64,000 nucleotides of DNA, from NCBI GenBank assembly GCA_023957215.1, contig JAMLHH010000017.1:1-64000 (forward strand). The letters run 5' to 3'. The notes under the pieces were generated by a model, which ran no database searches, had not been told where the DNA came from, and saw only the letters and a program-made list of their open reading frames with translations. Source of the DNA: Chitinophagales bacterium. GTDB taxonomy: Bacteria; Bacteroidota; Bacteroidia; Chitinophagales; JADIYW01. Of this stretch, positions 1-64,000 are shown in pieces (the stretch's first letter is position 1; the number at the start of each line of letters is the position of its first letter). The position numbers and the translations under genes were made by a program.

Positions 1-56
1 TACCCATTTTTTATATCTGTTATTAATTGGAAACCATCTGCAAATAAATACTCCAT
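1..56 (-). CDS. N-terminus of an unidentified protein, cut by the window edge
   Basis: An ATG on the minus strand opens a frame that stays open to the left edge. The first residues read MEYLFADGFQLITDIKNG. Only about 18 codons are visible, so no family can be named. The start lies six bases after the stop of the CopD-like gene, so the two are probably co-transcribed. Confidence 0.45.
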   Translation of the reverse strand, partial: MEYLFADGFQLITDIKNG

Positions 57-62
57 TGTTTG

Positions 63-566
63 TTATCCTCTCACCAGAGAAATGGCGTAATAGATAATAA
101 TTAGTCCCAAGAGAAGATTGAGACGACCCAACATACTGGTAGCTCTTCTATAAGACTGAGTTCTTTTTGCATTAGGTTCACGATTCATCAATTCCGTTGT
201 GTGTGGTCCTAACCAGAAATCGTGAATACCGCTAATCATCAGCATGATACCGAAAAACACCATTTTATGTGCGAAATTGTAGCCAAAAAGAGAATGCCAA
301 AACTTGTAGTCCAACAAATCATTCCATGAATATCCTCGGGCTAATAATTGAATATAACCTGTCGTAATCAGTACCAAAAATAAAATCCATGAGATATTGC
401 TAAAGATTTTCCCCATTTTGGCAAAAAACAAACCTCGATGTTCTGCTAATATTTTATCCCGAAAAGTAGGAACCAAAACCATCGCTGTAAATAACATTCC
501 TCCCAACCAAAACATTGCAGAAAGGACATGAATAAAAACACTTATTTTATATACAACAATACTCAT
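63..566 (-). CDS. CopD-like four-helix membrane protein
   Basis: A 167-residue inner-membrane protein with about four hydrophobic helices (roughly residues 5-32, 52-75, 95-115 and 145-165). The first helix carries HVLSAMFWLGGMLF, the His/Trp/Gly pattern seen in CopD-family and related small membrane proteins of unknown or copper/haem-linked function. Charged loops separate the helices (RDKILAEHRG; MNREPNAKRTQSYRR). It is followed by a short gap and the start of another gene on the same strand. Substrate and role cannot be read from the sequence; the copper link is a family guess only. Confidence 0.6.
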   Translation of the reverse strand: MSIVVYKISVFIHVLSAMFWLGGMLFTAMVLVPTFRDKILAEHRGLFFAKMGKIFSNISWILFLVLITTGYIQLLARGYSWNDLLDYKFWHSLFGYNFAHKMVFFGIMLMISGIHDFWLGPHTTELMNREPNAKRTQSYRRATSMLGRLNLLLGLIIIYYAISLVRG

Positions 567-704
567 TTAGACAAATCTTAAATTCACTACCCGTGAAACA
601 GTGCAAAGATTTTACTTTTTTATTCTAAAAACGAATGTCAAAAAGCTTTAAAGGCGATTTATGAATTGATTTTGACAAACCACTGAAAAAGATAAGATTT
701 ATAA

Positions 705-1625
705 CTAAGAAAGTAGATTAGGTGCCTGTTCGTCGTTATCAACTTTTTTAGATTTTTTCTCCGGTAGTGGGACAAATTCTTTATTGTCGGTAGGTGGCAG
801 TTTAAATCGTCCTGCTTTCCAATCCGCTTTTGCCTGTTCTATACGTTCTTGACGGGAAGATACGAAATTCCACCAAATAAATCTTTCACCAAGCGGTTCT
901 CCACCGAGTAACATCAATGTAGAATTTTCTTTGGCAATTATATTCGGATTTTCACTTTGCTTAAAAACTACCATTTGACCTTTGTGATATGAAAAATGAT
1001 CTATTTCCAAACTGCCGTCAGCTATATAGATTCCTCTTTCAGAATGTTGGTGGGGAAGCTCCATTTTAGCTCCTTTTTCCAATTCTACATGTAGATAAAA
1101 AAGGGGAGAATGTGTTTTTACACCATTTTTCAAACCATAAGCTTCTCCGGCTATTAATCGCATCCGAATGCCTTTATCAGTATAAGTAGGCAGTTTATCA
1201 GGCTGATAATTAACAAAACTCGGCTCTGTCTCTTCATCTTTTTCGGGTAAAGCCACCCAAGTTTGTATCATCTCCAAACGCTCTTTCGCCAAAAAGGAAG
1301 GGTCTTCAAACCGTTCGGAGTGTGTAATACCTTTTCCCGCCGTCATCCAATTGACTGCGCCGGGTTCTATCTCTTTTTCCACGCCCAGACTATCTCTGTG
1401 CATCACTTTACCTCCCAACAAATACGTAACTGTAGAAAGTCCGATATGAGGATGTGGTAAAACATCCAATGATGAAATTTCTTCAGGAAGAATAGAAACG
1501 GGACCGGCATGATCTAAAAATGTAAAAGGTCCTACCATTCTTTTTTTTCTGAATGGCAACACTCTTCTAACGCTCAAATTTTTACTAATAAGAGCTTCCC
1601 TTGCATCTATAATGATTTCTGCCAT
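705..1625 (-). CDS. Pirin family protein
   Basis: A 306-residue bicupin. The N-terminal cupin carries the pirin metal-site pattern: HPHIG near residues 58-62 (two His), a further His in VMHRDSLG, and GITHSER with a His near 103. The C-terminal half matches the pirin C-terminal domain, followed by a charged tail (about 280-306). Pirins bind iron or another divalent metal; some have quercetin 2,3-dioxygenase activity and others are redox-sensing regulators, so the substrate here is unknown. It is a cytosolic monocistronic-looking gene with about 50 bases to the next one downstream of rsmB. Confidence 0.88.
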   Translation of the reverse strand: MAEIIIDAREALISKNLSVRRVLPFRKKRMVGPFTFLDHAGPVSILPEEISSLDVLPHPHIGLSTVTYLLGGKVMHRDSLGVEKEIEPGAVNWMTAGKGITHSERFEDPSFLAKERLEMIQTWVALPEKDEETEPSFVNYQPDKLPTYTDKGIRMRLIAGEAYGLKNGVKTHSPLFYLHVELEKGAKMELPHQHSERGIYIADGSLEIDHFSYHKGQMVVFKQSENPNIIAKENSTLMLLGGEPLGERFIWWNFVSSRQERIEQAKADWKAGRFKLPPTDNKEFVPLPEKKSKKVDNDEQAPNLLS

Positions 1626-1673
1626 TATATTCTAATTTAATTATTGTATCAACAAGTTTTGAAAGAGCATTGT

Positions 1674-2882
1674 TTAGCTTTTATTGAAAACTGCCATGTA
1701 AAAAGCATCTCCATCTAATCTTTCGGGAAAAATATTTTCTTCTTTTTGTAAGGAAAATAAAGGATGTGTCTGTATAAATTGTTTTACCTGCTCCTGATTT
1801 TCTTTTTTGAGTATGCTACAAGTGATATAAACCAATTGTCCGTCTTTTTTCACCAATTTGCTTGCTTTATCCAAGATTTTTGATTGAGTTTTGATAAAAG
1901 CACTCAAGGCCTCTTGTTGTAAGCGATATTTCAAATCCGGTTGCCGGCGAAAAGTACCCGAACCACTACAAGGAGCATCTACCAAAACGATATCAGTTTG
2001 CACTTTTCCATCTAAATCACTTTGGGTCAGTATCTTCAAATTTTTAAGACCTGCTCTTTCTGCACGGAAAACAAGTTGGGACAATCGTGTACTATCAATA
2101 TCGGAAGCAATGAGTAGCCCTTTGTTTTTCATCAGAGAAGCGATGTGTAAAGTTTTTCCGCCTTTCCCTGCACAGTAGTCTATAATTGTCTGATTTTGTT
2201 TTAGTTGCAATTCGCTAATCAAATACTGTGAACCTATATCCTGAAATTCAAAAAGTCCATTGTTAAATGTTTTTGACTTTCGCAATTGATTGGCTTGTTC
2301 TATTTTTATACAATCTTTTACTTGTTTGGAAACCGAATAAATGATTCCGGCTTGTTCCAAAATTTCAGCGAGTTTTGATGTATCTGTTTTTAATAAATTA
2401 GGTCTGATATACGTCGGAGCGACTCGATTCAAACTATTCAATAAGGCATCAGCATTTTCACCATTTTCCATTTTCAGTAACTCATACAGCCATTCTGAAA
2501 CGCCGTACAAGATATATGCGGGAATATTTTTGATATTCTTGATTTTTGATTGAAAAAGCTCGTTGTCTGTAATATATTTAGAAAAAGCTTCTTGATTTTG
2601 AACGGACAATGCAATTAAATCCAGAAGATGAACACTTTTATCAATGTTTTCACTCAGAGCTTCCTGAAGTTGAAATTGATATAATAGTAGATTTCTACTG
2701 ATGTCATAAATAATGCCCGCAGCAAGTTTTCTATCTCTCGATCCCCATCGTTTTTGGGTATTGAGCAACTGACCGACGGCTTTATCGGCAAAGCTGTTTT
2801 GATAAACAATTTCATCCAAACATGAAAGAATGCCGGTGACTAAAGCCTGTGGCAAAAGGAGTTGATAATATGTGTCTTGCAA
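1674..2882 (-). CDS. rsmB: RsmB-type 16S rRNA (cytosine-C5) methyltransferase
   Basis: A 402-residue RNA m5C methyltransferase of the RsmB/NOP2/Sun group. The N-terminal third resembles the NusB-like RNA-binding domain. The SAM site reads DYCAGKGGKTLHIA, and the two catalytic-cysteine motifs are present: DAPCSGSGTFRRQPD and YITCSILKKENQ. The cysteine in the TC motif is the nucleophile and the PC cysteine releases the product. RsmB modifies C967 in E. coli numbering; that exact target is inferred from the family. The next gene, mscS, ends six bases upstream, so the two may share a transcript. Confidence 0.85.
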   Translation of the reverse strand: MQDTYYQLLLPQALVTGILSCLDEIVYQNSFADKAVGQLLNTQKRWGSRDRKLAAGIIYDISRNLLLYQFQLQEALSENIDKSVHLLDLIALSVQNQEAFSKYITDNELFQSKIKNIKNIPAYILYGVSEWLYELLKMENGENADALLNSLNRVAPTYIRPNLLKTDTSKLAEILEQAGIIYSVSKQVKDCIKIEQANQLRKSKTFNNGLFEFQDIGSQYLISELQLKQNQTIIDYCAGKGGKTLHIASLMKNKGLLIASDIDSTRLSQLVFRAERAGLKNLKILTQSDLDGKVQTDIVLVDAPCSGSGTFRRQPDLKYRLQQEALSAFIKTQSKILDKASKLVKKDGQLVYITCSILKKENQEQVKQFIQTHPLFSLQKEENIFPERLDGDAFYMAVFNKS

Positions 2883-2888
2883 AATATA

Positions 2889-3746
2889 TTATTGTTTTTT
2901 GAGTGGCTCATCTTTATTGACGACCAATGCTTTTTGAGTAATTATCATAGAAATTCCAGCCTCTTCCAAAGCAATTTTGCTATTAATCATTAGATTTTCT
3001 ATCATCGTCCAATAATCACTTCTTTTAGCCCAAACTCTCACTGAAATATTTATCGAATTATCTTTCAGTTCTGTCACCATTACTACTGGTTTGGGTGTTT
3101 TTAAAGCCAAAGACTCTTTATCTGCCACACTCAGAAGTATTTTTTTAGCTTCTTTCAAGTCGGAATTATATGCCAAAGAGATATTAAACCATGTACACCG
3201 GGTGGGATTTGCAGAATAGTTGGTGATATTGCTGTTGGACAAACTACCATTGGGAATGACAACCAACTGATTTTGGGATGTAACCAATCTTGTATGAAAC
3301 AGGTCTATTTTATCTACTGTCCCTTCACCACCTACCGAAGTTGCAATGTAATCACCTGTTCTGAAAGGTTTAAAAATGAGTATCAATATACTTCCTGCGA
3401 AATTGGAAAGTGAGCCTTGCAGAGCTAAGCCTACTGCTAATCCGGCTGCTCCCAACATGGCGACAAGCCCGGATGTCTGTATGCCTAACTTACCAATAAT
3501 AATGATAAATAGTATGACACGCATTACCCATTTGACAATAGAGCTGGTAAAGTTTCTAACAGATTCATCCACTTCTTCTTTCACCAATATTCTATCAACG
3601 ATTTTTCTTGTCAATGAAATCACCCAATATCCAATGATAAAAATGACTAAGACAGACATCAATTTCATCGCTATATTGGGAATCAGTTCTAAAAGTCTGG
3701 CTTTTAACTCCAACAGTTCGTTTTCTAAAAAAAATTTTTTGTCCAT
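2889..3746 (-). CDS. mscS: Small mechanosensitive channel, MscS family
   Basis: A 285-residue membrane channel of minimal MscS size. Two hydrophobic helices at about residues 25-45 and 70-90 precede the pore helix, which shows the Gly/Ala-rich MscS pattern GAAGLAVGLALQGSLSNFAG. This is followed by the beta-domain signature FKPFRTGDYI and by the VVIPNGSLSNSNITN segment typical of the family. It would open under membrane tension to release solutes during osmotic downshift. It sits just upstream of rsmB in the same direction. Confidence 0.9.
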   Translation of the reverse strand: MDKKFFLENELLELKARLLELIPNIAMKLMSVLVIFIIGYWVISLTRKIVDRILVKEEVDESVRNFTSSIVKWVMRVILFIIIIGKLGIQTSGLVAMLGAAGLAVGLALQGSLSNFAGSILILIFKPFRTGDYIATSVGGEGTVDKIDLFHTRLVTSQNQLVVIPNGSLSNSNITNYSANPTRCTWFNISLAYNSDLKEAKKILLSVADKESLALKTPKPVVMVTELKDNSINISVRVWAKRSDYWTMIENLMINSKIALEEAGISMIITQKALVVNKDEPLKKQ

Positions 3747-3864
3747 AACTAAACTCTTACAAAGTTAATCTTTTTAAATAATGCACCTCTACTATTTACT
3801 AATAGTTCAAATACTTTTCACTTCAAGGCTTCTTGCTTTTCGGGATTTTTAGAGCTTCCTCGTT

Positions 3865-4641
3865 TCAGCTTTTTATTTTCTCCACAAATTCAAACACTGC
3901 TTCATCTATTCTGTCAGGATTAGCTTCCATTTGTTTGACGAAAGCCGAACCGATAATTGCGCCATTGAGATACTTACACGCAATGTCAAAAGTTTTATGG
4001 TCTCTGATACCAAAACCTATTAATGCCGGATTTTGAAGTTTCAAATTCCTAATTTTGGAAAAATATTCCTGCTGGCCGGATTCAAAGTCTGCATTTTCTC
4101 CGGTAATACTATTAGTGGAAACGACATAGATAAAGCCATCACTCAAAGTATCTATCTCACGAATACGTCTATCGGAAGTTTGAGGTGTTACCAAGAAGAT
4201 ATTGGACAAATTATAAGATTTGTACTTTTCTGCATAGTCATCTTTAAATTCCTGCATAGGTAAGTCCGGCAAAATTGTCCCGTCAATTCCACAAGCTGCA
4301 GCATCTTTCAAAAACTTATCAAATCCATACTGTATCGGTGGATTGAGATAGCCCATCAACACCAAAGGAATACTTACGGTTGTTCTAATATCTTTAAGTT
4401 GTTCAAAAAGCTTGTGTATGGTCATTCCATTGTGAATAGCCACATGATTACTTTGCTGTATGGTAGAACCGTCTGCTGTGGGATCAGAAAAGGGTATGCC
4501 TATTTCTACCATGTCCGCTCCTGCTTTCTCCAAAGCACGTAAAATCTTAGGCAAGCTATCTATATTCGGGAATCCCGCCGTAATAAATATACTAAGTATA
4601 TCCTTTTGTTTATCCTTAAAAATTTTTTGTATTCTGTTCAT
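3865..4641 (-). CDS. trpA: Tryptophan synthase alpha subunit
   Basis: A 258-residue TIM barrel that cleaves indole-3-glycerol phosphate to indole and glyceraldehyde-3-phosphate and passes indole to TrpB. The two catalytic acids are visible: Glu46 in MVEIGIPFSDP and Asp57 in PTADGSTIQQ, matching Glu49 and Asp60 of the E. coli enzyme. The phosphate-binding end (GFGIRDHKTF, NGAIIGSAFV) is also present. The length is usual. TrpB lies about 1.2 kb upstream on the same strand, separated by a methyltransferase gene and repeat-filled spacers. No trpE, D, C or F is in this window. Confidence 0.96.
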   Translation of the reverse strand: MNRIQKIFKDKQKDILSIFITAGFPNIDSLPKILRALEKAGADMVEIGIPFSDPTADGSTIQQSNHVAIHNGMTIHKLFEQLKDIRTTVSIPLVLMGYLNPPIQYGFDKFLKDAAACGIDGTILPDLPMQEFKDDYAEKYKSYNLSNIFLVTPQTSDRRIREIDTLSDGFIYVVSTNSITGENADFESGQQEYFSKIRNLKLQNPALIGFGIRDHKTFDIACKYLNGAIIGSAFVKQMEANPDRIDEAVFEFVEKIKS

Positions 4642-4649
4642 TTTTGTTT

Positions 4650-4780
4650 TTTTAGAGCCAAGATATTAGAGCCAAGAGTCAAGACATTTTAAAGTACGAA
4701 GTTAGAAGTACAAAATACGAATATTCTTTATCGTCAATGACCTGTCGTCCATTTTTACATTGACTAATTTACTAATTCTC
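4650..4780. repeat. Intergenic mosaic of short dispersed repeats (trpA upstream)
   Basis: The spacer between trpA and the methyltransferase contains the 12-mer TTAGAGCCAAGA twice (4652-4663 and 4666-4677), then GTCAAGAC, a TACGAAGTTAGAAGTAC-like tract, a TGACCTGTCGTCC tract and a CTAATTTACTAATTCTCACA tract. Related tracts recur at 5.5-5.8 kb, 7.1 kb, 52.4-52.6 kb and 62.5 kb. They do not encode protein. Such short 'sentence-like' intergenic repeats occur in several Bacteroidota genomes; their function is unknown. Confidence 0.7.
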
Positions 4781-4787
4781 ACAATCA

Positions 4788-5495
4788 TCATTTAATTCCT
4801 CCAAATGCTCCAAAGCACATATTTTTATGTAAGATTTCGACTTTTTGAAATCCCACTCTTTTCATCAAATCTAATTGATAATTTATAGATCTTGGAGAAT
4901 CTTCTTTCGCGATATAATCTAATACATTTTGACGATATTCCTTGCCATTTATACTTTCTAAATAATTACCATACCGTTGCCAAGTGTAAGCAGTAAGTTG
5001 CTCTGTATCTTGTGTAATCAAGTCGGAAATCATAAATACTCCACCAATTTTCAATAACTTATAGAGTTTTGTAAAAGTTGTAGCCCAATCTTTATCATCT
5101 CTAAGATGGTGCAATACTGCACCTGCTAAAATGATATCAAAGGAGTTTTCACTTAAATCAACTTCTCTGATATCTCCTTGCATAATAATTACATTTCCTT
5201 TTGTTTTGGAAGTTACTCTCTCATAAGCCTTATCAAGCATGGGCTTACTTAAATCAACTAATGTACAGTTTAAGTCAGGAAGTTTTTGTAGCATCATCAA
5301 AGTATAATTGCCTGCTCCACAACCTACATCTAATAGATTTTTAGCATGTGGAACTATTCTCTTAGAGGATTCTGCAATCAACTCCAATGAGATTTTGGCA
5401 TCTATTGTAGATATCTGCCCCGTTTCAAGATTAGAAAATCTCTCCACATCGCTGTCAAATCGTTCTTTAATTTCTTCTACCGTTGATTTTTTCAT
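4788..5495 (-). CDS. Class I SAM-dependent methyltransferase
   Basis: A 235-residue cytosolic methyltransferase with the Rossmann SAM site LLDVGCGAGNYTLMM (about residues 57-71), the acidic post-I residue in CTLVDLSKPMLDKA, and motif II/III IILAGAVLHHLRDDKDW. It resembles the Methyltransf_25/UbiE-like group, which acts on small molecules. The substrate is not readable. It lies between trpA and trpB in the same direction but with long repeat-rich gaps on both sides (146 and 348 bases), so it is probably transcribed separately rather than being a classical trp gene. Confidence 0.85.
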   Translation of the reverse strand: MKKSTVEEIKERFDSDVERFSNLETGQISTIDAKISLELIAESSKRIVPHAKNLLDVGCGAGNYTLMMLQKLPDLNCTLVDLSKPMLDKAYERVTSKTKGNVIIMQGDIREVDLSENSFDIILAGAVLHHLRDDKDWATTFTKLYKLLKIGGVFMISDLITQDTEQLTAYTWQRYGNYLESINGKEYRQNVLDYIAKEDSPRSINYQLDLMKRVGFQKVEILHKNMCFGAFGGIK

Positions 5496-5843
5496 TGTTT
5501 GCTTTTATGTCTGTTGTTTGAATTATCGACTGTCCACGGTTTGAAGTCCACCATATTTTCGGCTACTAAGCTCTGAATATTGAGTTTGTCAAAATATCAA
5601 AGTGAGGTCTGTCGCCCAATCAATTTTCACATTTTTGTTTTTTAGAGTCAAGAACCACGGTTCGACAGGCTCACCGTCCGAGGCAGGACACAAGTCAATT
5701 CGTGGTCTGTCGTCTGTGGTCTAATCTTAGAACCGAGAATCAAGACACGCATTAATTTGTCGTCTGTTGTCCCTCGTCCGTGGTCTATCGTTCAATCAAT
5801 TTTCACATTTACTAATTTTCACATTAAAACTATCGTCAATTGT
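5496..5843. repeat. 348-base spacer filled with several dispersed repeat families
   Basis: No gene is seen here. The spacer holds a second copy of ATTTTTGTTTTTTAGAG-CAAGA (about 5631-5653, compare 4640-4663), a GGTTCGACAGGCTCACCG tract, GTCGTCTGTGGTCTA-type tracts, AGAACCGAGAATCAAGACA, and TTTACTAATTTTCACATT just before the trpB stop. The mixture of families within one spacer, and their recurrence in other spacers, marks it as repeat-derived rather than regulatory sequence unique to trp. Confidence 0.75.
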
Positions 5844-7028
5844 TTATATCTCTCCAAACTCCCGAATATAGGTATCCAAATCTTTATCACCTCTACCAGA
5901 TAAGTTCACCACCACCACAGAACCTTTAGGTGCATTCAAATCCTTTAATTTAGAAAAAGCATGAGCAGATTCTAACGCAGGAATGATACCTTCCAGCCGA
6001 CTCAACTCCATCACTGCTTCTAAAGCTTCTGCATCCGTCGCTGATAAAAACTGAGCTCGTCCGGTCTCAAATAGCCAAGCATGAATAGGTCCGATACCCG
6101 GATAATCCAAACCGGCAGAAATCGAATAAGGTTCTACTACCTGTCCGTCTTCTGTCTGCATAAACAGAGTCTTACTACCATGCAAAACCCCCGGTTTACC
6201 AGCAACAGTTGTTGCAGCCGTCAGTCCCGAATCAATTCCCTTGCCGGAAGCTTCTACAGCCACTAATTTGACACTTTCATCATCCAAAAAATGATAGAAA
6301 GCTCCGGCAGCATTGCTTCCGCCACCTACGCAAGCCATTACATAATCCGGTGTTTCTCTGCCTTCTTTTTCTTTTAATTGTTTACGGATTTCTTTACTAA
6401 TCACTGACTGAAATCTTGCTACCATATCAGGAAACGGATGTGGTCCCACGACCGAACCGATGATATAATGTGTATCCACCGGATTGGCAATCCAGTCACG
6501 CATCGCCTCATTAGTCGCATCTTTTAATGTTTTACTACCACTTATTGCGGGGTGGACTTCAGTTCCTAACAATCTCATTCTCTTTACATTAGGTGCTTGT
6601 CTATCAATATCGACTTCACCCATGTACACGACACATTTCAAATTCATCAGCGCACACACGGTAGCAGTTGCCACTCCATGCTGTCCGGCACCCGTTTCAG
6701 CAATGATACGTGTCTTACCCAACCTTTTTGCAAGTAATATTTGTCCGATGGTATTATTAATTTTATGTGCACCGGTATGACACAAGTCCTCCCGCTTCAA
6801 ATAAATTTTATAGCCATATTTCTCCGATAATCTCTTCGCAAAATACAGCGGAGTCGGTCTGCCCACATAATCTTGTAAAAGTGATTGCATTTCAGTTTGA
6901 AACTCCTCACTTTCAATAATCTTCAAATATTTTTCTTGTAATTCTTCAATATTCTGATACAACATTTCCGGTATATACGCACCGCCAAATGCACCATAAT
7001 ATCCTCTTTCATCTATCTGATATGTCAT
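5844..7028 (-). CDS. trpB: Tryptophan synthase beta subunit
   Basis: A 394-residue PLP enzyme that joins indole to L-serine to form tryptophan. The PLP lysine is Lys89 in HTGAHKINN; the phosphate loop [10 protein letters not shown] and the LSGRGDKD end motif are intact. The N-terminus ([14 protein letters not shown]) and length are typical of the TrpB1 type, which works with TrpA. The start ATG is well supported by the conserved N-terminus. Confidence 0.97.
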
Positions 7029-7345
7029 CTGTCTTACTCTTTTTTACGAAACGAATTTATTATGGAATCAAAATTCTTTAAAACCAACCGAATTATAAAC
7101 CTTTCAGAACTCATTTTGATTCTTGACTCTTGGTTCTTGGTTATCAAATCTTAACTCTACAAAACCGCTCACGTTTCCTGCGCTAATTTAAAGAGTTAAG
7201 TCGAATAAGCGTTAAAAGCTTTATTATCTTTTTGTTTGCAATAAATTCTATAAAAACCTTGATAAATTTTAAACCAATTATATCGGATATGTATTATTAC
7301 TTAAAGCAATGAAAATCTAATTTTAAAATCTTTAAAACAATTACA
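7029..7345. other. Divergent spacer between trpB and an unknown gene, with a repeat and an inverted repeat
   Basis: No gene seen. A tract TTGATTCTTGACTCTTGGTT at about 7119-7138 is the reverse complement of the AACCAAGAGTCAAGAATCAA repeat family found near trpA. Next to it is a perfect 9-base inverted repeat, CTTAACTCT (7150-7158) and AGAGTTAAG (7192-7200), enclosing a 33-base loop with GCTCACGTTTCCTGCGC. The spacer must hold the promoters of both flanking genes; no clear TAnnTTTG box was found for either. Confidence 0.55.
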
Positions 7346-7669
7346 ATGTCTTCAGATGCAAACAACACGGAAATCAAAGGGATGAAAGAAGTGATTCAAA
7401 AAGTGGTAGCAGTAGGTTCAGATTTTTTGAGCCATAAAATATCTCCTGAAAAGATGACACACACGATGGTTGATGCAGTAGATACTTATTTCCAAAATGT
7501 AGGCGGAGTCTCTACACACTCTTATGAAGCGCAAGAACTTATACAAGTGCTGATGGAACTCAAAGCTTGTGGCTCAGGTTATCTCGCACAGCGTTGTGAT
7601 GCAGCTTGTGTAGCTCGAACGATTACCTTTATGGTGGATAATTATTCGTATACTGAGTTTGGATCATAA
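7346..7669 (+). CDS. Hypothetical 107-residue protein
   Basis: I do not recognise this protein. It is 107 residues, soluble, probably largely helical, with no signal peptide. A central stretch (VDAVDTYFQNVGG) is followed by a cysteine-containing segment, KACGSGYLAQRCDAACVART, with three Cys at about residues 75, 84 and 88. The frame has ordinary coding character and an ATG start. It is divergent from trpB and is followed without any gap by a 36-codon frame (stop TAA, then ATG), which suggests a two-gene unit. Confidence 0.65.
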   Translation: MSSDANNTEIKGMKEVIQKVVAVGSDFLSHKISPEKMTHTMVDAVDTYFQNVGGVSTHSYEAQELIQVLMELKACGSGYLAQRCDAACVARTITFMVDNYSYTEFGS

Positions 7670-7780
7670 ATGTATAAAGTGGCTTCGTATGTTATGAGCA
7701 ATCCAGAGACTCAAAAAGCGGAGTTGAGTACGGCTGCTAACGAAAATTATAAACTATTGGAAATAAACAAGTTAATTTAA
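7670..7780 (+). CDS. Possible 36-residue small protein
   Basis: The ATG follows directly on the stop codon of the 107-residue gene (TAAATG). The product begins MYKVASYVMSNPETQKAEL and ends LLEINKLI. It is hydrophilic with one possible helix. There is no homology I can name. The exact abutment favours translational coupling, but a frame this short can arise by chance. Confidence 0.3.
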   Translation: MYKVASYVMSNPETQKAELSTAANENYKLLEINKLI

Positions 7781-7894
7781 CATTAGTCAGAAATTATAAA
7801 TGGGGTTTAATAGTGAATACTTATTTGTATCAGGTTTATTGTGGATTCCTTTTAATAACTTAAAATGCGAGTACATAACAAAATATTTTTAAGT

Positions 7895-8524
7895 TTATTT
7901 TTCTAACAGTGTGATTTTGTTACGACCTAATTTTACGATGCCGTCTTCTTCCAATTTTTTGAGCAGGCGAGATACTACCACTCTAGCGGTTCCGAGTTCA
8001 TTAGCAAGTTGCTCATGGGTGGTGATAATAATATGTGATTGGGCGTTTTCGGTTTTTAGCTTTATTAAGTCTAAGAGTCGTTTGTCCACTTTTTTGAATG
8101 CAATGGCATTGACGATTTCCAAAAGTTCTTCAAAACGCTTGTGGTACATCCTGAATATATAATCTAACCATTGGGGATATTCTTTGATAAAGAGTGACAC
8201 TTTCTCAATGGGGACGAATAAAATTTCAGTTTCTTCTTCTATGATAGCTTGCACCTTACTGGTGTCGTTGTGCATGCCACCCAAAAAGGACATGATGCAG
8301 CTTTCACCGGTTTTGACATAGTATAGCAATATCTCGCGCCCATCATCTTCTGTGCGTATGACCTTCATCATTCCCTTGAGAATGATGGGAATAGAGCGTA
8401 TGTATGCGCCTTCATTGAGTATCACATCACCATCTTTAAAAACCTTTTTGATTCCGTATTTGTTGAGATCGTCTTTTAAATCAGGTGAAAATCTGAACTC
8501 TGCGACGTTTTCTAATTCTTGCAT
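7895..8524 (-). CDS. Crp/Fnr family transcriptional regulator
   Basis: A 209-residue regulator with an N-terminal cyclic-nucleotide-binding-type beta roll (about 15-130) and a C-terminal winged helix whose recognition part reads THEQLANELGTARVVVSRLL, the HTH_Crp signature. The N-terminal domain lacks the Cys set expected of an iron-sulfur Fnr and the clear Arg/Ser cAMP pocket of Crp, so its ligand is unknown. Similar Bacteroidota genes respond to redox or anaerobic signals. It is transcribed away from the terminator of the protease gene upstream. Confidence 0.9.
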   Translation of the reverse strand: MQELENVAEFRFSPDLKDDLNKYGIKKVFKDGDVILNEGAYIRSIPIILKGMMKVIRTEDDGREILLYYVKTGESCIMSFLGGMHNDTSKVQAIIEEETEILFVPIEKVSLFIKEYPQWLDYIFRMYHKRFEELLEIVNAIAFKKVDKRLLDLIKLKTENAQSHIIITTHEQLANELGTARVVVSRLLKKLEEDGIVKLGRNKITLLEK

Positions 8525-8585
8525 AAACTAAGTCTGAAAAATTGATATATCGCTAATTTAATATTTTTGGATTTCATAAAAAATA

Positions 8586-8623
8586 AAAACTGACAAGAAG
8601 CAGGAATGCCCTTGTCAGTTTTT
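8586..8623 (-). terminator. Rho-independent terminator after the M43 protease gene
   Basis: The stem CTGACAAG / CTTGTCAG encloses a 13-base loop and is flanked by A and T runs on both sides, so it could work in both directions. It sits just downstream of the minus-strand protease gene and upstream of the crp-type gene. Confidence 0.85.
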
Positions 8624-8642
8624 AGGTCAAAATAATTATTCT

Positions 8643-10115
8643 TTATAGTTTGCTGATTTTTTGAGTAAAGGCAGCATTCTTATTTTCGAGATGTAAAATG
8701 TAAGTGCCGGAAGCGAGTTTGTCAACTGAAATTTGAATGTTTTTTGTGTGTTTTTCTATTTTTTGCTGATAAACAATTTCTCCTAATAAGTTGACTACCG
8801 ATAAGTTAGCATCTTGAGTCAAAATTTGATTGAGGCGGATATTGATTTGATTTTCAACAGGATTAGGATATATGACTGCTTCTAATTTCGTCAATTGTTT
8901 GATTCCGGTAGGAACGACAGTATCTTTTAACTTCCGTTCTGTAATGATATTAGTTCTTTTTTTTGTCAACGCATAACGCATCATATTGACTTGCTCTTTG
9001 GTAAACATTCCATAACATAAATCGGTAGAGTAGTCCATATAGTTTTCACTCATGTCAGGATAGTCAATCCCATCGCCCGGATACGGAACATTACAACTAT
9101 TGATGACTTGATTACAAATATCGCCTTTTTCTACATCTACTGCATTTGAAAATGGTCCGTATTCGTTGGGAGTATCAGTGATACCATCATCAAACTGTTC
9201 GCATGGAAGTTCCAAAATCGGTCCGTAATCACCCCATTGATGTCTTAAACCTAAATAGTGACCTACTTCGTGTACGGTAGTTCTGCCTAATCCGTAATGC
9301 AGGGAACTGTTTAAATAATCTTTGTTAAATTCGTTATGCTGACCAAAAAATCTAAAATCTATGACTACACCTTGTTTGATAGGAGGTGCTTGTGCTCCAT
9401 CCATTTGTATGCCCTCAATATCAATTTGCCAGTTGGGTAAACCTTGTGGCGGATTGGCGATACCTCCGAGTATTCCTTCACCTTTTTTTACATCGACAGT
9501 TCCTTTTTCTCTTCTTGAAATATTTAAGTCACAAACCCAGATATTTAGATACTTATTTGGAGCCCATGGATTCACACCGCCGGCTGCCGTGTTTTTAATA
9601 TTATCGAAAACAGGATTCCAATCAGGTAAAAGTATTGGTTTGGATTTTTTACGGGTGATGCCGGTTGTCGGATTTCCTTTCGGATCTACTTTCGCCAATT
9701 CAAATCGTATTCTTGCATTTCCAATAAATTTTTGAAATTCGGGTCTGATATTACTAAGATCGTTTTCAAGATTGAAATCTCTGTTGAGTGCGTCTATTTG
9801 ACTTTGGACTAATTCGTCACTAATATTTTCATATTTGTTATCTTCAAGGTAAACGATATGTACTACAACTTGTATTGTGTACACTGTATCCGAATTGACT
9901 ATCGGTACGGTATAAGCTGTATCGCTTTCTGCCCGTCTGGCAATGACCGGACTTGCATTTCTTAATTGTTCGGGTGTGTAATTGTCCAATAAATATTGGG
10001 ATATCACATCGTGTGTTGCACATGTTCTATTCAAGATACGCTGTGCCTGCGATAAATTAGTACTGACCAAAAAGAAGATGGACAGCAAACAAAAGTAGAG
10101 AGATTTCATTTTCAA
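8643..10115 (-). CDS. Secreted M43 (pappalysin-type) metalloprotease with type IX sorting domain
   Basis: A 490-residue exported zinc protease. Residues 1-25 are a signal peptide (hydrophobic run CLLSIFFLVSTNLSQAQ). The zinc site HEVGHYLGLRHQWGD is the extended HExxHxxGxxH of metzincins, and SENYMDYSTD supplies the Met-turn, as in family M43B (cytophagalysin-like). The last 80 residues form a type IX secretion C-terminal domain: YPNPVENQINI, then LASGTYILHLE and a basic end. The product should cross the outer membrane by T9SS and be released or surface-attached. It is followed by a strong terminator. Confidence 0.92.
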   Translation of the reverse strand: MKMKSLYFCLLSIFFLVSTNLSQAQRILNRTCATHDVISQYLLDNYTPEQLRNASPVIARRAESDTAYTVPIVNSDTVYTIQVVVHIVYLEDNKYENISDELVQSQIDALNRDFNLENDLSNIRPEFQKFIGNARIRFELAKVDPKGNPTTGITRKKSKPILLPDWNPVFDNIKNTAAGGVNPWAPNKYLNIWVCDLNISRREKGTVDVKKGEGILGGIANPPQGLPNWQIDIEGIQMDGAQAPPIKQGVVIDFRFFGQHNEFNKDYLNSSLHYGLGRTTVHEVGHYLGLRHQWGDYGPILELPCEQFDDGITDTPNEYGPFSNAVDVEKGDICNQVINSCNVPYPGDGIDYPDMSENYMDYSTDLCYGMFTKEQVNMMRYALTKKRTNIITERKLKDTVVPTGIKQLTKLEAVIYPNPVENQINIRLNQILTQDANLSVVNLLGEIVYQQKIEKHTKNIQISVDKLASGTYILHLENKNAAFTQKISKL

Positions 10116-10216
10116 AAAAGTTTACACTAAGGTACATACTTTGTGTAAATATTTACAAATATTATATATACACTGTGAAATAAATTGAATATTTGATTTT
10201 TCTTAAAAGTATATTA

Positions 10217-10246
10217 AAAAAAAAGCTACCCGTCAGGATAGCTTTT
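10217..10246 (-). terminator. Terminator after the DUF2853 gene
   Basis: The hairpin AAAAGCTA / TAGCTTTT with inner CC/GG pairs lies 20 bases beyond the stop of the minus-strand DUF2853 gene and is followed in that direction by a T-rich run. Confidence 0.8.
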
Positions 10247-10266
10247 ACAATCTGAGAAATATCTAT

Positions 10267-10608
10267 TTATTTGTTATAAACGGCCTCTTTTTTGAAGTGC
10301 TTGGTCAACAAGTAATAAACGACAGCTCTGTGTTTGTTCCTATTACTTTTACCATATTGCTCAAAAACGGCATCTAAACCTTCATCTAAATTTGGTCCGT
10401 CAGCTAAGCCTAATTTTTTGATTAAGAAATTGTTTTTTACCGTGTCGATTTCACTTTGGTCTGATGAAGATACCAATGATGAGTCAGTATTGTAGATAGA
10501 AGGACCACAACCGATAGTCACTTTGGTCAATAAATCTAAATCAACTTTCACACCAATTTTCTCTAAATCTTTAGCATACTTTTCAATGAGTTCATCTCTT
10601 TTTCCCAT
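10267..10608 (-). CDS. DUF2853 family protein
   Basis: A 113-residue acidic cytosolic protein. The segments KIGVKVDLDLLTKVTIG, GPSIYNTDSSLVS, VKNNFLIKKLGL and SNRNKHRAVVYYLLTKHF fit DUF2853, a small family found mostly in Bacteroidota and with no known function. It has its own terminator downstream, and a TAAATTCG box resembling the Bacteroidota -7 element lies about 20 bases upstream, so it is probably monocistronic. Confidence 0.75.
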   Translation of the reverse strand: MGKRDELIEKYAKDLEKIGVKVDLDLLTKVTIGCGPSIYNTDSSLVSSSDQSEIDTVKNNFLIKKLGLADGPNLDEGLDAVFEQYGKSNRNKHRAVVYYLLTKHFKKEAVYNK

Positions 10609-10716
10609 AATTTTAAATTTAATTGTTACGAATTTACATAATGTTAATTTAACATCAAAATAATTCTTTTATTCAAGATGTCTGTTATTCACATTTACAA
10701 AAGATATGCCAAACCT

Positions 10717-11712
10717 TTAACAAAACATTTCTCGAACATATCTTATCGTTTTTAGTCGGATCGAATGCGAATAAACGGGTGTAGTAATCATTAACTCCTC
10801 TACATTGATTTTTTTCTGAAAATCTAAAAGTTGTTGATGTACTGAATCCGGTGTGCCGACAAAAGAGTGTGAAAGCATATTTCTGACATAAGCTTCTTCT
10901 CTTGCATCCCAAATACTATCTAAAGTTTCCAAAGGTGGACTTATGGGTTCTCTTGTACCTCTGACGATGTTGAGAAACATTTTGTACATACTGTTGGCTT
11001 GTAGTTCGGCTTCTTTTTGTGTATCTGCAACAATGACATTTACACAAGCCATGGTGGTGGGTTTGTCCAAGTATTCAGAGGGTCTAAAATGTGATTTGTA
11101 ATATGCAAAAGCTTGATACATCAGTGTAGGAGCGAAATGACTGGCAAAAGAATAAGGTAATCCCATTTCGGAAGATAATCCGGCACTGTCCATACTTGAA
11201 CCCAAAATCCAAATCGGAACGTTGATGCCTTCGCCCGGAAAAGCTCTTACTTTGGAGTGTGCATTGTCGGTAGAAAAATATTGCTGTAACTGTCGGACTT
11301 GTTCGGGAAATCTTTGTGCGGCATAATAAAAATCTCTATTAAGAGCTTGTGCAGTGAGCTGGTCTGTACCGGGAGCGCGCCCCAAACCTAAATCTATTCT
11401 GTCACGATAAAGAGATGATAAGGTGCCGATTTGTTCGGCTACAACAAGTGGTGAATGATTGGGGAGCATGATTCCACCCGAACCGATTCTAATCTTTTGA
11501 GTTTTACCTGCAAAATGTGTCATCAACACTATGGTAGCTGAGCTGGCGATGTGTGCGGAATTATGATGTTCTGCAAACCAAAGTCTTTTGTAATCAAGCT
11601 TGTCTAAAGCCTGTGCTATTTCTTCTACTTTTTGTAAAGTTTCAAAAGTATTGCTGTCTTTATTAATCAGTGCAAGGTCTAAAAAGGAGACAGGTATTTG
11701 AAGTTTTACCAT
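10717..11712 (-). CDS. LLM-class flavin-dependent oxidoreductase
   Basis: A 331-residue luciferase-like TIM barrel of the single-subunit type (YwcH/MsnO8 group). Supporting motifs are LWFAEHHNSAHIASSAT, the IRIGSGGIMLPNHSPLVVAE strand, and DLGLGRAPGTD. These enzymes use reduced flavin, often FMN or F420; the phylum makes FMN likelier. The substrate is unknown. It starts five bases after the end of the broken alcohol dehydrogenase gene, so the two are likely an operon of redox enzymes. Confidence 0.88.
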   Translation of the reverse strand: MVKLQIPVSFLDLALINKDSNTFETLQKVEEIAQALDKLDYKRLWFAEHHNSAHIASSATIVLMTHFAGKTQKIRIGSGGIMLPNHSPLVVAEQIGTLSSLYRDRIDLGLGRAPGTDQLTAQALNRDFYYAAQRFPEQVRQLQQYFSTDNAHSKVRAFPGEGINVPIWILGSSMDSAGLSSEMGLPYSFASHFAPTLMYQAFAYYKSHFRPSEYLDKPTTMACVNVIVADTQKEAELQANSMYKMFLNIVRGTREPISPPLETLDSIWDAREEAYVRNMLSHSFVGTPDSVHQQLLDFQKKINVEELMITTPVYSHSIRLKTIRYVREMFC

Positions 11713-11717
11713 AGAAT

Positions 11718-12766
11718 CTAAGATTTTAAGGACTGCATATCAATGACAAATCTATATTTCACATCATTTTTTTTCATGCGTGTATAGGCTTCGTTTATTT
11801 CTTGTATGTTGATGATCTCAATATCGGAAACAATGTCGTGTTGACCACAAAAATCAAGCATTTCTTGGGTTTCTTTGATGCCGCTATTAATGAACCTGCA
11901 ACAGTCGGCGGGTTTTCTAACGAGTTGTGCCATATCTATTGCATCCATTGGTTCTATTGCGCGATAAAAACCATCACACTATCGGTTTTAAGGAGTTGTA
12001 TATAAGGATTGGCATCGTGATTGACCGGAATGGTATTGAGTAAGAAGTCAAATCTGTTTTTGTTTTTCTTCATGGCTTCTTTGTCCGAAGATATTAAAAC
12101 TTCATCAGCACCCAATCTTTTTGCATCTTCACCTTTACTTTCAGAGCTTGTAATCATCACGACATGCGCTTTGAGTGCATGTGCAAATTTGACTCCCATG
12201 TGTCCCAGTCCGCCAAGACCGATGATACCGACAGTATCACCTTCCTTGACTTTCCAATGTGCCAAAGGAGACCAAGTAGTAATGCCGGCACATAAGAGCG
12301 GTGCAGCACCTGCTAAGTGAATGTTTTCAGGAATATGGAGGCAAAACTTTTCGCGTACTACTATTTTATCCGAATAGCCACCTTGCGTCATGATTTGGTC
12401 TATTCTATCCTTGCCATTGTAAGTAGGCGTAAAACCTTTTTCACAGTATTGTTCGATACCTTCTTCACAGGCATGACAGGTCTGACAAGAGTCCACCATA
12501 CATCCCACACCTATGGTGTCTCCCACTTTAAATTGAGTAACTTTAGAGCCGATAGCCACAACTTTACCGATGATTTCGTGACCAGGTACAACGGGATATT
12601 TTGTACCTTTCCAATCATTGTTGACAGTGTGTAAATCTGAATGACAGACACCGCAAAAAGTAATATCAATTAAGATATCGTCATCTCTCAGTTCCCGTCT
12701 GTCAAATTGATATGGCTCTAAATCTTTGTGTGCTTCAAAAGCTGCATAGGATTTTGTTAAAATCAT
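11718..12766 (-). pseudogene. Zinc-dependent NAD(P) alcohol dehydrogenase (YahK/cinnamyl-alcohol type), frameshifted
   Basis: The first 270 codons encode the medium-chain dehydrogenase up to the coenzyme fold: catalytic zinc site GVCHSDLH, structural zinc cysteines in CMVDSCQTCHACEEG, NAD(P) loop GLGGLGHMG. The frame then hits TAG at 11954. The missing C-terminus continues one frame over (IEPMDAIDMAQLV ... KYRFVIDMQSLK). Restoring one base near GCGCAA gives FIAAIEPMDAI and a 349-residue protein, the usual length. A second, compensated shift lies at 11885-11912: the family stretch KRRxVAGSLIGGI appears only if a base is removed in the GGCGGG run and one added at GCCGC. This is either a decaying gene or sequence error. 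Confidence 0.85.
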
Positions 12767-12864
12767 AAAATGGTTTTACTTTAAATAAATAAGTTTAAAT
12801 GTAAAAAGTTTTCCTGATGGGATAGTTTGCTCAAAATTTACACAATCAGGGTAAAAAAGCAACT

Positions 12865-14163
12865 CTAATATTTAGAAAAAATCCATTTGCCCAAATCTTT
12901 GAAACTAACCTTTTTCCCTTGTATTAAAATACCTACTCTATATATTCTTGCTGCGAGCCAGATCATAGCGACGGCACTGACAATCAATATCAACATGGAA
13001 ATAATTTGTTCTGCCATACTGACATCAAAAGGTATTCTTGCAGGCATGACGACCGGTGAAAACCACGGAATCATGGAACCCCAAACGGCAACGCTTGCAC
13101 CCGGCTGTTGGACGGCGACACTCATAATGATAATAGATATAATGATAGGCATAGAGATTGGTAAGGTATAACTATTTGCATCAGTATCATCGGTAACTGC
13201 TGCACCTACAGCAGCAAATTGAGCCCCGTAAAAAAGAAAGCCAAAAATAAAGTAGAAGAAAAAGCTGATCCAAATCCGTGATAAATCTAATGTTTTTAAG
13301 GCTTCGATGGCTTCTAAGACCGCGGCTTCGGATGGATTGCTACCGACATTCATGGTCTGCATATCTGCCACTTGTTGGATTTGACCGGCAAAGACCAAAC
13401 CCAGTATAAACTGTGCGCATATAATTGCTCCAAACCAAAGAATAGACTGGGTCAAGGCTACCAGACCGATTCCTATGACTTTGCCGGTCAATAGTTGAAA
13501 AGGTTTGATACTGCTGAGCATGACTTCTACAATTCTATTGGTTTTCTCTTCGGCAACAGCTCTCATCACCATCGCACCATAAATGAAGATAAACATGTAC
13601 ATCACAAAACCCATGATATAACCTATGGCGGAGGAGATATCGGACATACCACTTTTTTCTTTTTCGTTGATAATAGATTCAAAACCGACAGTTTCGTCTA
13701 ATTTTTTTAATAATGCGATATCATAACCTTCTCTTTTGAGTACTTCAGACTTGACTACATCGGTTAGTGCATTAGAAATAACACTCTCAGTGGTAGGTCC
13801 GAGCTGGTTGTTTGCGTAGTATTTAATACCTTTTGGATGGTCAATGTCAATATCGGGAATGTACAAAACACCACCGATCTCCTCGTTTTTGACTTGTTGT
13901 TTAAGTTCATCCAAGTCACTGTTTTTTTTGTATTTGAAAACCAAAGTTTCACCTTGATCCAAACCTCTAAACTTATCTTCAAACAAATGGCTGTCATCTT
14001 TGACGGCAATCGTTACTTTTTCATTGCTGTTAATGGCTATCCATATTGAGGCAGCCATCAGTCCGACGATGGCCAATGGTACTATCAAGGTGGAAATGAG
14101 AAAAGATTTTGTCCTGACTCTGGTGATATATTCTCTTTTTATAATGAGCCAAATCTTATTCAT
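12865..14163 (-). CDS. ABC transporter permease, ABC-2/NatB type
   Basis: A 432-residue membrane protein: one N-terminal helix after a basic KREYITRVRTKSF segment, a large extracytoplasmic loop (about 45-170), then five or six helices toward the C-terminus. This is the ABC2_membrane_3 layout of NatB-like exporters. EEKTNRIVEVMLSSIKP, just after the second helix, is the conserved coupling region. Its start overlaps the stop of the ATPase gene by four bases (ATGA), so the two are translationally coupled. The substrate is unknown; sodium export, known for NatAB, is only a family analogy. Confidence 0.88.
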   Translation of the reverse strand: MNKIWLIIKREYITRVRTKSFLISTLIVPLAIVGLMAASIWIAINSNEKVTIAVKDDSHLFEDKFRGLDQGETLVFKYKKNSDLDELKQQVKNEEIGGVLYIPDIDIDHPKGIKYYANNQLGPTTESVISNALTDVVKSEVLKREGYDIALLKKLDETVGFESIINEKEKSGMSDISSAIGYIMGFVMYMFIFIYGAMVMRAVAEEKTNRIVEVMLSSIKPFQLLTGKVIGIGLVALTQSILWFGAIICAQFILGLVFAGQIQQVADMQTMNVGSNPSEAAVLEAIEALKTLDLSRIWISFFFYFIFGFLFYGAQFAAVGAAVTDDTDANSYTLPISMPIIISIIIMSVAVQQPGASVAVWGSMIPWFSPVVMPARIPFDVSMAEQIISMLILIVSAVAMIWLAARIYRVGILIQGKKVSFKDLGKWIFSKY

Positions 14164-15068
14164 GACTGATAATTTTTTACTTTTTGGATAAATATTTCAT
14201 TGATGGTAGGTAGTATTTCATTAAAACCTATTACTGAAGCTTTGGTGTGAATGATATCAAGTAATAACTCGTTGCTATTGTTTTGATGTAGAGAAATCTG
14301 ATAGACATTTTCTTCTACTTGCTGCGCCGGATATTTATTGTTTAAAGTGTCACTCCATTTGGATTCACTACTCAAAGTAATGTTGTACAGATTTTGTTTG
14401 TTTTCTTCTTTAATTTCCTTGACTTTCCCCTGTAAAATGATTTCACCGTTGTTAATCAATGCGATTTCTTCACATAGCTCTTCAATAGATTCCATTCGGT
14501 GAGTAGAAAAAATAATGGTAGTACCGTTGTCTCTCATTTTGAGCATTTCGTCTTTGATCAGATTGGCATTTATGGGATCTAAGCCAGAATAAGGTTCGTC
14601 CAAAATGAGTAATTCAGGTTCGTGAAGTATGGTTGCAATAAATTGTATTTTTTGCTGCATGCCTTTGGACAAATCTTCGGTTTTCTTATTTTTCCAACTT
14701 TGAATTTCAAAATGATCCATCCATTTTTTGACCTTCTCTTTGGCTTCTTTGGCAGATAGACCTTTTAATCTACCTAAATAAATGAGCTGTTCTTCGATTT
14801 TCATTTTTTTATACAGACCTCTTTCTTCCGGCATGTAACCAATATTTAAAATATGTTTGGGTTGTAATTTTTCTCCTTTGAAAAAAATATCTCCTGAGTC
14901 AGGTCTGTAAATTTGAGTTAAATTTCTAATCAACGTCGTTTTCCCTGCGCCATTGGGACCGAGTAATCCAAAAATAACGCCTTGGTGTATATCAAGGTTG
15001 ACATCTTTAAGTGCCTCGTGATTCTCAAAACTTTTTTTTAAATTTTTAATTTGAATGATTGCTGTCAT
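14160..15068 (-). CDS. ABC transporter ATP-binding protein, NatA type
   Basis: A 302-residue ATPase. Walker A is GLLGPNGAGKTTLIR (about 33-47), the signature is LSKGMQQKIQFIATIL, Walker B is LLILDEPYSGLD, and the H-loop is FSTHRMES. The C-terminal 80 residues form the extra domain typical of NatA/DUF4162 proteins. It pairs with the overlapping permease downstream and would power export through the inner membrane. Confidence 0.93.
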   Translation of the reverse strand: MTAIIQIKNLKKSFENHEALKDVNLDIHQGVIFGLLGPNGAGKTTLIRNLTQIYRPDSGDIFFKGEKLQPKHILNIGYMPEERGLYKKMKIEEQLIYLGRLKGLSAKEAKEKVKKWMDHFEIQSWKNKKTEDLSKGMQQKIQFIATILHEPELLILDEPYSGLDPINANLIKDEMLKMRDNGTTIIFSTHRMESIEELCEEIALINNGEIILQGKVKEIKEENKQNLYNITLSSESKWSDTLNNKYPAQQVEENVYQISLHQNNSNELLLDIIHTKASVIGFNEILPTINEIFIQKVKNYQS

Positions 15069-15156
15069 TTGTAGTTATTTAAATCGGGATGTTGAGAGCT
15101 GTTGTATGGTGACTTTTAGTATGAAAGATTAATATGTAGGAGAGATTTTCTAAACT

Positions 15157-15738
15157 TCAATCTTCTTCAACTTCGGTTTTCTTGAAAAAGCCTTTTATTT
15201 TTTTGATTCCGTTTTTTTTAATAATTTCAGGTTGTTCCTTTACCAATTCTTTTTGAGTGACTGCACCGTTTACATAAGTTTCTATCAAATGTAATTTTCC
15301 ACTTGCATCATAATGTTTCCATTCTCCTTCTCTGACACTGCAAAGTCCGCGCAGTCTCAGATTAGACCAGTCGTTTCCGGGATTAGAGCGGAATTGCCCT
15401 TCAGTTTCAATTTTTCCATTAGAATAAAAGGACTTGTATGGACCGAGCATACAGCCTTCATATTGTGTGGAGATATTTTTGAGTGTTTCGTTTTCACGAT
15501 AGGTGTAAAATTCACAGGGTTTACAGAGGGTTGATTTATCCCAATTGTCCTTGTAAAAATTATATTTTTCTTCGCTGATGATTTTGTCATTGGCTAAATA
15601 AACCTTTCCGTTGGTCGTCATATAAGAGGATAAATTGACATCGAAAACGCTGATAGAATCAAAAGCAACCTTATTTTGAGCATGAATATTCAAAATGAAA
15701 ACTAACATAAAAAGAAGAGAGATTGATATCTTTTTCAT
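15157..15738 (-). CDS. Secreted MORN/YwqK-like repeat protein
   Basis: A 193-residue protein with an N-terminal signal sequence (ISLLFMLVFILNIHAQ). The middle contains YwqK-type repeats, GPYKSFYSNGKIETEGQF and REGEWKHYDASGKLHLIETY, the variant MORN motif common in exported Bacteroidota proteins annotated as 'YwqK family antitoxin'. No toxin partner is nearby, and the antitoxin name should not be taken literally. A TACATTTG box ends only five bases before the ATG, which suggests a leaderless or nearly leaderless message. Confidence 0.7.
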   Translation of the reverse strand: MKKISISLLFMLVFILNIHAQNKVAFDSISVFDVNLSSYMTTNGKVYLANDKIISEEKYNFYKDNWDKSTLCKPCEFYTYRENETLKNISTQYEGCMLGPYKSFYSNGKIETEGQFRSNPGNDWSNLRLRGLCSVREGEWKHYDASGKLHLIETYVNGAVTQKELVKEQPEIIKKNGIKKIKGFFKKTEVEED

Positions 15739-15742
15739 ATTT

Positions 15743-15750
15743 CAAATGTA
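15743..15750 (-). promoter_or_regulatory. TACATTTG, Bacteroidota -7 box for the YwqK-like gene
   Basis: This is an exact match to TAnnTTTG on the minus strand, ending five bases upstream of the start codon. No clear -33 TTTG was found at the expected distance. Confidence 0.5.
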
Positions 15751-16003
15751 CAATTTAAGTGTGAAAATTTTGCTTTATTTTATAATTACTCATGAGGATA
15801 AATTTTGATTCCGGTAGGATACTGCAAAAAGTATTGAATTTGATTAGAAATATTTTGGTATTTTATTTTGGACATAACTATTGATAAGATATTTATTATT
15901 AACGAATTAAATTTATTTAGTCCGCACATGTATATATCCATTGCCTTGAATTTTAGGCTTTGAGCAGATTATTTTATTACTTTGCATATTTAAAAAGAGC
16001 GAA

Positions 16004-16591
16004 ATGAGTGAAGAATACAATGAAGACGAGTTGCAAGAGTTAGCAAAGAATTATAAAAATATCTTACATCTTTTGGGCGAAGAGCCTGAAAGAGAAGGTT
16101 TGATTAAAACGCCAATGAGAGTGGCAAAAGCAATGAAATTTATGTTGGGTGGCTATGAGCAAAACCCGATAGAAATTATTCGTTCGGCTCTTTTTTACGA
16201 AGAAAACCAGCATGAAATGATTATTGTCAAGGATATAGAGTTGTATTCTATGTGTGAGCATCATATTTTACCTTTTTTTGGGAAAGCACATGTAGGCTAC
16301 ATTCCGAATGATGCTATTACCGGTCTGAGTAAAATTGCAAGAGTGGTGGATGCTTTTAGCCGGAGATTACAAGTTCAAGAGCGTCTGACAATGCAAATCA
16401 GAGATTGCATACAGGAGGCTTTAAATCCGCAAGGTGTTGCTGTCGTCATTGAGGCCAAACACATGTGTATGATGATGCGCGGAGTCCAAAAACAAAATTC
16501 CATTACTACGACTTCTGCTTTTACAGGGCAGTTTGAGCATGATGCAACACGCTCCGAGTTTTTTAAATTGATTAGTACGAAATTAGGTTAG
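16004..16591 (+). CDS. folE: GTP cyclohydrolase I
   Basis: A 195-residue enzyme that converts GTP to dihydroneopterin triphosphate, the first step of folate and other pterin synthesis. The zinc ligands are visible in [13 protein letters not shown] and in the downstream Cys of [33 protein letters not shown] and the RLTMQI segment are standard. The length is usual. It is convergent with corA, whose stop lies nine bases away. FolC, a later folate enzyme, is also in the window, but far away. Confidence 0.96.
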
Positions 16592-16599
16592 GAGATTGG

Positions 16600-17658
16600 T
16601 TACAACCATCTTTTTCTTTTGAAATAAAACAACATGGCGATGACTATGGCAATCATAACGATGACTATGATGCGATAGCCATAAGGAGAGTTGAGTTCCG
16701 GCATATTGGTAAAATTCATCCCGTAAATACCGGTGATAAAAGTGAGTGGTATAAAGATAGTCGAAATAACGGTCAATACTTTCATCACTTCATTCATCTT
16801 GTTGCTGATGATGGACATATTGAGTTCCATCAGACTTGAGGAGATATCTCTAAAAGTTTCGATTGTTTCATTGATATGTATAATGTGATTATAGGTGTCC
16901 CAAAAGAAGTGATTGATGTTTTCCGATTCAAAAGTTTTTTCTCTCAACAATTTAGATACTACATCTCTCAATGGACTGACAGTGCGTCTGAAGTGAATCA
17001 AATCTTTTCTGACATTTTGTAAATCTTGGAGGTTATCGGTTTCGATTTTATTGGCTACCTGTATTTCCAATTCTCCGATTTTATCGTCAAAAATATCTAA
17101 AATGACAAAGTAGTTGTCTATGATATTATCAATAATGCAATAAAATAAATACTCCAAACTTCCTTTTCTCAATCGCGAATTTTCATTTTTTAGCCGTTCA
17201 AAAAGAGATTGGAAAATACCATCGTCTTTTTCTTGAAAGGTAATGATGATCTGGGTGGTCATCAAGATACTCACTTGGTGATAACTGATTTTTAAATCCG
17301 TCTCTTGCGTTATGGAGGCTGTTTTTAGCGTGAGCGATACGAAATCGTCCGTTACACTGCAATTAGGTCGTTGATTGACATCTAAGATATCTTCTAATTC
17401 CAAATCACTGATTTCAAAAGTCTGACCGATATTTTTGATATTTTCAATCTGATTAAATCCTACTACTTGAAGCCAATGTATTTTATTGTTGTCAAAATTC
17501 TCTTTGATTTTTTCAATGGTAGTAGGTTGGTGTAAGGAAATTTCTTGCGCATTAAAAGTGTGCAATACAATATTATGAATGCTTTCATTGTATTTACCGG
17601 TGTAAATGATACTTCCCGGTGGTAAACCTGTTTTTTTGCTGTGTTTTTTATTCTTCAT
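16600..17658 (-). CDS. corA: CorA family magnesium/cobalt transporter
   Basis: A CorA-type channel with a long cytoplasmic alpha/beta domain and two C-terminal helices. The pore signature GIYGMNF is present just after the first helix, the hallmark YGMNF of the family. A basic KRKRWL end follows the second helix. I place the start at the ATG encoding MKNKKHSKK; an upstream TTG adds only six residues. It would import Mg2+ at the inner membrane. Confidence 0.93.
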   Translation of the reverse strand: MKNKKHSKKTGLPPGSIIYTGKYNESIHNIVLHTFNAQEISLHQPTTIEKIKENFDNNKIHWLQVVGFNQIENIKNIGQTFEISDLELEDILDVNQRPNCSVTDDFVSLTLKTASITQETDLKISYHQVSILMTTQIIITFQEKDDGIFQSLFERLKNENSRLRKGSLEYLFYCIIDNIIDNYFVILDIFDDKIGELEIQVANKIETDNLQDLQNVRKDLIHFRRTVSPLRDVVSKLLREKTFESENINHFFWDTYNHIIHINETIETFRDISSSLMELNMSIISNKMNEVMKVLTVISTIFIPLTFITGIYGMNFTNMPELNSPYGYRIIVIVMIAIVIAMLFYFKRKRWL

Positions 17659-17824
17659 GCAGTTTACTATATACAAGGTGAAGTTATAAAATGTTTTAAA
17701 ACTTGCTTGATAGAATTTGTGGATAAAAGATTTTCTTTCAGTGACAGGATAGTTGCTTTGATAAGATACGAAATAGTATAAGGTATAGATATCGAACTTA
17801 TGAAGATATTTGAGGATATTTTTT

Positions 17825-17832
17825 TATTTTTG
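17825..17832 (+). promoter_or_regulatory. TATTTTTG, -7 box upstream of the MntR-like gene
   Basis: This matches TAnnTTTG and sits 34 bases before the regulator's ATG and five bases before a 10-codon leader frame. Confidence 0.5.
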
Positions 17833-17837
17833 TACAA

Positions 17838-17870
17838 ATGAAAGGATACTTTCTAAAGAATATAAAATGA
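17838..17870 (+). CDS. Possible 10-residue leader peptide overlapping mntR
   Basis: ATG opens a frame reading MKGYFLKNIK, and its TGA overlaps the regulator's ATG (ATGA). It lies directly after the -7 box, so it would be the first frame on the message. It may serve translational coupling; its shortness makes chance a real alternative. Confidence 0.25.
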   Translation: MKGYFLKNIK

Positions 17871-18511
17871 CATTAGCCGAAGAAAACTATCTAAAATCCA
17901 TCTTCCATTTGGGTGAGAAATTAGAAGGCGAGGTTTCTACAAATGCGATTGCAGAGAATATGAATACCCAACCTTCTTCTGTGACAGATATGCTTCAAAA
18001 ATTAGCTGAAAAAAGACTTTGTGTTTATAAGAAATATAAAGGAGTACAATTGACTGAAAAAGGCAAAAAGGCGGCAGTGAAAATTATCCGCAAACATAGA
18101 TTGTGGGAGACCTTTTTGGTGACAAAATTGAAATTTAATTGGGATGAAGTTCACGAAATTGCGGAACAGTTGGAACATATTCAAAGTGATGAATTAATAG
18201 AAAGGATGAATACGTTTTTGGATTTTCCAACAATGGATCCGCACGGTGATCCTATACCCGATGCGAATGGTTATTTCCACAAAAAGAAACGGGAATTACT
18301 TTCAAATACCGAAATAGGTATAGAGGTCGTCTGTGTAGGAGTAAAAGACTCGCATTCGGAATTGTTAAAATACTTGGATAAAAAATCTATTCATATAGGA
18401 ACGCTGATCACTATCCTTACTAAAGAATTTGATGGCTCTCTCGAAATTAAAGTGGGTTTGGAAGTTTTCAGCATTTCTAAATTAGTGGCAGAAAATTTAT
18501 TTGTAGAGTAG
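17867..18511 (+). CDS. mntR: Metal-dependent transcriptional regulator, DtxR/MntR family
   Basis: About 214 residues from the ATG at MTLAEENYLKSIFHLGE, the conserved family N-terminus. An upstream in-frame extension is less likely, because it would start before the apparent promoter. The winged helix carries NTQPSSVTDMLQKLAEK; next comes the metal-binding dimerisation domain (EQLEHIQSDELIERMN, DPHGDPIPD) and a C-terminal FeoA/SH3-like domain. DtxR-type proteins repress metal uptake when Mn2+ or Fe2+ is abundant. It is divergent from corA, but no metal importer is adjacent. Confidence 0.88.
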   Translation: MTLAEENYLKSIFHLGEKLEGEVSTNAIAENMNTQPSSVTDMLQKLAEKRLCVYKKYKGVQLTEKGKKAAVKIIRKHRLWETFLVTKLKFNWDEVHEIAEQLEHIQSDELIERMNTFLDFPTMDPHGDPIPDANGYFHKKKRELLSNTEIGIEVVCVGVKDSHSELLKYLDKKSIHIGTLITILTKEFDGSLEIKVGLEVFSISKLVAENLFVE

Positions 18512-18860
18512 AATGTCTGACTGATGACAGTCCATCATCTGCCTTGTCAATAGACTAAGAAACTATTATCTTCAAGTTAATTTTAGTGCCGGTTTTAGAT
18601 CCAAATTCTATGGTGATTATACTATCCATTTCCTCGACTCTCTTTCCATATTATTAAAACCTATTGCTTCTTTCAATTTATACCAACTCCCACACATGGA
18701 TATCCAAAAATTAAAAATAGCATTTTATAACTAACTACTAATCATCTGATTATTTCTGATTGGATGCAAAACTTTGGAAATTGTAAAAGTCATGAAAAAA
18801 CTATGTAAACATTGAGATTAACTCGTTCATGGCCATATATTTATACTGCTAACTTCTAAC
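18512..18860. other. 349-base spacer holding a decayed kinase tail and a repeat tract
   Basis: Directly after mntR is a GACAGTCCATCATCTG / GTCAATAGAC tract of the dispersed intergenic repeat type. The centre carries the histidine-kinase remnant listed separately. The part nearest the LuxE-like gene is AT-rich and has stops in all frames. Confidence 0.5.
18555..18697 (-). pseudogene. Remnant of a sensor histidine kinase ATPase domain (C-terminal end)
   Basis: Read on the minus strand, one frame gives KEAIGFNNMER and then, one base shift later, VEEMDSIITIEFGSKTGTK followed by INLKIIVS and a stop. With one base restored in AGAGAGTC, the run is GFNNMERRVEEMD ... GSKTGTKINL. This is the G2-box end of HisKA_3/HATPase sensor kinases, normally GxGLxNMxxRV ... 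SxPGxGTxIxLxIP. The upstream kinase sequence is not recognisable. It is a short relic, not a functional gene, and no partner response regulator is nearby. Confidence 0.5.
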
Positions 18861-19847
18861 CTACTGATACATCAGATTACACCCTCTGATATCACTATAA
18901 TCCGCTCTTCCCAAAACCTCAAATCGACCATCTTCATAAAACTTACCGATATCCATCGTAGCGATAAACGAACAAGAATGCAGATTGGCCAAATCTATTA
19001 CATTGATATTTCCTCTGCCGACTGACCGACTGACTTCCAATGGGTCATAAGGATTTCTTTTCAATACTCGCATCGTATCACTACATTCAAAGATACCATC
19101 ACGAAGAGAGTATGCCTGAGAAAAAAGTTCCGACATACCATATTCCGAATGTATCGCTGCTGACTGTAAGTTTTCATGTAAAATCTTGTGCAGTTCATCT
19201 CTGGTCAATTCTTTTCCACGACCTTTCATGCCGCCGGTTTCTATTATTGTCAAATTTTTGTATTCATCAGGAAATAAATGTGCAAACTCCAAAAGTGCGA
19301 ATGTGACTCCAAAGAGCATTATATTTTTACCCGAAAGAGTATTTTCTTTAAGAATTTCATGCAGTTTGTCGTAATTGTACAAGTAAAAGCCATTAGCTTT
19401 ATGGGCTGAAATCTCTATCAGTCCTTGTACCATATTCACCAAAGAAGAATGTTGACGTTCCAAATAGGAGGGAAGTAGCCCCAAAATAATCCAGTCTTTG
19501 GGTGAGCCGTAAAACTTTTCAAACCCGGCTAAGTAAGAACTTTGGTATAAAAGTGTATCTTGAAAATAATGCTTACTCGTGACTTGTCCTGTCGTACCAC
19601 TGCTTTCAAAATAATTCAAAACTTTTATTTCATCAGAAATCACCTGATAGCTTTTAAAAAACTCTATCGGCAAGAAAGGAATTGATTCTATACTTTTTAT
19701 AGTTTGCTTTTTATCTAAAAGTTGAATGAATCTTTTATAGACAAGATTGTGTTTGCTTTGATAATGAAAGACTTCCAAAGCAATCTCTTCAAAATTCCAA
19801 TCGTTAAGATTTAATATTTTTGTTTTGATTTGTTCAAATTCTGACAT
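18861..19847 (-). CDS. LuxE-like acyl-protein synthetase / acyltransferase
   Basis: About 328 residues from the ATG at MSEFEQIKTK; an upstream TTG would add six. It is an ANL-superfamily-related protein of the LuxE group: ESSGTTGQVTS is the phosphate-binding loop that activates an acyl group as acyl-AMP, and HSEYGMSELFSQAY is the later family motif. LuxE feeds fatty acids to the luciferase reductase in luminous bacteria, but luxC, D, A and B are absent. Non-luminous Bacteroidota carry such genes with unknown acyl substrate. It is divergent from a lipoprotein gene 47 bases away. Confidence 0.8.
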   Translation of the reverse strand: MSEFEQIKTKILNLNDWNFEEIALEVFHYQSKHNLVYKRFIQLLDKKQTIKSIESIPFLPIEFFKSYQVISDEIKVLNYFESSGTTGQVTSKHYFQDTLLYQSSYLAGFEKFYGSPKDWIILGLLPSYLERQHSSLVNMVQGLIEISAHKANGFYLYNYDKLHEILKENTLSGKNIMLFGVTFALLEFAHLFPDEYKNLTIIETGGMKGRGKELTRDELHKILHENLQSAAIHSEYGMSELFSQAYSLRDGIFECSDTMRVLKRNPYDPLEVSRSVGRGNINVIDLANLHSCSFIATMDIGKFYEDGRFEVLGRADYSDIRGCNLMYQ

Positions 19848-19894
19848 AATTTGGATGACAATCAATTTATTGTTGCTAAGTTAGCGATTCTGAA

Positions 19895-20368
19895 ATGAAA
19901 AGGAGCTTTTTATTCTTATTTACGACCAGTGTTCTATTATGCTTTTCATGTATAAAAGAGCCGAAATTTTCAAAAGTTCCTGAAATAAAAATAAAGGAAA
20001 TCAGACAGTCGGGAGCGCAAATCCACGATGGAGATTCCGTAATAGTCGTACTCGAATTTAAAGATGGTGACGGAGATTTGGGCAAGAACAGTCAGACAGA
20101 TACCATTCCTAATCTTTTCATCGTCGATCATCGTTTTTCTATCATTGATTCACAGAGCTATTCTATACCTAATATTCCGAAAAAAGGAAGTGTAGATGCC
20201 ATTTCGGGCGAAATAGCTATTAATTTATTGTCAAAGATTTTTTGCAATCCCATCCATCCACCTTCTGAAGCGACAGACACTTTAGAGTTTGAGTTTTATA
20301 TCAGAGATAGAGCAGGGAATTTCAGTAATCAGGTATCAACCGGTAAAATGCCTATCCTTTGTCAATAA
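19895..20368 (+). CDS. Hypothetical lipoprotein
   Basis: A 157-residue protein with a lipoprotein signal: hydrophobic FLFLFTTSVLLCFSC, with the lipobox Cys at about residue 19. The mature part is beta-rich and contains FKDGDGDLGKNSQTD, an Asp/Gly motif resembling calcium-binding loops seen in many Bacteroidota outer-membrane proteins. It probably faces the periplasm or the cell surface. Function unknown. It is convergent with rnhA, with only one base between the stop codons. Confidence 0.65.
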   Translation: MKRSFLFLFTTSVLLCFSCIKEPKFSKVPEIKIKEIRQSGAQIHDGDSVIVVLEFKDGDGDLGKNSQTDTIPNLFIVDHRFSIIDSQSYSIPNIPKKGSVDAISGEIAINLLSKIFCNPIHPPSEATDTLEFEFYIRDRAGNFSNQVSTGKMPILCQ

Positions 20369-20369
20369 T

Positions 20370-20858
20370 CTAAAATAAGGAGTTAGAACTTCCTGTTTGC
20401 TCTTTTTCAAAACCTTTATCCACCAAGTGAGGACCATTATCTGCCGCTTCCGTGGCTAACTGATCGCAAATATTATTGTAAAAGTTATCAGCATGACCTT
20501 TTACCCAAATAAATTGTATCTGATGTTTTTTGTGTAAACTTAGATATCTCTGCCATAAATCCGGGTTTTTTTTCTTGCCAAAATCTGTTTTTTTTATCCA
20601 ATTAAAAACCCAACCTTTCGTAATGCTATCTACTACATATTTGGAGTCGGAATATATCGTCACTTTATTATCAACTGTTTTGAGTGCTTCCAAACCGATA
20701 ATGACTGCTAAAAGTTCCATTCTGTTATTGGTCGTCAAGCGGTAAGCTCCCGACAATCTCTTTTCATGTTTACCTGATTTTAATACCACTCCATAACCTC
20801 CAGGTCCCGGATTTCCTCTTGATGCGCCATCGGTATATATTTCGATTAAATGTGACAT
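20370..20858 (-). CDS. rnhA: Ribonuclease HI
   Basis: A 162-residue enzyme that cuts the RNA strand of RNA-DNA hybrids. The catalytic acids fall in YTDGASRGNPGPGGYG (Asp), TNNRMELLAVI (Glu) and YSDSKYVVDSITKGW (Asp), with the fourth Asp in the C-terminal NNICDQLATEAA segment. Length and order are typical of bacterial RNase HI. It is divergent from nth, with a 40-base shared promoter region. Confidence 0.95.
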   Translation of the reverse strand: MSHLIEIYTDGASRGNPGPGGYGVVLKSGKHEKRLSGAYRLTTNNRMELLAVIIGLEALKTVDNKVTIYSDSKYVVDSITKGWVFNWIKKTDFGKKKNPDLWQRYLSLHKKHQIQFIWVKGHADNFYNNICDQLATEAADNGPHLVDKGFEKEQTGSSNSLF

Positions 20859-20898
20859 TCAGCCCGAAAATAATTATTTTGTGTGAAAGAAGTAGAAA

Positions 20899-21531
20899 AT
20901 GACTAAGAAAGAAAAGATGGAATTTATTCAATCAACTTTAGACAAACTATATCCTCAACCATCTATTCCATTGAACCACAAAGATGAATATACCTTACTG
21001 ATAGCGGTTTTGCTTTCCGCACAGTGTACGGATAAACGTGTGAATATGGTGACACCTTATCTTTTTGAAAGAGCGGATAATCCTTATGATATGTCTAAGA
21101 TTCCTGTCGATGAAATTCGTGAAATTATTCGTCCTTGTGGTTTGTCTCCTCGCAAATCCAAAGCTATTTCGAATTTGTCAAAGATATTATTGGACAAACA
21201 TCAAGGTCAAGTGCCTCAAACCTTTGAGGAATTGGAAGCCCTCCCGGGAGTCGGTCATAAGACTGCATCTGTCGTGATGAGTCAAGCTTTTGGTTATCCT
21301 GCCTTTCCTGTCGATACCCATATTCATCGATTGGCGTATAGATGGCGATTGAGTAACGGTAAAAGCGTAGAGCAAACCGAAAAAGATTTGAAAAAAGCTT
21401 TCTCAGAGGACACATGGAACAAACTACACCTACAAATTATCTATTACGGTAGAGAATTTTGTCCGGCAAGAGGTCATCAAATAGAAAATTGCGAAATCTG
21501 CCAAAAACTGAATCCGAAAGGAGATAGGTGA
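20899..21531 (+). CDS. nth: Endonuclease III (DNA glycosylase/AP lyase)
   Basis: A 210-residue HhH-GPD glycosylase that removes oxidised pyrimidines. The helix-hairpin-helix is LEALPGVGHKTASVVM, with the catalytic Lys in it, and VDTHIHRLAYR carries the catalytic Asp. The iron-sulfur region reads FCPARGHQIENCEIC: three cysteines spaced C-x9-C-x2-C, not the classical four (C-x6-C-x2-C-x5-C). The cluster may be absent or altered. Function as a glycosylase is still well supported by the catalytic core. Confidence 0.93.
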   Translation: MTKKEKMEFIQSTLDKLYPQPSIPLNHKDEYTLLIAVLLSAQCTDKRVNMVTPYLFERADNPYDMSKIPVDEIREIIRPCGLSPRKSKAISNLSKILLDKHQGQVPQTFEELEALPGVGHKTASVVMSQAFGYPAFPVDTHIHRLAYRWRLSNGKSVEQTEKDLKKAFSEDTWNKLHLQIIYYGREFCPARGHQIENCEICQKLNPKGDR

Positions 21532-21548
21532 AATTAATAAAAAGCAAA

Positions 21549-22211
21549 TTAAAACAATCCGAAAAGTTCAGCATCGACCTTTTCTATAACCGTTCCCAAA
21601 TCTTCTTTATTATCCGCAAAATTGATATCATCCACTGAAATGATGAGAAGTTTACCTAAGTTGTAGCCGTCTATCCAATTATCATAATATTGGTTGAGTT
21701 GTTTGAGGTAGTCTAATCTTAAATTGTCCTCATATTCGCGACCTCTTTTTTCAATTTGTCCGACCAAAGTAGGTAGTGAAGATTTTAAGTAAATCAACAA
21801 ATCAGGTGGACTGATTTGGCTGGAGACGTTTTTAAATAAATTGATGTAATTTTCAAAATCTCTGGTATTCATCAGCCCCATTTCGTGAAGGTTAGGTGCA
21901 AAAATATAGGCATCTTCGTAAATTGTCCTATCTTGAATGACCGTATTTCCACCACGTTGTATTTCCAAAATTTGCTGAAAACGGTTGTTGAGGAAATATA
22001 CTTGGAGATTAAAGGACCATCGGGTCATATCTTCATAAAAATCATTGATATAAGGGTTGTTTTCGACATCTTCGTATCTCGGAATCCATCCGTAGTGTTC
22101 TGCTAACAGACGAGTAAGCGTAGTCTTGCCTGCTCCAATGTTACCGGCGATGGCGATATGCTTAGGTTGAGTAGTTTTCTCCAAAATGTTTTTTTTCAAT
22201 TTTATTTCCAA
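21549..22211 (-). CDS. Deoxynucleoside kinase
   Basis: About 220 residues; phosphorylates deoxynucleosides for salvage. Walker A is IAGNIGAGKTTLTRLL, the substrate region is YEDVENNPYINDFYEDM, and the DRTIYEDAYIFA motif matches the DRS-type motif of the dNK/dCK/dGK family. No ATG is available upstream of the P-loop, so the start is TTG (at 22211 or an in-frame TTG slightly downstream). That TTG overlaps the restored end of trpS by ten bases, suggesting coupled translation. Confidence 0.9.
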   Translation of the reverse strand: MEIKLKKNILEKTTQPKHIAIAGNIGAGKTTLTRLLAEHYGWIPRYEDVENNPYINDFYEDMTRWSFNLQVYFLNNRFQQILEIQRGGNTVIQDRTIYEDAYIFAPNLHEMGLMNTRDFENYINLFKNVSSQISPPDLLIYLKSSLPTLVGQIEKRGREYEDNLRLDYLKQLNQYYDNWIDGYNLGKLLIISVDDINFADNKEDLGTVIEKVDAELFGLF

Positions 22212-23202
22212 ATACTTTTTAATCCCATCAATTCTCTCACTCTACTCATCGTCACATCAGCACTTGCACGGGCTTTTTCAGCACCCGGCGGGCGATTTTT
22301 TGTAAGAGTGCATCATTTTGTTCTAAATCTACAATCTTTTCTCTAATCGGTGTAACAAAATTGATCATATCTTGCGCCAATTGTTTCTTCAAATCTCCAT
22401 ATCTAATGCCACAATCGTTCCATTTATCCTCGAAAAACTGTACCGTATCGGTATTTGAAACAAGGTTTAACAAGGTGAAAAGATTTTTGATTTCTTCCGG
22501 TTTTTCAGAATTTTCACTTTGCGGTCCGCCATCGGTTTTCGCTTTCATGACTTTTTTCTGTATCGTTTGATCATCATCTCTAAGAAAAATTGCGTTATTG
22601 ACACCCTCGGATTTACCCATTTTACCGTTGCCGTCCAGACCGGGTACTTTGACCAATTCATCTCCAAAATTGAAAGCAAAAGGTTCGGGGAAAAAATCTT
22701 CCTCATATCTATGATTAAATCTTTGTGCAAAGTTTCTCGCCATTTCCAAATGTTGTTCCTGATCTTTTCCGACAGGAACTTTATGCGCACGATGTATCAA
22801 AATGTCTGCTGCCATCAGGACAGGATAGGTGAGGAGACCGGCATTGACATTATTAGGGCTTTTACGGGCTTTCTCCTTAAAGGAAACCGTTTTCTCCAAT
22901 TCACCTTTGTATGCAAGCATATTGAGTAAGGTATATAGTTCATAAGTTTCCGGTAAATCAGATTGGATATAAATAGCTGCTACATCAGGGTCTAAACCGC
23001 AAGCAATATATTCTGTCAAGACACTTTTTACGCTCTCCCTTAATTGTACAGGGTCATTATGAGTAGTCAAAGCATGTACGTTAGCTATAAAGAAATAACA
23101 CTCTTTTTCATGTTGTAATTTTACAAAATTCCTCAATGCACCAAAATAATTTCCCAAATGCAATTGCCCGGTAGAGCGTATTCCGCTTAAAACTTTTTCC
23201 AT
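22202..23202 (-). pseudogene. trpS: Tryptophanyl-tRNA synthetase with a C-terminal frameshift
   Basis: A class I synthetase that charges tRNA-Trp. The HIGH-type motif is STGQLHLGNYFGA and the KMSKS loop is GKMGKSEG. The open frame ends early after LLQKIARR, with an unrelated tail (LKKPVQVLM). One frame over, the expected C-terminus follows: GAEKARASADVTMSR, then VRELMGLKS. Restoring a single G in the CGGG run at about 22284-22292 gives a 333-residue protein, the usual length. Since most bacteria need their one TrpS, a consensus-sequence error is the likeliest reading; a real truncation of the last 25 or so residues is the alternative. Confidence 0.9.
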
Positions 23203-23347
23203 ACAGCGAAAGTAATGATTTTTAAAAAGCTCTTTTAGTCTAAAGGTGAAATAAAAGTAGAATCTTCATAGCTATAATAGTGTTGAAAGCCTATTGGTAA
23301 AAGCTGTTACTTGTAAATACTATTGAGAAGAAATATAACTGTCTTAT

Positions 23348-24604
23348 TTAAATTAAAAGATTAAATAAGAATCTGTTTTGATTGATACTCACATACTTAA
23401 CGCCGTATTTATCCATTCTTTCTAATAGTGATTGATAGTCTTCTTTTCTTTTTAATTCGATACCTACTAATGCAGGTCCGCTTTCTTTATTGTTTTTCTT
23501 GGTATAAGTGAAAGAAGTGATATCATCATCAGGTCCTAAAATGTCATTGACAAACTCTTTCAACGCACCCGATCTTTGTGGGAAAGAAATCATAAAATAA
23601 TGTTTGAGACCTTCATAAAGCAATGAACGTTCTTTGATATCCGGCATCCTTTCGATATCGTTATTCCCACCACTTAAAATACAAACGACATTTTTACCTT
23701 TTATTTCTTCCTGATAAAATTTGAGTGCGGCGACAGAAAGCGCTCCTGCCGGCTCTACAACAATAGCATCTCTATTATAAAGTTGTAAAATGGACGTACA
23801 AACTGCTCCTTCAGGTACTAAAAGTATGCCGTCTATACCGTATTCTTTCAATACTTGAAATGGTAATTCACCTATTTCTTTGACAGCTGTACCATCTACA
23901 AAATTATCTATCTCTTTAAGCGTGACGACTTGACCTGCGTCAAATGATGCTTTTAATGAAGGGGCGCCTTCCGGTTCGACAGCAATAATTTTTACATTTG
24001 GAAATTTATTTTTTAGATAAATCGTAATACCACTGATCAATCCACCACCACCGACAGGTACAAAAACATAATCCGGTTTGACTTTTTTGAGTTGTTTTTC
24101 TATTTCTACTGCTACAGTTCCTTGCCCTTCTATTATCAGTGTATGATTAAAAGGGGGTACCATGACCGAACCATGCTCATCTACATATTTTTGGGCAGAT
24201 GCTTTTGCATCGTCAAAAGTATCTCCCGAAAGTACAATTTCTACCCAATCCTTGCCGAGTCTTTCTACCGCTCTGATTTTTTGTTTGGGCGTGGTTGCCG
24301 GCATAAAAATTACGCCTTTTATCTGTAAAGTACGGCATGAAAAAGCAACGCCTTGGGCATGATTTCCCGCACTTGCGCAGACGACACCTTTTTTTCTGTC
24401 GGATGGTGCAAGGTTAGAAATCAGATTGTATGCACCACGGATTTTGTAAGACCTGACAATTTGTAAATCCTCTCGTTTGAAATATATTTTAGCACCATAT
24501 TCCTCTGAGTAATTAAGATTGCGTTGGAATGGTGTCACATCCGTTACGCCTGTCAGGTTTTCTTCAGCTTTTAAGATGCCTTCGATGGTAGGTAGTTGAG
24601 ACAA
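23348..24604 (-). CDS. ilvA: Threonine ammonia-lyase (threonine dehydratase)
   Basis: A 418-residue PLP enzyme that deaminates threonine to 2-oxobutanoate, the entry to isoleucine synthesis. The PLP lysine lies in VRSYKIRGAYN, the phosphate loop is VGGGGLISG, and SGGNNDIERM is near the end of the catalytic domain. The C-terminal 90 residues hold one ACT-like regulatory domain (SGALKEFVNDILG ... FNLLI), the short form common in Bacteroidota. A TACATTTG box lies about 16 bases upstream of the start. Confidence 0.94.
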   Translation of the reverse strand: MSQLPTIEGILKAEENLTGVTDVTPFQRNLNYSEEYGAKIYFKREDLQIVRSYKIRGAYNLISNLAPSDRKKGVVCASAGNHAQGVAFSCRTLQIKGVIFMPATTPKQKIRAVERLGKDWVEIVLSGDTFDDAKASAQKYVDEHGSVMVPPFNHTLIIEGQGTVAVEIEKQLKKVKPDYVFVPVGGGGLISGITIYLKNKFPNVKIIAVEPEGAPSLKASFDAGQVVTLKEIDNFVDGTAVKEIGELPFQVLKEYGIDGILLVPEGAVCTSILQLYNRDAIVVEPAGALSVAALKFYQEEIKGKNVVCILSGGNNDIERMPDIKERSLLYEGLKHYFMISFPQRSGALKEFVNDILGPDDDITSFTYTKKNNKESGPALVGIELKRKEDYQSLLERMDKYGVKYVSINQNRFLFNLLI

Positions 24605-24619
24605 TTTTTAATTTTTTAC

Positions 24620-24627
24620 CAAATGTA
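24620..24627 (-). promoter_or_regulatory. TACATTTG, -7 box for ilvA
   Basis: This is an exact TAnnTTTG match on the minus strand with a TTG 17 bases further upstream as a possible -33 element. The predicted leader is about ten bases long, too short for a peptide attenuator. Confidence 0.55.
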
Positions 24628-24678
24628 TGAAATCATCTATTTATCAATGGGGTAGAAAGTATAAAATTCGTATTAAGC

Positions 24679-25185
24679 TTATAATAAACTATACTTCTCC
24701 TGTGAACTAATATCATAACGCATTAAGTAGTCGTACAGAAAGTATTCGTGATAAGGTATATCTTGAGATTCTTTGATATAAAATCCTAATTTTCGATAAA
24801 AATAGAGTGCTTTGTTGTAGCGGTTGACATTGAGTTCTATGAATCCCAAATCTTTCTCCTGAGCCAAACAAATAACTTTTCGTATTAATTTTCTTCCAAT
24901 TCCGCTTGATTGTGATTGTGAATCTATGTATAACTTAGATATTTTCAAACCTTTATCTATTTCGTAATAAGTGACAAACCCCAAAATCTTATTGCTTTCT
25001 TCAGCTACCAGAAAATGATGCCCTTGACCGATTTGCTCTTGATAAGCCACCACATGATGCATTTCTGCCTGCATGATTTTAATTTGTTTTTGTGGTACAA
25101 AATGTCTGAAAGTGGTCTCCCAAACTATTTGCATCATATATTCGATTTTTATTAAATCATCTTCTTTTGCTTCTCTTATTCGCAT
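24679..25185 (-). CDS. GNAT family N-acetyltransferase
   Basis: A 168-residue acetyltransferase. The acetyl-CoA motif A reads QSSGIGRKLIRKVICLA (Q/R-x-x-G-x-G), followed by NVNRYNKALYFYRKLGFY, the motif B ending usual for the family. The substrate (protein or small molecule) is not readable. It is divergent from rsmE with a 29-base gap. Confidence 0.88.
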   Translation of the reverse strand: MRIREAKEDDLIKIEYMMQIVWETTFRHFVPQKQIKIMQAEMHHVVAYQEQIGQGHHFLVAEESNKILGFVTYYEIDKGLKISKLYIDSQSQSSGIGRKLIRKVICLAQEKDLGFIELNVNRYNKALYFYRKLGFYIKESQDIPYHEYFLYDYLMRYDISSQEKYSLL

Positions 25186-25214
25186 ATAAGCGTAAATTTA
25201 TGCAGTTCTAATGT

Positions 25215-25904
25215 ATGAAAAGATTTTTTGCAGAAAGTATTTTTGACGACAGGATTCTTTTGAGTGATGAAGAAATGCATCATTGCACTCATGTTTTACG
25301 GACACAAGATAAGGAATTGGTTGAAGTAACAGACGGCAAAGGGAATTTATGGCTGACTACTGTACATTTTATCAATAAAAAACAAATCTATTTAGAGGTA
25401 GAAAAACAATTAGTCGTAGATGCACCTCATCCTGCAAAGTGTAGTTTAGCAGTTGCACCCACTAAGAATGTTGACCGTATAGAATGGTTAGTAGAAAAAG
25501 CAGTAGAGATTGGCATCAAAGATTTTTATCCTATTTTGACTGAGCGTACTGAAAGAAACAGATTGAGGATAGATCGTTTGGAAAAAATTGCACTTGCTGC
25601 GATGAAACAAAGTCTCAGATTATGGAAACCAATTATCCATGAACCTATTTTATTTGAAAAACTGATTCAAGAAAATACAAATGTCCACAGGTATATTGCA
25701 TACTGTGAAGATGAGTTTGAAAAGATAGCTGTCCACCAAATAGAAAAACAAGATGCTTTGGTTTTCATCGGTCCGGAAGGTGATTTTACCCATCAAGAAG
25801 TAGCTTTTGCCGTACAAAACCATGTCATTCCCCTTAGTCTTGGCAATGTGAGATTGAGAGTAGAAACGGCTGCTTTGGTAGCTTGTGTCTTAGTAAATCA
25901 GTAA
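25215..25904 (+). CDS. rsmE: 16S rRNA (uracil1498-N3)-methyltransferase
   Basis: A 229-residue SPOUT methyltransferase with an N-terminal PUA-like RNA-binding part and a C-terminal knot. VFIGPEGDFTHQEV and SLGNVRLRVETAALVA are the knotted SAM-binding motifs, and the VEKAVEIGI segment is standard. RsmE methylates U1498 of 16S rRNA in the decoding region. It is slightly short but complete. Confidence 0.93.
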   Translation: MKRFFAESIFDDRILLSDEEMHHCTHVLRTQDKELVEVTDGKGNLWLTTVHFINKKQIYLEVEKQLVVDAPHPAKCSLAVAPTKNVDRIEWLVEKAVEIGIKDFYPILTERTERNRLRIDRLEKIALAAMKQSLRLWKPIIHEPILFEKLIQENTNVHRYIAYCEDEFEKIAVHQIEKQDALVFIGPEGDFTHQEVAFAVQNHVIPLSLGNVRLRVETAALVACVLVNQ

Positions 25905-26048
25905 TCGTTTATTCTTTCAGTTTGTTTTTATTATCCAGATTATTTGGTGATTCAGGAAATAATTTTAACAATAAAGAGATAATTTATATTATGCATGCAT
26001 TGAAATTTTATTATTTTTATCAAAATGAAAATTTTTAACTGATTTAAA

Positions 26049-27344
26049 ATGAAGAAAGTAGTATTTATTGATGGTGTGAGGACACCTTTTTTAAGAGCCG
26101 GAACAGATTATATGGATTTGATGTCTTACCAGTTAGGACAATATGCCATCAGAGGACTTTTAGACAGGACAGGCATAGACCCCAATGTGGTGGACAGAGT
26201 AATTTATGGCAATGTTATCTCCAATGTACGCACCGAAAATCCTGCCCGCGAGTCCGCACTCAATGCGGGCTTACCTATCAAAGTGCCTTGCAATACGGTC
26301 AAGCAGGCATGTATTTCTGCTAATCAGGCTATCTCTAACTCGGTAGATAATATACAATTAGGACGTTCTGATGTCATTATTTCAGGAGGTACTGAGTGTA
26401 CTTCTGACACTCCGATAGGTTACACAAAACCTATGCGTAAAAAATTATTTCAAGCTCAAAAAATCAGCAAACCGATGGAATATGTGAAATTTGCCATGAC
26501 TTTGAGCCCGATGGATTTTTTACCTGATCGCCCATCTGTGACCGAATTTACTACCGGTCGCACAATGGGAGAGGACTGTGAATTGATGGCTTCAAGATTT
26601 AAGGTGGGAAGAGCCGAACAAGACAAGTATGCTGCCTATTCTCATCAAAATGCCGGTAAAGCGCAAGAAGAAGGTTTGCTTTCGGATGTTATCCCTGTCA
26701 CTTTGCCCAATGGGAAAACAGTGGCAAAGGACAATGGTGTAAGAGGAGATACTACCGTAGAAAAAATTTCAGGGCTAAAACCTGCTTTTAACAAGGATGG
26801 AACTATCACTGCTGCCAATGCTTCGTATTTGACCGATGGAGCGACAGCCGTTTTACTGGCTTCTGAAGAGAAAGCGAAAGAATTAGGTTGGCAACCCAAA
26901 GCCGAAATTGTAGATTATGTATTTACTGCCGGTGATTTATATGAAGAGTGTCTTTTAGGTCCTGCATACTCAATCGTAAAGATATTAGAACAGACCGGTC
27001 TTAAATTAGAGGACATGGATGTGATAGAAATACATGAAGCTTTTGCCGGTCAGGTATTGTCTGTTGTCAATGCATTAAAATCTGATGAATGGTGTAAAAA
27101 GCAATTGGGTTTGAAGAAAGCATTTGGTGAAATAGATTTGAACAAAGTCAATACATGGGGAGGGTCGTTATCATTAGGACATCCGTTTGGTGCGACGGGT
27201 GGTCGTCTTTTGACGATGGCCGCAAATAGGTTACAGGTGATTAGTGGTAAATATGCTTTATTAACTGCTTGTGCAGCAGGTACACATGGTCATGTGATGA
27301 TTATTAAAAAGATACGACGCTTAAAGTGTTTATTACTTGTATAA
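26049..27344 (+). CDS. Acetyl-CoA acyltransferase (thiolase), FadI/FadA type
   Basis: A 431-residue thiolase that cleaves 3-ketoacyl-CoA in fatty-acid beta-oxidation or runs in reverse as acetyl-CoA acetyltransferase. The nucleophile Cys is in VKQACISANQAIS, the His in GGSLSLGHPFGATGG, and the second Cys in TACAAGTHGH. Length and insertions fit the trifunctional-enzyme beta subunit (FadI). The last residues after HVMIIKK look unnatural: one fewer A in the 27307-27311 run would give MIIKRYDA and a stop at 27325. No fadJ is adjacent. Confidence 0.92.
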   Translation: MKKVVFIDGVRTPFLRAGTDYMDLMSYQLGQYAIRGLLDRTGIDPNVVDRVIYGNVISNVRTENPARESALNAGLPIKVPCNTVKQACISANQAISNSVDNIQLGRSDVIISGGTECTSDTPIGYTKPMRKKLFQAQKISKPMEYVKFAMTLSPMDFLPDRPSVTEFTTGRTMGEDCELMASRFKVGRAEQDKYAAYSHQNAGKAQEEGLLSDVIPVTLPNGKTVAKDNGVRGDTTVEKISGLKPAFNKDGTITAANASYLTDGATAVLLASEEKAKELGWQPKAEIVDYVFTAGDLYEECLLGPAYSIVKILEQTGLKLEDMDVIEIHEAFAGQVLSVVNALKSDEWCKKQLGLKKAFGEIDLNKVNTWGGSLSLGHPFGATGGRLLTMAANRLQVISGKYALLTACAAGTHGHVMIIKKIRRLKCLLLV

Positions 27345-27346
27345 AT

Positions 27347-27377
27347 AACAAGGCTGCCCAAAAGCAGTCTTGTTTAT
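27347..27377 (+). terminator. Terminator between thiolase and pyrB
   Basis: The hairpin AACAAGGCTGC / GCAGTCTTGTT, with a six-base loop and a T-rich tail, sits between convergent genes and could serve both. Confidence 0.85.
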
Positions 27378-27396
27378 TGTAAGAAACTTTGATATA

Positions 27397-28320
27397 TTAA
27401 CTTTTTCCGGCCAAAAGATACATACATGCCATCCGTACAGCCACACCATTTTCCACTTGTTCTAAAATGATGGAATGTTCAGAATCTGCCACGTCAGAAG
27501 TTAATTCCACTCCTCTGTTGATAGGTCCCGGATGCATGATAATAATCGGTCTTTTTATTTTGTCTAATCTTTTTTTATTAACACCGTAATACAGAGAGTA
27601 TTCCCTTAAAGATGGGAATAGTTTGATACTTTGTCTTTCTAACTGAATGCGCAATACATTGGCTATATCACACCATTCAAGTGCTTTCTGTATATCATAT
27701 TCTACCGTGACACCAAGTTCTTCGATATAATTTGGAATAAGAGTGGGAGGCCCACAAAGCTTTACATTCGCTCCCAATTTTTTGAGACAGAAAATATCGG
27801 AACGTGCTACTCTCGAAAACATGATATCTCCGATAATGAGAATATTTTTCCCTTTTAAATCACCTACTTTTTCCTGCATAGAAAATGCATCCAAAAGAGC
27901 TTGTGTAGGATGTTCGTGTGTTCCATCGCCGGCATTAATGATATTGGCTTTTATATTTTTAGAAAGAAAACTATGAGCACCCGGACTGGGATGCCGCATG
28001 ACCACCAAATCCACTTTCATTGCCAAAATATTATTGACGGTATCGAGCAAAGTCTCTCCTTTTTTGACGGAAGAAGAAGAATAAGTAAAATTGATGGTAT
28101 CTGCCGACAATCGTTTTGCAGCCAATTCAAAAGAGGTACGGGTACGGGTAGAATTTTCAAAAAAGAGATTGGCAACAGTAGTATCGCGAAGAGTAGGAAC
28201 CTTTTTTATGGGACGATTGATAACTTCTTTAAAAGTTTTTGCTGTTTGTAGTACCAATTCTATATCATCTTTTGTCAGATCTTTGATTCCTATTAGATGT
28301 TTTGTACTCAGATGACTCAT
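27397..28320 (-). CDS. pyrB: Aspartate carbamoyltransferase catalytic subunit
   Basis: A 307-residue enzyme catalysing carbamoyl phosphate + aspartate, the committed step of pyrimidine synthesis. The carbamoyl-phosphate loop FENSTRTRTSFELA and the HPSPGAHSF, HEHPTQALLDA and MHPGPINRGVE motifs are all present. I chose the ATG at MSHLSTKHL because it overlaps the pyrR stop by four bases (ATGA); a longer start inside pyrR is unlikely. No pyrI regulatory subunit is next to it. Confidence 0.95.
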   Translation of the reverse strand: MSHLSTKHLIGIKDLTKDDIELVLQTAKTFKEVINRPIKKVPTLRDTTVANLFFENSTRTRTSFELAAKRLSADTINFTYSSSSVKKGETLLDTVNNILAMKVDLVVMRHPSPGAHSFLSKNIKANIINAGDGTHEHPTQALLDAFSMQEKVGDLKGKNILIIGDIMFSRVARSDIFCLKKLGANVKLCGPPTLIPNYIEELGVTVEYDIQKALEWCDIANVLRIQLERQSIKLFPSLREYSLYYGVNKKRLDKIKRPIIIMHPGPINRGVELTSDVADSEHSIILEQVENGVAVRMACMYLLAGKS

Positions 28321-28859
28321 GGTTTTTCTTTTAAAATAATGACACAACTAGCGTTTTTATCTTTTCCCCAGTCAACCGATACGACTTCTCCGGCCTGGGT
28401 ATCTACTGTCAGACCGATAAAATCGGGTTGTATAGGTAATTCTCTATTAAATCTCCTATTGACTAAGGCCATTAATTTTACTTCGGAAGCACGTCCATAA
28501 TCCAAAAGTGCATCTAAAGCGGCACGTATTGTCCTACCTGTGAAAAGAACATCATCAATCAAAATGATTTTTTTACCTTCTATGGTAAATTCAATGTCTG
28601 TCTCTCTTGCTTTGAGTTGTTTTCCGCTACTTCTGAAATCATCCCTGTAAAAAGTAGTATCTAATCTCCCATAAAGAATAGGAGTTTTTAAGATAATTCT
28701 CAACTTTTCAACTATCCGGTCAGAAAGTAAAACTCCTCTCGGTTGTACTCCAATAATCGCTGTATCTGAAAAATCTCCATAATCCTCTATCAATTGTCTG
28801 CACAGTCGCTCTAATGTAAGATGCAACAGCTCATTATCGAGTATGATGCGATTATTCAT
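28317..28859 (-). CDS. pyrR: PyrR bifunctional regulator / uracil phosphoribosyltransferase
   Basis: A 180-residue type I phosphoribosyltransferase. The PRPP-binding motif IILIDDVLFTGRTIRAALD is clear, as is AIIGVQPRGVLLSDRI near residue 40. In Bacillus, PyrR binds pyr mRNA leaders to cause attenuation. Here pyrR is first in the pyrRB unit with a -7 box only 12 bases upstream of the start, leaving no room for such a leader. It may act by another route or mainly as an enzyme. Confidence 0.93.
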   Translation of the reverse strand: MNNRIILDNELLHLTLERLCRQLIEDYGDFSDTAIIGVQPRGVLLSDRIVEKLRIILKTPILYGRLDTTFYRDDFRSSGKQLKARETDIEFTIEGKKIILIDDVLFTGRTIRAALDALLDYGRASEVKLMALVNRRFNRELPIQPDFIGLTVDTQAGEVVSVDWGKDKNASCVIILKEKP

Positions 28860-28870
28860 GTAAAATAGTA

Positions 28871-28878
28871 CAAAGCTA
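28871..28878 (-). promoter_or_regulatory. TAGCTTTG, -7 box for pyrRB
   Basis: An exact TAnnTTTG match on the minus strand that ends 12 bases before the pyrR ATG, giving a predicted 5' leader of only a few bases. Confidence 0.55.
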
Positions 28879-28923
28879 ACTTTTTTTATGCAAACCTTAA
28901 AATGATTTCAAAACTATATTCGT

Positions 28924-29826
28924 CTATACCAAAGCTCTAATCAAAGCTTCTTTATCTCCTTGCAGTAAATTTATCAAAGGGATTTCTATCATGGTATAAG
29001 CTCCCGGTGTCATACGTGTTGCGGCTCTGGCACATGCTACCATGATTTGTGCAGTCAGCGCAGGATTGTTAATTTTCATATTAAATTCAAATAACTGATT
29101 ATCCGTACTTCCTGAAACTCCTTTTCTGACAAGATGTACGCCATGTCCTTTGTCTAATAGATTATCTACGCTTTCTACTTCTATTACATGGGTTTCATCT
29201 TTTTTGAAATAATCGTCCTCTTTGATGGCATTTGCTACTTGTGCATAAGTATGGTCGTCTTCAATCTCCACATACACCATTCTCCTATGTACACCTGTCC
29301 CCATCGGGATGGTCATAGAGAGTGCTTTTTTGACACCGTCTATGGCTTTTACAGCAACAGTGTGACCCATACTCATACCGGGACCAAAGTTAGTATAAGT
29401 AATTCCTTTCGGTGCCATTACCAAAAGGAGTGCTCTTATCATAGAATCACTTCCCGGATCCCAGCCGGCAGAAATGATAGATACTGCTTGATGAGTTTTT
29501 GCAATCGGTTCTAATTCTTGTCGTACATTCCAGATTGTATTGTGGATATCATAACTGTCAACAGTATGTATGTTGAGCGCGAGAATTTCTTTTGCTTGTT
29601 CCAATACCTTTCTAGTTGGTGAACTAAGAATTGCCACATCCACATTTTCTAATTTTTTAATATTGTCCACCACCTTAAAACCCGCAAGCTCGGGTATATC
29701 TTCATTTAAGGAAGCCGTTCTACGGACTATTCCCGCAATTTCAAAATCTGATGTAGCTATCAATGCTTCTAATACAGATTTTCCAATATTGCCATATCCT
29801 ACAATGGCAGCTCTAATTTTACTCAT
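28924..29826 (-). CDS. ddh: meso-Diaminopimelate dehydrogenase
   Basis: A 300-residue NADPH enzyme that makes meso-diaminopimelate in one step for lysine and peptidoglycan. The nucleotide fold is AIVGYGNIGKSVLEAL. SAGWDPGSDSMIRALL and NFGPGMSMGHTVAVKAI are strongly conserved in Ddh, as are IPMGTGVHRRMVYVE and HLVRKGVSGSTDNQL. The presence of Ddh implies the one-step dehydrogenase variant of the DAP pathway; the other DAP genes are not in the window. Confidence 0.95.
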   Translation of the reverse strand: MSKIRAAIVGYGNIGKSVLEALIATSDFEIAGIVRRTASLNEDIPELAGFKVVDNIKKLENVDVAILSSPTRKVLEQAKEILALNIHTVDSYDIHNTIWNVRQELEPIAKTHQAVSIISAGWDPGSDSMIRALLLVMAPKGITYTNFGPGMSMGHTVAVKAIDGVKKALSMTIPMGTGVHRRMVYVEIEDDHTYAQVANAIKEDDYFKKDETHVIEVESVDNLLDKGHGVHLVRKGVSGSTDNQLFEFNMKINNPALTAQIMVACARAATRMTPGAYTMIEIPLINLLQGDKEALIRALV

Positions 29827-29989
29827 AATTTACTTATTGTTTGATGTAAAAATAATATTTATTGTGTTTTTATAGCATGATGAAAATTATTTGGAAAAGA
29901 AGTTTATGTTATTTTTTTTTAATGAAACGGTTACTTTGAAATGGTAAAAATGAAAAAGAAGTGTAATTTTACTTTATATCAATGACACA

Positions 29990-30979
29990 GTGCCTGTATC
30001 CCATTCAATCATATCGGTAGCCTTACTTTTACCCTTTGATCATAATTTATATCATGTCTCCATGATAATAGATGTTTTTAATGTGTTGAAAAAGTATGAT
30101 TTATCGGAAAGTGATGTGCCTAAAATTGAACTGACCCTTGTACAGTCACAGGCGCAAATCAATGAAAACGGCAATCAGTTTTCGGAATATCCTGCTATCA
30201 ATATTTTAACAGAAACCTTATTTGACTATATCTTGATTCCTCCTGTTAATTTTTCTTTAGTTGAAGAAATTTTAGAAAGAAACCGGCTCTTCAATGATTG
30301 GATAAAAATGCAATACGAAAACGAGGCTACAATTTATTTTATAGGAAATTCGATTTCCTTTGCTGCCTATTCGGGATTTTTGATACATCAGGAGGTCAAA
30401 GTCAGTGGTGTTTCCGATGATTTTTTTGATTTATTCCCTAAAATAAAAAAGGGGAATGGACATTTTTACCAAAAGATAGATAGGATTGTTTTGAGTTGTG
30501 ACGGTATCAGAACGTTATATGCTGTGTTTGATCTAATCCAATCATATTATCAAAAATCTTTTGTTGTTCGTCTTGCCAAAATTTATAAAGTGGATTTGAA
30601 TTGGGTGGAGTGTCGTCATTATGACGAGTTTCGGTTTGTCTATGAAACGGGTGATGAAAGGTTGGATAATATACTTAAAAAGATACATTCTAATTATTTT
30701 CAAATAAAGAATATCCAAGACGTTTTGGATGAGTTTGCTGAAAGTAGAAGGACTTTTAACCGTATTTTCTTACAAGAACTGAAAATGACCCCCATCGAAT
30801 ATTTACAAGGAGTGAGAATTTCTTATGCCCGCCTATTTTTGGAAACGACAGAGTTGAATATAGAAGAAATTGCCTCAAAAGTAGGTTATGAAGACCCTAA
30901 ATCTTTCAGACTGATTTTTTTTAGACAAGTAGGAATTTCTCCTTTAGATTATAGAAAAAGATTTACTTTCCCTCTATAG
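29990..30979 (+). CDS. AraC-family regulator with GlxA-type N-terminal domain
   Basis: A 329-residue regulator. The N-terminal 180 residues resemble the DJ-1/PfpI-like amidotransferase fold of GlxA regulators, without an obvious catalytic Cys. The C-terminal 100 residues are a double HTH: NIQDVLDEFAESRRTFNRIF, then ELNIEEIASKVGYEDPKSF and RQVGISPLDYRK. The start is a GTG; no in-frame ATG occurs before residue 25, by which point the domain has begun. It is divergent from ddh. Targets are unknown. Confidence 0.87.
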   Translation: MPVSHSIISVALLLPFDHNLYHVSMIIDVFNVLKKYDLSESDVPKIELTLVQSQAQINENGNQFSEYPAINILTETLFDYILIPPVNFSLVEEILERNRLFNDWIKMQYENEATIYFIGNSISFAAYSGFLIHQEVKVSGVSDDFFDLFPKIKKGNGHFYQKIDRIVLSCDGIRTLYAVFDLIQSYYQKSFVVRLAKIYKVDLNWVECRHYDEFRFVYETGDERLDNILKKIHSNYFQIKNIQDVLDEFAESRRTFNRIFLQELKMTPIEYLQGVRISYARLFLETTELNIEEIASKVGYEDPKSFRLIFFRQVGISPLDYRKRFTFPL

Positions 30980-31127
30980 AAAATTCTTGCTATTCTCCCG
31001 ATTTATCCAATCGGTTAATTTATTTCATCGTTTATAGATTAGAAAATGTGACAATTTACCGGAATAACAAGGACAATCCTGACCTTCAAATTACTTAAAA
31101 CAAGTCTTGGCTTTTAGTTCTTTTCTC

Positions 31128-33584
31128 TTAGAAGTCTATCATCTGATCGTCATTCATCATGTTTTGCTGATCAGGTCGCTTTTTCTTTTGTTGAGAATCG
31201 CTACGTCCAAATTTGTAGGAAAAATTGATGGTGAACACGCGTGTTTCCCATTTTCTCATTATCTGTGAGTCGAAGGTTGTTCCTGCATTGTGAATTTCAA
31301 ACTTCATCGTGTTGAAAATATCTCTGACATTTAAGGAGATGGTTGCCTTGTTGTTTTTTAAGAAATCCTTTTTCAAACCAATATCCAAGCTATGCATGGG
31401 TTTAATAGAGCCTTGAATGTATTTCATCTTGCTACCATAGCGGTAGGAGAGTTGTAATTCTGCGCTGTGCCAAAACTTGAAAGATGACATGGCGCGAATA
31501 TTCCATTGGAAACTGCTGACGCTATTGTCATTATCTTCTCCCGTAATCTGACCTTTTACGGCATTGTAATAGGTATTTTCGGTCAACATGATGTTCCACC
31601 ATTTTGTGATAGGTGTCCTGAAAATAATCTCTGCACCGATGTTTTGTGAAAAATCAATATTGTCCCAAGTGATTGTAGAAACAGATGTCAAGGTATCTAC
31701 TACTCTAATTCTAGAAAATCTATCAGTGGTATGTCTGAAATAGACACTTGCTGTCAGAAAAGTAGATTTCCAGTTTTTGAGATAAGTTAGTTCTAAAGAG
31801 TGTATTAATTCCGGATTCATAAATGGATTTCCTACTCTGAGTTCCAAAGGATTGTCAAAAGAGGTAAATGGATTTAACATCCAAGGTGTAGGACGATTGA
31901 TTCTGTATGTATATGAAAATTGTATCTCGTGATTTTTCGGTAATCTTTGACTTACGAATAAAGATGGGAAAAACTGCACATAGTTATTGTTAAAATCACC
32001 TTCTATCTGATCATTGACAACATCTATTTTCGTTTGTTCCATTCTGATACCGAGCTTATAAGTAAAACCTTTATAATCTCCACCGAATGAAGAGTATGCT
32101 GCATTGACCAATTCTTTGTAACTAAATCTATTGGTCATTTGTTGATCGGGAATGGTTATTCCTGTGGCTCTATCTAAAGAATCAGCATAAAAATCACTGA
32201 TGATATTTCTATAAGACATTTTTGCACCGACCTCTAAAGTACCGTGTTTCTTGAATGGATGAGAATAATCTACTTGAAAAAGCCCGGTGGTGTTGTAGTT
32301 TTTGTTGTTATTACTTTCTTGTTCGGGAACAAGGTCTATCAGATTGTTATCTGCATCATAATTGTTTTGTACAAAATCTTTAGGTCGTCTTGAAAAACCT
32401 TTTATCAAAGTACCTATTACCATGAGAGATTGTTTGGGGTTTGAAAAATTTTGGAAATAAGTCACACTTGCGTTGTTGTTGAAATCAGACCTATTACCGT
32501 CGCGTGTACGGATAAAACTTCTTTCAAAGATATTGTCATTATCGTAAAATTTTGTTTCGTTAAAATCTGTATTTGGACCGCCACCACCTGTAAGTACGTT
32601 GTTAATAGACAAAGTCGCTTTGGAAGTCAAATCTATATCCAAATTCGTATTTGAATTGGCATTCACGGTTCTATAATGGGAATCATCTTCAGAGTTGATA
32701 TAATTGACATAATCACCAAAAATATTTTTTCTGTCGTTATATCCACCATTATGTGATTGTTGCATTCTATAATTCAAAGACTGTGAAAAATTGACTCTCT
32801 TTTTCTTGAAATTGAGAGTAATGCCGGCGTTATTTTTATATTTAGTGCCATACCCTGCTGTTACAATTCCATTTAAACCTCTGTTATAGTTTTTCTTTAG
32901 TACGATATTGATTATCCCCGCAGTTCCGTCAGCATCGTATTTGGCAGACGGATTGGTAATGACTTCTATACTTTCTATACTGTTTGCCGGAAGAGATTCC
33001 AAAATAGCTTGTTGACTCTCAGCAGACATGCCCGATGGTTTTCCGTTGATGTAAATGACCAAGTTGTCGGAGCCGCGCATAGAAAGACTACCATCCATCG
33101 TCACATCAATAGTCGGTATCTCTTTCAAAGCATCTATTGCATTCCCGCCGGCTGAAATAGCACTTTTTTCTACGTTAAAAATCTTTTTTTCTCCACCTAA
33201 TTGAAACATACTCTTTTCACCGACTACTTCGACAACATCTAATTGGGAGGCAGTTTCATTCATTTTGATAGTTCCCAAATTGATGAGATTTTTGGTGGCT
33301 GTAATACTGATATCGTTTTTGGTGTAGGTGTCAAAACCTAAATAGGATATTTCTAAAGTATAATCTCCAAACTTGATATCGTCTATTTCAAAACGACCTT
33401 TTTCGTCTGTCAAACCTCCGTATTTGGTTTCGCCTTGATTGGCTTTTAAAATTAAAGTGGCATATTCTAAAGTGGAATTGTCGCTATTGCTTTGAAGAAC
33501 GCCAAATATTTTGCCACCTGCTGCATGAAGAATGGATGTACAAAATAAAGAAAATACAGTCAAAAAGATGGGTATAAATCGCAT
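31128..33584 (-). CDS. TonB-dependent receptor-like outer-membrane barrel protein
   Basis: An 818-residue outer-membrane protein. A signal peptide (residues 1-21) precedes a carboxypeptidase-regulatory-like domain (about 24-110, with GRFEIDDIKFGDYTLEISYL). Next is a plug domain (about 135-230, with AIDALKEIPTIDVTMDGSL and PSAKYDADGTAGIINIVLKK), then a barrel ending in VFTINFSYKFG and a Gln/Lys-rich tail. This is the OMP_b-brl_3 group, related to TonB receptors but often lacking a TonB box; the ligand is unknown. It stands alone with no SusD partner. Confidence 0.88.
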   Translation of the reverse strand: MRFIPIFLTVFSLFCTSILHAAGGKIFGVLQSNSDNSTLEYATLILKANQGETKYGGLTDEKGRFEIDDIKFGDYTLEISYLGFDTYTKNDISITATKNLINLGTIKMNETASQLDVVEVVGEKSMFQLGGEKKIFNVEKSAISAGGNAIDALKEIPTIDVTMDGSLSMRGSDNLVIYINGKPSGMSAESQQAILESLPANSIESIEVITNPSAKYDADGTAGIINIVLKKNYNRGLNGIVTAGYGTKYKNNAGITLNFKKKRVNFSQSLNYRMQQSHNGGYNDRKNIFGDYVNYINSEDDSHYRTVNANSNTNLDIDLTSKATLSINNVLTGGGGPNTDFNETKFYDNDNIFERSFIRTRDGNRSDFNNNASVTYFQNFSNPKQSLMVIGTLIKGFSRRPKDFVQNNYDADNNLIDLVPEQESNNNKNYNTTGLFQVDYSHPFKKHGTLEVGAKMSYRNIISDFYADSLDRATGITIPDQQMTNRFSYKELVNAAYSSFGGDYKGFTYKLGIRMEQTKIDVVNDQIEGDFNNNYVQFFPSLFVSQRLPKNHEIQFSYTYRINRPTPWMLNPFTSFDNPLELRVGNPFMNPELIHSLELTYLKNWKSTFLTASVYFRHTTDRFSRIRVVDTLTSVSTITWDNIDFSQNIGAEIIFRTPITKWWNIMLTENTYYNAVKGQITGEDNDNSVSSFQWNIRAMSSFKFWHSAELQLSYRYGSKMKYIQGSIKPMHSLDIGLKKDFLKNNKATISLNVRDIFNTMKFEIHNAGTTFDSQIMRKWETRVFTINFSYKFGRSDSQQKKKRPDQQNMMNDDQMIDF

Positions 33585-33707
33585 TATATATAATTATCTC
33601 CGCAATTATCGAGATATTTAATTTCTATCTAAGTGAAACTATGTTAAGAATTTAACAGAGTCTATTGTATAAATCTAAAACAGAATTTTAAGTAGGTATC
33701 AATTATT

Positions 33708-34738
33708 TTAGAGGATGACTATTTCATCGGCATTGGCCACCAAAATATTCTGTTTGTCTTTTTGAGTTGTGATTTCATCGGCACTCAATTTGGATTTGGC
33801 AACTGCAAAAACCCAGTTGTCAATATCTATGATATCAAAAACTTCTCCTTTGTCAAAAGGACGGATAATTTCTTTTATCCCCACTGCTAATAGACTTTTT
33901 CGTTTGATTAAAGCCTTTTTTGCTCCTTCATCCACTAAGACCCTGCCATACACTTTACTTCCGCTTGCCAACCATTTTTGTCTGGCATTTGCATGTACCT
34001 TTTTTGGTCTGCATACAGTACCGGTTTTACCGTCAATGGCATTTAAGATTCCGTCTTTGGCACGAGCTTCAAAAATAACCGTTTGGATACCGAGACTTGT
34101 GGCGAGACGTGCAAACATCAATTTTGTAATCATTCCCCCCAAACCGGCAGCGGATTTTGTTTTTCGTGCATATCCTAAAATGGCAGGTGTAAAAGTTTTG
34201 ATTTCTTGAATCAATTGATCATTTTCATCCAAAACTCCTGAAACGGAAGTACCTATCAACAAATATTCTGCTCCGAAACCGAGGGCTAAAAGTGTGGCAA
34301 GCTCATCATTATCGGAGAATTTAATTTCCAAATTACTGACGACATCGTTTTCATTGGCAATAGGAATAATGCCATGCTTCCACAATTCGCGATAAGTGTC
34401 TCTCAGTTGTAGAAACTGGTTTCTGTTACTGAAATGTTCTCTCTCGCAAAGACTTTGGGCGATGGGTATCTTGTATTGTTGAAAGGCTTTGGCATATTTA
34501 CCCACCAAAATAGGATTCCCTACCGCAGCGGCGGCTTTTCTTTCTTCTATCTTACCGCTATAATCTTTTATAAAACGCTAGCCTGTCCCGACCGCACCCG
34601 AAGAAACTATTACGATATGAATTTCGTGAAGTACGGAAATCTGTCTTGCAATTCTGCCAACAAAACTTCATCTACTTCACCATCGGATTGCGTAATAGAT
34701 GAGGTCCCAATTTTAAAAACGAGTATAGATTTTTCCAT
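33708..34738 (-). pseudogene. proB: Glutamate 5-kinase, disrupted near the N-terminus
   Basis: The first step of proline synthesis. The C-terminal 266 codons are open: the catalytic core includes NENDVVSNLEIKFSDNDELA and GLGGMITKL, with a PUA domain at the end (GRVLVDEGAKKALIKR). The true N-terminus lies upstream: MEKSILVFKIGTSSITQSDG ... LAEL, then one base shift (about 34650) to RQISVLHEIHIVIVSSGAV and GTG. An in-frame TAG at 34578 follows, although IKDYSGKIEERKAAAAVGNP continues after it. One -1 deletion plus a TAG (or a compensated indel giving xAFIKDY) explains everything. proA is not adjacent. Confidence 0.85.
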
Positions 34739-34834
34739 CTGTTGCGAAATTATAAATAATAAAGATTGTTTGGTAGTGGAAAGGTCTTAATGATAGGAAA
34801 CTATGGGAAAGTATTTATTATTAAAGTGAGAACT

Positions 34835-37492
34835 TTACCTTCTTAAATTTATCGATAACTCTTTTACTGATGAAACTCGTTTGTAAACAACATCTTTCAA
34901 TTCTTTAAAATGCTCTTTACCACACTTGATTTTTTGTTTTTCACTTTTCAATAATTCTTGACCTTCACCTTTTGTTTCTGCTACAAAATAAATTTTCTTT
35001 TGATCTTTGAAAACCACAGCCCAATCCGGATTGTAATTACCAATCGGTGTTGGAATCTTAAACCAATTGGGTAGCTTGAAATAGAATTCTATATTTTCAC
35101 TGCTTTCACAATCTTGTGCAAATTGATTTTCTACTCCGCTATCCAAAGGAATATAGTTTTCATAAATGGTTTTGTCGGCATTTTTCACTGAGTAGGTGAA
35201 CTTATCCATGTAAATTTCAAAATCAGAATCATCAAACAAAGTCATTTCATAAAGTTTTCCGCCAATCTTTTCATATTTGATACCATCAATCATTAAATCA
35301 TACAAGACACTCTTAATGGCATTGGTAGTGTTGTCCATGAACATTTGCGGATTGATAAGCACCTCACTGATTTTTCCGGACTTTTTCAGGATTTGCAGAA
35401 TGGTATCCCGGGTTAGCTCAGTTTTGTTTTGAATATAGGCAAGTATGTCGGGAATTTCCATCTGCAATCCATAATCATCTACCACTCTGTCACTCACCAA
35501 TTGACCCGAAACACCTTCTTCCGTAATCAATACTTTTTGTTTTGTGCTTCTAACATTAGGCTTTATTGTTTCAGGCATTTCTTTGATCGCTTTTCCTGCT
35601 AAAGTAATTAAATCCGAAGTGGTATAGGCTACACTGTATTTCGTTTTGTTTCTGATTTTTCCCCAAATCTGTAAAAACTTAGGGTCGGCTTCAAATCCTT
35701 TTCTATAGTTGACTTTCTTGCGCTCAGCTTTGTTTTTTATACGGTTGTCAAACTGTACTCCGCAATCTTCTTCTATTTCTTTCTGCAAAGCCTTTGCAAA
35801 GTCTTCATAGCGTTCATTTGCAATGACGGTTAATTTATTAATATTGCGGTCGTGGATTCGTTCTCCGTTTTGATTTACACACAAACGCAAACCTCTGCCT
35901 ATTTCTTGCCGTTTTTTGATTTCGGATTTGGTTTCATTCAGAGTGCAGATTTGAAATACATTGGGATTGTCCCATCCTTCGCGCAGTGCGGAGTGGCTGA
36001 AAATAAATCGCAGAGGCGTTTCGATACTCAACAATTTTTCTTTGTCTTGCATGATGAGTTTATAAGTATCATCATCTGCTTGTGTTTCTCCACCCGTATC
36101 CTTTAATCTGCCCTTGTTGTCTTGAGAAAAATAACCGTTGTGAATCTCATTTACAGAATAGGGTATTAAACCTGAAAATGCAGGTTTGCCGCTTTCCTCA
36201 ATATAAATTTCTTCAAACCATTGGGAGAATTTCCCTTTGATGGCATTTCCATCTGCATCGTAATCACGATAGTTTTTTACTTTATCAATAAAAAACAAGG
36301 TCAACACTTTGATGCCTTTCGGTTTATAAAACTTCTCCTTTTTCAGATGCTCCTCTACTGTCTTTTGAATCATATAGCGAAGCACCTCATCGTTCAAACC
36401 ACCCTGTGTTTCGCCCACCATCAGTATTTGACCGTTGGATAGGGAAACTACCTGATTGCTCAAGTCAATTTCCGTTACTTTCAAGTCCTGGTAAATCTCC
36501 CGCTCGCCCGAAAGTTTGTATAAATCGTATTTATTCCTGTCAACCGTGACCGATTTTCTCACGACACCTTTGGGCGTGTTTACATCAATTTTCAGCTTGG
36601 CAACAATTTTATTTTTCCCGCTTGGCTGAATTTTCTCTATCTGAACAAAAGCATCATTCATAGCGTTTTCGCTTACCACAGAATCCACTTCAATTTGCTT
36701 GACCAATCCCAAATCGTAAGCCTTAACGGGATTGAGTGAATACAGGAGGTTGTACAGGTTGGTATGTGTTGCCGAATAACGAAGCGTACAAAGTGGATTC
36801 AGATTTTCAATAGCTTTTTTACGGTTTTTGGTTTCCATGTTTTGCGGTTCGTCCACAATCACAATGGGCTGAGTGCTTTGAATAAACTCAACGGGCTTTT
36901 TGCCTGTCAGCTTATCATTGGGCTTATTGATGATGTTTTCATCTTTGGCAAAAGCATCAATATTGATGACCAAAATCTGAATGGAATTGGCGGAAGCAAA
37001 GCTCCTGAGATGCGAGACTTTTTTACTGTCATACACATCAAAGTTGATTGCTGCTTTGTCATATAAGGATTGAAAATGCTCGTGCGTAATTTTCAGGTTC
37101 TTTAAAACTCCTTCACGAATGGCAATAGACGGAACAACAATCACAAATTTTTTGAAGCCATAAAGTTTATTGAGTTCGTAAATGGTTCGTAGATACACGT
37201 AGGTTTTTCCCGTGCCGGTTTCCATTTCTACAGAAAAATTCATTCCGTGTAGATTATCTAAAGCAGTATCTTTTATTCCATGGCGTTGCTGAATGGATTT
37301 TACATTTTCAAGAATTTGTTCTTCCGACAAAGTCAGTTTATTCCCAAATCCATTTTCTGAATACAAAGTTCCAACAGAAGTATGTGAAAACTCAAAATCG
37401 CCACCACTCAAAGGTTGCCCCTCAAAGATGTCGGTAATGGCTTTGATGGCTTCTAATTGATAGGCTTGATTGCTGTCGAAGTGAAGGATCAT
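34835..37492 (-). CDS. res: Type III restriction endonuclease subunit Res
   Basis: An 885-residue ATP-dependent restriction subunit. Walker A is EMETGTGKTYVYL (about 90-101), and the helicase box II is the type III form IVDEPQNME (about 212-220). The second helicase domain has FIFSHSALREGWDNPNVFQI and QEIGRGLRLCVN. The nuclease end has the PD-(D/E)xK pattern: NPDWAVVF, then FVAETKGEG. It should form a complex with Mod and cut after two head-to-head unmethylated sites. It is last in the unit mod - AlbA_2 protein - res, with a 47-base gap to the middle gene. Confidence 0.93.
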   Translation of the reverse strand: MILHFDSNQAYQLEAIKAITDIFEGQPLSGGDFEFSHTSVGTLYSENGFGNKLTLSEEQILENVKSIQQRHGIKDTALDNLHGMNFSVEMETGTGKTYVYLRTIYELNKLYGFKKFVIVVPSIAIREGVLKNLKITHEHFQSLYDKAAINFDVYDSKKVSHLRSFASANSIQILVINIDAFAKDENIINKPNDKLTGKKPVEFIQSTQPIVIVDEPQNMETKNRKKAIENLNPLCTLRYSATHTNLYNLLYSLNPVKAYDLGLVKQIEVDSVVSENAMNDAFVQIEKIQPSGKNKIVAKLKIDVNTPKGVVRKSVTVDRNKYDLYKLSGEREIYQDLKVTEIDLSNQVVSLSNGQILMVGETQGGLNDEVLRYMIQKTVEEHLKKEKFYKPKGIKVLTLFFIDKVKNYRDYDADGNAIKGKFSQWFEEIYIEESGKPAFSGLIPYSVNEIHNGYFSQDNKGRLKDTGGETQADDDTYKLIMQDKEKLLSIETPLRFIFSHSALREGWDNPNVFQICTLNETKSEIKKRQEIGRGLRLCVNQNGERIHDRNINKLTVIANERYEDFAKALQKEIEEDCGVQFDNRIKNKAERKKVNYRKGFEADPKFLQIWGKIRNKTKYSVAYTTSDLITLAGKAIKEMPETIKPNVRSTKQKVLITEEGVSGQLVSDRVVDDYGLQMEIPDILAYIQNKTELTRDTILQILKKSGKISEVLINPQMFMDNTTNAIKSVLYDLMIDGIKYEKIGGKLYEMTLFDDSDFEIYMDKFTYSVKNADKTIYENYIPLDSGVENQFAQDCESSENIEFYFKLPNWFKIPTPIGNYNPDWAVVFKDQKKIYFVAETKGEGQELLKSEKQKIKCGKEHFKELKDVVYKRVSSVKELSINLRR

Positions 37493-37539
37493 GTGTTCAT
37501 TTTATTGTTTTAAAGGTCACATGGAATGCGTACTGCATT

Positions 37540-38703
37540 TCATTTAAGCACGGGTCTTTTGATTGTAACAACAACCCTTTCGTTTTCAATTTCATTGTTT
37601 ATGTCAAAGTTAGGATAAATGTCCAACGAACGCAGGATGCCGCTTCCTGCTCCTCTGTATTCCATGAGGAAAGGTGCAAATGATGCGATGATATTATTCC
37701 GTGTTCTCCTGATTCCTTTCTTGACTTGTGCTTCCGTTAAATTATTCGGCAATCTTCCGGGGCTGATTATTTCAATTCTGTTTTCAAATACATACAGTTT
37801 GATGGAATCATTCATAAAATAATCCCGGTGAATCAGCGCATTGATAAGAAGTTCCGTTATAACTATTTCGGGCACTTCGGAAACGCCAAGACTATTGAAT
37901 GATTTTCCGGGTTGCTGAATTTTGTGGAGTTTGGAGAGAACAAAATCAAATCCTTTGCGGTAAAGCTCATCCAGTGTTCCATAAATGTTTTCACTGCTTC
38001 TGTATTTTGTATCTGTAATTTCATTTCCCCAAAACCAAATGGCAGTGATAAAAAACTGGGGTGTCAGCCCTTGAAGATTTTTGCCGAACAGCAATGCTCC
38101 CGCAATATTCAATTTTCCCTCCGCACCAAGCCTTAAATTAGTCAGGTGTTTTTCCAATTGATTATTGTCTGGTGTTTCCTTGTATTGTGCTTCATAAAAC
38201 CTCCTGAACTTATCCGCATCTAAATCTGCCATGCTGCTATGCCCGATAACTTTTTCTTCCGCATACATGTATCCGCTGCTTTGAAGCAATCTTGAAATTT
38301 CTTCATTGCTTGTTACTTTTCTCTTGTTTGCTCCGTTCTTCAGATAAATTATTCCGTCTTTGTCTTTGTAAGGTTTGGCTATGCCTTCGGGAACGGTTAC
38401 CACCAGCACTAATTTCCCCTTTACACCAACCGTTTCTGTATTGATGAATATTGGTTCTTTCACATACTGGTCGGCAGCATTTACCAAAAGGTTTGTGAGC
38501 CGCCTAAGGTCATCAGCAGTTAATCCTGTTATGTCCCAGGTTTTATCATCAACACCAATCAGGATTTTGCTGCCTTTTGTATTGGCAAATGCAACCATTT
38601 CCTGAGCAATGCTCTGCTCATTATGCACATTGGCTTTAAACTGGACAGAGCTTGTTTCGCCCTTGGCTATTATGTCAAGAATTTCTTCTGCATTCATACT
38701 CAT
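37540..38703 (-). CDS. AlbA_2 (Schlafen-like) / HATPase-type ATP-binding protein inside the restriction operon
   Basis: A 387-residue protein of the COG2865 type. Residues about 12-130 form the AlbA_2/Schlafen-like domain: SSVQFKANVHNEQSIAQEMV, FANTKGSKILIGVDD, and GIIYLKNGANKRKVTSNEEI. The C-terminal part has a GHKL-type ATP fold: EIVITELLINALIHRDY (N-box), then NRIEIISPGRLPNN and GAGSGI. Family members are called transcriptional regulators or nucleic-acid-binding ATPases; the role is untested. Its ATG overlaps the mod stop by four bases (ATGA), so it is made with the methyltransferase and is an integral part of the unit. Confidence 0.85.
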   Translation of the reverse strand: MSMNAEEILDIIAKGETSSVQFKANVHNEQSIAQEMVAFANTKGSKILIGVDDKTWDITGLTADDLRRLTNLLVNAADQYVKEPIFINTETVGVKGKLVLVVTVPEGIAKPYKDKDGIIYLKNGANKRKVTSNEEISRLLQSSGYMYAEEKVIGHSSMADLDADKFRRFYEAQYKETPDNNQLEKHLTNLRLGAEGKLNIAGALLFGKNLQGLTPQFFITAIWFWGNEITDTKYRSSENIYGTLDELYRKGFDFVLSKLHKIQQPGKSFNSLGVSEVPEIVITELLINALIHRDYFMNDSIKLYVFENRIEIISPGRLPNNLTEAQVKKGIRRTRNNIIASFAPFLMEYRGAGSGILRSLDIYPNFDINNEIENERVVVTIKRPVLK

Positions 38704-40730
38704 ATCGTTTTAAACTCCACCCCGGCATCTCTCATTTGCAAGACCGTGTTGGTTTTGAGTTGGTCGTTGTCTTTGAAAAGAATATCTAAGGTGATTACTT
38801 TCTTAATGCTCGGTTGGGATTGGATAAGCGATAAAGCCTTGTCCATTGCTTGCTGCATGTTTTTTGTTTCAATGAGCAGGATTAATTCGTCATTGACAAT
38901 TTTTAATTCTCCGTTTACTGTGATTTTATCGGTCAATGAATAGCCTGCTTTCAGCATGAGTTCATAGAGCATATTCTCCTGCTCGCTACCTTCCCGGATG
39001 GGATTGGTAAATATTTCTAACTGTTGCTCTAAATTTTCTTCATCTATCTCGCTGCCACGCCAGATTTTGAAATTGGAAGGAGCGAGTTTGAACACCTTGA
39101 AACCATTGTCTAAACTGTGATTTATTGGATTTTTATGATTGCTTTGATTTATAGTGTGTCGGTATTTAGTTTCAGGCTCAAACAAGAGTTGAGGCTCCAA
39201 TTCTTTTTCTTTTCCTTTAATCATGGTAATCTCTGAATCAGAAGAATCATGGTTCAGACGTTTAATTACCCTCCTTATCCTCTCCTTACTGATGTCTGCA
39301 ATGGTTTTATACCCTGCTTTATATGCTTCACTGTTTTCATTACACAATTCGGGTAACTGTACTAAAATAAATTTTCGATTGCCTCCGTCTTTTTGATTAA
39401 GTTCTAAAACGGCCTGGGCAGTGGTGCCGGAGCCTCCGAAGAAATCGAGGATTATATCGAATTTATTGTTAATGGTCTTTAAGAAATATTGAATTAAGCC
39501 AATTGGCTTAGGATTTGAGAAATAGGTTTTTCCATTAAATAAATTTGCGAAATCTGCATTTCCTTGCTGATTTATAGGCTCAGTTATTAAATTTGAATAT
39601 GCACGACCTGACTTATGTCGTATATTCCCTTCATTATCAACATTTTGATAAACCTTGTATTTGATTGTATAATTTGAATCTTCACTTTTATCAGATTTGA
39701 CAAATTCTAAAAACTTATTGTCAATACCCCACTTCACTTTGTTTTGTCCCCATTTCCATATCCATCCATCATTCACAAATGTTGAACGTCCATTTGGAAA
39801 AATTACACCACCATCCGGGGCATGTATTCCAAAATTCATAGAATCTGAATATTGCAATCCACCACGGTCAAGTGTGTCAAAATAATATTTTCCACGAATA
39901 TCAACAAATTCATCAGATAACTTAAAACGTTCTTGGTTTATGGAATTTTTATCACGTTCCCAAATATCATTTTCAATAGTTGCAGTATAATTCTTTGCAA
40001 ACAACAAAATAGTTTCAGTAATAATTGCAATATCTTTTGCGTCATTTGCTCCTGTCTTTTTTCGCCAATCAAATGATGCCACAAAATTCTCCTCTCCAAA
40101 AATTTCATTCATAATCATTCTCAGATTATGCACTTCATTGTCGTCAATATGCACGAAGATGACACCATCCTCACGCAATAGGTTTTTAGCCAAAAATAAA
40201 CGGGGATACATCATGCTTAGCCAGTTGCTGTGGTAATGTCCGCTGTCTTTGCTGTTCTTGCGAAACAAACCTTCTTTCAGCAAATAGCCTTCTTCGTCTT
40301 TATCACCTATTCGTTTTTCGTAATCGGCTTTGTTTTCCTTAAAGCTATCGGGATAAATAAAACTGTCGTTGCCCGTGTTGTAAGGCGGGTCTATGATGAT
40401 ACACTTAATTTTTCCGTAATAGCTTTTCTGCAAGACTTTCAGCACTTCAAGGTTTTCACCTTCAATAAAAACATTTTCGGTCGTGTCAAAATTTACTGAT
40501 TCTTCCGGCTGTGGTTTTAGAGTAGCAGTGGTGGGAATTTGCAAGGTTTTAAACGCATCACTTTTCCCTGCCCAGTTCAACACATAGCGTTCGTTATCGA
40601 AATTTATATCTTCGGTAAAAGCAGCTTTGAACTTTTCCATATCAATTTTTTCTTCTGAAAAAATTTCAGGAAAATCAGCTTTCAATTTTTCTAATCGGTC
40701 GTTTATTATGTTCAGGGATTCTCCGTTCAT
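38700..40730 (-). CDS. mod: Type III DNA methyltransferase subunit Mod
   Basis: A 676-residue beta-class N6-adenine methyltransferase. Motif IV is IIIDPPYNTGNDSF (about 111-124), and motif I comes later, ILDFFGGSGTTAQAVLEL, the order expected of type III Mod. The target-recognition region lies between (about 230-400). It recognises the site both for protection and for Res. I saw no long homopolymer or tandem repeat of the kind used for phase variation. It is the first gene of the three-gene unit; an AT-rich stretch lies upstream. Confidence 0.95.
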   Translation of the reverse strand: MNGESLNIINDRLEKLKADFPEIFSEEKIDMEKFKAAFTEDINFDNERYVLNWAGKSDAFKTLQIPTTATLKPQPEESVNFDTTENVFIEGENLEVLKVLQKSYYGKIKCIIIDPPYNTGNDSFIYPDSFKENKADYEKRIGDKDEEGYLLKEGLFRKNSKDSGHYHSNWLSMMYPRLFLAKNLLREDGVIFVHIDDNEVHNLRMIMNEIFGEENFVASFDWRKKTGANDAKDIAIITETILLFAKNYTATIENDIWERDKNSINQERFKLSDEFVDIRGKYYFDTLDRGGLQYSDSMNFGIHAPDGGVIFPNGRSTFVNDGWIWKWGQNKVKWGIDNKFLEFVKSDKSEDSNYTIKYKVYQNVDNEGNIRHKSGRAYSNLITEPINQQGNADFANLFNGKTYFSNPKPIGLIQYFLKTINNKFDIILDFFGGSGTTAQAVLELNQKDGGNRKFILVQLPELCNENSEAYKAGYKTIADISKERIRRVIKRLNHDSSDSEITMIKGKEKELEPQLLFEPETKYRHTINQSNHKNPINHSLDNGFKVFKLAPSNFKIWRGSEIDEENLEQQLEIFTNPIREGSEQENMLYELMLKAGYSLTDKITVNGELKIVNDELILLIETKNMQQAMDKALSLIQSQPSIKKVITLDILFKDNDQLKTNTVLQMRDAGVEFKTI

Positions 40731-40895
40731 CCTTTTCTCAATTTAGTAAATGTTATTTGTCTTTATATATTTAGATATTAAAATATAAATTAAATATTAA
40801 TAAATAAATTTTATTATAAATAAAAAATACCTGATATTTTATTTTAAAAATTGCGAATTGATGACTCATTTGATGAAATATAAGATAATTCAAAA

Positions 40896-41018
40896 TTAGT
40901 GAAGTTTTTCAATTGTACAAAGTTTGCCTACATAAGTTGGCAATCCGTGACTCCCTTTTATCATAAAACCCTGAAATCTCGTTTCGGATAGATAAAGTCT
41001 CCATCCTGCAATAAAAAA
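40896..41018 (-). pseudogene. Possible gene fragment of 40 codons
   Basis: A minus-strand frame free of stops reads FIAGWRLYLSETRFQGF, then MIKGSHGLPTYVGKLCTIEK. Its composition (Trp, Tyr, Cys, Gly, His) is coding-like and unlike the AT-rich DNA beside it. I do not recognise the family. It may be a scar of a gene lost when the island arrived, or chance. Confidence 0.25.
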
Positions 41019-41048
41019 TTATTGAGTAGAAAATAGACGATAAAACTA

Positions 41049-41056
41049 TATATTTG
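41049..41056 (+). promoter_or_regulatory. TATATTTG, -7 box for the MBL hydrolase gene
   Basis: An exact TAnnTTTG match 20 bases before the ATG. No convincing -33 element was seen. Confidence 0.55.
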
Positions 41057-41076
41057 TATAAATTGACTAAAAGAAA

Positions 41077-41982
41077 ATGAATACACCCAAAATTCGCGTT
41101 TTAGATATAAAATTTTTGGATGAGCCTCACGTCATTGCAAATTATCTGATAGAATCGGCAGATGGATTGATTTTGATAGAAACCGGCCCTGAAACAGCAT
41201 TTGAACATCTGAAAGAAGCGATAAAAGCAGAAGGCTTTGATTGGAGAGATGTCAAGCATGTTTTATTGACACATATACACTTTGACCATGCCGGTGCTGC
41301 TTGGAAATTTGCAGAAAACGGTGCTAAAATTTATGTACATCCGGTGGGATTACCACACTTAAACAGTCCTGAACGTCTTTGGAATTCTGCCAAACGAATT
41401 TACAAAGAGGATATGGAGAGACTTTGGGGTGAAATGAAACCCATAGATATTCATCTCTTAGTACCTTTGGAAGATGGTGATACGTCTGAAATAGGCGGTG
41501 TCAAATTTAAAGTGCATTATACGCCCGGTCATGCGGTACATCACAATGCGTATCAATTGGGAGATATTATTTTTACCGGAGATGTCGCAGGTGTGAAAAT
41601 CAATGGTGGCTTGGTCGTGCCTCCCTGTCCGCCTCCTGATATCAATATAGAACTTTGGAAAAAATCCATTCAGAAACTGAAAGATGCCCACCCGAAAGTC
41701 TTATATCTGGCACACTTTGCGGAAGAGACTGATATTGATGCCCATTTTGACAAATTGGAGGCAATGTTAGACGATTGGTCAGGATGGATGAAGCCTTATT
41801 TTGATGCCGGAACTCCGGCAGAGGAGATTGTTCCCAAATTTGTTGCCTATACGGCTAACCAATTGAGAGAGAATGGAGTTTCGGATGCTGACATAGAGAA
41901 GTATGAAAAAGGCAATCCAAGTTATATGTCAGTAACAGGTTTGCTTAGATATTGGAAATTGAAAGAAGAAGGTAGAATTTGA
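41077..41982 (+). CDS. MBL-fold metallo-hydrolase
   Basis: A 301-residue metallo-beta-lactamase-fold hydrolase. The metal motif is LLTHIHFDHAG (HxHxDH); further ligands are HYTPGHAVHHNAYQ and IFTGDVAG, and a last His lies in YLAHFAEETD. The extended C-terminal helix region (about 215-301) resembles the glyoxalase II-like group. The natural substrate cannot be told. It precedes the DUF4175 gene by 22 bases in the same direction, so they may share a transcript. Confidence 0.9.
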   Translation: MNTPKIRVLDIKFLDEPHVIANYLIESADGLILIETGPETAFEHLKEAIKAEGFDWRDVKHVLLTHIHFDHAGAAWKFAENGAKIYVHPVGLPHLNSPERLWNSAKRIYKEDMERLWGEMKPIDIHLLVPLEDGDTSEIGGVKFKVHYTPGHAVHHNAYQLGDIIFTGDVAGVKINGGLVVPPCPPPDINIELWKKSIQKLKDAHPKVLYLAHFAEETDIDAHFDKLEAMLDDWSGWMKPYFDAGTPAEEIVPKFVAYTANQLRENGVSDADIEKYEKGNPSYMSVTGLLRYWKLKEEGRI

Positions 41983-42004
41983 TAGATTTTTAACCCGAAA
42001 ACCT

Positions 42005-45000
42005 ATGAATACATACGAGGCTGTCATTGAGCAATTAGAGCAATTTATCCGAAAATACTATCTCAGCAAGATGGTCAAGGGTTTATTGCTTTGTCTGGCA
42101 AGTGTGGTGGCTATTTATTTATTGGTGAGTATGGGAGAATATTTATTTTATTTTCCCTCTTGGTTAAAATGGTCATTGCTACTGGGCTTTTTTAGTTTCT
42201 CCGCTTATGCATTGGTGGCTTGGGTGCTACTACCGGCGAGCAAATATTTTAAAATAGGTCAAACCTTATCTTATGTACAAGCAGCTCAGATTATCAGGCA
42301 ACATTTTCCGTTGATGGAAGATAAGTTGCTCAATATCTTGCAACTCAAATCTGAAAAGTACAGTGGCAGTAGTTCTGAACTGATAGAAGCCGGTATTCAA
42401 CAAAAAATAGATGAAATCAAATGGGTGTCTTTTTCGAGTGCTGTCGATATGAAAGAGGTGAAAAAGGCTTTGCAGTATGCGGTAGTTCCAATGTTGGTTT
42501 TGGCTTTGATTTTATTGATAACACCCAATGTGCTAAAAGAGAGCAATGCCCGTCTTGCGCAGCCTTCCAAAGCATTTTCGCCACCGGCACCTTTTGACTT
42601 TGTGGTTGAAAATAGCCAGTTAAAAGTACAGCAATTTGCTGATGCATTGATTACCGTACAAGTAAAAGGAGGGGTTTTGCCTTCAAAAATGATATGGGTA
42701 CAGGATGGAAAAGAGTTTCCGATGACACAAGAAAGCGCTAATTCTTTCAGGTACAAAATACAACAAGTGCAAAAAGATACCGACTTTCGTCTGCTGGCAA
42801 ATGGTTTTTATTCAGATACTTATAGCATAAAAGTTTTAAAAAAGGCTGTGGTATCGGATATGAAAATTACTTTGGACTATCCTGATTATACCGGTAAAAA
42901 GCGTGAAACGGTAAAAAATACAGGAGATATATTGGTGCCGGAAGGAACAAAAGTATCTTGGGACTTGAATACGAAGAATACTGAAAAATTAACTGTCAAG
43001 TTTCAACCCAATCATCCTATACAAGTCTTGCAAAAAGCTCATTCATATCTGTTTTCAAAAACGGTCTTGGCTGAGCAAGATTATCTTTTGACAGTCTATA
43101 ACAATGATTATCCGCAGGGTGATTCTGTTTTATATACTATCGGTGTCATCCGCGATGAATCTCCGGTCATACAAGTCGTGCAAGTTCCGGATAGTATTCA
43201 AAAGAACCGCTTGTTCTTTATGGGAAATGCTTCGGATGATTATGGTATTGCAAAAATCATCTTTCAGGCACGAATTAAAAACAGCAAGAACCAAATCAAA
43301 AAAACCTTTCAAGAAAATATTGCTTTTGCCGACCATGTTACTGCCGATTTTACGCACTTTATGGATGTCAATCGAGTGAAATTGGAAGCAGGTGACAGGA
43401 TGGAATACTTTTTTACGGTTTGGGATAATGATGCTATTCATGGGAGCAAATCTGCGCAGTCACAAGTGTTTACTTATATTGTTCCGGAAGTGACGGAATT
43501 AAAAGATGCTGAAATTCAGAACAATGCCGAAATCAAATCTTCTCTCAATTCATCTTTTAGTGAGGTGCAAAAAATATCGAAAGATATCCAAGATTTAAAA
43601 GAGAAAATTTTAACTAAAAAAGATTTGAATTGGGAGGATAAAAAAGAAATCGAAAAACTAAAAGAAGAACATGATAAACTGAAAAATGAGATAGAAAGTC
43701 TTAAAAACAAGTACGATGAAAATCTAAAAAATCAAGAACTTTTTAAAAATGTAGATCCTGAAATCATGAAAAAACAAGAGATGCTCAGTGAAATGATGGA
43801 CAAACTCTTGGATGATGACATGAAAAATATGATGAAGGAAATAGAGGAGATGTTGGAAAAATTGCAGAAAAACAATGCTTTTGACAAGTTGGAAAATATC
43901 AATCTCAGCAACCGGCAACTTGAAAAAGAATTAGATAAAATGTTAGAACTCTTTAAGAAATTGGAGTTTGAACAGAAAGTGACAGAAATGATCCAACAGT
44001 TAGAAGACTTATCTAAAAAACAAGACCAAATCAGTAAGGAACCTAATTCCAAAAATCAGGAGATGCTCAATGAAAAGTTTGATGAGTTGAAAAAAGATAT
44101 GGAACATCTTGACAAGCTGAATGAAGAACAAAAAAGCAAAATGGATTTAGAGGAGCATCAAAAGCAGATGGATGAGATTCAGAAAAAAATGCAGGATGCA
44201 AAAGATAAATTAGACAAAGGGCAAAACCAGCCTGCCCAATCACAACAAAATCAAGCTTCTGAAAGCATGAAATCTTTGGCTCAAAATATCCGCGGGCAGA
44301 TGCAGAAAAAACAGATGCAACAGCATATAGAAGATATCAATACCATCAGACGAATATTGAGTAACCTTTTACATGTATCCAAAGACCAAGAAGCTTTGAT
44401 GTTAGATGTCAAAAAGACACATGAAACAGATGTCCGTTATTCCGAATTAGTCAGAAGACAACAAAAACTTAAAGAAGAATCTGTAATTATAGAAGATAGT
44501 TTGACTGCTTTGGGTAAAAGAGTTTTCCAGCTCCAACCATTTATCACTGACGAACTTTATAAATTGAAACGCGATTTGAACAAATCTTTTGATTTATTGA
44601 ATGACAAAAGTAGAGGTCCGGCAACGGCAGCCCAGCAGTATGCCATGTCTGATGCCAATAATCTGGCTCTGATGCTAAATGAATCCATGAATCAGATGCA
44701 AAAACAATTGAGTCAAATGGGTGCTGCCGGTTCATGTGATAATCCCCAAGATGAAGGACAAGGGACACCAAGTGCTGAAGAGTTAAAGAAACTTCAACAG
44801 CAATTAGGACAAGATTTGCAGCAAATGGGGCAAGATCTTAAAAACGGAAAATCCGGTTCGGAAATCAACAAGCGCTTGGCTGAAATGGTGCAAAGACAGG
44901 CAGCAGTGCGAGAAGCTTTGAGAAAAATGAAAGATGCCATGTCACAACAACAAAAGAAAGAGACAAATGTCGATCAAATGATGGATGACATGGATAAAAT

Positions 45001-45280
45001 GGAGGAAGATATTGTCAATAAGAAAATCACTGCTGAAACCATTAAGCGTCAGAAGGAAATAGAAACGAGGATGTTAGAATTGGACAAGGCGATGAAAGAA
45101 CAAGGAGATAAAGATGACAGGACTTCAAAAGTAGGGAAGGAGATGCCTAAAAATTTGCCACCTGAAATAGAAGAGTTTCTTAAAAATAGAAAGAGCAAAC
45201 TGAGTACCTTCAAAAATATTCCGGCAGAACTGAAACAATTTTATAAAAATATCGTAGATAGGTACAATTCAAATAATTAA
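42005..45280 (+). CDS. DUF4175 family membrane protein with long coiled coil
   Basis: A 1091-residue protein. The N-terminus (QLEQFIRKYYLSKMVKGLLL) leads into two helices (about 20-45 and 52-72) and a third near residues 160-178. Then comes a periplasmic region of beta-domains (about 185-500), then a very long Glu/Lys/Gln-rich coiled coil (about 510-1050) with many DKxxxE and KMQDAK-type heptads. The N-terminal pattern and 'LNVLQL-like' segment match DUF4175 proteins of Bacteroidota, which have no known function. It is followed by the anti-sigma-type ATPase and ybeY, an order seen in relatives. Confidence 0.8.
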   Translation: MNTYEAVIEQLEQFIRKYYLSKMVKGLLLCLASVVAIYLLVSMGEYLFYFPSWLKWSLLLGFFSFSAYALVAWVLLPASKYFKIGQTLSYVQAAQIIRQHFPLMEDKLLNILQLKSEKYSGSSSELIEAGIQQKIDEIKWVSFSSAVDMKEVKKALQYAVVPMLVLALILLITPNVLKESNARLAQPSKAFSPPAPFDFVVENSQLKVQQFADALITVQVKGGVLPSKMIWVQDGKEFPMTQESANSFRYKIQQVQKDTDFRLLANGFYSDTYSIKVLKKAVVSDMKITLDYPDYTGKKRETVKNTGDILVPEGTKVSWDLNTKNTEKLTVKFQPNHPIQVLQKAHSYLFSKTVLAEQDYLLTVYNNDYPQGDSVLYTIGVIRDESPVIQVVQVPDSIQKNRLFFMGNASDDYGIAKIIFQARIKNSKNQIKKTFQENIAFADHVTADFTHFMDVNRVKLEAGDRMEYFFTVWDNDAIHGSKSAQSQVFTYIVPEVTELKDAEIQNNAEIKSSLNSSFSEVQKISKDIQDLKEKILTKKDLNWEDKKEIEKLKEEHDKLKNEIESLKNKYDENLKNQELFKNVDPEIMKKQEMLSEMMDKLLDDDMKNMMKEIEEMLEKLQKNNAFDKLENINLSNRQLEKELDKMLELFKKLEFEQKVTEMIQQLEDLSKKQDQISKEPNSKNQEMLNEKFDELKKDMEHLDKLNEEQKSKMDLEEHQKQMDEIQKKMQDAKDKLDKGQNQPAQSQQNQASESMKSLAQNIRGQMQKKQMQQHIEDINTIRRILSNLLHVSKDQEALMLDVKKTHETDVRYSELVRRQQKLKEESVIIEDSLTALGKRVFQLQPFITDELYKLKRDLNKSFDLLNDKSRGPATAAQQYAMSDANNLALMLNESMNQMQKQLSQMGAAGSCDNPQDEGQGTPSAEELKKLQQQLGQDLQQMGQDLKNGKSGSEINKRLAEMVQRQAAVREALRKMKDAMSQQQKKETNVDQMMDDMDKMEEDIVNKKITAETIKRQKEIETRMLELDKAMKEQGDKDDRTSKVGKEMPKNLPPEIEEFLKNRKSKLSTFKNIPAELKQFYKNIVDRYNSNN

Positions 45281-45312
45281 TAAACCTATTTACTCTTAAA
45301 TATTTACAAGTT

Positions 45313-45729
45313 TTGAAAAATACAGATTTGGAAGATTATTTTATCACGATACCTTCTTCTCTCCAACATATACAAATTATAGAAGATTATATAGAAAATA
45401 TCAGATGCGCATACAATATTGACGACTGTGTATATGGAAATATTCATCTCGCTATTGTAGAAGCCGTCACGAATGCCATTGTCCACGGCAATAAATTGAA
45501 CATAGATAAAAAAGTGACTTTTCAGAGTGAGAAAGAAGAGACTTGCATACGATTTATTGTCCGGGATCAAGGAGAGGGCTTTGATTTAAAATCTGTCCCG
45601 GATCCGACACTTCCCGAAAATAAGTTGAAACTCAATGGGAGAGGAGTCTTTTTGATTCGTCATCTGGCAGATAAAGTTTGTTTTGAAAACGATGGTGCTT
45701 GCATTCAAATGACTTTCAAACTAAATTAG
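45313..45729 (+). CDS. Anti-sigma-factor-type ATP-binding protein (RsbW-like)
   Basis: A 138-residue GHKL ATPase. The N-box is LAIVEAVTNAIVHGNKLN, the G1 box is VRDQGEGFDLKSV, and the G2 box is LNGRGVFLIRHLAD. This is the short HATPase_c_2 form of serine kinases that bind anti-anti-sigma factors. The start is TTG, just after the DUF4175 gene; no nearby ATG fits the domain. No sigma factor or STAS partner is in the window. Confidence 0.85.
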   Translation: MKNTDLEDYFITIPSSLQHIQIIEDYIENIRCAYNIDDCVYGNIHLAIVEAVTNAIVHGNKLNIDKKVTFQSEKEETCIRFIVRDQGEGFDLKSVPDPTLPENKLKLNGRGVFLIRHLADKVCFENDGACIQMTFKLN

Positions 45730-45744
45730 CGGCGAATTTATCAG

Positions 45745-46194
45745 ATGGAAGAAGAAAATGAAAAAGTACATTTTTATTTTAAAGATGTAAATGAAATAGA
45801 TTGGGATTTTGTTGCACTCGAAAAGTGGGTTTTATCTATTGCCGATGCGGAAAAAAAGATAATCAGTGAAATGACTTATATCTTTTGTACAGACGAGTAT
45901 TTGCATGAAATCAATGTAGAATACTTACAACACGATACTTTGACCGATATTATCACCTTTGACTTATCGACTGATAGTGAAAATTTTGGAATTGAAGCCG
46001 AAATCTATATTAGCATCAAACGTGTAAATGAAAATGCAGATAAGTTTCAAGTCAGCCTTGACAATGAAATTTCAAGAGTGATAGCCCACGGTATTTTGCA
46101 TCTCTGTGGTTATAATGATGAGGCTGATGAAGAAATTGCTACCATGCGTGGGAAAGAAAGTTTTTATATGCAGATATCTCCCTTGGTAAAATAA
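45745..46194 (+). CDS. ybeY: rRNA maturation endoribonuclease YbeY
   Basis: A 149-residue zinc RNase for 16S 3'-end maturation and ribosome quality control. TDIITFDLS and the motif VIAHGILHLCGYNDEADEE identify it. The classical HGxLHLxGYDH has its third His replaced here by Asp-Glu after YN; Bacteroidota sequences often vary at this point. It starts 15 bases after the ATPase gene. Confidence 0.92.
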   Translation: MEEENEKVHFYFKDVNEIDWDFVALEKWVLSIADAEKKIISEMTYIFCTDEYLHEINVEYLQHDTLTDIITFDLSTDSENFGIEAEIYISIKRVNENADKFQVSLDNEISRVIAHGILHLCGYNDEADEEIATMRGKESFYMQISPLVK

Positions 46195-46276
46195 GTGAAT
46201 CAGCGGATATTTGCATTTTACAAAAAAGTTTTGATGCATATTATTTATTCAATCAAGGGTCAAATAAAGAATTTAC

Positions 46277-46284
46277 TATATTTG
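46277..46284 (+). promoter_or_regulatory. TATATTTG, -7 box for the glycosyltransferase gene
   Basis: An exact TAnnTTTG match 17 bases upstream of the ATG. Confidence 0.5.
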
Positions 46285-46301
46285 TGTGCTTTTGAAAGAA
46301 T

Positions 46302-47381
46302 ATGAAGAAAAAAGTATTCCAAAGTTTATACTCGGGAACCGGTGGTCACGCATCCGTTATTTTTAATTTAATGGAAAATGGCGGATTGGAAAAGTGGGAT
46401 AATTATTTATATTTTTATGGAGTAGAAAACTTAGAAAAGGGACACAGAGACTTTTGTAATAAGAACGGAATACAATTTCAATCAGGTGTAAAAAAATATA
46501 GATTCGATGTGCCGGGTTATTGGAAAATCTTCAAATATCTGTTGAAAGTAAAACCCGATGTGTTACTCATTCACAATCCGACTATAATTATTCCTGTCCT
46601 CGTGTATTGCTTTCTATTTCGATCGAAATTGATAACGGTAGATCATATTCCCAATAATTATAAAAGGAAAGCGGAGCTAATCATGCTAAAAATGATGGCT
46701 TTCTTTTCTGATAAAGTTGTAGTATTGAGTGAACAACATAAAGAAGAGCTTCTCAACATCTCTTTACTGTTTAAAAAACAAAAATCAAAAATCAGAGTTA
46801 TCCCCAATGGAATTTCTTATTTGAAAGATGTAAAACGAACTTATGTCAAAGATAGAATAGGTATGATAGCACGCTTTTCAAGACAGAAAGATCAGCAAAA
46901 TCTACTGAGAGCTACAGCTTCGATTTTAAAAACAGGTAAAAAGATACAATTGTATTTGATAGGTTCGGGTGAGACTTTTGATGAGTGTAAAACTTTGGCA
47001 AAAGACTTGCAAATAGAAGAGAACGTAATTTTTACCGGAAACTTGAAGAACGATGAAGCGATGAAGCTTTGCGCTAGTTTTCAATTATTTGTCATGTCCA
47101 CACATGGAGAAACAGTAGGAATGACAGTTTTGGAAGCATTTTCCCAAAGAGTGCCTGTATTAGCGAGTGAGGTCGAAGGTATCGTTGAATATATGCAGGA
47201 GGGTATAAATGGTTTTTTAGTGCCGGAGAATCATCCGGAACTGATGGCAAAAAGAATCATAGAACTTTTAGAAAAAGATGACGATTACTTTGAACCCATG
47301 ATAGCTAATGGCTTAAAAACAATAGACAAACGGTTTAATGCCGGAAAAACTTTTGAAGCTTATCACGTTTTATTGTCATAG
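46302..47381 (+). CDS. Glycosyltransferase family 4 (GT-B fold)
   Basis: A 359-residue sugar transferase. The N-terminal half has a glycine motif (YSGTGGHASVI). The C-terminal half has the GT4 features IGMIARFSRQKDQQNLLRA, LIGSGETFDECK and FVMSTHGETVGMTVLEAF with the catalytic EX7E-type stretch. It likely acts at the cytoplasmic face in polysaccharide or lipid glycosylation. It stands alone, so the donor and acceptor are unknown. Confidence 0.87.
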   Translation: MKKKVFQSLYSGTGGHASVIFNLMENGGLEKWDNYLYFYGVENLEKGHRDFCNKNGIQFQSGVKKYRFDVPGYWKIFKYLLKVKPDVLLIHNPTIIIPVLVYCFLFRSKLITVDHIPNNYKRKAELIMLKMMAFFSDKVVVLSEQHKEELLNISLLFKKQKSKIRVIPNGISYLKDVKRTYVKDRIGMIARFSRQKDQQNLLRATASILKTGKKIQLYLIGSGETFDECKTLAKDLQIEENVIFTGNLKNDEAMKLCASFQLFVMSTHGETVGMTVLEAFSQRVPVLASEVEGIVEYMQEGINGFLVPENHPELMAKRIIELLEKDDDYFEPMIANGLKTIDKRFNAGKTFEAYHVLLS

Positions 47382-47391
47382 ACACCCTCTT

Positions 47392-48663
47392 TTACACAAA
47401 CTCACTGACCACAAAAGTACTTCCCACGATCAGAATTAAATCTTTGGAAGCAGCATCTTTCAGAGCCGCTTTGTAAGCATCTTGTGGTAAATGATGTGTA
47501 GAAGCGATATTTAGGTGTAAAGCTTGAAACTTTTCTTGAAGTATAGTAATATCTAACTTTCTTGCAGAATGTGGTTCACATAAGTAATAACTGACATTTT
47601 CTTTGGGTAAAAGCTGTAAAATATGGTCAATATCTTTATCATTGACCACTCCATAAACAATTCTCAAATGTTTGAAAGTTTCTCTTTGTACCTGCTCGAT
47701 AATATTTTTTATACCGTCCTCATTGTGTCCTACATCTACAATCGTTTTAGGTGATTTTCGGATTTGTTGCCAGCGACCTTGAAAACCCGTGTTTGTCAAT
47801 ACATTTTTAAGTCCGTCTGATACATTTTGGTTCGTAACAGTCATATCTGGATAATGCATTCTATAAATATCTATCGCTGTCAGTACGGTTTGAATATTTT
47901 TAAGTTGGTAAGTCGTTTTTAAGGGACAATCTACTTTTTGACCATCTATCATCAAGTTATTATTTTCAGAAAAAATTACTTGGTGTTGGGCATCTTTTGC
48001 AAAGTGAATTTCAGTATTTTCAGTTTTGGCTTTCTCTATAAAAACGGGAGTTGTTTCAGGATGTGTCTCACCTATGACAACAGGTTTGTTTTTCTTGATA
48101 ATACCGGCTTTTTCAGATGTAATTTTAGGTAAAGTATCACCCAAGAATTGTTGATGGTCGAAAGAAATATTGGTAATCACTGATAAGTCGGGATTCACAA
48201 TATTCGTACAGTCTAATCTGCCACCCAGGCCGACTTCAATAATGGCAATATCTACCTTTTCCTTGACAAAATATGCAAAAGCCATGATGGTCGTCACTTC
48301 AAAAAAGGAAGCATGTATCTCCGTTGCTTTGGCTATCATCAGCCGATGATAGGAGATGACATCTCTTTTAGAAATCATTTTGTCGTTGACACGGATGCGC
48401 TCTCTGAAATCCTTGAGATGAGGAGATGTGAAAAGTCCCACTTTGTAACCTGCTTCTTGAAAGATGGAAGCCAAAATATTAGATGTGGAACCTTTGCCAT
48501 TAGTACCTGCAATATGTATGCACCTCAAATTCTTCTCGGGATGCTGCATGAGTGCAGATAAGGTAAGTGTATTGCTCAAATCCGCTTTGTAGGCACTTGC
48601 TCCTATTTTGCTGAACATCGGCAATTTGACTGTAATGTCGTCAATTACTTCTTCGTAAGTCAT
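47392..48663 (-). CDS. folC: Folylpolyglutamate / dihydrofolate synthase
   Basis: A 423-residue Mur-ligase-type enzyme adding glutamate to dihydropteroate and folates. The ATP loop is IHIAGTNGKGSTSNILASIF, with the family motifs TSPHLKDFRERI, EVGLGGRLDCTN and DVGHNEDGI. It lies nine bases after tonB and is the last gene of a run beginning at exbB, although its function is unrelated to Ton. Confidence 0.93.
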   Translation of the reverse strand: MTYEEVIDDITVKLPMFSKIGASAYKADLSNTLTLSALMQHPEKNLRCIHIAGTNGKGSTSNILASIFQEAGYKVGLFTSPHLKDFRERIRVNDKMISKRDVISYHRLMIAKATEIHASFFEVTTIMAFAYFVKEKVDIAIIEVGLGGRLDCTNIVNPDLSVITNISFDHQQFLGDTLPKITSEKAGIIKKNKPVVIGETHPETTPVFIEKAKTENTEIHFAKDAQHQVIFSENNNLMIDGQKVDCPLKTTYQLKNIQTVLTAIDIYRMHYPDMTVTNQNVSDGLKNVLTNTGFQGRWQQIRKSPKTIVDVGHNEDGIKNIIEQVQRETFKHLRIVYGVVNDKDIDHILQLLPKENVSYYLCEPHSARKLDITILQEKFQALHLNIASTHHLPQDAYKAALKDAASKDLILIVGSTFVVSEFV

Positions 48664-48672
48664 TGTATCAGA

Positions 48673-49671
48673 CTATGGCGCGTAGTTAAAAGTGACAACT
48701 CCAAACTGTTCTTCCGCACCACTTGTCGTTTTTGAAAATTTAATCTTTTTCGCTTCCTGTATAGACAACCGAATCAGATTTGCATCATTGGTGGTAGAAC
48801 CGGATGAGGTATAGTCAGCGGTCAATACATTTCCGTTTCTGTCCACTGAGATTTTAATCATCACACGACCAAAAGCATTAGAATTGTTGATAAAAGAAGG
48901 TTTAGAAATTATATCTCTACCGACCAAGGTATGAGAACCGATTCCACTTCCTGCACCGACACCGCTTCCCGTTCCTGTACCTTGTCCGCCTCCGCTACCA
49001 CCACCGGAACCGCCAGTACCGTTTCCACCATTCATACTGCCATTGGGTTTCCCTTGATTACCACCCGGTTTGGTATCACCTTGACCTTGCCCCGTGCCTG
49101 TACCACCTGTCCCTGTACCGCCGGTCTGTGCAAGACCACCTTGCATTTTCTTTTTAAAATCCTCTTGTTCCTTTTTAATTCTTGCTTCTTCTTCTAATCT
49201 TTTCCTTTCAGCTTCTGCCTGTGCTTTAGCCACTGCTGCTTGCCTGTCTTTTTCGGCTTGCTCAGCTTTTGCTTTTTTGGCGGCTTCTTCTTGCTGTTTT
49301 TTAATAGCTATTGCTTCCGGACTGTTAGAAGTGAGAAGATTATCATTGGTTTTAGAAGTAGTAGTAGTTTTTGAAGGAGTTGTAACCGGTGGTGCAATAG
49401 GAGTCATCTCCGTAACGGATGGAGTAGGTGTACTAATATCTTCTGTGCTTTCAAGTGGAGCAGGTGTACCCAAAGAGGTATTATCATCTCCCAATCCATA
49501 GTCATAATTACCAAAGTCCACTTCAATACCACCTCCGCCTTCTTCTGCATCATTTTTATAACTGATTTTCCAAAAGAAAAACAATAGCAGTATGGCTACA
49601 AATATGATTGTAGTATAAAGCAGTGCTCTTTTCTCGTTGCCCGACCTTTGTGTAAAAGATGCTAAGTCCAT
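48673..49671 (-). CDS. tonB: TonB-like energy transducer
   Basis: A 332-residue protein with one N-terminal helix (about 16-36, YTTIIFVAILLLFFFWKI), a Ser/Thr/Pro-rich periplasmic stretch, a charged Ala/Lys/Glu coiled segment (about 120-175) and a Gly-rich linker (about 178-245, GGTGTGGTGTGQGQG type). The C-terminal 80 residues resemble a TonB/TolA C-terminal domain (FGRVMIKISVDRNGNVL). With ExbB and ExbD it would pass proton-motive energy to outer-membrane receptors; a TolA-like role is the alternative. Confidence 0.85.
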   Translation of the reverse strand: MDLASFTQRSGNEKRALLYTTIIFVAILLLFFFWKISYKNDAEEGGGGIEVDFGNYDYGLGDDNTSLGTPAPLESTEDISTPTPSVTEMTPIAPPVTTPSKTTTTSKTNDNLLTSNSPEAIAIKKQQEEAAKKAKAEQAEKDRQAAVAKAQAEAERKRLEEEARIKKEQEDFKKKMQGGLAQTGGTGTGGTGTGQGQGDTKPGGNQGKPNGSMNGGNGTGGSGGGSGGGQGTGTGSGVGAGSGIGSHTLVGRDIISKPSFINNSNAFGRVMIKISVDRNGNVLTADYTSSGSTTNDANLIRLSIQEAKKIKFSKTTSGAEEQFGVVTFNYAP

Positions 49672-49676
49672 ACAAT

Positions 49677-50069
49677 TTAGTTTGGTTCGGTAGCAAGTAC
49701 CATTTTAAGATTCATTCCTTTGACAATACTCATCACTTGTACTACTTGTTCCAAAGGTAAATTTCTATCAGCTCTGATAACAATAGTCGGTGATTGATTG
49801 GGGTCTATTTCGCTTTGCAAGGTACTTGCCAGCATTTCAAGACTGACAGGATTTTTATTCACATAGTATTGCATATCTTTTGTGATACTGACATCAATGG
49901 TTTTATCGGGTACTACTTGTGCATTAGCAGAAGGCAGATTAAGGTTTAGCCCGTTAGATTTTACCAAAGAGGAAGCTATCAAAAAGAAGAGTAACAGGAA
50001 AAACATGATATCATTTAATGAAGCGATATAGATTTCACCTTTTTCTCTTTGTCTTTTACCGAAATTCAT
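49677..50069 (-). CDS. exbD: ExbD/TolR biopolymer transport protein
   Basis: A 130-residue protein with one helix near the N-terminus. IASLNDIMFFLLLFFLIAS carries the conserved Asp of the proton path, followed by NLNLPSA and a periplasmic ExbD domain. It lies between exbB and tonB with gaps of 11 and 5 bases. Confidence 0.92.
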   Translation of the reverse strand: MNFGKRQREKGEIYIASLNDIMFFLLLFFLIASSLVKSNGLNLNLPSANAQVVPDKTIDVSITKDMQYYVNKNPVSLEMLASTLQSEIDPNQSPTIVIRADRNLPLEQVVQVMSIVKGMNLKMVLATEPN

Positions 50070-50080
50070 AGTATCCGATT

Positions 50081-50775
50081 TTAATTGTTAGCCGGTTCTT
50101 CCAAAAGATCAATAAAATCTATGGCACTCAATTCCATATTTCTCATTTCTCTGTCTATACGGTTGGTCAAAAAGCTATATGCGGCAAATGCTATCATACC
50201 GACAAACAAACCGGAGGCACTGGAAACCATTTTGATATAAAGACCACCTGAAATAGTTCCGATTTCTATACTGTTTTTAATAGCTACTTCTTGGAAAATG
50301 GCAATCACACCGATAATCGTTCCCAAGAAACCAAACATCGGAGCCAAACCTGCAATGGTGTTGAGGATTCCGACATTCTTTTCAAGTTTGCTAATTTCTA
50401 TCTTACCGGCATTTTCTATCGCATTTTCAATATCCTTTACAGGTCTGCCTATTCTCAAAATTCCTTTTTCAATAATTTTTGCTACCGGACTATTGGTGGC
50501 TTTGCAAAGTGATTTTGCGCCTTCAATATTACCGTTGAGGATATAAGTTTTTACATTGTTCATAAAATTGGGGTCAATATGACTTGCTTTTCTGATTGTG
50601 ATAAATCTTTCTATAAATAGATAAATAGCGGCAAACAGCAAAAGCGCAAGGGGAATCATTATATATTACCTTTGGCAAGTAAGTCTATAATAGATTCTTG
50701 TTGGGTAGAATTAAATGGTAATCCTTGTAGGGAATCCACACCGGCACTTGCCTGAAGGAAAAATGTATTCAACAT
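50081..50775 (-). pseudogene. exbB: ExbB/MotA/TolQ proton-channel subunit with split N-terminus
   Basis: The main frame (192 codons from ATG at 50659) has the first large helix, the cytoplasmic loop and the two conserved C-terminal helices (GLAPMFGFLGTIIGVIAIF, VSSASGLFVGMIAFAAY). The expected N-terminus lies in another frame upstream: MLNTFFLQASAGVDSLQG ... SIIDLLAKGNI, then TAA overlapping the ATG (TAATG). Restoring one base at about 50659-50668 gives LLAKGNIIMIPLALLLF and a 231-residue protein, the normal ExbB size. Either one base is missing or the gene is read by stop-restart coupling. Confidence 0.85.
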
Positions 50776-50833
50776 ATAATGGTTTTTACTTTTTAAACGA
50801 AAAATAGTATAAATATTATGCCAAAGATAATAT

Positions 50834-51748
50834 CTAAACAAACTTGGAAACTAAAATTTTATCCACTTCTTGTTCAAGATCATTGGGTGGATAGGCCTTA
50901 CTTTCTAAAACGAAGAAATTTATGAGTGTGTTATCCACTTCTTCTAAGTGGTAGTTGACAATACTGATATTATCGGGTGCATTTTTCCAAATTTCGGATT
51001 TGTTTTTCGGCACTTCATTGATAAAAGAACCTACTACTGCTTTGGGAAGTATTTTTTTGTTTAAAATTTTACGCGAATCGCTTAAAAGTAGTATCGGAAT
51101 CTGATTTTCTTTTGCCCAAAGTGTCAATAACTGTGTGCCGGCTTTGGCAATAAAGGTCTCGTGCATAATGACATCTGATGTTAACACAATAAAATCCAAG
51201 TCATCTTTTAATCTATTGATATTGAAAAGATCTATAACCATCATGTCTGCATCTTTTTCACTCAGTGCTTTTGCCTGCTCTCTGTCTTCTTTGTTTTTCT
51301 TTCCTAAAATTTGCACAAATTTAGTGTTAGACTGATGGACAATGCAGGCATCAACTAATGCTGACATAGACTCGTTAGAACCATAAAAAGCTACTGTCTT
51401 GTTTTTATAGTTGTATAGTTCAAAAGCGACTTGTGCAGTTTTTCTATCTACATTTTTCCATCTTTCATGAAAAACCTCTAAAAGTTCTTTAAGAATAATC
51501 GGCTGGTTTTCAGGATTGAGTTTGAGTAAAAAGTGATTGATAAAGTGATTAATAGATACAATATTGGGCTGGTCAACCATCACGATTTTTAGATTGTTGA
51601 GCATTTCTTTTACGGATGCAGAAATTTTATTGTCTTGTAATAAAGATAAAAGTTTCTCTATTGTTTGAGCGGTATTTCTGACATTGGTAATCTGACCTTT
51701 GATATTGCTCAGACTCAGATTTTCGCGGAGTGTTTTGAAAATATCCAT
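50834..51748 (-). CDS. eIF2B-alpha-like (NagB/RpiA-fold) protein
   Basis: About 304 residues from the ATG at MDIFKTLRENLSL; a longer frame runs into the neighbouring gene and is unlikely. The N-terminal third is helical. The C-terminal part resembles the ISOCOT fold of translation factor 2B and MtnA: VAFYGSNESMSALVDACI, then DFIVLTSDVIMHETFIAKAG, TQLLTLWAKENQIPILLLS. Bacterial members are usually sugar-phosphate isomerases or unknown, so 'translation factor' should not be inferred. It starts four bases after the thioredoxin-like gene ends. Confidence 0.6.
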   Translation of the reverse strand: MDIFKTLRENLSLSNIKGQITNVRNTAQTIEKLLSLLQDNKISASVKEMLNNLKIVMVDQPNIVSINHFINHFLLKLNPENQPIILKELLEVFHERWKNVDRKTAQVAFELYNYKNKTVAFYGSNESMSALVDACIVHQSNTKFVQILGKKNKEDREQAKALSEKDADMMVIDLFNINRLKDDLDFIVLTSDVIMHETFIAKAGTQLLTLWAKENQIPILLLSDSRKILNKKILPKAVVGSFINEVPKNKSEIWKNAPDNISIVNYHLEEVDNTLINFFVLESKAYPPNDLEQEVDKILVSKFV

Positions 51749-51752
51749 ATTA

Positions 51753-52310
51753 CTAAGAATTTTTCCATTTGATACCACAACCGATACTGGGTTTTTGGTC
51801 GGCATCAATCGGTTTGTTGTCAACAATCGCTTGTAAAGCAGTTCTTAAATCTTCACCTGTCAGTTCTAAATGATTTCTCGGTGTAGAAGCATCAATTCTT
51901 CCTCTGTACACACAAAGCAAATCTTTGTCAAATACACTGATATCCGGCGTACACTCTGCAAAATAAGCTTTTGCTATCTCTTGTGTCTCATCATATAAAT
52001 AGGGGAAAGTGTATCCGTGTTTTTCTGCGTACTTCGGCATTAATTCGGGTGCATCATCGGGATAAGTTTCTACATCGTTGCTGGAAATTCCGACAAAACG
52101 TATGCCTTTATCTGTAAATTCCTCAGTGAGCTTCACGATTTCAGGATTGACATGTGCTACATAAGGGCAATGGTTGCAAAGAAACATGACGACAGTGGCC
52201 AACTCACCTTTCATATCATTGAGCGATAAATTTTTACCACTAATCGTGTCTAACAAATTAAAGTCGGGGGCTTTAAAACCCAATGGTATCATATTTGTCT
52301 CTACTGCCAT
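51753..52310 (-). CDS. Thioredoxin-like / peroxiredoxin-like (AhpC-TSA) protein
   Basis: A 185-residue redoxin. GFKAPDFNLLDTISGKNLSL and VVMFLCNHCPYVAHVNPEIV give the fold and an active-site CNHCPYV with two Cys. ECTPDISVFDKDLLCVYRG and a C-terminal CGIKWK follow, as in the 'thioredoxin family' proteins of this size common in the phylum. There is no signal peptide. It heads a minus-strand run that continues through exbBD, tonB and folC. Confidence 0.87.
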   Translation of the reverse strand: MAVETNMIPLGFKAPDFNLLDTISGKNLSLNDMKGELATVVMFLCNHCPYVAHVNPEIVKLTEEFTDKGIRFVGISSNDVETYPDDAPELMPKYAEKHGYTFPYLYDETQEIAKAYFAECTPDISVFDKDLLCVYRGRIDASTPRNHLELTGEDLRTALQAIVDNKPIDADQKPSIGCGIKWKNS

Positions 52311-52938
52311 AATTCTTGTTTACACTGTAAATTTAACACTTTTAAAAGAAAATGTTTCATCACAAGTATTAGTAAACTTTTAATTATATCTTGAAGATTA
52401 ATTTTGGAAAGACGAAGTTAGAAATACGAAGTACGAGTTTTCTTTGTGAACCTTGCGGTTATCTTAGTGTACTCTGTGGTTAAAGTAGGTGGTAGTAAGA
52501 TTGATTGAGATTGGTTTTAAGGACAAATTACAAGTTACGAAGCTCGAGCTTTAAGTACGAAGTACAAAGTTAGAAATATAAGTTCTATCATTCCTTTGTG
52601 CCCTTTGCGCATTCTTAGTGGACTGGGTGGTTAGTACCTGAGAGATAATGCAACTGAATTTTTCATCATTTTTGACGATTTTATAAAGAATTTGAAATAG
52701 TATCCCCAAGAGTGTATAATTCCCAAGCAAAATCCCTATCTTTCATATATGTATCCGAGTTATACCGGCATGAGTCGTCAGAAAGACCTTTTTATATCGT
52801 CGTTTTGTCTTATGATACGCTTAGCGGTAGGATAAATAGTTTTAATGAAGCCATTTTATAAAAAACGGGGCAATCGACTTACGCCGATTACCCACTTGCA
52901 CACATAAACACACTTTGTGCATTATTTTGAATTAGAAA
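52311..52938. repeat. 628-base spacer with dispersed repeats and a terminator
   Basis: No gene seen. About 52410-52640 is a mosaic of repeats. GACGAAGTTAGAAATACGAAG and GTACGAAGTACAAAGTTAG are copies of the family near trpA. Two related units, TTTGTGAACCTTGCGGTTAT and TTTGTGCCCTTTGCGCATTC, are each followed by CTTAGTG and a (T/G)GTGGTTA-type end. The remainder (about 52650-52855) is unremarkable. The MFS terminator lies at the right end. Confidence 0.75.
52862..52893 (-). terminator. Terminator after the MFS gene
   Basis: Read on the minus strand: GGGTAATCG, an eight-base loop, CGATTGCCC, then CGTTTTTT. The stem has one bulged mismatch and a T run in the right direction. Confidence 0.75.
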
Positions 52939-54168
52939 TTATTCCTGATGCTGAATTTCGTCCGTAAAATGAATACTTTTCATATCGGGTAAATAATAGG
53001 CAATGATTCCTATTAGTGGCGAAAAGGAAACTACTTTGTAGATAAAAGTAATGGAAGAATAATCCGCCCACCATCCGAGTAGTGCAGCACAAACACCGCC
53101 CATACCAAAAGCAAAACCGTAAAACAAACCTGAAACCATCCCTAATTTATGCGGTAAAAGTTCTTGCGAATAGACCAAAATTGCAGGGAAAGCAGACGCA
53201 ATGATAGTCCCCACGATAAAGACCAAGACACCTGTCCAAAATAGGTTGACATAAGGCAAAGCCAATGCAAAAGGAGCACAGCCTAATATTGATAGCCAAA
53301 TCACATATTTACGACCAATCTTATCGCCGAGATAACCACCCAAGAGCGTTCCTATTGCTACGGCTATTAAGAAGTAAAACAGGTATATATGTGCCTGATT
53401 TTCAGTGATGCCAAATTTCTCCATCGTGAAAAACTGTAGGTAACTCGTGATGCTGGCGATATAAATATATTTGGAAAAAATCAAGACCAAGAGAATCGTA
53501 ATGGCAGAGTTGACTTGTTTTTTTGTCAAATCCGGTACGTGAATGATTTTATCTTTTATTTTTTTGCTTGTCTGTACAACGAGGGAGTACCATTTTGCAA
53601 CATAAGTAAGGATAATCTGTGCTGAAATTGCCACTAAAGCTATCCAAATAATATTTCTTTGCCCATAAGGCGTGACTATCAAAGCTAATAAAACAGGACC
53701 TAATGCAGAACCGGTATTCCCTCCAATCTGAAAAATGGATTGTGCCAAACTTCTCTTACCACCGGATGAAAAGAATGCAATTCTCGAAGACTCCGGGTGA
53801 AAAATAGATGAACCTACGCCAATCAAAGATACGGAAATCAAAATCCAATGATAAGACCAGGCATAAGACAATAAAACGATACCCAAGGTACTAAAGAAAA
53901 AACCGATGATTTGTGAGTATGGCATAGGATGTTTGTCCGTATAGCGACCTACAATAGGTTGTAAAAGTGAAGAAGTTACCTGAAAACAAAAAGTAATAAT
54001 ACCTACCTGTGCAAAGCTTAAACTGTAATTACTTTTTAACATCGGCAGTGCCGTAGGAATGACAGATTGTATCAAATCATTACCCAAGTGTGAAAAACAG
54101 ATGGCAAACAAAATTCCATAATTGGTTTTGTTGGCATCATAAGTTAAAGTAGTGCTATTATTACTCAT
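52939..54168 (-). CDS. MFS transporter, fosmidomycin-resistance (Fsr) type
   Basis: A 409-residue transporter with 12 predicted helices. ICFSHLGNDLIQSVIPTALP in helix 1 and QPIVGRYTDKHPMPYSQ between helices 2 and 3 match the Fsr group of drug exporters; VGVGSSIFHPESSRIA-type sequence (here GVGSSIFHPESSRIA) is the characteristic HPE motif. The drug is unknown and no resistance claim can be made. A TAAATTTG box precedes the gene. Confidence 0.88.
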   Translation of the reverse strand: MSNNSTTLTYDANKTNYGILFAICFSHLGNDLIQSVIPTALPMLKSNYSLSFAQVGIITFCFQVTSSLLQPIVGRYTDKHPMPYSQIIGFFFSTLGIVLLSYAWSYHWILISVSLIGVGSSIFHPESSRIAFFSSGGKRSLAQSIFQIGGNTGSALGPVLLALIVTPYGQRNIIWIALVAISAQIILTYVAKWYSLVVQTSKKIKDKIIHVPDLTKKQVNSAITILLVLIFSKYIYIASITSYLQFFTMEKFGITENQAHIYLFYFLIAVAIGTLLGGYLGDKIGRKYVIWLSILGCAPFALALPYVNLFWTGVLVFIVGTIIASAFPAILVYSQELLPHKLGMVSGLFYGFAFGMGGVCAALLGWWADYSSITFIYKVVSFSPLIGIIAYYLPDMKSIHFTDEIQHQE

Positions 54169-54190
54169 CTGAATATTTGTTTTTTCTAAC

Positions 54191-54198
54191 CAAATTTA
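54191..54198 (-). promoter_or_regulatory. TAAATTTG, -7 box for the MFS gene
   Basis: An exact TAnnTTTG match on the minus strand 23 bases before the start codon. Confidence 0.5.
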
Positions 54199-54355
54199 AA
54201 ATGGAAGAAATAGTTTAAAAGACAGCACAAAAATAGAGAGAAAAGTAGATTATACTGCCAGATTAATTTTATGATAGAATTAAGTTGTGTCAAACGAAAC
54301 CTTTAAAAAAATTGACACTATTAAAATGCTTCTCGTCTTGTAGCTACAATTTTAT

Positions 54356-54363
54356 TATTTTTG
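54356..54363 (+). promoter_or_regulatory. TATTTTTG, -7 box for cca-miaA
   Basis: An exact TAnnTTTG match that ends six bases before the ATG chosen for cca. It overlaps an in-frame TTG at 54361, which therefore cannot be the start if this box is used. The message would be leaderless or nearly so. Confidence 0.5.
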
Positions 54364-54369
54364 CAGAAT

Positions 54370-55806
54370 ATGAATTTTGATTTTAAAGATCAAGAACTGA
54401 ATATTTTAAAAGCGGTATCACAAGCGGCAGATTCTCTCGGAGTGGAAGCGTATGCGGTAGGCGGTTATGTGAGAGATAAAATTTTGGACAGGACATCTAC
54501 GGATATTGATATAGTATGTGTAGGAAGCGGAATAGATTTGGCCAAAAAGACGGCTTCGCTGATTTCACCCAAAATAAAGATTGCCGTATTCAAAAATTTT
54601 GGTACAGCGATGTTTAAAGCACATCATTGGGAAGTAGAGTTTGTGGGAGCGCGCAAAGAATCTTATCGTGCAGATAGCCGTAAACCTATTGTAGAAGACG
54701 GTACTTTGCAGGACGATCAGTGGAGACGTGATTTTACGATGAATGCCTTGGCTATTAGTCTGAATAGTGAAAAGTTTGGTGAACTGTTAGACCCGTTTGA
54801 TGGAGTAAATGCCATAAAGAATAAAAAGATAGTTACTCCTTTAGACCCGACAGTTACTTTTAACGATGATCCGTTGAGGATGCTGAGAGCGATTAGATTT
54901 GCCAGCCAACTTGGTTTTGAAATCGGAGAAAACACTTTGGCTGCTATTCCACCTCTAGCAAAAAGATTAGAAATTTTATCGTTAGAAAGGATTACTACCG
55001 AGCTCAATAAAATCATCCTTTCACCCCAACCGTCCATCGGTTTTAAATTGCTTTTTGATACGCAGTTATTGCATGAGTTTTTCCCCGATATGGTCAAACT
55101 TCACGGTGTGAAAGTCATTAATAATCATCGTCATAAAGATAATTTTTACCATACTTTACAGGTTTTGGACAATGTGGCAAAAGTATCAGATGATTTGTGG
55201 TTGAGATGGGCAGCAATTTTACACGATATTGCCAAACCTGATACTCAAAAGTATGAAGAAGGACACGGCTGGACTTTTCACGGTCACGAGATTTTAGGCT
55301 CAAAAAGAGTTCCTAAAATTTTTAAAAGTTTAAAACTTCCTTTGAATGAAAAGATGAAATACGTCCAAAAATTGGTCTATCTACACTTGAGACCTATTTC
55401 ATTGACCAAAGAAAATATTACAGATTCTGCCATCAGGAGATTGATATTTGAAGCAGGTGACGATATCGAAGATTTGATGAATCTTTGCTATGCCGATATC
55501 ACTTCTAAAAATAAAACCAAGGTCAAGCTGTATAAGGAAAATTTAGAACTTGTAGTACAGAAAATCAAAGAGGTAGAAGAGCGCGACCGTGTCAGAAATT
55601 GGCAACCTTTGGTAGATGGTGATATGATTATGAATCTTTTTGATTTGAAACCGTCGAGAGAAGTAGGAGTGATAAAAAACAAATTGAAAGATGCGGTTTT
55701 GGATGGTCTGATTACTAATAATTATCAAGCATCTATAAATTTTGTCATAGAAGTAGGAGAGCGTCTCGGTCTTCAAGTGGTCAATCCTATTCAAGATAAT
55801 GTCTGA
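54370..55806 (+). CDS. cca: CCA tRNA nucleotidyltransferase with HD domain
   Basis: About 478 residues. The polymerase head has AYAVGGYVRDKIL and STDIDIVCVG (the two catalytic acids), then RRDFTMNALA and DDPLRMLRAIRFA, all hallmarks of class II tRNA nucleotidyltransferase/poly(A) polymerase. The C-terminal half has an HD phosphohydrolase site, WAAILHDIAKPDT. It builds or repairs the 3' CCA end of tRNA. The next gene, miaA, starts eight bases before its stop. Confidence 0.92.
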   Translation: MNFDFKDQELNILKAVSQAADSLGVEAYAVGGYVRDKILDRTSTDIDIVCVGSGIDLAKKTASLISPKIKIAVFKNFGTAMFKAHHWEVEFVGARKESYRADSRKPIVEDGTLQDDQWRRDFTMNALAISLNSEKFGELLDPFDGVNAIKNKKIVTPLDPTVTFNDDPLRMLRAIRFASQLGFEIGENTLAAIPPLAKRLEILSLERITTELNKIILSPQPSIGFKLLFDTQLLHEFFPDMVKLHGVKVINNHRHKDNFYHTLQVLDNVAKVSDDLWLRWAAILHDIAKPDTQKYEEGHGWTFHGHEILGSKRVPKIFKSLKLPLNEKMKYVQKLVYLHLRPISLTKENITDSAIRRLIFEAGDDIEDLMNLCYADITSKNKTKVKLYKENLELVVQKIKEVEERDRVRNWQPLVDGDMIMNLFDLKPSREVGVIKNKLKDAVLDGLITNNYQASINFVIEVGERLGLQVVNPIQDNV

Positions 55807-56716
55807 AAATAAACCTTTGTTAGTAGTGGTTGCCGGGCCGACAGCGATAGGTAAAACTCGGACTGCCATTTCTTTGGCTCAAAAACTGGATACAGAAATA
55901 CTTTCTGCCGATTCGAGACAAGTATATAAAGAGTTGGAAATAGGCGTGGGAAGACCTTCTGCAACTGAACTTCAAACTGTCAGACACCACCTCATTGCCA
56001 ATGTCAGCATCCACCAACATTATCACGCTGTGGATTTTGAAAAAGATGCTTTGCAGATTTTGGAGGAGCTGTTTCAGGTGAAAAAAATTGCAATAGTTTG
56101 CGGGGGTACAGGTTTGTACATCAAAACACTTTGTGACGGTATGGACGATATGCCGGAAATAGATATGGTGATTCGTGAAAATCTCAATCAGAAGTTTGAA
56201 AATGAAGGTATCTCATTTCTGCAAGAATTTATCGAAAAAAACGACCCTGATTTGTTAGGTCATATAGATATGATGAATCATAAAAGATTGATTCGTGCGA
56301 CTGAAATAATGATGCAGACCAGGCAAACTTACTCTTCATTTAGAAAAAAGAAAAACGTAGAAAGATCTTTTACTACTTTGCTTTTTTGTTTGTATGATGA
56401 AAGAGAAATCATTCGTGAAAATATTGCAAAAAGAGTAGGAGAGATGTTTGACAACGGCTGGTTAGAAGAATGTGAAAACTTATTTGAATACCGTCATTTA
56501 AAAGCACTTCAGACAGTCGGTTATAAAGAAATCTTTGACTATTTGGATGAAAAAGAATCTTTGGACAAAACAAAGGAACTCATCGTTACTCATACCTATC
56601 AATATGCAAAAAGACAGTTGACTTGGTTTAAGAAGGGCAAAAGATATATCTGGGTGAAACGTGTAGCCGAAATAGAACAATACTTGACTGAACATGTACA
56701 AAATTTCATTTCTTGA
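55799..56716 (+). CDS. miaA: tRNA dimethylallyltransferase
   Basis: A 305-residue enzyme that adds a dimethylallyl group to A37 of tRNAs reading UNN codons. The P-loop is VVAGPTAIGKTRTAISLA, followed by SADSRQVYKELEIGVGRPS, GGTGLYIKTLCDG and the C-terminal QTVGYKEIFDYLD and RQLTWFKK motifs. It overlaps cca upstream by eight bases and the phosphoesterase downstream by four, forming a tight tRNA-maturation unit. Confidence 0.95.
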   Translation: MSENKPLLVVVAGPTAIGKTRTAISLAQKLDTEILSADSRQVYKELEIGVGRPSATELQTVRHHLIANVSIHQHYHAVDFEKDALQILEELFQVKKIAIVCGGTGLYIKTLCDGMDDMPEIDMVIRENLNQKFENEGISFLQEFIEKNDPDLLGHIDMMNHKRLIRATEIMMQTRQTYSSFRKKKNVERSFTTLLFCLYDEREIIRENIAKRVGEMFDNGWLEECENLFEYRHLKALQTVGYKEIFDYLDEKESLDKTKELIVTHTYQYAKRQLTWFKKGKRYIWVKRVAEIEQYLTEHVQNFIS

Positions 56717-57219
56717 AAAGAATAGGACTTTTATCGGATACACATAGTTTCTTAGACATTCAACTCAAAACATTTTTTGCAGATTGCGATGAGATTTGGC
56801 ATGCCGGAGATATCGGAGATATCCAAGTAACAGATACACTTTCCACTTGGAAGCCTGTTCGTGCCGTATATGGAAATATTGATGACCATCAGGTAAGAAT
56901 TACTTTTCCTGAATATGAAATCTTAGAACTCGAAGGTATAAGAATCCTTTTAATTCATATCGCCGGTGCAATCGGTAAATACAACTCGAAAGTGAGAAGT
57001 ATTTTGAAACAAAACGGTAAAGTTGATGCTTTGATTTGTGGGCATTCACATATTCTGAAAATAAAGTTTGATGAACCATTTCAACTTTTACATATCAATC
57101 CCGGTGCAGCCGGCAAACATGGTTTTCATCAGATGCGTACAGCATTGAAGTTGGAATTGAACCAAGGGAAGATAGAAAATATGTCTTTGATAGAATTAGG
57201 TAAAAGGGGTGTACTTTAA
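56713..57219 (+). CDS. YfcE/MJ0936-type metallophosphoesterase
   Basis: A 168-residue phosphodiesterase. The metal ligands occur in GLLSDTHSFLD (DxH), WHAGDIGD (GD), VYGNIDDH (GN), LLIHIAG and LICGHSHILK (GHSH). The start is TTG, overlapping the miaA stop by four bases; translation is probably coupled. The natural phosphodiester is unknown. A strong terminator follows. Confidence 0.9.
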   Translation: MKRIGLLSDTHSFLDIQLKTFFADCDEIWHAGDIGDIQVTDTLSTWKPVRAVYGNIDDHQVRITFPEYEILELEGIRILLIHIAGAIGKYNSKVRSILKQNGKVDALICGHSHILKIKFDEPFQLLHINPGAAGKHGFHQMRTALKLELNQGKIENMSLIELGKRGVL

Positions 57220-57221
57220 AC

Positions 57222-57252
57222 AAAAAAGACTGCCTTTGCAGACAGTCTTTTC
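57222..57252 (+). terminator. Bidirectional terminator between the phosphoesterase gene and icd
   Basis: The perfect hairpin AAAAGACTG / CAGTCTTTT with a 10-base loop lies between two convergent genes, with T runs on both strands. Confidence 0.9.
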
Positions 57253-57273
57253 ATTTACTTTAGTATCTTATGA

Positions 57274-58539
57274 TTACATATTGCTAATAATCGCATCACC
57301 AAACTCAGAACATTTGAGTAGAGTGGCATTCTCCATCAATCTTTCAAAGTCATAAGTCACCGTTTTATTGATAATAGATTGCTCTACACCTTTTACAATC
57401 AAATCAGCAGCTTCTTGCCATCCCATATATTCTAACATCATCACGCCCGATAAGATAACAGAACTTGGATTGACTTTGTCTTGGTTAGCATATTTAGGAG
57501 CAGTACCGTGAGTCGCTTCAAAAATAGCCATGCCGGTGATATAGTTGATATTGGCACCCGGAGCGATACCGATACCGCCCACCATTGCGGCAAGCGCATC
57601 AGAAATATAGTCACCATTTAAGTTCAATGTTGCGATGACATCATATTCTGCCGGTCTCAAAAGAATCTGTTGTAAGAAGTTATCGGCAATTGCATCTTTG
57701 ATGATGATTTTACCTGATTCGATAGCGACTTTTTGAGCTTCGTTAGCAGCTTTTACACCATCGTCTGCGGCAATCTCATCATATTGTTGCCAAGTGAAAA
57801 CTTTGTCGCCGTATTCTCTTTCACACAAATCATAACCCCATTGTTTAAATTTACCTTCGGTAAACTTCATGATATTTCCTTTGTGTACCAAAGTGACAGA
57901 TTTTCTGTTGTGCTTAATGGCGTATTCCATAGCTGAGCGCACCAATCTTTCAGTTCCTTCAATAGAAACAGGTTTGATACCGATAGATGAAGATTTAGGG
58001 AATCTGATTTTATCTACACCCATTGTATTTAACAAGAAATCCATTACTTGGTCTGCTTCCGGTGTCCCGGTCAAATATTCTATCCCTGCGTAAATATCTT
58101 CGGTGTTTTCTCTAAAAATCACCATATCTACTTTTTCAGGTTCTTTCACCGGAGAAGGCACACCATTAAAATATCTTACCGGTCTGACACAAGCATATAA
58201 ATCCAAGATTTGTCTCAAAGCTACGTTGAGTGAACGGATACCGCCACCTACCGGAGTAGTCAAAGGACCTTTAATTGCAACAAGATATTCTTTAATGATT
58301 CCCAATGTTTCTTTTGGCAACCACTCACCGGTCAATTTGAAAGCTTTTTCACCCGTCAAAACTTCTTTCCACTCGATTTTCTTTTCGCCCTTGTAAGCTT
58401 TTTCTACTGCTGCATCAAATACTCTTACCGCTGCCGCCCAAATATCCGTACCGATACCGTCACCTTCTATAAAAGGTATGATAGGATGGTTAGGAACTTG
58501 TAGCTGACCATTTTGAATTGTTATTTTTTGTCCACTCAT
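57274..58539 (-). CDS. icd: NADP-dependent isocitrate dehydrogenase
   Basis: A 421-residue enzyme converting isocitrate to 2-oxoglutarate and CO2. [13 protein letters not shown], the substrate loop [20 protein letters not shown] (whose Ser is the phosphorylation site in E. coli), [33 protein letters not shown] and [11 protein letters not shown] are all in place. Length matches the E. coli-type enzyme. Confidence 0.96.
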
Positions 58540-58616
58540 ATATTATTTAATTTTAATAATTTAAAAAACCAACTTCATTACTTTAAACGTTAAAATTCAA
58601 GATTAGTTCATAGAAA

Positions 58617-58624
58617 CAAAAATA
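58617..58624 (-). promoter_or_regulatory. TATTTTTG, possible -7 box for icd
   Basis: A TAnnTTTG match on the minus strand about 78 bases upstream of the icd start. The 309-base spacer around it (58540-58848) is very AT-rich and shows no gene. Confidence 0.4.
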
Positions 58625-58822
58625 TAATTTAAAGTGCAGTTAATCTCTTATTTATTGAAGTTTATTTTAACTTTTTAAGACAAAATAATGAAAATGGTAA
58701 ATGTATTTACTTAGCATTTTTCTCCTATCAAGCATATCGAAGTTTTATTGTCTATAACTACAAGAATTTTTAATTTTGAGAAATTTTTATGGTTGCAAGT
58801 ATAAAAACATACTGAAAAATAT

Positions 58823-58830
58823 TATCTTTG
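58823..58830 (+). promoter_or_regulatory. TATCTTTG, -7 box for the DUF4143 AAA gene
   Basis: An exact TAnnTTTG match 18 bases before the ATG. Confidence 0.55.
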
Positions 58831-58848
58831 TGGTGATAAACGTAAGAA

Positions 58849-60060
58849 ATGATAGCAAGATCTATTTATATTGATAAAATAAAAGACTTTATAGATAAGC
58901 CTCCAATAAAGGTAATTACCGGAATTAGACGTTCCGGGAAATCTATAGTTTTGAGTTTGCTAAAAGATGAATTATTAAAAAGAGCAATTCAAAAATCTCA
59001 TATTATCTATCTAAATTTAGAAAGTTTAGCCAACATTGAATTAACAGAAGCCAAAGCGCTATACAACCATATTAAAAACAAGATAAAAACAAATGAAAAA
59101 TATTATTTGCTACTATACGAAATACAGGAAGTAGAGGCTTGGGAAAAGGCGGTTAATTCCTTTATGGTTGATTTTAATGTTGATATATATATCACTGGCT
59201 CCAACTCACATCTTTTATCTTCCGAATTGGCAACCTATCTTGCAGGTCGTTATATAGAAATCCCTATATATACTCTATCGTACAGAGAGTTTTTAAATTT
59301 CAAATCGAGCTATTTAAGTGAAAAAAATATTGAACAACCTTTTATTTATTATTTAAGATACGGAGGGTTTCCTGTCATTCACACATCTGACTATACGGAA
59401 GATACAGCTTATAAAGTAGTGTTTGATATCTATTCATCTGTCATTTTAAGAGATACCGTACAGCGATACAAAATCAGAGATGTTGAGTTATTAGAACGTG
59501 TAATAAAATATGCTTTAGACAATATTGGCAACACATTTTCAGGTAAAAATGTAGCAGATTATTTTAAAAGTCAGCAGAGAAAAGTAGATGTCAATACAGT
59601 TTATAACTATTTACATGCTTTAGAAGGAGCTTTTGTTTTTTATCGAGTGCCTAGATATGATGTTAAAGGGAAAGAAATACTTAAAACTCAAGAGAAATTT
59701 TATGTAAGCGACATTTCTATTATCTATGCTCTAATGGGGTATCGAGACAGAATCATTTCCGGAGTTTTAGAAAACATAGTCTTTTTAGAACTAAAAAGAA
59801 GAGGATATAATGTTTATGTAGGAAAATTAGATACTAAAGAAATAGATTTTATTGCAGAAAAATCAGGTGAGAAAATTTATATTCAAGTTGCTTACAAATT
59901 AGATAATCAAGAAACCGTCAATCGTGAATTTTCTACACTTTTATCTATCAAAGACCAATATCCAAAATACGTTGTAACTATGGATGAATTCTGGAAAGAC
60001 AATATAGGAGGCATTGAAAACATTTATATCAGTGACTTTTTACTAAAAGAAAAGTGGTAA
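58849..60060 (+). CDS. AAA_14 / DUF4143 ATP-binding protein with altered Walker B
   Basis: A 403-residue protein: an AAA_14 ATPase in the first half and DUF4143, with a PD-(D/E)xK-like tail, in the second. Walker A is GIRRSGKSIVL (25-35). Walker B should read LLLDEIQ but is LLLYEIQEVEAWEKAV (Tyr90, TAC). Sensor ITGSNSHLLSSELATYLAGR is normal. The C-terminal GKLDTKEIDFIAEKSGEKIY, then YIQVAYKL matches the nuclease-like end. Such genes are common, mobile-looking singletons in the phylum, of unknown function. The DNA is more AT-rich than its neighbours, suggesting transfer. Confidence 0.87.
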   Translation: MIARSIYIDKIKDFIDKPPIKVITGIRRSGKSIVLSLLKDELLKRAIQKSHIIYLNLESLANIELTEAKALYNHIKNKIKTNEKYYLLLYEIQEVEAWEKAVNSFMVDFNVDIYITGSNSHLLSSELATYLAGRYIEIPIYTLSYREFLNFKSSYLSEKNIEQPFIYYLRYGGFPVIHTSDYTEDTAYKVVFDIYSSVILRDTVQRYKIRDVELLERVIKYALDNIGNTFSGKNVADYFKSQQRKVDVNTVYNYLHALEGAFVFYRVPRYDVKGKEILKTQEKFYVSDISIIYALMGYRDRIISGVLENIVFLELKRRGYNVYVGKLDTKEIDFIAEKSGEKIYIQVAYKLDNQETVNREFSTLLSIKDQYPKYVVTMDEFWKDNIGGIENIYISDFLLKEKW

Positions 60061-60141
60061 GAAAATCAATATTGGTTTTAACAAGATTACTCTACCATCA
60101 TAAATATTATTATTATTCACATCAAGCAACAATCAAATTAC

Positions 60142-60149
60142 TATATTTG
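60142..60149 (+). promoter_or_regulatory. TATATTTG, -7 box directly before ruvB
   Basis: An exact TAnnTTTG match that ends four bases before the GTG start, implying transcription starts at or next to the start codon. Confidence 0.5.
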
Positions 60150-60153
60150 AGCT

Positions 60154-61191
60154 GTGAGTCGTAATCATACAAATTTGGATGCTGATGATGCACATCTAAA
60201 TCCGGCAGAGAAGGAAATAGAAAAAGTGCTTCGTCCACAAGCTTTAGAGCAATTTGCCGGTCAACCGCAAATCGTGGAAAATTTGTATATCTTCATTAAA
60301 GCAGCCAAACAAAGAGGTGAATCTATGGATCATGTATTACTTCACGGCCCTCCCGGATTGGGTAAAACGACTTTATCACACATCATCGCTAATGAACTGG
60401 GAAGTAGCATGAAAATCACTTCAGGTCCTGTATTGGAGAAAGCAGGTGATTTAGCAGGGATTTTAACCAGTCTCGAAGGCAATGACGTACTTTTTATAGA
60501 TGAAATTCATAGATTAAATAATACAATAGAGGAATATCTTTATAGTGCGATGGAAGATTATCGCATTGATATTATGCTCGATAGTGGTCCGAGTGCCCGT
60601 TCGGTACAACTCAATCTCAAACCTTTTACATTAGTAGGGGCAACCACGAGAAGCGGTTTACTGACAGCGCCTTTGCGTTCCAGATTTGGGATTACTTTCC
60701 GCTTGGAATATTACAAAGCGGAAGTTTTAAAAGGCATTATCAAACGTTCATCTGATATTTTAAACACTAAGATTGAAGATGATGCTGCACTTGAAATTGC
60801 CAGACGTAGCCGGGGGACACCGAGAATTGCAAACGGATTGCTCAAAAGAGTAAGAGATTTTGCACAAATCAAAGGCAATGGCATTATTGATAAAGAAATT
60901 TCGAGATATGCTTTGGAGGCATTGAATATAGATGAATATGGTTTGGATGAAATGGACAATAAGATCATTTCTACCATTATAGAAAAATTTGCTGGCGGAC
61001 CGGTTGGCTTGACGACGATTGCCACTGCGGTAGGAGAGGATCCGGGTTCTATCGAGGAAGTTTATGAACCTTATTTGATACAGGAGGGATACTTGAAACG
61101 CACGCCAAGAGGGAGAGAAGTGACCGGAAAGTCTTTCAGACATCTCGGTAAGACACCGCCAAAAGGCACGATGACTTTATTTTCCTCTTAA
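60154..61191 (+). CDS. ruvB: Holliday junction branch-migration helicase RuvB
   Basis: A 345-residue AAA+ motor that drives branch migration with RuvA. Walker A is [16 protein letters not shown], Walker B is [10 protein letters not shown], sensor 1 is [11 protein letters not shown], the arginine finger is in APLRSRFGI, and a winged helix ends the protein ([20 protein letters not shown]). The start is GTG, right after a -7 box; the conserved N-terminus begins soon after, so a later start is unlikely. Confidence 0.95.
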
Positions 61192-61221
61192 ATCAATCTG
61201 AAATGAGAATTACGCTACAAT

Positions 61222-62457
61222 ATGTCTGAAAATAAAGCATCGTATAAAGAAGCATTGTTTTACAAAGCGTGGGGAAGACTAAAGAAAAATAAACCTGCTT
61301 TTACAAGTCTGTTTGTAATACTTTTCTGTATTCTTCTAGCCATTTTCGCACCACTGATTGCACCGGATGGAACACCCGATGCGAATGACCAAGTACTAGA
61401 ATTAGCCAATAAAAATCCGAATTTTAAAATCCAAATGCTCTTGGTTAAAAAGAGCAATGACATACCTAAAGTCAATATCTTCCAACGTATTTTACACGGG
61501 CAGGAAAATCCTTATAAGATGATTCCGGTTGTGAGCTATGATTGGAAAGGGACAGATATGATAGTACAGGAATACAAAGGTGAATTTATTCCACCGATGG
61601 AAGCAAAATATAATATTCCCGAGATACTTTTTGGTATTCCCGAATACAATAGCCGGATACAGATTTCGGGCGAAAATATTAAATTTACTGATGCAAATGG
61701 CGTGGAGGTTTCTCAAGATATCGCCATATCAAAGTCACATATTGAATCACAAAACATCCAATCGAAAAGATATTTATTGGGTACAGACAATTTCGGCCGG
61801 GATATTTTCAGCAGATTACTTTACGGTGTCAGAGTTTCCATATCGGTGGGATTTGTTGCTGTTTTTATTTCCTTGACGATAGGAATTTTCCTTGGAGCGA
61901 TTTCCGGTTACTACAAAGGTATTATTGACGATATTATCATGTGGTTTATCAATGTGATTTGGGCAGTTCCCACCATTCTTTTGGCGATGGCTTTGACCTT
62001 TGCCTTAGATGGGAGAATAGACCGATTTTGGGTGATATATATTGCGGTCGGTCTATCCATGTGGGTGGAGGTTGCGCGTATCGTCCGCGGTCAGGTAATG
62101 GGTGTTCGTGAGATGGAGTATATCCAAGCTGCCAAAGGTCTTGGATTTTCGGATTTTAGAATTATTTTCAGACACATCTTACCCAATATAATAGGACCTA
62201 TTTTGGTAATTGCCGCTGCTGATTTTGCCGCCGCCATTTTGATAGAAGCCGGTTTGAGTTTGGTGGGAATTGGTGTCCGACCGCCTATGCCGTCTTGGGG
62301 TGTGATGCTCAACGAACAACACAATTATCTGTTTATTCAGGGCAAAGCTTTTCTCGCTCTTGCACCCGGTATCGCCATCATGATTTTAGTTTTGGCATTC
62401 AACCTGTTGGGCAATGGTCTCAGAGATGCATTTGATGTCAAAGGGCAGTTGAGTTAA
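61222..62457 (+). CDS. Peptide/nickel ABC transporter permease, DppC/OppC type
   Basis: A 411-residue inner-membrane permease with six helices. The N-terminal OppC_N helix (AFTSLFVILFCILLAIFAPL) is followed by an unusually long periplasmic insert (about 50-190) before LGTDNFGRDIFSRLLYGVRVS, the conserved lead into the permease domain. The coupling motif is EYIQAAKGLGFSDFRIIFRH. The long insert is common in Bacteroidota homologues. The partner permease, ATPases and binding protein are not in the window. Confidence 0.9.
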   Translation: MSENKASYKEALFYKAWGRLKKNKPAFTSLFVILFCILLAIFAPLIAPDGTPDANDQVLELANKNPNFKIQMLLVKKSNDIPKVNIFQRILHGQENPYKMIPVVSYDWKGTDMIVQEYKGEFIPPMEAKYNIPEILFGIPEYNSRIQISGENIKFTDANGVEVSQDIAISKSHIESQNIQSKRYLLGTDNFGRDIFSRLLYGVRVSISVGFVAVFISLTIGIFLGAISGYYKGIIDDIIMWFINVIWAVPTILLAMALTFALDGRIDRFWVIYIAVGLSMWVEVARIVRGQVMGVREMEYIQAAKGLGFSDFRIIFRHILPNIIGPILVIAAADFAAAILIEAGLSLVGIGVRPPMPSWGVMLNEQHNYLFIQGKAFLALAPGIAIMILVLAFNLLGNGLRDAFDVKGQLS

Positions 62458-62834
62458 TGTGTTAATTTGCAAATTGGTTAATGTGATAATGTATTGATTA
62501 GTTCACAGTTTGACTGTCCACCGTATTGGGTAATGAAACGCTATTCTATTGTATTCTATTGAAATGCTAACTTTTATACGAAATAGATAACCTCAATATA
62601 TTTAGTAGAGCTATTGGATTATTCATTGCTAAAAATCTCAATATCATAAATATTCACATCTAAATACATTTTTTAAAATAGGTATTTATTAGGTATTATT
62701 TTAGGTAGTAACAAATACATTACGTTTGAAAATCAGTGATTTATCTACAAAGGAATTTTGTCAAAAAATTTGAATTTTTATCAAAAAGTACACAATGCCT
62801 TATCTTTGTAATTAGTCTAAATAAGATTAGAAGC
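62458..62834. other. 377-base spacer with repeat tracts and a receptor promoter
   Basis: No gene. The first 75 bases contain GTTAATTTGCAAATTGGTTA and a TTTGACTGTCCACCGT tract, both related to the dispersed repeats in the trp region, followed by two TATTCTATTG direct repeats. No riboswitch was recognised upstream of the receptor gene. Confidence 0.55.
62801..62808 (+). promoter_or_regulatory. TATCTTTG, -7 box for the TonB receptor gene
   Basis: An exact TAnnTTTG match 27 bases before the ATG. Confidence 0.55.
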
Positions 62835-64000
62835 ATGAAATTTTATACATTGTCGAAAGCTGTAATCCTCCCTGTTTTTTTATTGTTCAATGGTTTTAGT
62901 TTTGCACAGACAAGTACTCTAAAAGGCAAGATCATCAATCGATCATTTGGAAATAATCTGTCTAATGTGAAAGTTGTTTTGCAAAATACTGTTTTTCAAG
63001 CCATTACAAATGGCAATGGAAGATATGAAATAGAGAGCGTTCCTTACGGAGAATATCAAGCTGATTTTTATTATCAAGATTCTCTTACTTTATCTATTGT
63101 CGTACATGTGAATGCTCCTGAAACAAATATAAAATCTTTGTATTTGGATGTTGATAGAAAAGTTTTGGATGAAGTGACAATCTATGCACCGCAAGAAATG
63201 AATAAAAAATTAGAAGATGTATCAAGAATTCCTATCGAACCGAAAAATGATTTGCAGAATGTGTATGTGAAAAATGATGACTATATCAATAGATTGGGGA
63301 TTTTGGATGTGGCAAGTGTAATACAAAATATTTCAGGTGCTTACACTTTTGCAACTTTTGGTGGAGTGAGAGAAAGTCTTTCTTTACGTGGCTTTAGAGG
63401 GGTACCTATTTATAAAAATGGAATCTTGGTTGCCGGAGATGTAGGTGGTAGAGGTATTGCCATAGATATGCAGGGTGTGGAAACGATACAGGTAATCAAA
63501 GGGTCGAGTGCAGTAACGACAGGTACTACAACGAGTTATGGCGGTGCAGGTGGTTTGATTAATATTATTTCGAAAACACCCAATTTTCAAAATAGCGGAA
63601 AACTCTCTTTTAGAGTGGGAGCTCATAATCAATACAGACCGGCTTTTGACATAGAAACCTTAATTGGCAAATCGAAAAAAGCTGCGTTTAGAATTGATGG
63701 TTCGTATCAAATTTCAAGAACTTATCAAAATATCAAAAATATAGGAGGAGAAAGCTTTTATATCAACCCGTCTATTGCTTTCAGACCTGACCACAAAACG
63801 GAAGTGATATTAGAAATGGATTACCTCAATAAGACACAGGCTTTTGATTTGGGAACAGTCAACCAATCCTTGGATAAATCTCAAGACGATTTGTATCTCT
63901 TGCCAAAAAATAAATTTTTAGGTTTCCAATCTGATAGGACTTTGCAAAAAATGATGACTGCCACTGCACGTATCAAAAGAAAATTGAGTGACAAATTCTA
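62835..64000 (+). CDS. TonB-dependent receptor, siderophore type, cut by the window edge
   Basis: The frame is open from ATG to the right edge (about 388 codons). The signal peptide ends in LLFNGFSFAQ. A carboxypeptidase-regulatory-like domain follows (about 28-110, with ITNGNGRYEIESVPYGEY). The plug domain has SLSLRGFRGVPIYKNGI, AIDMQGVETIQVIKGSSAV and GGAGGLINIISKTP, the arrangement of FecA/FhuA-like ferric-siderophore receptors. The barrel starts near residue 270. It would bind a chelate at the cell surface and be energised by the ExbBD-TonB set at 48.7-50.8 kb. The ligand is not readable. Confidence 0.9.
   Translation, partial: MKFYTLSKAVILPVFLLFNGFSFAQTSTLKGKIINRSFGNNLSNVKVVLQNTVFQAITNGNGRYEIESVPYGEYQADFYYQDSLTLSIVVHVNAPETNIKSLYLDVDRKVLDEVTIYAPQEMNKKLEDVSRIPIEPKNDLQNVYVKNDDYINRLGILDVASVIQNISGAYTFATFGGVRESLSLRGFRGVPIYKNGILVAGDVGGRGIAIDMQGVETIQVIKGSSAVTTGTTTSYGGAGGLINIISKTPNFQNSGKLSFRVGAHNQYRPAFDIETLIGKSKKAAFRIDGSYQISRTYQNIKNIGGESFYINPSIAFRPDHKTEVILEMDYLNKTQAFDLGTVNQSLDKSQDDLYLLPKNKFLGFQSDRTLQKMMTATARIKRKLSDKF

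Follow-up and report, generated by a model that had tools for sequence, protein, structure and literature searches.

Results

Organization of the locus

The window (the whole 64,000-nucleotide stretch of DNA analysed) contains three intact reading frames on its minus strand, in the order mod (40730-38700), a gene encoding an AlbA_2 plus HATPase_c_4 protein (38703-37540) and res (37492-34835), whose products are 676, 387 and 885 aa long, respectively. We refer to the middle gene as the guest. The features of the operon are:

38700-40730, minus strand: mod, type III DNA methyltransferase of the beta-class N6_N4_Mtase (ORF, domain and PADLOC matches, motifs)
39455-40058, minus strand: variable middle of mod, the target-recognition region (blastn gap between the window and L183, L068 and L185)
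37493-38699, minus strand: mod/res exchange slot (empty in L185, unrelated genes in other relatives)
37540-38703, minus strand: guest gene, 387-aa AlbA_2 (Schlafen-like) plus HATPase_c_4 protein, with Met3 (38697) as the probable conserved start
34835-37492, minus strand: res, type III restriction endonuclease of 885 aa (ORF, domain and PADLOC matches, helicase motifs intact)
34868-35173, minus strand: RE_endonuc PD-(D/E)XK domain of Res (domain match, PDW...AETKG intact in the sequence)

Mod matches the N6_N4_Mtase domain (5e-30), and motif IV (DPPYNTG) and motif I (FFGGSGTT) can be read in its sequence, while Res contains ResIII/DEAD plus RE_endonuc domains (3e-35); the PADLOC type III models matched are MTase_III for Mod and REase_III for Res. 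A beta-class Mod and a helicase/endonuclease Res with intact motifs are therefore encoded in one operon, as in a type III restriction-modification (RM) system, and the guest lies between these core genes on the same strand and with operon-like spacing. ORFs and domains thus bear out an earlier note on this DNA, which had described a type III island whose mod and res are split by an AlbA_2/GHKL protein; the protein is of defence type, and the gap of 47 nt between the middle gene and res was verified. The same note had the start of the middle gene overlapping the mod stop (ATGA), which is correct if the first ATG is used but not if translation begins at Met3 (38697), 2 nt after the mod stop. A Met occupies the equivalent position in 12/12 homologues of the family alignment, and the DNA similarity between the window and L183 starts at the Met3 codon of the guest. 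Judging from the sequence, the spacing is operon-like whichever start codon applies.

The target-recognition region of mod shows no DNA-level alignment among the relatives. Repeats in the region are short and unremarkable, and predicted promoters and terminators were no more numerous than expected by chance. Adjoining the island on the minus strand lies a broken proB (glutamate 5-kinase, 33708-34760) with its N-terminal part in another frame and a stop inside the GTG-RFIKDYSG stretch; an intact proB of 342 aa is present in two genus relatives, and the broken copy is either a pseudogene or an assembly error. We found no vacant chromosomal site for the whole island in these two relatives, because the proB and metallo-hydrolase flanks lie on different contigs in both of them.

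Contents of the mod/res junction

Type III systems are usually shown as plain mod-res pairs. We searched Res against 395 genomes of the phylum, of which 65 matched at 1e-40, retrieved the matched regions and tabulated the content between mod and res. In 35 of the Bacteroidota loci mod lay upstream of res within a single contig; 30 of these had at least one intervening gene and five had none, many of the long-Res loci coming from one or two genera and hence not being independent. The short-Res set corresponds to the Res subfamily of the window, with plasmid, viral-collection and class-level loci added; its slot was occupied in 15/18 loci, empty in two (L185 and L110) and held only a 98-aa ORF in one (L186), these counts being of loci and not of independent events. 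Mod-gene-res arrangements in other genomes, which the earlier note had mentioned, do therefore exist.

The cargo of the related loci comprises at least 11 unrelated types, as judged from mechanically called ORFs in genomes that are mostly drafts and from unevenly sampled lineages. In the short-Res loci it consists, besides the AlbA_2 protein of the window, of a TrlF plus AlbA_2 pair (L056 and L183), a different AlbA_2 protein plus a ParA-like ATPase (L068), a DUF488 pair (L069), GmrSD (L071 and L109), AAA_21 plus DUF4276 (L072), an AAA pair (L074), a Bro-N protein (L075), a Y1-transposase-like protein (L076), a DUF1016/PDDEXK nuclease (L108 and L177) and unknown proteins (L178 and L184). The long-Res loci hold RhuM plus Fic, Fic, DUF1016, Abi_2 with a PD-Lambda-4-like protein, a PDC-M64-like set and others. 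Most of the cargo gives PADLOC hits in families of known or candidate defences (HEC-06, HEC-01A, PDC-M19A/B, PDC-S13, PDC-S02, PDC-M59A/B, PDC-M64, PD-Lambda-4 and SoFic), with the reservation that the PDC/HEC labels include candidates, PDC denoting candidate and not proven defences. The PDC and HEC names reportedly come from an embedding study by Payne and colleagues. Not all cargo can be ascribed to defence, since one slot gene is Y1-transposase-like and several belong to no family.

The exchange of slot contents is fast and exact at the gene edges. L072 and L108, whose Res proteins are 91% identical, have no cargo in common (AAA plus DUF4276 versus a DUF1016 nuclease), and neither do L056 and L074 at 87% Res identity (TrlF plus AlbA_2 versus an AAA pair); between L089 and L095, with 96% identical Res, the Fic-type gene differs. 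The Res proteins of the window and L068 are 84% identical while their AlbA_2 proteins are only 32% similar, and one empty-slot locus encodes a Res 72% identical to that of the window. In DNA alignments the similarity reaches the last codons of mod and restarts at the first codon of res; for L056 and L074 the restart points, 5693 and 3934, are the res start codons. In L185, a natural empty slot, mod and res share a 4-nt overlap, and when the window is aligned to it about 1.2 kb of extra sequence falls exactly between the two genes. The host system is thus found both without the guest and with different cargo in its place. The literature searched yielded no paper on genes located between mod and res and no description of the type III mod/res junction as a gene-edge exchange slot.

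The tight spacing of mod, cargo and res is also seen with unrelated cargo. We rejected translational coupling of Mod and the AlbA_2 protein as a functional sign, given these overlaps or near-zero gaps and the conserved start at Met3. As a separate observation, L068, whose Res is the closest relative (84%), has an in-frame TAA near the N-terminus of Res (about 6022-6100, G091) at the site of a Gln codon in the window, so this locus may be restriction-deficient.

Domains and putative active site of the guest

Three features were located in the guest:

38314-38658, minus strand: SLFN_AlbA_2 domain, residues 16-130 (Pfam 7e-22; fold matches)
38641-38658, minus strand: E16-x4-Q21 motif (GETSSVQFK), with Gln at the position that a catalytic Glu occupies in Schlafens (SLFN14 E211)
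37618-37806, minus strand: HATPase_c_4 (GHKL-like) domain, residues 300-362 (8e-12), the N-box lying just upstream at residues 284-292

The structure model of the guest (mean pLDDT 77, pTM 0.52) matched 3lmm over most of its length, this being the best match in both fold and sequence. Foldseek also matched it to SLFN11/13/14, the SAMD9 tRNase domain and 2kyy, as well as to histidine-kinase catalytic cores, so that Pfam and Foldseek both place an AlbA_2/Schlafen fold in the guest. In Schlafens and SAMD9L, two Glu and one Asp make up the catalytic triad (PMC11221667). When the guest was aligned to SLFN14, E16 corresponded to Glu206 and Q21 to Glu211, the residue that is mutated to Ala in deposited structures of SLFN14-E211A; E16 and D53 are thus present in the guest, but the second Glu is Gln21. 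This Gln is found in 23/23 members of the clade, whereas all four outgroup AlbA_2/HATPase_c_4 proteins have Glu. A clade-wide substitution of this kind was not described in the literature searched. The equivalent of SLFN14 Glu211 being Gln across the whole clade, the suggestion of the earlier note that the protein could add an RNA-targeting effector appears weakened.

The same note had called the C-terminal part a GHKL ATPase. The HATPase_c_4 match stands, and the N-box (E-x3-N-A-x2-H) and a G2-like GxGxG are present, but the Asp of the G1 motif (DxGxG) is absent and SPG is found instead, which makes ATPase activity of the guest doubtful. A domain search found no DNA-binding HTH in the guest.

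Relatives and mobility of the guest

The closest relative of the guest (67-69% identity) comes from a Brevinematales (Spirochaetota) genome, where its gene is solitary; a search of that genome, run without a positive control, found neither Res nor TrlF, and a scan of close-relative genomes gave one locus only. Further relatives, at about 45% identity and below, lie beside TrlF-family ATPases, beside hsdR or in other surroundings. Of 24 loci of the guest and its relatives in the phylum sample, the window included, two are in a type III slot, eight beside hsdR (all from one genus), six more beside TrlF and eight elsewhere. In Klebsiella and E. coli IncA/IncC plasmids a TrlF plus AlbA_2 pair lies between hsdR and hsdS, and homologues in phage records are distant only (under 30% identity). 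PADLOC assigned the guest to no close family; partial matches to pAgo/Aga profiles were obtained, as was one to PDC-S50 (8e-07 over residues 4-112).

In the tree, the window protein and the spirochaete protein form a fully supported group that is separate from the TrlF-linked proteins. Compared with L183, Mod is 64% and Res 76% identical, while the guest is only 43% identical and reaches 67% with the spirochaete copy. We therefore rejected vertical co-inheritance of the guest with Mod and Res: these are close to those of L183, yet the guest resembles the lone spirochaete gene more than it does the L183 guest. The guest is the sole AlbA_2 protein in its 2.88-Mb genome. No TrlF was found adjoining it or elsewhere in that genome, and we rejected a TrlF acting on it in trans on the basis of this search, which also had no positive control. 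The same clade occupies the type III slot at three loci (the window, L056 and L183), so a functional affinity of the clade to type III systems is possible.

Discussion

We consider the guest to be probably a transferable defence module housed in a type III operon, one that takes no part in the working of the restriction enzyme. Relatives carry different, mostly anti-virus-type genes or none at the same spot, which marks it as a swappable passenger. The locus is a normal, apparently intact type III RM operon whose mod/res junction takes guest genes, mostly of defence type, and the guest belongs to a mobile AlbA_2/HATPase_c_4 clade, other members of which are solitary, lie next to TrlF-family PHP/ABC ATPases or are part of type I operons. 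Presumably transcribed together with mod and res, it would provide a second, backup anti-phage layer that needs no chemical contact with Mod or Res; its AlbA_2 domain would bind nucleic acid, RNA or DNA, and its GHKL-like domain would be a switch that senses a ligand. With Gln standing at one of the three catalytic positions in every clade member, we favour a sensor/regulator without catalytic activity, or else a nuclease of altered chemistry, over a canonical Schlafen tRNase, bearing in mind that a protein short of one acid may still be a nuclease. From its residues, then, we propose only tentatively that the guest is a nucleic-acid-binding sensor/regulator (or an altered-chemistry nuclease) and not a canonical Schlafen RNase.

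Nesting of defence genes inside RM and BREX loci is an established pattern (PMC12255303, PMC12629846, PMC3710099, PMC12839542, PMC12707154), and since the window locus shares its principle, it is a further instance of what is known as "guilt-by-embedding". DarTG2, or a pair formed by an RNA-binding protein and an AAA-like ATPase, has been described between hsdS and hsdR, the pair in four genomes (PMC12255303), and RhuM/Fic has been found embedded in RM operons (PMC3710099). The pair of TrlF and an RNA-binding gene is present in type I loci and also occupies two of the type III slots; the window differs in that the site is the type III mod/res junction and the guest has no TrlF partner. Compared with EcoP1I/EcoP15I (Mod2Res1), the window has the same kinds of Mod (N6_N4_Mtase) and Res (helicase, PD-(D/E)XK) with mod first and motifs intact, but differs by the gene between them, the junction being an exchange slot in this Res subfamily. 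BREX-linked bacterial Schlafens consist of a Schlafen, a minimal histidine-kinase domain and a wHTH (PMC12839542). The guest resembles them in the order AlbA_2 then GHKL/histidine-kinase-like domain and in lying inside a modification-based defence locus, but its catalytic Glu is replaced by Gln and it has no C-terminal wHTH. The same two-domain architecture is seen in 3lmm (DIP2311 of Corynebacterium diphtheriae, a solved but uncharacterised structure), at about 20% identity to the guest.

A broader proposal, which we regard as unlikely but worth stating, is that the Gln-type Schlafen clade comprises non-nuclease sensors or adaptors that license their host effector in type I, type III and TrlF operons, with the mod/res junction as a dedicated docking slot with gene-edge guest exchange.

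The position of the guest inside the operon and its Schlafen/SAMD9 tRNase fold would also suit an RM guardian, that is, a protein that physically monitors Mod/Res and, once restriction is inhibited by a phage, is freed to block translation as an RNase. Precedents exist in the embedded PrrC, which monitors EcoprrI, and in the Schlafens of BREX loci (PMC12707154, PMC12839542). The slot takes unrelated genes, however, the same clade occurs outside RM loci with its closest copy having no RM partner, and the catalytic Glu is Gln, and on this analysis we judge such a role quite improbable. The dedicated link to Mod that the earlier note had drawn is not supported, as the slot accepts at least 11 unrelated cargo types or stays empty and the closest homologue has neither mod nor res beside it.

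A passive hitchhiker, or a decaying remnant of a TrlF plus AlbA_2 pair after loss of the TrlF ATPase, would account for the many clade relatives paired with TrlF, for the pair held by L183 in the equivalent slot and for the failure of our search, again without positive control, to find TrlF in the window genome. The guest nevertheless retains an intact reading frame and every conserved residue, and its nearest relative (67%), in another phylum, is also TrlF-free and intact, which indicates a functional TrlF-independent subclade and makes the remnant explanation distinctly doubtful.

Least probable is an expression timer, in which the guest would regulate or delay Res until methylation is complete: the mod-X-res order, the close spacing and the frequent annotation of AlbA_2/HATPase_c_4 proteins as transcriptional regulators or RecG-like are in its favour, but in relatives mod-res occurs without the guest, with unrelated genes or with an empty slot (4-nt overlap), the closest homologue has no mod or res, and the guest has no DNA-binding HTH. 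Control of Res, as put forward in the earlier note, is not supported by these loci. That note had named as refuting it the absence of the gene from close relatives together with a deletion lacking any phenotype, and the first half of this, absence from relatives with homologous mod-res, was indeed observed.

The significance of these results is twofold. The junction of this Res family holds a replaceable gene in 15/18 short-form loci and can therefore be used as a built-in trap for new defence genes, and the Gln-for-Glu clade offers a sharp, cheap test case of bacterial Schlafen relatives as nucleases versus sensors.

Other related loci

Most plasmid loci from Pseudomonadota and Bacillota have an empty slot, so slot occupancy is lineage-dependent. 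In plasmid loci from Pseudomonadota, Bacillota and an archaeon (L112, L113, L116, L118 and L148-L153), mod-res is preceded by a helicase/SNF2 gene and in most of them a DUF4391 gene is present too, again with a mostly empty slot; this suggests that helicase/SNF2, DUF4391 and mod-res form a larger conserved system. In L079 (2641-7656) the mod-res slot holds a PD-Lambda-4-like protein of 1276 aa plus an Abi_2 protein. Finally, on the viral-collection contig L178 (8760-13610), a gene for a 1616-aa protein directly follows res with overlapping start and stop codons, and the N-terminal sequence of this protein resembles an Hsp90-type GHKL ATPase.
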